DNA of 27,092 nt from positions 1 to 27,092 of IMG/VR virus record IMGVR_UViG_3300028883_000120, one strand, 5' to 3'. Made by a program: the position numbers and the translations under genes. Source of the stretch: a virus. The notes under the pieces were generated by a model. The model made no database searches. It was given only the letters and a program-made list of their open reading frames with translations, and had not been told where the DNA came from. This document shows positions 1 to 27,092 of the stretch, in pieces. Every line of letters begins with the position of its first letter. The first letter of the stretch is position 1.

Positions 1-2404
1 CAACGATCAGCTGTTTACGGGAACCACCGAAGGGGTTGAGTTTCAGATCAGCCATTTCAGCCGGACTGAATATCTGGGATAGAACAGTATTACGTTGCTT
101 ATCAATAGCATCGGTGGTGATTTCGTCCAGACCGAAGCTGTTGACCAGGGCATCGAGTTCTTCTTTGGTTGCGCCCTTGACCTTGGTGCCAAACTCCAGC
201 ATCCGCTGTTCGATGGGTTCCATCGTCTCAGTGACCGGAGAAAAGATATGGGAGTCAGCGCCGAAGTCCTTCTCCAGGCCTTTGAACATTGGGCGCAGGG
301 GACGGATCTTCTTCAGGACATCGGACTTCAGAGTCAGGTTCTGCTTATGGTTAAAGGGGATGACATCATCTTCGACGTAGCGGACAAAGTCTTCCAGGTC
401 ATTGCGGACATTCTGTTTGAACTCTGCCAGGGCATCCTTGCTCGGGGGTAGTTTCTGCCCGGTGAGTTTTCGATACTGTGAACGGAAGAAGCTGTCGTCC
501 ATCAGGTCGAACATCTCATCGGCGATCTCGCCCGGTGCAACTGCCGGCGGTTCTGTATAACCAGTCATCAGCCCTTCGTCATCGAAATCGATGCCCTGTT
601 CCCGTTTGGCTTTGATGTCATCGATCATCCTGGAGTCATACTCTTTCCACATTGGCCGGTCCAGAAGTTCCCCTACTGTTGCAGGATCCTGTTTACCTAC
701 AACCACTTCATTCCCGGGGGTGATGTCAGGATGTAAGGGTTTATCCTTCAATATGGATAGATGGGCATCATCCACAATCCGCCAGTTGTGCAGGTTATCG
801 ATGGTGGTGGTGCCCAGGATGGCATTGCCTTCCGGGTTGGTGATGTCCACAACATTCAGAGTTCCGTCCTGCCTTACCTTCTGGATCAGTAGCTTATGGC
901 CGGTTTCCGGGTTCTGTATTACCCGGCCTTTCAGTTTAGCCAGTGCCTTGCGTACATTCTTCGGGGACAGGCCAAGCGGTTTCTCAGTGAGCCTGACCTT
1001 GTACGCATTACCATTGGCCAGCATATCCTTAGCCAGTTTCGCCCGTCCGGGTCCGGAAGTGGCCAGTTTAAGCTGACTGTCCAGTCCTTTGTTGAAGCGA
1101 ACCAGGATGAATTCCTGATTGAGCAGCTTCTTCAGGGACTCAGCACCGGAAGCGCCAAGGGATTCAGCGGCCTCGCTTTCCTTAGCACCGTGCTGCATAT
1201 TGATACGCAACTGTTCCGGGGTATGGATTGTCTTACCGGTCTTGGCATTTACTAAAACATAGATATCGCCTTTCAGCTTATTAATCCTCTTCTCGGTCAA
1301 GCGGACCGGTTTGAATTTGGATAAACCTTTGCTCAGTTCGAAGCCCAGCCTGTCCAATGTCGGAACCCCGATCCTCTTGATAACCTTGCCGGCTCCGTGG
1401 AACAGGCCACCCATTACCGCAAACTCAGCACCGGACTTCAGAGGATCGACGCCTTTGATAGCGCCGAAAGCAGTGCCGGCAATGAATTCACGGGCCAGGA
1501 AGTTGCCAACTGTTCCGGCGGCTTTGATAGTACCAGCGGGAGCGGTGACTGCGTAGGAGAGGGCGATATAGGGAGCATCGCCTGCCAGGGCTCCCAGGGT
1601 CGTGAACCAGGGGTGTTCCTTCTCGGTGTCCGGATACAGCTCTTCCTGGCTGACGCCGGGGAGGACCTGCTTTTTACGGGGGTCGTCCGCTCCCAGCGAC
1701 ATTGACTTGGCAAGGGCATTCTTGAAAGCTACCCAGCCACCGGCATCGGTGGTCTCCGGTGCAATCAGGTCTTCCGGTTTGACATTGGCCAGAAGGTCTT
1801 CACCGGGATCGATGGTCTGTGGTTTGTGTGCCGGCAGCGGTTCTACCTTGACGGTAGTATGCGACGGGATAGGCTCAGGCATCGATGGTGCCGGAATAGG
1901 CATCTGGGTGCGGACTGCCGTTTTGAGCAGTGGCATCTGTTTCAGCTGTTCACGGTTCTCTTTATAGTCGGCCACACCTTTGTCGATCAGATGCTGCCGG
2001 TATTCCCGGGTCTTCTGGAACTGTTTGACCTGCTCTTCGGTGGCGCCTTCAATCAGCGCCTGCTCCAGTTCTTCACGGGTTGCTCTGGGGTCACGGGTTT
2101 CATTCAGCGCTTCTGCTCTCTGGTGCATATCCGCGAATCCGGACTGAATCAGGTTAAATGCATTGTCACCGTATGTCTTCTGGAAACCCTGCATAAAGTC
2201 GTCGTAACTTACCTGATTGCTTACTGTATCGTAAACCTCCCTCACTTTGCCGGGCACCTTGGCATTGAACTCTTCCGGAGACATCTTGCCGATGTAGGCC
2301 TTGAAGTCTTCGAATGTCCCCTGATCGGAGTGCAGGGTATTATACAGTTTACCCAGGAAACGCTCGTTGGTTTGCAGGCTACCAGCTGAAGTTGGTTGTG
2401 CCAT
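1..2404 (-). CDS. Large internal virion / DNA-ejection-like protein (C-terminus off the left edge)
   Basis: An open minus-strand frame runs from ATG at 2404 to the window edge with no stop, so at least 801 residues are encoded and the end is missing. Translating the reverse strand gives a mostly helical, charged N-terminus (residues 1-160), a proline-rich linker (about 167-200), a Gly/Ala-rich small-residue stretch (about 268-340) that could contact membrane, then a long Lys-rich mixed region. The start overlaps the end of the upstream 289-aa gene by 26 nt, as expected inside a tightly packed operon. No enzymatic motif was recognised. Being the last and largest visible gene after two smaller Ala/Gln-rich proteins, it holds the place of P22 gp16 or T7-type internal core proteins that leave the capsid with the DNA. 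That role is inferred from position and composition, not from a recognised domain. Confidence 0.6.
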   Translation of the reverse strand, partial: MAQPTSAGSLQTNERFLGKLYNTLHSDQGTFEDFKAYIGKMSPEEFNAKVPGKVREVYDTVSNQVSYDDFMQGFQKTYGDNAFNLIQSGFADMHQRAEALNETRDPRATREELEQALIEGATEEQVKQFQKTREYRQHLIDKGVADYKENREQLKQMPLLKTAVRTQMPIPAPSMPEPIPSHTTVKVEPLPAHKPQTIDPGEDLLANVKPEDLIAPETTDAGGWVAFKNALAKSMSLGADDPRKKQVLPGVSQEELYPDTEKEHPWFTTLGALAGDAPYIALSYAVTAPAGTIKAAGTVGNFLAREFIAGTAFGAIKGVDPLKSGAEFAVMGGLFHGAGKVIKRIGVPTLDRLGFELSKGLSKFKPVRLTEKRINKLKGDIYVLVNAKTGKTIHTPEQLRINMQHGAKESEAAESLGASGAESLKKLLNQEFILVRFNKGLDSQLKLATSGPGRAKLAKDMLANGNAYKVRLTEKPLGLSPKNVRKALAKLKGRVIQNPETGHKLLIQKVRQDGTLNVVDITNPEGNAILGTTTIDNLHNWRIVDDAHLSILKDKPLHPDITPGNEVVVGKQDPATVGELLDRPMWKEYDSRMIDDIKAKREQGIDFDDEGLMTGYTEPPAVAPGEIADEMFDLMDDSFFRSQYRKLTGQKLPPSKDALAEFKQNVRNDLEDFVRYVEDDVIPFNHKQNLTLKSDVLKKIRPLRPMFKGLEKDFGADSHIFSPVTETMEPIEQRMLEFGTKVKGATKEELDALVNSFGLDEITTDAIDKQRNTVLSQIFSPAEMADLKLNPFGGSRKQLIV

Positions 2405-3248
2405 AGGTGTTCTCCACTAACTCGGTTAACCATCCGTTCTTATTAAGCTCGTTGAGATACTGGCGGGAGATACCACTCAGTCCGTCTTTGGTCTGCATCA
2501 TCTCCTGCAGGGCGCTGGCCGGATCTTTGGTCAGCTTGGTGACAATCCCATCATAGTATTTGGCCTGAGACTGGGCATCCTGCTGGGGATCGTTCATCAT
2601 CTTTCCGTATACATATTCATTGATGATAGAGCGCATCAGCTCTTTACCCTGTGCCTGGACATCCCCCGGTTTGGCATTGCCGTCGTTCTTGAGCTTCATA
2701 TACTTCAGGTAGTTTGCACCGCTGGCATCAGACTGTTCTTTCCAGATATTGTAAGCATCCTTGGCGGGCAGCGGATTGTTGTTGATATTGGTAACCGGCC
2801 GGGATGCTTCCTTCATCCGGCTGTATTTGAGACCGGTGATGGGATCAGTGGCATACTCCGCTTCGGCATCGATCCTGGCGGCTGCCTTGGCGCCTTCGGC
2901 AACCACACCGGGGGCACCAGGTTTACCATACAGCGCAGTAATCTTATCTACTTCACCCTGGTTCTTGACCGGTATCAGTCTTTGCTCTTTGGTAACGGCA
3001 TTATCGATACCCCGCTGTTCACCGGGCTGGGTGATGTTCTGGTCTTTCCAGAGCAGGTCGCCACGTTCAACCTGAGACTTGTAATCCATCTCAGCCTGTT
3101 TCTGGAGCAGCTGGCGGGCCAGTTCCTGTAGCTTTTCCTGCCGGGTCAGCTCTTTCTGTTTGACGGCGGTATAGGCCTGGGCCCCTTTCACTCCGGCATT
3201 ACCCAGTGCGCGGGCTACGTCTCCGATGTTAAAGTTGAAGGCTCCCAT
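2379..3248 (-). CDS. Putative internal virion (ejection) protein, 289 aa
   Basis: A frame also opens at 3263, but the ATG at 3248 is preferred. It overlaps the upstream stop as TAATG and has GGGGGA seven bases upstream. The N-terminus (MGAFNFNIGDVARALGNAGV) is a small amphipathic/Gly-Ala segment, followed by a long Gln/Lys/Glu-rich predicted coiled coil (about 30-75) and a helical remainder with no cysteines or catalytic motifs. This composition, and the place between another Gln/Ala-rich protein and a very large final gene, match ejection proteins of short-tailed phages (P22 gp7/gp20/gp16 block). A scaffolding or tail-assembly role cannot be excluded. No specific family was recognised. Confidence 0.6.
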   Translation of the reverse strand: MGAFNFNIGDVARALGNAGVKGAQAYTAVKQKELTRQEKLQELARQLLQKQAEMDYKSQVERGDLLWKDQNITQPGEQRGIDNAVTKEQRLIPVKNQGEVDKITALYGKPGAPGVVAEGAKAAARIDAEAEYATDPITGLKYSRMKEASRPVTNINNNPLPAKDAYNIWKEQSDASGANYLKYMKLKNDGNAKPGDVQAQGKELMRSIINEYVYGKMMNDPQQDAQSQAKYYDGIVTKLTKDPASALQEMMQTKDGLSGISRQYLNELNKNGWLTELVENTYGTTNFSW

Positions 3249-3859
3249 TAGACATTCCCCCATTTCTTACCGACGTATTGGTTGAAGCCGGGCATTTGTG
3301 CCAGACCGCCACCGTTGAACTTGGGAGTATACAAGTCTTTGTTCGCATCCTTCATCTTCTTCAGGTAGTTCTCCATCGCAAGCATCTGGATACCGGATCC
3401 AACCAGGTCGCCCCAGGGTTTCTGAGCATTCTCCATCAGGCGGGACTGCTCGTTGATCTGCTGTTCGATCAGTCCGGCATTCACCAGCTGAGACTCAGCC
3501 TGACGTTTGACCTGCTCGTCCATCTGTTTCAGGTTGTTGTAACCGTCACCGATGGTGTTGTTCTTGGATTGCTGTATCCTCTGCAATGCGGCCATATAGG
3601 CACCAGTATCCTGGTTACCACCCATCTTCTTGTCGACCAGGGCTTTGGCAGCATCGGCTTCGCTGGCCAGGTGGCCTTTCAGTTGGTTGATATAGGCGGC
3701 TTCCTCTTCGTCAGACATCCCTTCCTTGGCCCGCAGCTGCAGCTTTTCCAGGGCAGCTTTCAGCTGAGGAGACATCTGAGCTGTTTCAGGACGGTCGAGG
3801 ATGGAGCCGATCAGCCCGGCAAGGGCACTACCGCCGGCAATCATAGTCATAGGTTCCAT
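3248..3859 (-). CDS. Putative internal virion / head-assembly protein, 203 aa
   Basis: The start at 3859 overlaps the upstream stop (TAATG). Residues 5-20 form a glycine-zipper-like hydrophobic segment (IAGGSALAGLIGSIL), then a long Gln/Lys/Ala-rich helical region (about 28-165) and a Gly/Asn-rich tail. A short membrane-compatible N-terminus followed by an extended helical body is usual in phage ejection proteins that enter the cell envelope, and also in some membrane-associated assembly proteins. The gene is translationally coupled on both sides (TAATG upstream and downstream), which suggests its product is needed in proportion to its neighbours. Function is inferred from context only. Confidence 0.6.
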   Translation of the reverse strand: MEPMTMIAGGSALAGLIGSILDRPETAQMSPQLKAALEKLQLRAKEGMSDEEEAAYINQLKGHLASEADAAKALVDKKMGGNQDTGAYMAALQRIQQSKNNTIGDGYNNLKQMDEQVKRQAESQLVNAGLIEQQINEQSRLMENAQKPWGDLVGSGIQMLAMENYLKKMKDANKDLYTPKFNGGGLAQMPGFNQYVGKKWGNV

Positions 3860-4128
3860 TATAGTTCCTCCAGTTTGGCAATACGACGGTGACGCCCGTT
3901 GACCTTGATGGTCAGGTAGAGGTCGCCGTCCTCTTGGTATATAGTTAGGTCGCCATCCTTGCCTTCGCTGTGGTTGGGACGGTTGGTATTCACCGCCGTG
4001 GGTCGGGGCAGGGTGGTCTCTTCAACGGACTTGCGGGTGGGGACGTGGGTCTCCAGCGTCTCGAAGGCCTGCAATAGGTCCGGGTCTTTTATGTTAGCTT
4101 TGGTCGGGATACTTAACGGCTGGGCCAT
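3859..4128 (-). CDS. Small virion-associated protein of unknown function, 89 aa
   Basis: The ATG at 4128 overlaps the stop of the 900-aa gene (TGATG), and the stop overlaps the next ATG (TAATG). The first half is polar and proline-rich and looks extended. Residues about 58-85 read as a two- or three-stranded beta unit (DGDLTIYQEDGDLYLTIKVN) with a basic end. In P22 the equivalent slot after gp10 holds the tail needle gene, but this protein is far shorter and has no trimeric coiled coil, so I do not call it a needle. It may be a small tail-tip or capsid-associated protein. Confidence 0.55.
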   Translation of the reverse strand: MAQPLSIPTKANIKDPDLLQAFETLETHVPTRKSVEETTLPRPTAVNTNRPNHSEGKDGDLTIYQEDGDLYLTIKVNGRHRRIAKLEEL

Positions 4129-6830
4129 CAGGCATTCTCCTCCAGTCTTGAAGTAGTGTTGATATCCAGCGATATACCGCTGAGGTCTGAACAGGGGCCG
4201 GTCTGCGATACCCGCAGCTGAAACCAGTTGGAGAAGAAACCTCTCAGGTGGCGGATCCAGTGAGGGGATATACTGGTTGCTGTATAATTATCCGTCTTAT
4301 CTGCACAGGTAACGGTCAAGCTCAGTGCGCCGGTGCCCCTGAATATCAGCCGCTTCAGATACTTAATCGCATCCAGGGCGAAGACCATCTTGGGGGTTTT
4401 ATACACCGCGGTGATGTCAGCACCATCGTCGGTGGTCCCCTGGTTCAGCTGATACAGGGCGGTGGGTTTCAGACCGATCAGCTGCCGGTCAGGGTTCAGG
4501 TAGTAGCTTTCGAATGTATAACTGTAACGCCGCCAGCTGCGGGTCGGCAGATGAAAGATGTAGGTGTAATAGTTATTAATCGTTACCCAATACTCCTGAC
4601 GTTCCGGAACAGCGATACCGCGGGCCCGGCTGATCTGCATATTCTCCGCCAGGGAGTCGCTGATCTTGGAGATGTTATACCCTTCCAGAATGTAGATGCC
4701 GTCGCTGGTAGCAAAGAACAGCGAGTTGTCATACTTGGCCAGGGAGTTCTTATCGACCAGGCTGTAGCCGGTTAAGGTGCGTTCAATCAGGCCGTCATAC
4801 ATAAAGACGACAGCGTGCTCGGTAAAGGCCACTGTCCGGTTGAAGACCGACTGCATTGCCTGAATGTTACCGGCAGAGGTGTCGCCGATGTTGGTGTAGT
4901 TTTCAGCACCGATGGGCACCTGACTCATTGAGCCGTGGGGAGACCAGCGCACCTGTTGGGGCAGGTCCACTGCTTCACCGTTGTCATCGGTGTAGTGAAT
5001 ACCGCCGGCAAAGAGCTGTCCGTCCAGAACAGTCGCCGTATCGATGGATACTTCCCGTCCCCGCAGGGTTTCGGACATACCGGTCATCGCCTCAAAGGTC
5101 ATCGTGGACATCTGATCTTCCGGTTTGTAGTCGGTGAAGTCGTAGATAAAGTTGCCGTCAACAGTGGACCACTTCGCTGACGTTACCGATATCCGTCTCA
5201 GGAAGCGGAAGGGAGAAGTGGGCTGCGGTCCGGACAGGCTGGGGGAAAAGGCCCGCCAGATGTGAAAGGCGCTGACCCGCTGCATCTGGGCCTCGTTCTT
5301 AACCATCAGCCGCAGATGGTTGGTAAAAGTGTTGGTGTCTCCGGTCCGCTGGATCAGGGAGCAGTAGATTGGGTGGGACATCATTGCCTCTTCCTGACCG
5401 TCATAGACCAGCGATACTGCATAGAAATACTGCCCGTCGCCCAGATGGTTCTCATCGCTGCTGGTGGTGGTATCGGTCAGGACAAACTGCACCGAACCGA
5501 CATCATCCAGCCGGCTGACGTAGTGGAAGAACAAGTAGCCGCCGATCAGTTGCTGGGTCCAGCGGGTAATCTTATAAGCATCGAGAGCCAACCATCCCAG
5601 GTCGGCGTGCCAGCAGATACCCTGGGGGTTGACCACTGTATTGTAAGTATTGCCCTGGGTGATAACCGGGTCGGTAACTGCAGAAAGGTCAGATGCTTTG
5701 TAAGCCTTGATACATTTGTTGTCGGCGTCCACCACGTAGACATAGGTATTGCCGCTGGCGGCACCGATGCTGACGGCCTCGTAGGTCAGGTTGACGCTAC
5801 TGGTTATGGCGAAGTCACTGGACATCCGCCACAGTTTACGGGTGGAGTCGTGGTCCTCAATCGCATAGAGGTAGCCGCTGTTGCTGTCAACTGCCAGAGC
5901 TTTCAGGTAAGTGGGGCCGGCGGTATAAGTGGTGTCCACAGATAGATCGGTGGTATTGAGAACCTTGATGCCGTCGTCGAAGCCCACATAAACCTTGCTG
6001 TTGTAGTAGGCCAGGCTGCGGGCATCCCACAGATCTTCGCTGAGGTCGTGTCCGTAGTTGGCCAGCACTTCCCAGGTAGACGGGTCATACTTCAGCAGCA
6101 TATGGCGCTGGCTGCCGGTATCCGCCTGAGCGTAGGCCAGGACGTAGACATAGGTGCCGTCGGTGGCTACATCGCAACGGCCCATCGACCAGCGGCTGTA
6201 GGTCTCATCTTCAAAGCCCAGCCGCTGCACCAGGGTGAAGTCGGACTTGTTACGGATCTCCAGGCCACCGGACATCTGACTGGAGCTGGCGGAGGAGGCG
6301 GTAGCAATAATCAGCTGGTCGCTGTTATCCGGGTTGGTGATCACCCGCTTGGGAAGATGAATCCCCTGGTGAGTAATAACCATCGAAGCTTTGGCCAGCA
6401 CCCAGCTGTCAACTGTGCTGTAGCTGTTGTAGAGGTCTTCGGCTTCGATATGGATAAACACCATCGGAACAGAGCCGGGAGAGATGATATACACCCGGTC
6501 TTTGTAGGTGTAGAATTCAACATTGTCGGCATCGATGGAGCAGCCTTCCGGTAACGATTGCACCGTCCAGTCTCCGGTATTGACCTTAGCCAGCAGGTCG
6601 TCGCCGGATACCATCAGGTAAACCCGGTCGTTGTCACTGGTCAGGAACTCATATCCCTTTTGGGCATAGCCGAAGCTGTCGGTCAGGTAACGGGTATAAC
6701 CGTGGCGGATCGTCAGCTTTCCGGGAACAAGGGTATGGTCGTAGTTCAGCAGCTCCCGGGCGTACTCGGGCGCCTGATCGGTCTCGTCCATACGAAGGTT
6801 AAGTCCCTTGAAGTCTCGAATCTCCATCAT
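4128..6830 (-). CDS. Tail hub / packaged-DNA stabilisation-like protein with propeller-like insert, 900 aa
   Basis: The start is at 6830, three bases after the stop of the 222-aa adaptor gene. Residues 1-130 and about 430-900 are beta-rich and contain the kind of sequence seen in gp10-like hub proteins (for example RWSPHGSMSQ, NRTVAFTEHAVVFMYDG, FFATSDGIYIL), which seal the portal neck in P22-type phages. Residues about 140-430 carry repeated YVYV/LAYxxxKVYVG/LYAI blocks spaced about 40-50 residues apart, typical of a WD/YVTN-like beta-propeller. I read this as a propeller inserted into, or fused with, the hub scaffold. It lies next to two connector-type genes, consistent with the neck/tail. 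A receptor-binding tail protein is the main alternative. It is far longer than P22 gp10 (about 470 residues). Confidence 0.65.
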   Translation of the reverse strand: MMEIRDFKGLNLRMDETDQAPEYARELLNYDHTLVPGKLTIRHGYTRYLTDSFGYAQKGYEFLTSDNDRVYLMVSGDDLLAKVNTGDWTVQSLPEGCSIDADNVEFYTYKDRVYIISPGSVPMVFIHIEAEDLYNSYSTVDSWVLAKASMVITHQGIHLPKRVITNPDNSDQLIIATASSASSSQMSGGLEIRNKSDFTLVQRLGFEDETYSRWSMGRCDVATDGTYVYVLAYAQADTGSQRHMLLKYDPSTWEVLANYGHDLSEDLWDARSLAYYNSKVYVGFDDGIKVLNTTDLSVDTTYTAGPTYLKALAVDSNSGYLYAIEDHDSTRKLWRMSSDFAITSSVNLTYEAVSIGAASGNTYVYVVDADNKCIKAYKASDLSAVTDPVITQGNTYNTVVNPQGICWHADLGWLALDAYKITRWTQQLIGGYLFFHYVSRLDDVGSVQFVLTDTTTSSDENHLGDGQYFYAVSLVYDGQEEAMMSHPIYCSLIQRTGDTNTFTNHLRLMVKNEAQMQRVSAFHIWRAFSPSLSGPQPTSPFRFLRRISVTSAKWSTVDGNFIYDFTDYKPEDQMSTMTFEAMTGMSETLRGREVSIDTATVLDGQLFAGGIHYTDDNGEAVDLPQQVRWSPHGSMSQVPIGAENYTNIGDTSAGNIQAMQSVFNRTVAFTEHAVVFMYDGLIERTLTGYSLVDKNSLAKYDNSLFFATSDGIYILEGYNISKISDSLAENMQISRARGIAVPERQEYWVTINNYYTYIFHLPTRSWRRYSYTFESYYLNPDRQLIGLKPTALYQLNQGTTDDGADITAVYKTPKMVFALDAIKYLKRLIFRGTGALSLTVTCADKTDNYTATSISPHWIRHLRGFFSNWFQLRVSQTGPCSDLSGISLDINTTSRLEENA

Positions 6831-6833
6831 CGG

Positions 6834-7502
6834 TTAGTCCTCCGTGGTAAGCCAGGCCAGTGGGTTATTGTAGTAATCGTCACTCACTTCGAGCGTGGGA
6901 AACTCGGTCAGGTTCTGCATCCGTTTCCGGTTCTCCTGAGCGGTAAAGAGTGCATCTTTATACTCATTCTTGTAGAGTGCGTACATCTGGGGGTTGTACC
7001 GGGCCGCCAGAAAGCTGGAAGCCAGGTTGATAACGATATCCATCTCGTCGTCTTTGAGGCGCATCTCGGCGTCGTCATCCGTCAGGGCAGAGGGGATGAT
7101 CCGGCAGTCGATCTGGATAGTGCCGGTAGAGGGCGACGGGTTGAAGTAGATAACCGAGTAGTCCCGGGTACGGGGGTTATCCAGGTAGAAGCTCGCCGGG
7201 ATACCGCTGGCCTCTTCCCCTTGAAACAGCTGTAACGATTGCTTCAGGATGGTGCCGTGGTCGGTATCGCTGTCAATGTAGCGGACTTCTTTGGTATCGA
7301 TGACCTGATCCGGTAACATCCGGAAAGGGGTGGCGGTGTTTATCGTCAGGGTGTAGTCGGTGTTGATGCCATCCAGGGCGGAGGCTGTCCGCTGGTAGGC
7401 ACGGTTAACGGCCATATTCAGTTCCCGCGGAGTGATGGCCGGATTGTTCAGCAGGTTCGAGAGAACTTCAGCCTTAATAGAACTAAACTTATACATATTC
7501 AT
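6834..7502 (-). CDS. Head-tail connector/adaptor-like protein, 222 aa
   Basis: The first ATG at 7502 overlaps the upstream stop (TAATG). The ATG two codons later (7496) sits at better spacing from GGAGA and may be the real start. The N-terminal part is helical (SSIKAEVLSNLLNNPAITPRELN), then a beta-rich centre, then a helical segment rich in Ala and Lys ending with an acidic tail. This layout, like the 202-aa protein encoded upstream, is that of phage head-completion/adaptor proteins that bind under the portal. Two such proteins in one neck block are common. The assignment rests on fold-like pattern and neighbours, not on a diagnostic motif. Confidence 0.6.
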   Translation of the reverse strand: MNMYKFSSIKAEVLSNLLNNPAITPRELNMAVNRAYQRTASALDGINTDYTLTINTATPFRMLPDQVIDTKEVRYIDSDTDHGTILKQSLQLFQGEEASGIPASFYLDNPRTRDYSVIYFNPSPSTGTIQIDCRIIPSALTDDDAEMRLKDDEMDIVINLASSFLAARYNPQMYALYKNEYKDALFTAQENRKRMQNLTEFPTLEVSDDYYNNPLAWLTTED

Positions 7503-8140
7503 TATCTCCGTATTTGCTCTTCCCAGTCGGCGGACGGGTAAGTCTTCTCATCCCAGTCACCGAAGTGGTAGGTCAGTTCATCCGATGCGGTAACCTTATC
7601 CTGCAGGTATCCGGTGGTATCGCATACCCGGTCGGAGACGTTTACCGTATCGGTCATATAGTCTTTCAGGTCGTTCACCCGGTCGCTGGCATTGATGGTA
7701 TCGGAGAAGTTCTCACTCAGCTGGCTGGAAGCATCTGTTGCACCAACACCAGAACTGAACATCTGCACCATATCAGAGTGAGGTGTCGTCAGCCCGCTGT
7801 CGGTGTATAGGTCACCGAACAGGTCCACATACAGGGTATGGTCGGCGCTGCCGGTAATGGCGGTCCGGAAGGTGATGGTGTAGGTCTCACCGCCGCTGGT
7901 CACATCGACCTTATAGCCGGCGGGGATGTCAATATCAGCATCGATGGATTGGATAAACAGGATCAGCTCCTCGGCGGATGCCGGAGCAGCGCCGTCTGAA
8001 AAGCTGTTCTCAGTGTCGAAGATGTGTCCGGCATTGGTGGCGCCCAGGTAAAAGGTAATCTGCCAGGCGCGGCCTTCACCACCGTTGGTAGACTGGATGG
8101 AAGCATCACTGATGTCAGTTAGCTCTAAGGGAGCAGGCAT
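7502..8140 (-). CDS. Small structural protein with SD-rich tandem repeats, 212 aa
   Basis: The frame is open from 8242, but that part overlaps the endonuclease gene. The ATG at 8140 has GGAG eight bases upstream and begins MPAPLELTDISD. Residues 1-130 form a beta-rich domain. Residues about 143-195 hold three imperfect repeats of about 18 residues with the core (S/T)xxxNxSDxV (SDTINASDRVND, TDTVNVSDRVCD, QDKVTASDELTY). The protein ends in an acidic, Trp-containing segment (WDEKTYPSADWEEQIRR). SD-rich repeats of this sort occur in phage tail and decoration proteins. It lies between adaptor-type genes, so a neck or tail-tube role is likely. Overlap with the endonuclease 3' end is 26 nt. Confidence 0.6.
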   Translation of the reverse strand: MPAPLELTDISDASIQSTNGGEGRAWQITFYLGATNAGHIFDTENSFSDGAAPASAEELILFIQSIDADIDIPAGYKVDVTSGGETYTITFRTAITGSADHTLYVDLFGDLYTDSGLTTPHSDMVQMFSSGVGATDASSQLSENFSDTINASDRVNDLKDYMTDTVNVSDRVCDTTGYLQDKVTASDELTYHFGDWDEKTYPSADWEEQIRR

Positions 8141-8897
8141 TTCTTGGTCTCCGTATTTGCATTTTAGAGTAGTCCCACTTCGCACGGATGTCAGGATCGA
8201 AAGCAGTGTAGCCTTTGTGGTGTTTCCTGGTTCCATTGACAACCATCCGGATAGCGCTACCTTCGATGTTGTTCTCCTTACAGTAGGCTGGTAGATCCAG
8301 TATGGTCATCGGAATACCGTCAGGTGTAATAACAGGCCAGGGTTTCGCTTCGTAGTGGTTGATACCAGACTTCTTGGCCCGGGTCTCCGGGTTCTGCCAG
8401 CACCTCTTAATCTTATCAGCGGCTTTGGCTCGGACTGCCGGGTCTTTGTAGTATTCCCTAATACCAGCTGTTACTGCTTCATTACGAGTGGCTTGCCACT
8501 CCGGATCGTTATAATACTTCTGTCGTGACTCTACTCCACGGCGGTAAGACTCAGGAGTGCCGGTAGCCACTGGGGCATTCGCATAGGGTGCTATGTTGAA
8601 AAGGCCTTTCCATCCATAGTGGCTGGAATAGGCCATTATCCACATCTGTTCCATATCCACCCGGATGTCCCGTGGGATAGGAGTCGGGCTGCCCATCAGA
8701 ACACTGAACTTAAAGGCATCAGCACCATACCTATTCCAGGCACACTGTAGGTGTGGGTTATGGTGCTTCTGTTTATTCAGTGTGTTGATGTGTTCTTTCA
8801 GCCGGTGTCTGAGGTTCTTCGAACTGCCAACATAGAACTTACCATTGGCAGTGCATTCGATAAGGTAGACTCCTGACTTACATCCGTTGAGAGCCAT
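8115..8897 (-). CDS. GIY-YIG homing endonuclease (second copy), 260 aa
   Basis: This is a site-specific DNA endonuclease expected to spread its own gene by cutting endonuclease-free alleles. The GIY-YIG domain is at residues 9-100: GVY (9-11), YVG (22-24), an Arg-rich helix (LRHRLKEH) and a late Glu (DMEQMW). Residues about 118-185 are repeated basic YYxDPExR segments like NUMOD3 DNA-binding modules. The last 60 residues are one NUMOD1-like module (LDLPAYCKENNI...RMVVNG) ending DYSKMQIRRP. AAGGA seven bases upstream supports the ATG at 8897. The last codons contain the ribosome binding site of the following structural gene and overlap it by 26 nt. It is clearly related to the copy at 9969-10727. 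Confidence 0.9.
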   Translation of the reverse strand: MALNGCKSGVYLIECTANGKFYVGSSKNLRHRLKEHINTLNKQKHHNPHLQCAWNRYGADAFKFSVLMGSPTPIPRDIRVDMEQMWIMAYSSHYGWKGLFNIAPYANAPVATGTPESYRRGVESRQKYYNDPEWQATRNEAVTAGIREYYKDPAVRAKAADKIKRCWQNPETRAKKSGINHYEAKPWPVITPDGIPMTILDLPAYCKENNIEGSAIRMVVNGTRKHHKGYTAFDPDIRAKWDYSKMQIRRPRNACSLRAN

Positions 8898-8907
8898 AGT
8901 CTTATCC

Positions 8908-9393
8908 TTATGAGGCGGCGAAAGTTACACGCCAATGTAAAACCAGCTCCTGTCCGGTATACACCGTCTTGGCGAAAGTAGCTGAGGCCCAGGTGTTCAA
9001 AAAGGCTTGGCTTCCGGGGGAGAAGTTCTTGGCCAGGACGACTCCTTCAAAGGTCTTGTCAGCTGCAGCGGTATAGACACCGCGGAACTCTACCCAGGCC
9101 ACCGATCCGGTGCCGCCTGCGGCTTTGGCAATCGTCTGGCATCCGAGGTAGGCCGGTTCACCAGCTGCGTCATACTGCAATACGATGGTATCGAACTGGT
9201 CTCCGGTGCCGGTCTGCAGGAACTGGATGTCGCTGGAGGAGTCAGCTCCCAGCCGGGCAGCGATCAGGTTCAGCAGGTCAGAGTGGACAGTGTTGTGCAT
9301 CTCGAACTCGGAGCCTTCAATCACTTCTTTGGTGCGGGCATCACGGACATAGCCGCTCACGATACCCTGTGCTTTTATAGTCAATTCGTTCAT
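8908..9393 (-). CDS. Small beta-rich virion protein, 161 aa
   Basis: The frame opens as far up as 9486, but that part overlaps the preceding adaptor gene. ATG at 9393 has AGGAG nine bases upstream and starts four bases after the previous stop, so it is chosen. The sequence is rich in Thr, Val, Gly and aromatic residues and predicts an all-beta fold (IVSGYVRDARTKEVIEGSEF, TGQELVLHWRVTF). No cysteine cluster or catalytic motif is visible. Its place directly after the connector gene suggests a head-decoration or neck/tail protein. I do not recognise the family. Confidence 0.6.
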   Translation of the reverse strand: MNELTIKAQGIVSGYVRDARTKEVIEGSEFEMHNTVHSDLLNLIAARLGADSSSDIQFLQTGTGDQFDTIVLQYDAAGEPAYLGCQTIAKAAGGTGSVAWVEFRGVYTAAADKTFEGVVLAKNFSPGSQAFLNTWASATFAKTVYTGQELVLHWRVTFAAS

Positions 9394-9397
9394 TGGG

Positions 9398-10006
9398 TTA
9401 TGCTCCTGGTTGATTGGTAGCAATAATGGTTTTGATCTTGGCATAGGCATCATTCTGAACGGAAGCTGCCAGGGCGGCATTGCCACGCTCGGTGGACATT
9501 AATGCGGCGAAGGCCAGCTCCACTGCGATGTCGTTAATGTCTTCCGGAAGGTCGGTAACGTCAGACGTGCCACCACTCTCCGAAAGGTCTGCCGGATATG
9601 CATAGTAGTTAAAGGTGCTGGACTCTGAGGTTACCGGGAATGCATAAAACTGACCGGCCTGGATGAAGTAGTATTTGTTCTCCGTGCCAGGAGCTGTGTT
9701 CAGGTTTCTGGTCAGGTTAGGCAGAAGTACCGGATCGATCATCGTTGCTTGAACAGAGTCTATTAATGTATAGCCGGATGGATATACTTCCAGATAGTTG
9801 GAAGGTAATACACCTTTACCGGATTCGATGTTAATGTCAGCCGTGGTTAGCAGGTTAGGAAACAGCCGCTTAGGGAGAATACGAGACATCTCCCGACGGG
9901 CAGCGTTCACTTCTTTGATGATCTCAGTGTCAGCATAGCTGGTATTTGAGGTGTCAAGCTGATCTAACTTATAACGTATTCTGTTGATGGCTTGATTGGC
10001 AGTCAT
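9398..10006 (-). CDS. Head-tail adaptor (gp4/gp6-like connector), 202 aa
   Basis: ATG at 10006 is preceded by AAGGAG at eight bases, and that site lies inside the end of the upstream endonuclease gene (38-nt overlap). The N-terminal helical segment (NQAINRIRYKLDQLD), the acidic helix (DTEIIKEVNAARREM), the beta-rich middle with many Tyr residues (NKYYFIQAGQFYAFPV), and the C-terminal Ala-rich helix (VELAFAALMSTERG) followed by DAYAKIKT are the usual pattern of phage adaptor proteins that dock onto the portal. Position just after the capsid gene (once the endonuclease is ignored) supports this. The family-level call is good; the exact ring position is inference. Confidence 0.7.
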   Translation of the reverse strand: MTANQAINRIRYKLDQLDTSNTSYADTEIIKEVNAARREMSRILPKRLFPNLLTTADINIESGKGVLPSNYLEVYPSGYTLIDSVQATMIDPVLLPNLTRNLNTAPGTENKYYFIQAGQFYAFPVTSESSTFNYYAYPADLSESGGTSDVTDLPEDINDIAVELAFAALMSTERGNAALAASVQNDAYAKIKTIIATNQPGA

Positions 10007-10727
10007 TCTGTGGTCTCCTTAATTGCATCTTAGAGTAGTCCCACTTTTGACGGATAAGAGGATCGGCGGAGGTCCAGCATAAATGGTGACGCTGTTTACC
10101 GTGGATAACCCGGTCAAGAGCAGCCTGCTGCAGTCCATTCTCCTTGGCGAACTTGGTAACATTGACAACGTGGACGATGTTGCCGTCCGGGTCACAAAGG
10201 TCTGCTTCGCTGGCATTTATCATTGGCTTGCTATAGTCAAACTTGGCACGAATCTCAGGGTCGGCGACGGTCCAGCCGAGGTGATAGCGATAATCCCCTC
10301 TGAGGACTGCTTTAACGCCATTACTATTGAGTCCGTGCTTCCTGGCAAACTGGTCTATATTAACGAAGCGATGGGTCTTACCCTTCGGATCGATAAGATA
10401 GCGGTCTGTCTGTCCTTTACGCTGGCTCCCGGGTGCATAGGGAGACGACGCAGTGCGCTTGATGTTAAAGAGGTTCCCCCATTCAGCGGTATCAATCCAG
10501 AACTGTTCGATGGCATCGAGGTCTTCGGGGTTATATACTTCCTCTACTACTTCGAACTTAAAGGCTTCTCTGCCATACTTATTATAGGCTTTCTGTAGAT
10601 GATCGTTGTTATGGGTCTGCTTCCTTAACGTATACAGGTGATCCTTGCGTCGCTGCATAAAGTCAACAGTCTGACCAATGTATCGTCTGCCGTTTGCTTC
10701 ACAGGTGATTTGGTAAATGCCGGTCAT
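9969..10727 (-). CDS. GIY-YIG homing endonuclease (first copy), 252 aa
   Basis: The frame extends to a GTG at 10748, but that codon lies in a stem-loop. The ATG at 10727 begins the domain exactly (MTGIYQITCEANGRRYIG) and is preferred. GIY is at residues 3-5 and YIG at 16-18, followed by the Arg-containing helix (QRRKDHLYTLRKQ), a KYGREAFKFEVVE strand and a catalytic-type Glu (DAIEQFW). The C-terminal half holds two copies of a roughly 60-residue NUMOD1-like module, each with an 'FAxxxGL' helix-turn-helix and ending (A)DPxIRxKxDYSK. It is inserted between the major capsid gene and the adaptor gene, and its last codons (MQLRRP) contain the adaptor gene's ribosome binding site. Confidence 0.9.
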   Translation of the reverse strand: MTGIYQITCEANGRRYIGQTVDFMQRRKDHLYTLRKQTHNNDHLQKAYNKYGREAFKFEVVEEVYNPEDLDAIEQFWIDTAEWGNLFNIKRTASSPYAPGSQRKGQTDRYLIDPKGKTHRFVNIDQFARKHGLNSNGVKAVLRGDYRYHLGWTVADPEIRAKFDYSKPMINASEADLCDPDGNIVHVVNVTKFAKENGLQQAALDRVIHGKQRHHLCWTSADPLIRQKWDYSKMQLRRPQNDCQSSHQQNTL

Positions 10728-10746
10728 ATTCTTATCCGTAATATAC

Positions 10747-10777
10747 ACACAGGGCCTGCGTGGTACAAGCCCTGTGT
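10747..10777 (-). terminator. Stem-loop just downstream of the capsid gene (possible attenuator)
   Basis: Nine-base-pair perfect stem (ACACAGGGC with GCCCTGTGT) and a 13-nt loop, 18 nt past the capsid stop. There is no clear U-run after it (GTATATTA), so it may be a weak terminator or an mRNA 3'-end stabiliser that lets capsid mRNA accumulate relative to the endonuclease behind it. Confidence 0.55.
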
Positions 10778-10794
10778 TAGTTTATTGGTGACTC

Positions 10795-11754
10795 TTAGGA
10801 GTCATTTCCCAGGTTTGTGTACCCGCCGTGATTCCGCGAGGCGCTGCAAGCCAGATTGCCCATCCAGAACAACTGGGCGACTTTACCGTCACGGTCTGCG
10901 GGTTTCACGAACTCGGACAGCGAGATATTCCGGGTCGCGTGTTCGATCAACTGCAGGTAATCTTCATTGATGAAGTAGCAGGCGTAATCCGGTGCCATAC
11001 TGTCCGGAACCACAGTGACGCCCTGAATCTTGATAGACTCAAAGCCCAGGTCGGCCAGTTTGGGATCCATAAAGCGCTGCTTTTCATCCAGGATGTCGGC
11101 CAACAGGTCGAACAGGTCGTCGGTCATTATGATCAACGTGGGGCGTTCGTTGTTGATCTTACAGGCCGAGATGCCCGCACGGAGCAGTTTCGGGAAGTAA
11201 GTAGCCGCAGTGGAGTCTTCCAGGTTGGCGGTAGTGCGTTTGGTTGCATCCACCAGGCTGGCTTTCCACCAGGTGTAGGTGCCACGGGCGATGCCGCCGT
11301 AGGTATTGTCGTCATCGATGATGACCGGCAAACCGTCGATACCGGTGGTGTCGGTGCCGTCGTTGTAGATACCGCTGGACAGATCGTGTTTCAGATCGTT
11401 CTTGGCAGCTTCAACTTTGGTTTCGACCAGCTTCACAATGGCGTTGTCGCCACTGATCTTGGCCTCTTCCTCACCGTCGATGGTCAGGTTGGCATAGTAC
11501 TGACGCCAATCATACTCGGCAGCGGTGTGCTGTTTGTAGTTGGTGTTGATGGTGAACTGGCTGAATCCGCTGTAGGAGCCGGAGTTACCTTCCGAATAAC
11601 GGAGGGATTTGACAATCTTGGAACCGCCATTCTGTTTGTCAGAGCGTTCCCGCAGCCGGGCCAGAACCGGGCTGGATGTGAAGATGTTGTCGACGACGCC
11701 AGGAAGGTAATTCTTCTTGACGAGGGCTTCGATAGAGGTGTAATTCAGTGCCAC
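10795..11754 (-). CDS. Major capsid protein, 319 aa
   Basis: It forms the icosahedral head shell (HK97-type fold expected). The start is a GTG at 11754 with GGAG nine bases upstream, and the translation reads MALNYTSIEALVKKNYLPGV. N-terminal positively charged helix (about 30-50), a long beta/E-loop-like region with alternating Tyr/Ser/Thr, central NLTIDGEEEAKISGDNAIV, the common capsid segment GLPVIIDDDNTYGGI near 140-155, and an Ala/Leu domain (IIMTDDLFDLLADIL) toward the C-terminus are all seen. It directly follows an acidic scaffolding gene and precedes the connector, the standard order. The GTG start is unusual for such a highly made protein. Confidence 0.85.
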   Translation of the reverse strand: MALNYTSIEALVKKNYLPGVVDNIFTSSPVLARLRERSDKQNGGSKIVKSLRYSEGNSGSYSGFSQFTINTNYKQHTAAEYDWRQYYANLTIDGEEEAKISGDNAIVKLVETKVEAAKNDLKHDLSSGIYNDGTDTTGIDGLPVIIDDDNTYGGIARGTYTWWKASLVDATKRTTANLEDSTAATYFPKLLRAGISACKINNERPTLIIMTDDLFDLLADILDEKQRFMDPKLADLGFESIKIQGVTVVPDSMAPDYACYFINEDYLQLIEHATRNISLSEFVKPADRDGKVAQLFWMGNLACSASRNHGGYTNLGNDS

Positions 11755-11786
11755 GTTAGTGTTCTCCTTACAAAGATAGGCTCCCC

Positions 11787-12632
11787 TTAATCAAGGGTGA
11801 GCTGGATATTATTGTCTTTAATATCCTGCAAGGTGCGTTGGCTGGCCTCCCGTATTGTCTTGGGCGGCCCCTGTTCCAGGTTCTGAACACCGACACCATT
11901 GGTAGGCATCGTCACCGAAGCGTTCTGCTGTCTGGTATGGGTAGCTCCCATCTCCTTGAGCAGGTCCTGACGGATCTGTTCCCGAAGGGTTGCTTCATCC
12001 AGTTGGTCGGCACGCATCAGTTTGAACGCCTTATCGAGGTCGGGTTCATTATGCTTTAAGGCAAAGTCGATGACCTGCTCTGCACTGAACTTGTCGCCGT
12101 ATTTACCTTGCAGGTCAGCAATCTGTTGGGTGAGTTGCTGTTCGGCCTGTTGGCCTTTAACAAACTCCATTACCGTATTCAGTTGCTGTTCGAGCTGCTG
12201 TACTTTGGGGTCAGTTGCTTCATTGCCGGCGTCACCTTGTCCGTCTCCGGGTGGCGTTGCCTGGTTCTGGTAGAACTGGAGTGCCTCGTCCATCTTCCAG
12301 CCGGTGAGTTGTTCGAAGTCAGCGATCTGCTTGCGCACAGCAGCAATCTCCTGGGTCTTTGAGGTGTAATCCTTATGCATCATAAAGCCGGATTGCAGCT
12401 CTTCCAGGGTGACTTCGACTTCTTCACCATTGACCTTGACGGTGTACTTGGGTTGCTCGGTTTGAGTCCCGTCGTTACCATCGATAGTGGGATCATTGGT
12501 AGTGGGGTCAGCGTCAGCAGTATTAGGATCAGTCTCCGCGGCGGCAGTCTGATCAGTTGGGGTGTTGTCGGTATCGGTGCCTTGCTCGGTGATTTCGAGT
12601 GGTCCAATCCCTTCGAGATTCAAGTTATCCAT
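11787..12632 (-). CDS. Capsid scaffolding protein, 281 aa
   Basis: ATG at 12632 is preceded by a strong GGAGG eight to nine bases upstream. The first 60 residues are extremely acidic and Asp/Thr-rich. They are followed by KYTVKVNGEEVEVTLEEL and a long helical, Gln-rich coiled-coil body (about 95-215), then a polar tail. This is the pattern of phage scaffolding/capsid-assembly proteins, which guide the capsid protein into a procapsid and are then lost. The gene sits between portal and capsid genes, as in most phages of this type. It has its own 137-nt upstream gap, possibly holding a promoter. No protease motif is seen. Confidence 0.8.
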   Translation of the reverse strand: MDNLNLEGIGPLEITEQGTDTDNTPTDQTAAAETDPNTADADPTTNDPTIDGNDGTQTEQPKYTVKVNGEEVEVTLEELQSGFMMHKDYTSKTQEIAAVRKQIADFEQLTGWKMDEALQFYQNQATPPGDGQGDAGNEATDPKVQQLEQQLNTVMEFVKGQQAEQQLTQQIADLQGKYGDKFSAEQVIDFALKHNEPDLDKAFKLMRADQLDEATLREQIRQDLLKEMGATHTRQQNASVTMPTNGVGVQNLEQGPPKTIREASQRTLQDIKDNNIQLTLD

Positions 12633-12769
12633 TCGTGTTTCCTCCTGGGACTCCGGTGGGGGTTGGTCCCGGTTAGTGGCAGGAGGCGCACCCGGTATGT
12701 CGGGAACACCCCCTATATAATAGGTTCAGTTTGAGGGTTTTTATGCAAAGACCCTTTGATAGCTGTCAG
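12633..12769 (-). promoter_or_regulatory. Capsid-block leader with stem-loop; possible internal promoter
   Basis: This is the longest gap in the late operon between terminase and the left edge. A 7-bp perfect hairpin (GATAGCT, loop of 3, AGCTATC; 12758-12774) overlaps the stop codon of the 106-aa gene. On the minus strand a TATTAT/TATATA box follows about 30 nt later, but no good -35 is present at normal spacing. The region may separate expression of scaffold and capsid from the portal genes. The promoter is only a possibility. Confidence 0.3.
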
Positions 12770-13090
12770 CTATCTACCCTGCTTCTCTCTCCAGTGGTTA
12801 TTGAAGGCGCGGTATAGCTCGATGGCTTTGTCACGGTCCAGATTGAGAACCTTCTGCAGCCAGGCCACACCCTGCATTGGTCCCTGGCGGAGCTTGCGGC
12901 GCTCTATCGCCCAGGCGGTGAGCATTATCTGTTCGAAGTCATAACGCATTGACTTGCGGATCTTGACGATGGCGTCGGCTTTGAGGGGGTCTTGGGTGTC
13001 GGGCGCTTCAGAAGTGGGAGCTTCAGCGGCGCCCGTTTCAAGAGGGGACTGCTCCACTGGTTCCGGGGAAGTGTTAGGCTTATTGCTCAT
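12770..13090 (-). CDS. Unknown phage protein between portal and scaffold, 106 aa
   Basis: ATG at 13090 lies 11 nt inside the portal gene's end and has GGAG nine bases upstream. The first 40 residues are disordered and rich in Pro, Glu, Ser and Thr. Residues about 42-104 are a compact, basic helical segment (RYDFEQIMLTAWAIERRKLR, VAWLQKVLNLDRDKAIELY). This could be a small helical DNA-binding or assembly domain. I do not recognise the family. Coupling to the portal gene suggests a packaging or procapsid role, but nothing in the sequence shows it directly. Confidence 0.6.
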   Translation of the reverse strand: MSNKPNTSPEPVEQSPLETGAAEAPTSEAPDTQDPLKADAIVKIRKSMRYDFEQIMLTAWAIERRKLRQGPMQGVAWLQKVLNLDRDKAIELYRAFNNHWREKQGR

Positions 13091-14744
13091 AGGTTAGTTC
13101 TCCTTGGTTGAATTGTTGTTCGATACCAGCCAGGTTCTGTGCCAGCTGTTCTTCGGATTGCTGCTGGTTGGCGGCGACTGCCTGAGTCTGGGCTGCGGCT
13201 TCCTGCTCCCGTTTCTTGATGATCAGTTTGACCTCGGGTATGTCTACAAGGTCGAGGGCTACATCCGGTGGGATGATGCCAACTTGAACCAGACGGATAG
13301 CCATTTCCAGTTTCCCTGCCCGGTTGGTTGGAAGCGTACTGCCGGATCTCACCCGAATGTTATAGCGGGTGTCCAGCGTCAGGTCGTCGGCACGCAGGTA
13401 TTGGACTTCCTCACCGTCGCCCAGGATGGCGAACAGTTTGGTGGGCTCATATAGCTGAAGCATATCAACTGCCATAGTGGCGCTGCGTTTCAGGAACCGT
13501 TCCCAGGAGCGGGAGGTTTTCCGGACCCGGATGTTGACCGATTCCATTATTGTCTGGATGGCCACACCGGAAGGGTCGCCCTTGGGGATAACCCCGCGGC
13601 CCACCTCCTGCAGACCGGATAGCAGGTTTACCCAGAACAGCGAATCCTGCATATCGGCTACCACCTGCTGCGGCATCGGGCGTCCGTAGTCTGCCCAGAT
13701 GGCGTCCTTGGGGCTGCCCTGTACCGGTATAACTTCCCGGGCTTTGCCCTTGATCTTCTTCCATTCCGGGATCTTATTGACATCGACACCCAGCCGGCCG
13801 TTGGCCAGCAGGTCGGTGTTGTCCTGTATCTGGTTCTTACGCTTGTTGATCATCTTGGAGGGATCGATCAGGAATTCCACCTCACCGATACCCCAGAAGC
13901 CTTCGTCCGGTGTGTAGTCGAACTTGACAAATGGGCGTCCTTTGATGGGCAGGGGATTGGGGCCGTCCCACAGCAGGGCTTTGCCGGCGGTAATGGTCAG
14001 CCGACCGTTGGGGTATTGGTCAACATCGTCGTCATAGGTCCAGGCGAACAGCACCAGGGCCATATCGCTGACATCTTTCACAGAGTCGGAGGAACCATCA
14101 CCAGCCTCGGTAATACCGGGTTTGTCTTCTGCCCGGTTGTAGGCAATGGACTCCAGCAGTTTGGTGTCAGCCTTGACATCAACGCCCTTCCAGCGGCGGC
14201 GGATTTCATACAGCGGAACCGCATCAGCGATGATGAGGTATTTACCGTCTTCGACATCGCGTGCACCGGGGGCCGGGAATATCTTGAAGGGATCGGTGCG
14301 CTCAAAGCCGACCTCACCTTCGTTACCGTCCCAGAAGTACATACCGAAACCGGAGCCGTAGATAGCGGCGTCCTGTTTGATCAGCTCTTCCTGTTCTTCC
14401 ATCTCGGTGATGTCCCGGATGTAGTCGGAGACGATAGACTGCACCGCATCGGCGGTATGGGGATCCTGCTCTCCGTCCTGGGGATAGAACACAAAGCCGG
14501 GGCGGCTGTCAGACAGCAGGGCAACCTTCTGTTCCACGGTGGCGAAGATGATGTTGATCAGCTCACGGGAGCGGCCGCCTTTGGTCTGCACCCGTTCCAG
14601 TCCCCGCCAGTGGCGGTAGTAAGTGAGCCATTGTTTATGGCGGCGTTCCTTGGCACGCTTCGATACTTCGAAGTAGCCGTTGATGCGTTTAACCAACTCC
14701 TCCGGGGATTCGGGCAGCTGGGTGTTTTGGATTTGCTCGTTCAT
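13080..14744 (-). CDS. Portal protein, 554 aa
   Basis: It forms the dodecameric ring at one capsid vertex through which DNA is packaged and ejected. ATG at 14744 overlaps the upstream stop (TAATG). Typical portal features are visible: an N-terminal basic helix (AKERRHKQWLTYYRHWRG), the clip/wing region with VEQKVALLSDSRPGFVF, DAAIYGSGFGMYFWDG, and the long central WGIGEVEFLIDPSKMINKRKN segment. A helical crown-like C-terminus is rich in Gln (about 515-545). Length falls in the usual 500-750 range. It lies between terminase and scaffold genes, as expected. Confidence 0.85.
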   Translation of the reverse strand: MNEQIQNTQLPESPEELVKRINGYFEVSKRAKERRHKQWLTYYRHWRGLERVQTKGGRSRELINIIFATVEQKVALLSDSRPGFVFYPQDGEQDPHTADAVQSIVSDYIRDITEMEEQEELIKQDAAIYGSGFGMYFWDGNEGEVGFERTDPFKIFPAPGARDVEDGKYLIIADAVPLYEIRRRWKGVDVKADTKLLESIAYNRAEDKPGITEAGDGSSDSVKDVSDMALVLFAWTYDDDVDQYPNGRLTITAGKALLWDGPNPLPIKGRPFVKFDYTPDEGFWGIGEVEFLIDPSKMINKRKNQIQDNTDLLANGRLGVDVNKIPEWKKIKGKAREVIPVQGSPKDAIWADYGRPMPQQVVADMQDSLFWVNLLSGLQEVGRGVIPKGDPSGVAIQTIMESVNIRVRKTSRSWERFLKRSATMAVDMLQLYEPTKLFAILGDGEEVQYLRADDLTLDTRYNIRVRSGSTLPTNRAGKLEMAIRLVQVGIIPPDVALDLVDIPEVKLIIKKREQEAAAQTQAVAANQQQSEEQLAQNLAGIEQQFNQGELTYEQ

Positions 14745-14953
14745 TAGTCGATCTCCTTAGTGTCTTCGGTTGGGACAGCGTCCAGGTCAATCGGACTCAT
14801 ATCCGTGGGGGCAGCTTCACCGAACTCTACGTTGGTGATGAAGCCGACCAGTTTGATTATGACATTCTGTTGTCGATGTATCGTCCGTTGCTGTACAAAG
14901 ATGGCGTAGGCCAGGGCGGCAAAGGCGATAAGGGTTCCGATCAGTTCATACAT
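14744..14953 (-). CDS. Small single-pass membrane protein, 69 aa
   Basis: The ATG at 14953 is chosen because GGAG lies eight bases upstream. A frame from 14986 would overlap the terminase stop and add 11 Pro-rich residues. Residues about 2-20 (YELIGTLIAFAALAYAIFV) form one hydrophobic transmembrane helix, followed by a basic QQRTIHRQQ and an acidic C-terminal tail. It could be a holin-like, spanin-like or packaging-associated membrane protein. Its place between terminase and portal does not favour lysis, and no lysin is visible in the window. Its stop overlaps the portal start, so it is translationally coupled. Confidence 0.6.
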   Translation of the reverse strand: MYELIGTLIAFAALAYAIFVQQRTIHRQQNVIIKLVGFITNVEFGEAAPTDMSPIDLDAVPTEDTKEID

Positions 14954-14979
14954 TGGTGGGTTCTCCATTGGTGGTTGGT

Positions 14980-16350
14980 TTACCATTCTTCGTCGGCATC
15001 GCTCTCGATGGCTTCGTAGTAAGATTCAGGGAGCAGTAGGCCACTGCGCTCATTCATCCGGCGGGTGGATTCAGCCAGCTGTGTCTTGGGGTCGTCGCTG
15101 CGGCGATGATCTGCGAAAGAAGTTGGTGCAAGATTATGCTCAATGATGTAAGAACATCCATAGCGTAAGGCGTCACAACCGTGATCGTCCTTCTTTACCG
15201 GGCGCTCCGGTGCATTGACATCACGGTGGACCGGTATATCCTGGTAACGATAGTCCTGGATCTCGGATACTAGGTTCTCCATTGTCTTGAAGATGTAGAG
15301 CCGGTCGTGTTGCAGCAGCTCTTTGACTTTGTTAATACCCCAGGCCACCGAGTTGTTGGCCTTGATCAGGGGCAGGCGTTCCTTACCGGACATAAACTCA
15401 TCGGCGATGGAACGTCCGTCACCATCGGCAGCCCGCCACATCGATGGGTCAGCGGCGGTTACCTGTATCCTGGCGTGTCCGGTCTTGGCGTGAACGACCG
15501 TCTTGTGCTGGCTGACGGTCAGCTTGGCGGCGTAGTGTTCGTCGTAGGCATAGACCTTACCGGTATCGGGATCGATGGCCAGCCAGACGACAGCGGTGGG
15601 GTTGGTGTATCCGTAGTCCATCCCCCGCAGGCGGGTCCAGGAGGGTGGAATAGGAAAGGGTTTGATGATATGTTTATCGTAGTCCAGCTCTTCGTAGATG
15701 ATACCGGCGGCAGCATCCCAGGAGCCGAAGACATAACGCTTCACCCAGGGCTCGGGATAGTTGTCGATGAGGGACTGGACGTAATCAGCCGGCAGGTAAG
15801 GATTGTCCTGAGTGGCTGACTGAACGATATGATAGTCCTTGTTCTTGGCGGCATCGCGTATCCACCTGGTCCAGACCCACGAGTGTCCATTAGGATTGGT
15901 GCAGGCGAACATCTTTCTCGGACTGTTCTTCTGGCGAAGGCGGCCCTGCAGCTCCAGCCACATTGATTCGGATACCTCTGACAGCTCATCGATAGCGATC
16001 CAGCCCAGGTTGGTACCCCGGCGCTTCTGCAGGTTATCCAGATTCCTGAATAGAATGATGCTACCGTTCCACAGGGTCAGGTGATAGTTGGACTTATTGA
16101 AGTTGCGAATCAGTTCCGGCGGGCAGATGTCGAAGAACTCCTTCATCGTGGTGTCCATCAGCTCCCGGTAGGACTGACGGGCAATCATACCGGTGGTGCC
16201 GGGGTATTCCAGCGCATAGAGCAATGCTTCATACGCCAGGGCGGTGGTCTTCCCGCTGCCGAATCCACCACTGTAAAGCTTAAACTTCGCAGGGGACCGG
16301 TGAAAGGCGGCCTGTTTGGGGAAAGGTGTGTAATCTAATTCGATCTTCAT
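14980..16350 (-). CDS. Terminase large subunit, 456 aa
   Basis: This is the DNA-packaging motor ATPase and concatemer-cutting nuclease. ATPase domain: Walker A GGFGSGKTT at residues 28-36, Walker B WIAIDE at 117-122 with the catalytic Glu, and coupling motif TNPNG at 151-155. Nuclease domain (RNase H-like): GMDYGYTNPTAVVW with Asp at about 245, Asp at about 301 (AADPSMW), and a late acidic pair in KKDDHGCDALRYG. The gene follows the small subunit by 12 nt and is followed by the membrane and portal genes. Length is typical. The packaging strategy (headful or cohesive ends) cannot be read from this sequence. Confidence 0.93.
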   Translation of the reverse strand: MKIELDYTPFPKQAAFHRSPAKFKLYSGGFGSGKTTALAYEALLYALEYPGTTGMIARQSYRELMDTTMKEFFDICPPELIRNFNKSNYHLTLWNGSIILFRNLDNLQKRRGTNLGWIAIDELSEVSESMWLELQGRLRQKNSPRKMFACTNPNGHSWVWTRWIRDAAKNKDYHIVQSATQDNPYLPADYVQSLIDNYPEPWVKRYVFGSWDAAAGIIYEELDYDKHIIKPFPIPPSWTRLRGMDYGYTNPTAVVWLAIDPDTGKVYAYDEHYAAKLTVSQHKTVVHAKTGHARIQVTAADPSMWRAADGDGRSIADEFMSGKERLPLIKANNSVAWGINKVKELLQHDRLYIFKTMENLVSEIQDYRYQDIPVHRDVNAPERPVKKDDHGCDALRYGCSYIIEHNLAPTSFADHRRSDDPKTQLAESTRRMNERSGLLLPESYYEAIESDADEEW

Positions 16351-16361
16351 CTAATCAATGT

Positions 16362-16757
16362 CTACTTATCAGTGTCGTCAGGGCGTGGTATCGAATGTTC
16401 GATGATGATATTCACATCGGCGTGGTTCTCTTCCTTGATCTTATGCTCCAGCTCGAAGGCCAGGCGCAGGGCGGACACGTCCCCGGCTCTGCACTTATCG
16501 TCAAGTGCAGAAAACCAGAACGGCATCGCTCTGTTGAATATGAACTGCTGGGCGAAGTCGTTGATCAGGTTGCCATACTGGATGCGCAGCCTGCTGATAT
16601 AGGACGTGGAGCGCTTCACCTCAGCGGAGAAGTCTTTCCAGGTCTGCAGCGGGTCCTTGTAGGCGATGCGTTCCAGCAGGGTAATGGTGATATCGGTAAG
16701 CCCGTATTCTCTACATTTGAGAACCCATTCGTCGTACTTTGTCTTGATGTCTGCCAT
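16362..16757 (-). CDS. Terminase small subunit, 131 aa
   Basis: DNA-recognition partner of the terminase, expected to bind the packaging site. It lies 12 nt ahead of the large subunit, with AAGGA ahead of the ATG at 16757. Residues about 8-65 form helices with a turn consistent with a helix-turn-helix (DPLQTWKDFSAEVKRSTSYISRLR). A middle helical segment (about 66-110) could drive oligomerisation. The C-terminus is acidic and flexible (NIIIEHSIPRPDD). The call rests mainly on position and size with a plausible HTH, since small terminases are poorly conserved. Confidence 0.75.
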   Translation of the reverse strand: MADIKTKYDEWVLKCREYGLTDITITLLERIAYKDPLQTWKDFSAEVKRSTSYISRLRIQYGNLINDFAQQFIFNRAMPFWFSALDDKCRAGDVSALRLAFELEHKIKEENHADVNIIIEHSIPRPDDTDK

Positions 16758-16768
16758 AACGGTATTCC

Positions 16769-16918
16769 TTACTTTAGCTTAATTCGATAGATGTCGGCCA
16801 CCATCCGGATATACCAGGGCGGTTGTTTCTCCGGAAAGGGGACGGTGGTCAGCTTGCGGAGAGCTGCCTGCTGCTGTTTGGCGTCTTCAATCAGTTGCTT
16901 CTGCTTCTGGTCTTCCAT
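16769..16918 (-). CDS. Small Gln/Lys-rich phage protein, 49 aa
   Basis: ATG at 16918 overlaps the stop of the upstream gene by one base (TGATG), and the TAA ends 11 nt before the terminase small-subunit start. The N-terminal half is a charged Gln/Lys helix (QKQKQLIEDAKQQQ), the second half Pro/Trp-containing and basic (PWYIRMVADIYRIKLK). The junctions suggest it is translated. Function unknown. Confidence 0.6.
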   Translation of the reverse strand: MEDQKQKQLIEDAKQQQAALRKLTTVPFPEKQPPWYIRMVADIYRIKLK

Positions 16919-17388
16919 CAGGATACCTCCTCTGCGAATGCGTAGGCCATTGCTCTGGCGTCTTCAAGGGTCTTGACTTTGAAGTCCTTCGGGTAGCGGC
17001 CCAGCAGGACATCACCCATCTTGACCGTATCGCCGATGGTAAAGGACTTGATACCTTTGGGGCCCCAGCCATACCAGGCGTTGCGTTGTTCTGAGAAGCC
17101 GACGGTGCAGACCGGGATGTCTACATCTTCACGGAGCTGGGGTCTGATCCCGCGGACGACACACAGTTCGTGAGCTGTGTTAGGCTCGCCGATGTATTCG
17201 CTGGTGTCGCTGGTGTAGGCGCTGACCATTCGGGGGTTCAGTGTGCCGAACTTGCTGAGGTCAATCAGTTCATAGCGAACATCATAACCGGGGAAGTGTT
17301 CAATATCGTGGACTTCAATCACCGGCATCGGCGACTTGAGTCCAAGTTCTTCGAGAGTGGTGGGGAATTCTACATACTTCTTATACAT
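16918..17388 (-). CDS. Conserved-type phage protein of unknown function, 156 aa
   Basis: AGGAGG lies nine bases before the ATG at 17388, a strong start. The sequence is globular with mixed beta content and carries a WYGWGPKGIKSFTIGDTVKMGD segment near 110-131. I associate that WxGWxxxxIxxFxIGD pattern with small uncharacterised phage proteins, from memory only. No catalytic motif is recognised. It is the second of three small genes between the nuclease-like protein and the terminase, coupled to the 49-aa gene by TGATG. It may belong to takeover functions carried at the head of the late operon. Confidence 0.55.
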   Translation of the reverse strand: MYKKYVEFPTTLEELGLKSPMPVIEVHDIEHFPGYDVRYELIDLSKFGTLNPRMVSAYTSDTSEYIGEPNTAHELCVVRGIRPQLREDVDIPVCTVGFSEQRNAWYGWGPKGIKSFTIGDTVKMGDVLLGRYPKDFKVKTLEDARAMAYAFAEEVS

Positions 17389-17430
17389 TTAGATATACCT
17401 CCTACTATATATGGTTCGGTTTGGGCAATA

Positions 17431-18066
17431 TTATGCATCCAGTCCGTGTTGGACTCGGATTAGTCCGGCGTAGTAGGTCTTCTTACCTACCTTTACCGGG
17501 TAGAATACCGGGTTAGTAAACCAGGCGTCGACGGCCCGGACGATATCTTCGCCGTAGCCTTTGACCTTGTAGCTGTCATCCGGACAGGTGTAGTTGTAGC
17601 AGACGACATAGAGCCGGTGTTCAGCGGTCTGGCGTTTACTCTTTATGCCGGCCTTCTCATAGTAGCGTTTGACAAGGGCGGCGTCATCAGGGACGGTGAT
17701 CCATTTGGCGGCCATCTTCCGGTATTCAGCCAGCAGGGGAGTGAGCTTCAGGTCTACCTTCAGCTGTTTGCCCTGGTAGTCCATCGTGAAGTCAACATTG
17801 CGGTCAGTGGAATTGGGCCAAAGGCGGCAGCCGGGTAGTGTGGTTATGTAGTCCAGCAGTGTATCGTGGGTTTGGATATTAAACCAGCGATAGGCTGCAT
17901 AGTCAATCAGTTGCTGCGAATTGGGGTCATCCTTGAACTCTTCGGCGGCAAACCGTCTAACGGCTGCTTCATCAGGGGCGGTATAGATCCAGCTGTTCAT
18001 TCGGGTGTCGATCTTGTAGTCCTGAAACTGAACCCACTGTGGGGCATTAGTGGTTATGGTCCACAT
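17431..18066 (-). CDS. Putative PD-(D/E)XK-like nuclease, 211 aa
   Basis: The frame opens at 18081, but GGAG nine bases upstream favours the ATG at 18066, overlapping the HTH gene's end by 20 nt. A restriction-fold pattern is visible: NSTDRNVDFTMDYQGKQLKV with Asp 91, then VDLKLT with Asp 104 and Lys 106. Spacing and the hydrophobic strand before DxK fit PD-(D/E)XK enzymes. Other parts are Tyr- and Lys-rich with LYVVCYNYTC as another strand. Such small nucleases in phages may serve recombination, host DNA breakdown or packaging. The active-site assignment is by eye from one protein, so this is inference; the gene itself is well supported. Confidence 0.55.
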   Translation of the reverse strand: MWTITTNAPQWVQFQDYKIDTRMNSWIYTAPDEAAVRRFAAEEFKDDPNSQQLIDYAAYRWFNIQTHDTLLDYITTLPGCRLWPNSTDRNVDFTMDYQGKQLKVDLKLTPLLAEYRKMAAKWITVPDDAALVKRYYEKAGIKSKRQTAEHRLYVVCYNYTCPDDSYKVKGYGEDIVRAVDAWFTNPVFYPVKVGKKTYYAGLIRVQHGLDA

Positions 18067-18391
18067 CTGGGAGGTCTCCATCGATTGAATGGAACCGCTC
18101 CCAGGCGATTGCGATACGTTTGAGTTCCCGACTGACGGTAGACTGGTCTACCTCAAGGTCGAAGGCGATCTCACACTGGCTGTACCCCTCAAGGGTCTGG
18201 TCCAGTATGGTCTTCTGTCGGGGAGATAAATGGTGTGTAAAGGATTCCAGGTCCAGCTGGAAGTCCATATCATCGGTAGGGTCGTAGCTCAAAAGCTCAA
18301 TGACCTTACGGCTCCAGGTGTCGCCGGGGGCAGCGACACCGGAGTTGATGATGGTGGGGTCGTAGTTGTAGGTGCGCTTCTTGGTAGACAT
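18047..18391 (-). CDS. Sigma region 4 / LuxR-like HTH regulator, 114 aa
   Basis: Residues about 55-93 (SPRQKTILDQTLEGYSQCEI then VDQSTVSRELKRI) form the helix-turn-helix common to sigma-factor region 4 and LuxR-type domains: the SPRQ opening, a 'GYSQxEIA' turn and 'STVSRELKRI' as recognition helix. The N-terminal 45 residues are polar with no sigma region 2. It may be a phage transcription activator or sigma-like factor for late genes. It is second in the late operon, after a 28-residue peptide whose stop is two bases from its start (TGAGATG). The HTH is clear; the target is unknown. Confidence 0.7.
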   Translation of the reverse strand: MSTKKRTYNYDPTIINSGVAAPGDTWSRKVIELLSYDPTDDMDFQLDLESFTHHLSPRQKTILDQTLEGYSQCEIAFDLEVDQSTVSRELKRIAIAWERFHSIDGDLPDVDHNH

Positions 18392-18392
18392 C

Positions 18393-18479
18393 TCATTGCG
18401 CCCTCCGGACCTGTTTACGGGGAGTAGGCTTTATGACGCCCGGTATCCCGTGTATGACTTTCTTGGCGACGGTCTTCAT
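18393..18479 (-). CDS. 28-residue basic peptide, first gene of the late operon
   Basis: ATG at 18479 has an excellent ribosome binding site (AGGAG, nine bases upstream). The product is strongly basic, with about 8 Lys/Arg of 28, few acids and a hydrophobic GIPGVIKP centre. Its TGA is two bases before the ATG of the HTH gene. It could be a translated leader that couples expression of the HTH gene, or a small nucleic-acid-binding or host-directed peptide. It is supported by the start signal and spacing, not by similarity. Confidence 0.55.
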   Translation of the reverse strand: MKTVAKKVIHGIPGVIKPTPRKQVRRAQ

Positions 18480-18852
18480 ATCGTGTGTCTCCTGTCAGGG
18501 ATTCGGGTGTCGGTTCACCTCAGGTTGGGGAGTCGTCTCTTTGCCCCTCTACAGTAGTTATGTCACGATTGGGTCGGATATTTGGAAAGTATTTGAGAAA
18601 GTTTGTCCTCTCGCAGGGACCCTTGTGATAAGGTTCTTTTACCCCTTACGGGGAGCCGCGGACCCAAAAGGGGCTTTTTACTGCAGGTCGCTGATCAGGA
18701 AACTGTCGGCTAAAGAGCACCTTTCCCGGGGCACAGGCTACGCCAGGGTAGCGTGCAGCGAGCCAGAGTACCTCTACCCCTCTTACAGCGGACTCGTTTA
18801 TCCTGACTGGCATACGGATTGCAGATTTGTACCTAACTGACAGGTTAACCCC

Positions 18853-18905
18853 TATATAGAGTGTGATTGAGAGTGCTGAAAGCCAACTCAATCGAGTTCT
18901 ATATA
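18853..18905. promoter_or_regulatory. 53-bp interrupted dyad with TATATA in both arms
   Basis: Arms TATATAGA (18853-18860) and GATTGAG (18865-18871) are mirrored exactly by CTCAATC (18887-18893) and TCTATATA (18898-18905). A 15-nt centre lies between them, with 4-nt gaps between sub-arms. Each arm places a TATATA -10-like box facing outward, toward the leftward late operon and the rightward genes. It may be a symmetric operator/divergent promoter, or a long RNA hairpin. -35 matches are weak. Confidence 0.55.
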
Positions 18906-18996
18906 ACTACTTTAGGATACCGGGACAGGATTATCAAGCTGTTGTTCTCAGGTTGGCAGGTGGTTAAGGGATCGAGGTATTTTATCGATTAGTGAA

Positions 18997-19039
18997 TTAG
19001 CCGTCCGCTTTAGGGTCGGCCGTCCGCATTCGCGGCTAA
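18997..19039. other. Hairpin with internal repeated GCCGTCCGC
   Basis: TTAGCCG (18997-19003) pairs with CGGCTAA (19033-19039) across a 29-nt interior, in which GCCGTCCGC is repeated (19000-19008 and 19019-19027). It could be an RNA stem or a protein-binding site. Confidence 0.4.
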
Positions 19040-19103
19040 AGGTTTAATACTCCACCGCCATCGGTTCAGATGTCCGCTGAGCCCAACCGCCTGCGCAGCA
19101 GCT

Positions 19104-19144
19104 GGGGTGAGCCACGCAGTGGCGAGGGGCGAGGAGCCCCTATG
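19104..19144. repeat. Two-hairpin element, copy A
   Basis: GGGGTGA is followed by hairpin 1 (GCCAC, loop GCA, GTGGC; 19111-19123) and hairpin 2 (GGGGC, loop GAGGA, GCCCC; 19126-19140), ending CTATG. Copy B, 131 nt to the right, has the same plan with different but still paired stem bases. There is no U-run after hairpin 2, so it is not an intrinsic terminator. Confidence 0.65.
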
Positions 19145-19234
19145 TTTTACCCCCTGCCGAAAACATTAGACGAAGTTGTAAACCTTAAGGCGACGGCCAA
19201 TGCTTCAGTAGTATACCAACTAATCGATATAGCG

Positions 19235-19276
19235 GGGGTGAGCCGCGTTAGCGGCGAGGGGGCAAGGCCCCCTATG
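19235..19276. repeat. Two-hairpin element, copy B
   Basis: GGGGTGA leads into hairpin 1 (GCCGC, loop GTTA, GCGGC; 19242-19255) and hairpin 2 (GGGGGC, loop AAG, GCCCCC; 19258-19272), ending CTATG as in copy A. Against copy A, an A-T pair in stem 1 is replaced by G-C and stem 2 gains a pair, so base pairing rather than sequence is kept. Confidence 0.65.
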
Positions 19277-19301
19277 GTCTACCCGGGTGTGAAGCGTTTG
19301 T

Positions 19302-19332
19302 CACTTATGCTATAGGTTATATGTCCTGCCCA
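19302..19332. repeat. 31-bp direct repeat, copy 1
   Basis: It begins CACTTATGC and contains CTATAGGTTATATG, ending CCTGCCCA. It matches copy 2 at 30 of 31 positions. TTGTCA, a good -35 match, lies just ahead of and overlapping copy 1 but is not in copy 2. It may be a promoter, iteron or regulator site. Confidence 0.7.
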
Positions 19333-19362
19333 GAAGGCCAGTTTGAGGCGGGTAAGGTTTAC

Positions 19363-19393
19363 CACTTATACTATAGGTTATATGTCCTGCCCA
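19363..19393. repeat. 31-bp direct repeat, copy 2
   Basis: Sixty-one bases to the right of copy 1, with one difference (A for G at the eighth position). The shared CTATAGG resembles the initiation core of T7-family promoters, but only over seven bases. Confidence 0.7.
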
Positions 19394-19431
19394 AACAGGG
19401 GTCTATGGTAGTGGTTTAATTATCTCTCCTT

Positions 19432-19452
19432 TTCGGTATTCAGACTACCGAA
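19432..19452. other. Hairpin, 7-bp stem
   Basis: TTCGGTA (19432-19438) pairs with TACCGAA (19446-19452) around a 7-nt loop. It lies shortly after the second direct repeat. No U-run follows, so it is more likely a leader structure or binding site than a terminator. Confidence 0.45.
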
Positions 19453-19663
19453 GCGTGTTAATATCTAAACCGGATGACTGTATGGGTATTGCATACTCAC
19501 GTATCAGAATGGCATACGGTCAGTTGCCAGGGCGAATTAGCCTAAAGTCACCAACTATTTTACTCTATCAAGCCTATAGCCTTGATATTGAGACAAGAAA
19601 GTTTCCCCAGAGTCCCGAATATCAGCAAAGATCTGACACATCTGGTACAGAAGGAGACGAGTG

Positions 19664-19729
19664 ATGAAGTTTAACAGACCGGACAGCAAACTATTTCATT
19701 TAGTTCCTGAATATGTGGGGCATTCGTGA
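19664..19729 (+). CDS. Possible 21-residue leader peptide
   Basis: ATG at 19664 has AAGGAG seven bases upstream, one of the better ribosome binding sites in the region, and ends in TGA at 19727. It starts MKFNRPDSKLF. It lies 140 nt before the 437-aa gene, with a strong hairpin between the two. It may be a regulatory leader; it could also be chance. Confidence 0.3.
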   Translation: MKFNRPDSKLFHLVPEYVGHS

Positions 19730-19778
19730 CATAACTAAGGTGAAGCGAGAGAAACCGCTTCGTCTCCATAACTGGCTG

Positions 19779-19801
19779 GGTGCCGGCTCGCTACCGGCAC
19801 C
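19779..19801 (+). promoter_or_regulatory. Leader stem-loop ahead of the 437-aa gene
   Basis: GTGCCGG (19780-19786) pairs with CCGGCAC (19794-19800) around a 7-nt loop, extendable by one G-C pair. It ends 69 nt before the gene start, and no T-run follows. It may be an mRNA leader structure or protein-binding site. Confidence 0.45.
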
Positions 19802-19869
19802 TGGATATAAAGCCTGGAAGGAGACTATAACAGAAGGACAAGGAACTAAACAGTCTATGGAGACACACA

Positions 19870-21183
19870 ATGAAACGAGACACCGGATATAAGAACGAAG
19901 TGAGAACAATCTTCCACCATAGAAAGCTGACCCTGAGTGACGAAGGTATCGATACCCTGGTGCGCTGGTCAATGATGAACGGCATTCCGATGAAGCAGCT
20001 GATAAGGGCTATCTGGATTCAGCATTACCGGCCGGATACCAACACCGGTGGATTCTATTACGTTATTCGGGAAAAGGTAATGAACCGGTATACCGAGCTG
20101 AAGCAGCAGCCGGTCAATGATTTGGCCGCAATGCCCCGCTATCGCCGTGGCGCATCAGACCGTCCCACCTTCCTGGGTGCCGACATACAATATATCGCCG
20201 ATAGTCTTCGCCAACTGATGGACGATCCGGTTGCCCTTGCAATCTACTGGCTGGCGGTCAAGAAGGTAATCCGGTCGGTATCCGATGCCGAAACCAATGA
20301 CACTGAACTGGGTAACCAACCGGAGCTGAGACATCTGGTCGACGGCAGCGAGATGCACCTTATTGCTGATGTAGATGCATCCAACGTGGAAGTCACCCTT
20401 CCCTATAACTACATTCAAAAGTGTATTACAGCACGGGAATCTACGATCAACCGCGCCTGGAAGAAGCTGCAGGAGATGGGCCTCATTGTCCTGACTCAGA
20501 GTTATGTGCATTTCACAAGTTCACAAACTAAGCGGGCTGCCAAATACCGGCTCCCGGGACTACAGCTAAGTCCATACCTCAGCTGGGATTGCGTCTACAG
20601 TTTGGAAGACGCACTGACTTATTTGCAAACCCCTGATCACTTAATTATAAATAAGGGTGCGGACATCAAGGGACAGCGACAGGTAACCATTCGGATGATC
20701 CGGATGCTGAAGCACACCCTCAATATGACCTATTCCCAGATCGCTGACTACTTCAATCAAAGACACCTTTTGACCCCACGGAGCCTTACCTGGAACCGCA
20801 AGTCAGTCCAGAATTACTGGCTCCGCCACGGGACACAACAGAACTTCTCTCATCAGGAAGAATCTCTCAGCCCCGCAGTACCCACTCCTGTACCGCCTTC
20901 CTCAACCCAACCCCAGTTACCATCCTCAGAGCACCCTGCTCCGACTCCGGCAACCGCCGGATTTGACTATGACGGCCACGCGGCCTTTAGCATAGAAACT
21001 GGTTCGGTTCAACCAGTAAACTCCACGGCTTCCGGTTACAGCAGACCGGAGGCCCAGACTATAATACCTTTCACTCATAGATGGTTGTCTCCTCAACCAA
21101 CACAGCTGGCGGGTGAAGCTCCACCCGCTGGCTGTATATATTACCCTGACTCCCGGGTATATACTGAATACTGTTACATATAA
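19870..21183 (+). CDS. DNA-binding protein with two HTH regions and a Pro-rich tail, 437 aa
   Basis: ATG at 19870 has GGAG seven bases upstream. Residues 1-130 are helical and basic. Residues about 173-229 look like a winged helix: VTLPYNYIQKCITARESTI, then WKKLQEMGLIVLTQ and a basic wing ending YRLPGLQL. This resembles phage or plasmid replication-initiation proteins. Residues about 270-320 (MLKHTLNMTYSQIADYFNQR, then LTPRSLTWNRKSVQNYWLRH) resemble the DNA-binding segment of large serine recombinases, but no resolvase catalytic domain is present. Residues 325-437 are Pro/Ser/Thr-rich. It sits next to the structured control region, so an initiator or master regulator acting there is plausible. 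No named family is claimed. Confidence 0.7.
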   Translation: MKRDTGYKNEVRTIFHHRKLTLSDEGIDTLVRWSMMNGIPMKQLIRAIWIQHYRPDTNTGGFYYVIREKVMNRYTELKQQPVNDLAAMPRYRRGASDRPTFLGADIQYIADSLRQLMDDPVALAIYWLAVKKVIRSVSDAETNDTELGNQPELRHLVDGSEMHLIADVDASNVEVTLPYNYIQKCITARESTINRAWKKLQEMGLIVLTQSYVHFTSSQTKRAAKYRLPGLQLSPYLSWDCVYSLEDALTYLQTPDHLIINKGADIKGQRQVTIRMIRMLKHTLNMTYSQIADYFNQRHLLTPRSLTWNRKSVQNYWLRHGTQQNFSHQEESLSPAVPTPVPPSSTQPQLPSSEHPAPTPATAGFDYDGHAAFSIETGSVQPVNSTASGYSRPEAQTIIPFTHRWLSPQPTQLAGEAPPAGCIYYPDSRVYTEYCYI

Positions 21184-21195
21184 AGGAAACCCCGA

Positions 21196-21429
21196 ATGAT
21201 AAAGCATATCAGATACTACGACCAGATGGAGGAGTGGCTGTCGGTAAACTACCCGGATATCCCCTTGTTTTTAGCGATTGACTCCACTTCAATACACTTT
21301 AAACTATACGAGTTCTTAGAATGGTATCTCAACGAGTTGGAAGACAAAGGAAATACCATCGTATCGGTGGATCCTTTATTTGTCAGGATACCCAATGACT
21401 CTTTAGTCCCAACCTGTTCCGCCCCCTAA
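21196..21429 (+). CDS. Unknown small protein, 77 aa
   Basis: It starts 13 nt after the 437-aa gene with AGGA ahead of the ATG, so it is probably co-transcribed. It is acidic and aromatic (DQMEEWLSVNYPDIPLFLAI, FLEWYLNELEDKG). Helices are likely, with no motif recognised. A strong terminator begins 38 nt after its stop, so it is the last gene of this rightward unit. An acidic partner of the preceding basic DNA-binding protein is a possibility only. Confidence 0.6.
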   Translation: MIKHIRYYDQMEEWLSVNYPDIPLFLAIDSTSIHFKLYEFLEWYLNELEDKGNTIVSVDPLFVRIPNDSLVPTCSAP

Positions 21430-21462
21430 TACTGCAAAAGCGAGCATCGATATGAACAGGAT

Positions 21463-21495
21463 AAAGAGCCCCGGCTTCGGTCGGGGCTTTTCTTT
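21463..21495 (+). terminator. Rho-independent terminator
   Basis: AGCCCCG pairs with CGGGGCT around an 8-nt GC-rich loop, followed by TTTTCTTT. It ends the 437-aa/77-aa unit. Confidence 0.9.
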
Positions 21496-21547
21496 ATGGC
21501 GTTTTGATTGTATATTATAAGGGTACTAATAGGAGAGAGGCTGAACA

Positions 21548-21763
21548 ATGGAACTATACTACAAAACAAAGCCTTCCCAGGTGGAACGTATTCTGTCCAC
21601 CGGGCTGGAGGGAGATGTCAAACTAACTGGGCAAAAAGAGGGAGCGCAGCTGCTGGTCAACCTGCCGGATGCACAGAATGTACTTCACCGCTTGAAGGCA
21701 GGGGAACCGGGAGAATATACCTTTCGTGGACGTATTCTGCCCGGATGGATAAGCCGTATTTAA
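21548..21763 (+). CDS. Unknown small protein, 71 aa
   Basis: Preceded by AGGAGAG at suitable spacing, starting 53 nt after the terminator, so it needs its own promoter. An A+T-rich TATATTATAA stretch about 30-40 nt upstream is a candidate -10 area. The protein begins MELYYKTKPSQVERILSTGL and has a mixed Leu/Gly/Arg composition with no cysteines. It could be a small regulator or excisionase-like protein given its nearness to attP, but no HTH is convincing. It lies between the terminator and attP, alone in its unit. Confidence 0.5.
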   Translation: MELYYKTKPSQVERILSTGLEGDVKLTGQKEGAQLLVNLPDAQNVLHRLKAGEPGEYTFRGRILPGWISRI

Positions 21764-21819
21764 GCCGCCGATCCCAGGCAATTTCAGTCACGAGAGACGG
21801 GCATATTATGCTTTTCCTC

Positions 21820-21848
21820 TTGACAAGGGGTTGTTCAATCGGTAACTT
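21820..21848 (+). promoter_or_regulatory. Promoter with perfect -35
   Basis: TTGACA (21820-21825), a 17-nt spacer and TAACTT (21843-21848, 3 of 6). Transcription would run through attP toward the integrase. Confidence 0.45.
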
Positions 21849-21884
21849 GATTAACGATTATGTAGCAGGTTTTGGGAGGTTGGG

Positions 21885-21932
21885 ATGTTCAAATTGACGC
21901 AGTTAGATACAAATGAAAGGCTTATGTATTAA
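21885..21932 (+). CDS. Possible 15-residue peptide upstream of attP
   Basis: ATG at 21885 follows GGGAGG by five bases and the frame ends at TAA 21930. It encodes MFKLTQLDTNERLMY. It lies about 35 nt behind a promoter with a consensus -35. It may be a leader frame or chance. Confidence 0.25.
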   Translation: MFKLTQLDTNERLMY

Positions 21933-21984
21933 CCTTTAGATGAATGTTATAGGTGGCTTGTGAAAGAAATGGCATTCAAGGGGT

Positions 21985-22010
21985 CAGGGGTTCGAATCCC
22001 CTCAGCTCCA
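21985..22010 (+). other. attP core: 3' end of a tmRNA (ssrA) gene
   Basis: A T-arm (stem AGGGG, loop TTCGAAT, stem CCCCT; 21986-22002) is followed by the 7-nt acceptor strand CAGCTCC and discriminator A. The acceptor CAGCTCCA is that of bacterial tmRNA, whose 5' strand is GGGGCTG. No tmRNA body precedes it, so it is a 3' fragment carried by the phage to restore ssrA after integration. The tyrosine integrase begins 142 nt to the right. Confidence 0.8.
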
Positions 22011-22082
22011 CAGGTTTCACACTGCAACTCTTGCAATAACGTCACTTCGCTCACAGGTCACATAACTATAATAAAGTGATCA

Positions 22083-22118
22083 GGTGTTCATTCGGGCCAA
22101 TTCGGTCAATTGAACACC
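22083..22118. promoter_or_regulatory. Inverted repeat before the integrase gene
   Basis: GGTGTTCA (22083-22090) and TGAACACC (22111-22118) are perfect 8-bp arms around a 20-nt centre that itself repeats TTCGG. It lies 34 nt before the integrase ATG. A repressor, excisionase or integrase arm site is likely. Confidence 0.5.
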
Positions 22119-22151
22119 CAAACCCTTAATTATACTTATGGGGGCTGTTAT

Positions 22152-23153
22152 ATGGCACATCTCGAAATGCACAACCAAATGTATCGGGCAGTCACCGGAA
22201 ATGCCCGTTCGAAACGCAAATGTCATCAGTTGAAAACCGCCGACTACTTCGAGGCTGCACGGATTGCCGTGATGGAACTCGGCCTGGACCTGGGCCGTCA
22301 CACCCTGGCGCTGGCCTACTGGGAGGCGCACAAGCGATTCAAGGAAGATCTTTCCCCTTTCACCGCGGAAGGATATATGTTCTCCTTCAAACGCTTCTGT
22401 GAATGCTTCAGGCCGGACTACCCGATCAGCAAGATCGGACCGGTCGCTGTCGCTACCTTCAAGCAGTGGCTGCAGAACAGATACTCTAACCAGAATACGG
22501 TGTCAATTAATCTCCGCCACATTCAGGCTGTATTCAGTCAAATGGTGAAATGGGACATCCTTGAAAGCTCCCCCTTTCTGAACCAGCGCGGCTTTATACC
22601 GCCGACCCAACAGCGCAATGACTATCTTTCCCCGGAAGAAGTGCGGCTGCTGCTGGCTACGGCCGCTGTCAATCCACTGGAACAGGGCTACCTGATGCTG
22701 TTGCTCCGGACGGGAATGCGGCGGGGTGAACTTTACAACCTGCAGTGGAAGGATGTCACGGACAGCTTTCTTATTATCAATGGTAAAGACGACCACCGGA
22801 ACCGGCGGAAGTTCCCACTATGGGACAGTGTAAAAGAGGCACTGGCCCAGGTGAAGTATGAGAGCCGCATCAGTAAGGAAGGGCAGAGGTGGGTATACAT
22901 CAGCGGGCAGTATTTGCGGCATCCCCATACAGCCAACTACGTCAGCCGGATGGTTAAGAAGTATATCCGCAGGGCAGGGCTGCGGGAAAGTCTGACGGTC
23001 CATTCGTTGCGGCATACCTTTGCAACGAACTTACTGACTCAGGATTATCCAATCCGGAAGCTGCAACGGTTGATGGGGCACGCCAGTCTGGAGACGACCT
23101 GTAGATATGATCACGAAGATGTGGTGAATATACCGGAGGTGACTTACTTCTGA
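22152..23153 (+). CDS. int: Tyrosine integrase, 333 aa
   Basis: Catalyses site-specific recombination between attP and the host ssrA 3' end. The frame opens with a TTG at 22110, but the ATG at 22152 has GGGGG seven bases upstream and is preferred. Residues about 58-140 are the SAM-like core-binding domain (SPFTAEGYMFSFKRFCECF, KQWLQNRY). In the catalytic domain Arg190 lies in LLLRTGMRRGELYNL, a Lys in ING-K at about 212, His284 and Arg287 in HSLRHTFATN, His310 in LMGH and the nucleophile Tyr319 in CRYDHEDV. All expected catalytic positions are present, so it should be active. The short N-terminal arm-binding region is typical of this size. Its last 10 bases overlap the convergent DUF3800 gene. 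Confidence 0.93.
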   Translation: MAHLEMHNQMYRAVTGNARSKRKCHQLKTADYFEAARIAVMELGLDLGRHTLALAYWEAHKRFKEDLSPFTAEGYMFSFKRFCECFRPDYPISKIGPVAVATFKQWLQNRYSNQNTVSINLRHIQAVFSQMVKWDILESSPFLNQRGFIPPTQQRNDYLSPEEVRLLLATAAVNPLEQGYLMLLLRTGMRRGELYNLQWKDVTDSFLIINGKDDHRNRRKFPLWDSVKEALAQVKYESRISKEGQRWVYISGQYLRHPHTANYVSRMVKKYIRRAGLRESLTVHSLRHTFATNLLTQDYPIRKLQRLMGHASLETTCRYDHEDVVNIPEVTYF

Positions 23154-23947
23154 GTAGCTAATCTAAAGAGTTTCTTCAAGTTTGCTATTAACTCATTATA
23201 GTCATCTAAGAAAGCACCATATGATTGTCTTACTTTATCCATATTGGGTCTTATGATAAATCCCTTATTCGTTGGATATAGCTTTCCATCACGTTTCTCG
23301 GCCCACATCATTCTGATGACATTATGTGCCATTATTGAGGCAACGTCTTCGTTTTTCGGATTGTTGATACAATATCTAAGACTACCCAAAACGATGTCCA
23401 CCGCAGAGTTTGCGTGAGAAGCTCCTATACAGGTAGAACTATAGTGTATTATTCTATCCAGGTTAACCAGATAACCATTGTGTAGTCGTAAGCCTTTTGT
23501 AAACTTAGTGACAGAATAACTATAGTTTGTATCCTTACTAAATCTATCAACTACACAGATTCCATAATCATTTATATCATTTAAATATTGGTTGTAACGG
23601 CCAATCACATAATCTGCTGCCTGTTTCAGTTGGATGTCCGGATCTTGATTCCTGATAATACCGTGGTGTATGATGTGTACTATAAATTTAACACCAAGTG
23701 TCAAGCATAACTTAATCACTGAGTTTTTAGCAGTTGTTGCTTCATCAACTGAAACGTATTCAGGTCGGGATCTTGTGTCAAACTTAAGCATATCCGTTGT
23801 AGTGTATCCGTTCTCAATTCTGATTCTGTTAATACCATTATGAAGTACGAGTAATTGTTCGATGGGAAATAGAATACCCCCATAGACAAAGAAAGTCACA
23901 TTCCCGTCTGGTCTAATGTTTGTTTCATCTGTAAGAAGAATATGCAC
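23144..23947 (-). CDS. DUF3800 family protein, 267 aa
   Basis: Start chosen at the GTG at 23947, which has GGAGG eight bases upstream and opens directly into the conserved strand HILLTDETN. A weaker ATG pair lies at 23965/23962. The acidic TDETN followed by a hydrophobic YGGILF strand is the hallmark of DUF3800 (usually 'xxDESG ... GG'), a family thought to have an RNase H-like fold. Later acidic residues (CVVDRFSKD, ASHANSAVDIVLGSLRYCI) fit its second motif. Family members are often found with defence genes, though their substrates are poorly known. It is fourth in the restriction cassette and converges on the integrase with a 10-nt overlap. Lower G+C than the structural genes suggests separate acquisition. 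Confidence 0.75.
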   Translation of the reverse strand: MHILLTDETNIRPDGNVTFFVYGGILFPIEQLLVLHNGINRIRIENGYTTTDMLKFDTRSRPEYVSVDEATTAKNSVIKLCLTLGVKFIVHIIHHGIIRNQDPDIQLKQAADYVIGRYNQYLNDINDYGICVVDRFSKDTNYSYSVTKFTKGLRLHNGYLVNLDRIIHYSSTCIGASHANSAVDIVLGSLRYCINNPKNEDVASIMAHNVIRMMWAEKRDGKLYPTNKGFIIRPNMDKVRQSYGAFLDDYNELIANLKKLFRLATQK

Positions 23948-23973
23948 CTTGCAATCCTCCATCATTCCAAGTA

Positions 23974-24618
23974 CTAAGGTTTACACACCTTACACGGTTT
24001 ATACCCCTTTTTCCTCGCCGCCTCCGCCGACTCAAACCGGATCAGGTTCTCCGGCTTAATCCGCTTCGCCCACTTACAACTGGGGCGGTGATACTTATCA
24101 GAGTTCTTAGAAGCGACTACGGGGCCGGTGTCATTCCCATCACCACTTTCCTTGGGGAGGTACAAGTCAGATGGGTTGTCCTGGCCCCATAGTCCTTTAT
24201 CGTGTTCCCTGGCATAGCGCTGGGCTGCCAGGAATTGGTCTTGATATTTGACATTGGGCGGGTAGGTGGCTACCCGGGCATATCCCTCTTTGACGAGGTG
24301 CTTATTGAAAAATAGTGTATCTATGTATACGTATGCTAGGAGGCGGCCATAGCGGTCGCGCTCCTGGACATCGAATTCAAGACGGATGGTTTTACCTTCG
24401 AGCATCTCCCGGGAGAAGGCAGAGGCTTGGGGGCCGAAATACTCAACTCCTTTACGGGGGTGTTTAGTCTCGGGGGTATCTACTCCAATGAGGCGTACTT
24501 TCTCACCGGAAGAGATGACGAAGGTGTCGCCGTCGACGACTCTCGATACTCGGGTATTGGACTGAGCAAAGAGAAGTGATATGAATACAATGATAAATAT
24601 AGGTGATGAGTATCTCAA
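23974..24618 (-). CDS. Secreted staphylococcal-type nuclease with C-terminal zinc-binding domain, 214 aa
   Basis: Hydrolyses DNA/RNA using calcium (family knowledge). The start is a TTG at 24618 with GGGA upstream; no ATG precedes the domain. Residues 1-19 form a signal peptide (SSPIFIIVFISLLFAQS) with likely cleavage after Ala18 or Gln19, so it acts outside the cytoplasm. The SNase domain has Asp29 (VVDGDT), Arg42, Asp47, Thr48 and Glu50 (RLIGVDTPE) and Arg92 in DRYGRLLAY, all key residues. The tail (172-214) has His177, Cys181, Cys209 and Cys212 in the Ada-like HxxxC...CxxC pattern (KPCKVCKP). It lies in the restriction operon, 19 nt after the endonuclease gene. Confidence 0.88.
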   Translation of the reverse strand: MRYSSPIFIIVFISLLFAQSNTRVSRVVDGDTFVISSGEKVRLIGVDTPETKHPRKGVEYFGPQASAFSREMLEGKTIRLEFDVQERDRYGRLLAYVYIDTLFFNKHLVKEGYARVATYPPNVKYQDQFLAAQRYAREHDKGLWGQDNPSDLYLPKESGDGNDTGPVVASKNSDKYHRPSCKWAKRIKPENLIRFESAEAARKKGYKPCKVCKP

Positions 24619-24637
24619 CGACTTTCCCTATTTGGGA

Positions 24638-25468
24638 TTAAAAGCCAAATGATAATGCATCAATCATATATTTACTTTTAGTCCGCCCAACTTCCTGATA
24701 GATCTCAAGAACTTCTGTGAAAGTGTTCTCAGTTCCAACTATTGACCAAAACTCCTGTCCAATTATAACAGCTTGCTCAAATGGAGTATACATCTTTGCG
24801 AATGACCATTTATAGTTGGATTTATCTGGCCCATACGGATTATAAGCCATAGAGAAGTAAGCCTGAACCTTGGGCCTTTTCATTCCGCGGAGTAGGTGAA
24901 ACCTGAGAATCCTTTGTATGACCTCTAAGCACTGTCCTTTATTTGGCTTGGGTGATTTCATTTCAAAGTAATACTCTGTTCCATCCTCTGCCAAGATATA
25001 AAGGTCTGCCCGAGCATTTCTGATTTCACGGGTCTCAGCTATATTGTGTTCGAATACCGCATCGATCATTTCCGTCAGGGAAGGTTTGATCAACCTGTCA
25101 TCTGCAGCACGTTCAAATACGGAGATTTGGTGCTCAATTTCAGCGATGGCGTCTAAACTGATTTCACCTACAAGATCGTAACTTCGGACTGCCTCTTCGT
25201 GGTGTTCCAAAGCTACGAGGCGGGCAACCTCTTCAAAGGTGGTCCCAAGTTTTGTACTAAATCCACGCTCAAAAGCATTGATTCGCATTAACTGCTCAGG
25301 TATAATTGCAGCGTGGAATGGTTTTAATGCGCCACTACTGGATCTGTTTTGAAGATACCTTTCTGGTGTATCGAGCAACGGGAGTTTCTTTTTACGATAC
25401 TCATTTACAATTTGATCGATAAATGCTTCAAGATAACCTTTAATCGCTGCGGCTGTCTTCGCTTCCAT
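24638..25468 (-). CDS. Type II restriction endonuclease, TdeIII/MjaII family, 276 aa
   Basis: Cuts unmethylated DNA. Named members of the family (TdeIII, MjaII) recognise GGNCC; that this one does is inference. GGAGG lies 11 bases before the ATG. Family blocks are visible: GFSTKLGTTFEEVARLVALEH (69-89), the PD-(D/E)XK site RADLYILAEDGTEYYFEMKS with Asp155 and Glu169-x-Lys171, PNKGQCLEVIQRILRFHL, YFSMAYNPYG, and EFWSIVG near 240. Length is usual for the family. The gene follows its methyltransferase by 24 nt in the same operon, so methylation is made first. Active-site residues are all present, so the enzyme should be functional. Confidence 0.88.
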   Translation of the reverse strand: MEAKTAAAIKGYLEAFIDQIVNEYRKKKLPLLDTPERYLQNRSSSGALKPFHAAIIPEQLMRINAFERGFSTKLGTTFEEVARLVALEHHEEAVRSYDLVGEISLDAIAEIEHQISVFERAADDRLIKPSLTEMIDAVFEHNIAETREIRNARADLYILAEDGTEYYFEMKSPKPNKGQCLEVIQRILRFHLLRGMKRPKVQAYFSMAYNPYGPDKSNYKWSFAKMYTPFEQAVIIGQEFWSIVGTENTFTEVLEIYQEVGRTKSKYMIDALSFGF

Positions 25469-25492
25469 AATAGCAGTTACCTCCGTTATTAG

Positions 25493-26737
25493 TTAGGGTT
25501 TTCGCCATACAAATATCGATTCGTAAAACTCAGTTGATCTTCTTCCGGTTCTTCTATTTACGTGCCGTTGGATTATGCTTTCAACTTCTAATCCGGCACC
25601 CTCGGCAATAGAGTCATATAGATTGTGGCGGTCACCAGCGATTACAATGAATCGGCTCCCAGGTTTTACGGAGTTTGCTGCATTCTTAAATACGGTAGTG
25701 ATATCTTCTTGGTATTTCAAACGGGCATTACCATTTGCTCCATTTGATGCCGGCCCGATCTCTTTCTCCCTTTGATCCTCCAGATTCAGCAGATGATATC
25801 CATATGCGTGCTGTTCGTGATAGTCTATTAAGCCGACGTAAGGAGGACTAGTGATTATTCCATCGAAAGCTGGAAAGGATGCCGTTCGACTATCTTCATT
25901 GAATACTTTGACATCTGCTTTGGTTCTAAGCATCGAATACTCTTTAATTCGTCGGAGTGTGTCTACACTATAACGCCGTATGAATTTATATGCTTCCTTA
26001 GTCGGTCGACACATCCTTGAATGTTTGTAGCACCAGTATTCATTTGTCACTGGTTTCTTAGGGAAATCAAGATCGAAGTGAGTAGTCTGCCTTGCGGATC
26101 TAGCAGACCTGGATAGGATGATCTTCATCACGTCTGCATATTTATACGATTGTGTCTCAATAAGATTGTGGTATAGGAGTAGTTCCTTTAGGGCTTGTGG
26201 GGCGAACCAGGTTTTAAGATATTCGTTGTCCGTGTCGGTATTAGTATGTAATGAGGGGTCAAGTTCTTTGATCTCTTCAAACTGAAGTTCGTTTGAGAGT
26301 TTGCCAATCAGGCCTCTGAGTTTCTCGATACTGTCCTTGACTTCTTTATCTAATAAGTCAACATCATATTCAGCTGTTTTGACCTGTGATAGGAGGACAT
26401 TAAACTTTGAGATATCATACCCGATTGAATGAATGTTCAATTCATTTGCTTGAACAAGAGTAGTCCCGGAGCCGCAAAATGGGTCGAGCACTGTCTGTTT
26501 TGGCTTGAAGTACTTTCGGAGGAATATCTCTACCAACTGGGGTATATACTTCCCGAGGTAGGGATGTAACCTATGAACGTGCTTTGTCCGTTCACGTTCA
26601 GGTAAATCTTTCTCTCGCCAATTCAGGTTTAAACTGTCAAGGGGTGTTTCGTTGTTAACCAACTTGGGATCAGTCGGCTTATTGTTCTGGGCATAATAGA
26701 CTACCCTTTTCTCTTCATTAGTTAAAGTCCGACTCAT
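25493..26737 (-). CDS. DNA methyltransferase (N4-cytosine type) of the restriction system, 414 aa
   Basis: Protects sites of the cognate endonuclease. S-adenosylmethionine site DPFCGSGTT at residues 85-93 and catalytic TSPPY at 296-300; (T/S)PPY is usual for N4-cytosine methylases. The long middle (about 110-285) should contain the target-recognition domain. Motif I before motif IV gives an alpha-like order. The frame extends in-phase to a GTG at 26944 through a hairpin and repeats, but the ATG at 26737 (MSRTLTNEEKRVVYY) is the likely start. A promoter fits 39 bp upstream; the ribosome binding site is weak. First gene of the four-gene cassette. Confidence 0.88.
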   Translation of the reverse strand: MSRTLTNEEKRVVYYAQNNKPTDPKLVNNETPLDSLNLNWREKDLPERERTKHVHRLHPYLGKYIPQLVEIFLRKYFKPKQTVLDPFCGSGTTLVQANELNIHSIGYDISKFNVLLSQVKTAEYDVDLLDKEVKDSIEKLRGLIGKLSNELQFEEIKELDPSLHTNTDTDNEYLKTWFAPQALKELLLYHNLIETQSYKYADVMKIILSRSARSARQTTHFDLDFPKKPVTNEYWCYKHSRMCRPTKEAYKFIRRYSVDTLRRIKEYSMLRTKADVKVFNEDSRTASFPAFDGIITSPPYVGLIDYHEQHAYGYHLLNLEDQREKEIGPASNGANGNARLKYQEDITTVFKNAANSVKPGSRFIVIAGDRHNLYDSIAEGAGLEVESIIQRHVNRRTGRRSTEFYESIFVWRKP

Positions 26738-26775
26738 TTGCAATCCAAGTGGTATTGTAGTAAACGGAGTACTGA

Positions 26776-26805
26776 AATATAAGGCGTGAGGTTGATACCA
26801 ATCAA
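26776..26805 (-). promoter_or_regulatory. Methyltransferase promoter with overlapping dyad
   Basis: On the minus strand TTGATT (26805-26800), an 18-nt spacer and TATATT (26781-26776) give a good sigma70-like promoter about 39 bp before the ATG. TTGAT-TGGT-ATCAA (26792-26805) overlaps the -35 and could be an operator for self-regulation. Confidence 0.55.
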
Positions 26806-26822
26806 GTGCTTTATTAATAACA

Positions 26823-26848
26823 AAGCCACCCCATCTATAGGGTGGCTT
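26823..26848 (-). terminator. Terminator between the right-edge gene and the methyltransferase
   Basis: Nine-bp perfect stem (AAGCCACCC with GGGTGGCTT), 8-nt loop, followed on the minus strand by TGTTATTAA, a modest T-rich tail. It would end the upstream leftward transcript. Confidence 0.65.
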
Positions 26849-26866
26849 CAATCTTCGATCCAGGAG

Positions 26867-27004
26867 GGACAGTCTGTCTGGGAGAGACAGTCTGTCTGGG
26901 AGGGGTGGTCTGTCCCTAACGGACACTCTGACTGCCGGGGACACTCTGACTGCCGGGGACAGTCGGACTGCCGGGGTCGGTCGGACTGCCGGGGTCGGTC
27001 AGGG
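26867..27004. repeat. Array of 18-bp tandem repeats
   Basis: Seven consecutive 18-bp units (26867, 26885, 26903, 26921, 26939, 26957, 26975) plus a partial eighth. Units 4 and 5 are identical (GGACACTCTGACTGCCGG), 1 and 2 nearly so, 6 and 7 close, and 3 divergent. Units 1-2 carry the odd palindrome GACAGTCTGTC and unit 6 CAGTCGGACTG. It lies between a terminator and the end of the next gene. Confidence 0.85.
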
Positions 27005-27016
27005 TATAAATGTTCA

Positions 27017-27092
27017 CTACTTGAACATCGCAGGTATCTTGGGCCCCAGCCAGTTGGCCAGCTGGGATACGACCAGCGAGATGGTTGCCACG
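27017..27092 (-). CDS. C-terminal fragment of a gene running off the right edge
   Basis: Only the last 24 codons and the TAG (27017-27019) are present, reading VATISLVVSQLANWLGPKIP and four more residues. The segment is hydrophobic with no charged residue until near the end, consistent with a membrane or hydrophobic C-terminus, such as a small phage membrane protein. That identity is a guess. It is leftward, like the cassette, and separated from it by the repeat array and terminator. Confidence 0.45.
   Translation of the reverse strand, partial: VATISLVVSQLANWLGPKIPAMFK

Follow-up and report, generated by a model that had tools for sequence, protein, structure and literature searches.

Phages and ICEs are known to carry antitermination elements that consist of RNA only, among them the put RNAs and canT of Tn916 (PMC11658703). 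In phage HK022, put is present in two copies, each made up of two stem-loops parted by one unpaired base (PMC9378689). It is about 70 nt long with two long, bulged stems, occurs once per early operon and acts on RNA polymerase via the β′ zinc-binding domain. The ANTAR element is also a dual hairpin, both loops of which are hexanucleotides with A1 and G4 (PMC3369931), while the dispersed repeats termed REPs are marked at their foot by GTAG or CGTC (PMC3733652). Here we compare with these systems a double hairpin that occurs twice in the control region of a phage. What is observed is a pair of copies with conserved pairing, a non-coding setting and a design as in a dispersed terminator-like element of Rhodobacterales. 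We tentatively propose, at rather less than even probability, that the copies are a duplicated RNA-level terminator- or pause-type element acting in a rightward transcript from this region.

The phage record and its control region

The window, by which we mean the whole stretch of DNA analysed, comprises the 27,092 bases of an IMG/VR virus record from a poorly known phage, whose proteins have distant relatives only. It encodes an integrase and a leftward structural operon with a P22-like portal, terminase and major head protein. Between this operon and a rightward gene for a 437-aa protein lies a control region of 1,478 bases (18392-19869). A previous reading of this DNA, made from the sequence only, had called the region gene-free, and codon statistics bear this out: measured by the codon usage of the phage, its open frames lie between −0.14 and −0.42 bits per codon and the genes between +0.03 and +0.58, and Pfam returned nothing above the curated cut-off in the five of six frames searched. 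A hidden gene at 19070-19315, which would span both copies in frame, was rejected on its negative codon score. A decayed IS with terminal repeats was likewise rejected, there being no transposase remnant in five of the six frames and no clear target duplication. DNA relatives of the control region were found in neither phages, plasmids nor IMG/VR, which makes homologue-based covariance within a phage family impossible.

Elsewhere in the record, the product of 16918-17388 is homologous to Tad6, which inhibits type I Thoeris defence (Pfam PF25188, E = 9e-26). Two GIY-YIG homing-endonuclease-like genes lie among the structural genes (8115-8897 and 9969-10748) and share a 67-nt stretch at 81% (8133-8199 and 9999-10065). 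Lower-GC DNA near the integrase gene (23974-26944) encodes a DNA methyltransferase, a restriction endonuclease of TdeIII type and a nuclease of staphylococcal type that carries an Ada-like metal-binding domain.

Fold of the two copies

Both copies occupy 54 nt of the + strand, copy 1 at 19100-19153 and copy 2 at 19231-19284, as placed by fold prediction and by self-BLAST of the window, in which 19100-19152 aligned to 19231-19284 at 77.8% identity (E = 3.4e-4). Hairpin 1 of copy 1 has a 5-bp stem (19111-19115 with 19119-19123) and is followed by a single unpaired G and by hairpin 2, with a 6-bp GC stem (19125-19130 with 19136-19141). Copy 2 repeats this plan, with 5 bp in hairpin 1 (19242-19246 with 19251-19255), an unpaired G19256 and a 7-bp GC stem in hairpin 2 (19257-19263 with 19267-19273). 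The core of each copy is thereby 31-32 nt long, with short perfect stems and predicted loops of 3-5 nt, and hairpin 2 has a pairing probability of 0.99 in both. The two adjacent hairpins had been correctly placed by the sequence-only reading, but a third helix was overlooked, which closes copy 1 (19104-19110 with 19147-19153, pairing probability 0.63) and has a possible weak counterpart of 5 bp in copy 2 (19236-19240 with 19280-19284). Given this helix, the predicted repeat unit may be a three-way junction. Folded in isolation, the copies reach MFE z-scores of only −2.7 (copy 1) and −1.7 (copy 2).

The two changes between the stems that had been pointed out are both present, and pairing is kept in each. 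The A-U pair 19114-19120 of copy 1 corresponds to the G-C pair 19245-19252 of copy 2, and stem 2 of copy 2 has one G-C pair more than that of copy 1. To see in this the mark of selection on a structure goes further than the window allows, because just two sequences with one compensated pair are weak evidence for a selected structure; added support comes only from the Rhodobacterales look-alikes described below, kinship with which is unproven.

The plan of the copies recalls HK022 put. Acting in this way, they would be cis-acting RNAs that bind RNA polymerase so that it ignores downstream terminators, and that the control region of this phage contains two of them, each with two stem-loops and a single unpaired base in between (PMC9378689), is consistent with such a role, as is the existence of RNA-only elements of this kind in phages and ICEs. 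However, the length of the core and its short perfect stems differ from those of put, both copies lie on one strand rather than one in each operon, sequence similarity between put and the phage copies was not found, and blastn gave no meaningful match in the phage collection. Antitermination of the put type thus seems to us very unlikely. An ANTAR dual hairpin was rejected, as the loops of 3-5 nt are not hexanucleotides of the ANTAR kind. Directly before the 437-aa gene, at 19742-19825, there are two further adjacent strong hairpins, whose size comes closer to that of put RNA than the size of the copies does. No other spot in the region folds as well (z = −5.6 on the + strand and −4.8 on the − strand).

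Terminator-like features and look-alikes in Rhodobacterales

It had also been stated that both copies lack a U-run and are not ordinary terminators. The first statement holds for copy 2, whose tail is ATGGTCT, but is doubtful for copy 1, where a partial T-run, ATGTTTT, follows directly. Copy 1 was flagged as terminator-like by a consensus scan and is the sole such site of the region, where shuffles yield 1.5 by chance. The second statement is weakened, since the nearest outside sequences are terminator-like and one of them has a clear T-run, and copy 1 itself has a partial one. Compared with an intrinsic (rho-independent) terminator, hairpin 2 of both copies has the expected GC-rich hairpin but not the expected position behind a same-strand gene, as the gene upstream of the copies (18047-18391) is on the − strand.

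These outside sequences came from a search with the pattern of the element, which matched gene-transfer-agent-like records of Rhodobacterales-style sequence and one Sinirhodobacter contig. In the Sinirhodobacter genome, GGTGAGCC-N-GGCGAGGGG-N-CCCC occurs at about 45 places and the reversed-pattern control at none. The pattern was present in 5 of 398 sampled Pseudomonadota genomes, all five of which recur in the Rhodobacterales draw. When 19 distinct outside versions are aligned with the two phage copies, the inner stem pairs covary (GC 12, CG 7, AU 1) and 98% of cells in this alignment are paired, a value that none of 500 shuffles reached. A covariance model built from the Rhodobacterales elements only scored the phage copies at 53.5 and 39.9 bits and the next site in the window at 7.7 bits, figures which, like those of the pattern, overstate the phage match because the collection pattern was derived from the window and the match is partly by construction. 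Among 120 Pseudomonadota genomes, the model gave matches above 33 bits in only two, both in the Rhodobacterales draw.

A less biased check is provided by BLAST of copy 2 against plasmids, for which the best E-values were to Paracoccus (7e-3 and 0.09). One Paracoccus copy ends in TTTTCTTT / CCCCTTTTCTTT, a standard terminator with a clear T-run, and another is located 47 nt past the nrdH stop. Several Rhodobacterales elements adjoin gene ends, with T immediately after hairpin 2. The multicopy two-hairpin, terminator-like element of Rhodobacterales reads AAATATCC-GGGGGTGAGCC...GGCGAGGGGGC...GCCCCC (e.g. locus L036, 3760-3815); a published name for it was not found.

The phage itself is probably not from a Rhodobacterales host, judging by its sequence. 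The probable att site is the 3′ half of a tRNA-Ala(GGC) at 21969-22010, adjoining the integrase gene, and its T-arm and acceptor had no exact match in 100 sampled Pseudomonadota genomes; in Rhodobacterales there were two-mismatch matches only, in 7 of 61 genomes. The portal gave two weak matches among 299 Pseudomonadota genomes, at 26-28% identity, and both host searches covered Pseudomonadota only. Relatives of the restriction enzyme were uninformative as a host clue, with a single distant match on a Vibrio plasmid.

These host signs also bear on whether the copies are a stray dispersed host repeat, REP- or terminator-like, that was acquired by the phage and has no function in it. The copies, like REPs and BIMEs, are short GC-rich palindromes repeated in intergenic DNA, and their wording matches that of the dispersed Rhodobacterales element, as would be expected of such a stray. 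Against this, the host signs do not favour Rhodobacterales, the flanks carry neither the GTAG nor the CGTC tag and no RAYT transposase was recognised in the window. The sequence-only reading had named a common host REP as the finding that would overturn it; in a scan of 84,980 species, the exact wording together with the CTATG tail was found as one stretch in one species, and it is not high-copy in any species scanned. We consider a stray host repeat highly improbable.

Other repeats and large-scale structure of the control region

Outward-facing repeats of 52 bp stand at both ends of the control region (18555-18606 and 19686-19737). Their 12-bp core, GTSACATAACTA, is found again shortly before the integrase gene (22057-22068) and is oriented alike with respect to that gene. 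Three transcription units are preceded by this core, which faces the gene in every case and is likely to be a common operator or promoter, a simpler reading of this sequence than an RNA one. Between copy 2 and the right-hand 52-bp repeat there are direct repeats of 37 nt (19296-19332 and 19357-19393), 92% identical and spaced by 61 nt; both contain CTATAGGTTATATGTCCTGCCCA and a −10-like box, TATRCT, and are possible tandem promoters or operator sites. An imperfect 38-nt inverted repeat at 22053-22148 overlaps the integrase start, and a 22-nt inverted match at 91% links 22067-22088 with 20628-20649.

That other repeats of the region resemble protein sites would suit a role of the copies at the level of DNA, in which the hairpins are incidental or act as DNA and the repeats bind protein for promoter control or for replication start near the 437-aa gene. 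However, the differences between the copies retain pairing, and the 437-aa protein matched no known family and no replication family above chance, its AlphaFold model (pLDDT 38) being too poor for use. On balance, this account is rather unlikely to be right.

The 52-bp repeats can also be viewed as the closing helix of a much larger RNA. The + strand of 18550-19742 is predicted to fold as a single closed domain (MFE z = −4.2 over 60 shuffles) in which most helices have a probability above 0.75 and 43% of bases are in pairs of P ≥ 0.8, a fraction above 20 of 20 shuffles and 40 of 40 control folds; the − strand is average in this respect. There are 6 perfect stems of at least 10, whereas shuffles give 0.6 and no control window exceeds 3, and the mismatches of the closing helix are 6 G-U to 1 A-C. 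Within this segment, copy 1 sits at the tip of a predicted local RNA-like domain of 247 nt on the + strand (18983-19229), which is built on helices 18983-18993/19219-19229 (11 bp, perfect) and 19000-19024/19169-19197 (about 24 bp) and has an MFE z of −3.5, with 1 of 100 shuffles as low on either strand.

The copies would then be sub-modules of one structured RNA of about 1.19 kb, closed at its ends by a long helix and of the GOLLD/ROOL size class, which might serve as a stable RNA scaffold or RNP. The bounds were chosen from the fold itself, however, and the closing repeat is readable as a pair of outward-facing DNA elements. Because z falls to −2.35 when the closing repeat is left out, within the range of control windows and no better than some coding windows, and because the 12-bp core was found upstream of the integrase gene, we no longer place such an RNA first and regard it as an unlikely setting for the copies. 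On this reading the segment would resemble GOLLD and ROOL in being phage-encoded, gene-free and extensively structured by prediction; it differs from them in having no tRNA island and no Rfam covariance-model match, with only chance matches even at a loose threshold, and a homologue of the region was not found. That 18550-19742 is one structured, phage-encoded RNA of about 1.2 kb, which represents a class absent from Rfam and has the double hairpins as repeated modules, appears distinctly unlikely. Should the segment be a single stable RNA, a new family would join the small set of giant phage RNAs whose function is unknown, and a defined sequence would be at hand for testing.

A possible tandem terminator or pause element

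The terminator or pause reading is the one that we favour, and it could operate as follows. Rightward transcription through the control region would carry both copies into RNA, where the small hairpin directly before the GC-rich hairpin would pause or terminate RNA polymerase. A tandem pair about 130 nt apart could then insulate the divergent operons from each other or act between them as an attenuator. Stray or premature transcripts would be kept from the rightward operon of the 437-aa gene until a signal lets the polymerase pass.

That both copies fold as described, with stem changes that retain pairing, is consistent with this model, as is the position of the outside look-alikes just past gene ends with T after hairpin 2. 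Set against it are copy 2, which has no U-run, and copy 1, whose scan match is at chance level; moreover, upstream of the copies there is no rightward gene that needs a terminator. The AAATATCC-like block is missing, signs of a host among Rhodobacterales or other Pseudomonadota are absent and the look-alikes were found by a window-derived pattern.

Comparison with known systems

The closest likeness is to the Rhodobacterales element, GGGGTGAGCC-N-GGCGAGGGGC-N-GCCCC, which has near-identical wording to the phage copies, including the unpaired GGTGA and GA, and the same two stems. The Rhodobacterales elements are preceded by a AAATATCC-like block and lie behind genes, whereas the phage copies have neither this block nor a strong T-run and stand in tandem in a control region, and the phage is without visible Rhodobacterales ties. 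Because there is no Rhodobacterales host sign and the block is missing in both copies, we speak of the same design and not of membership; kinship is unproven and not claimed. The double hairpin is a real element that had been correctly described, ordinary in kind and unusual in its tandem setting. If it is terminator- or pause-like, it would represent another case of tandem hairpin control in the early/late switch region of a phage, employing a design that is also used many times in Rhodobacterales genomes.
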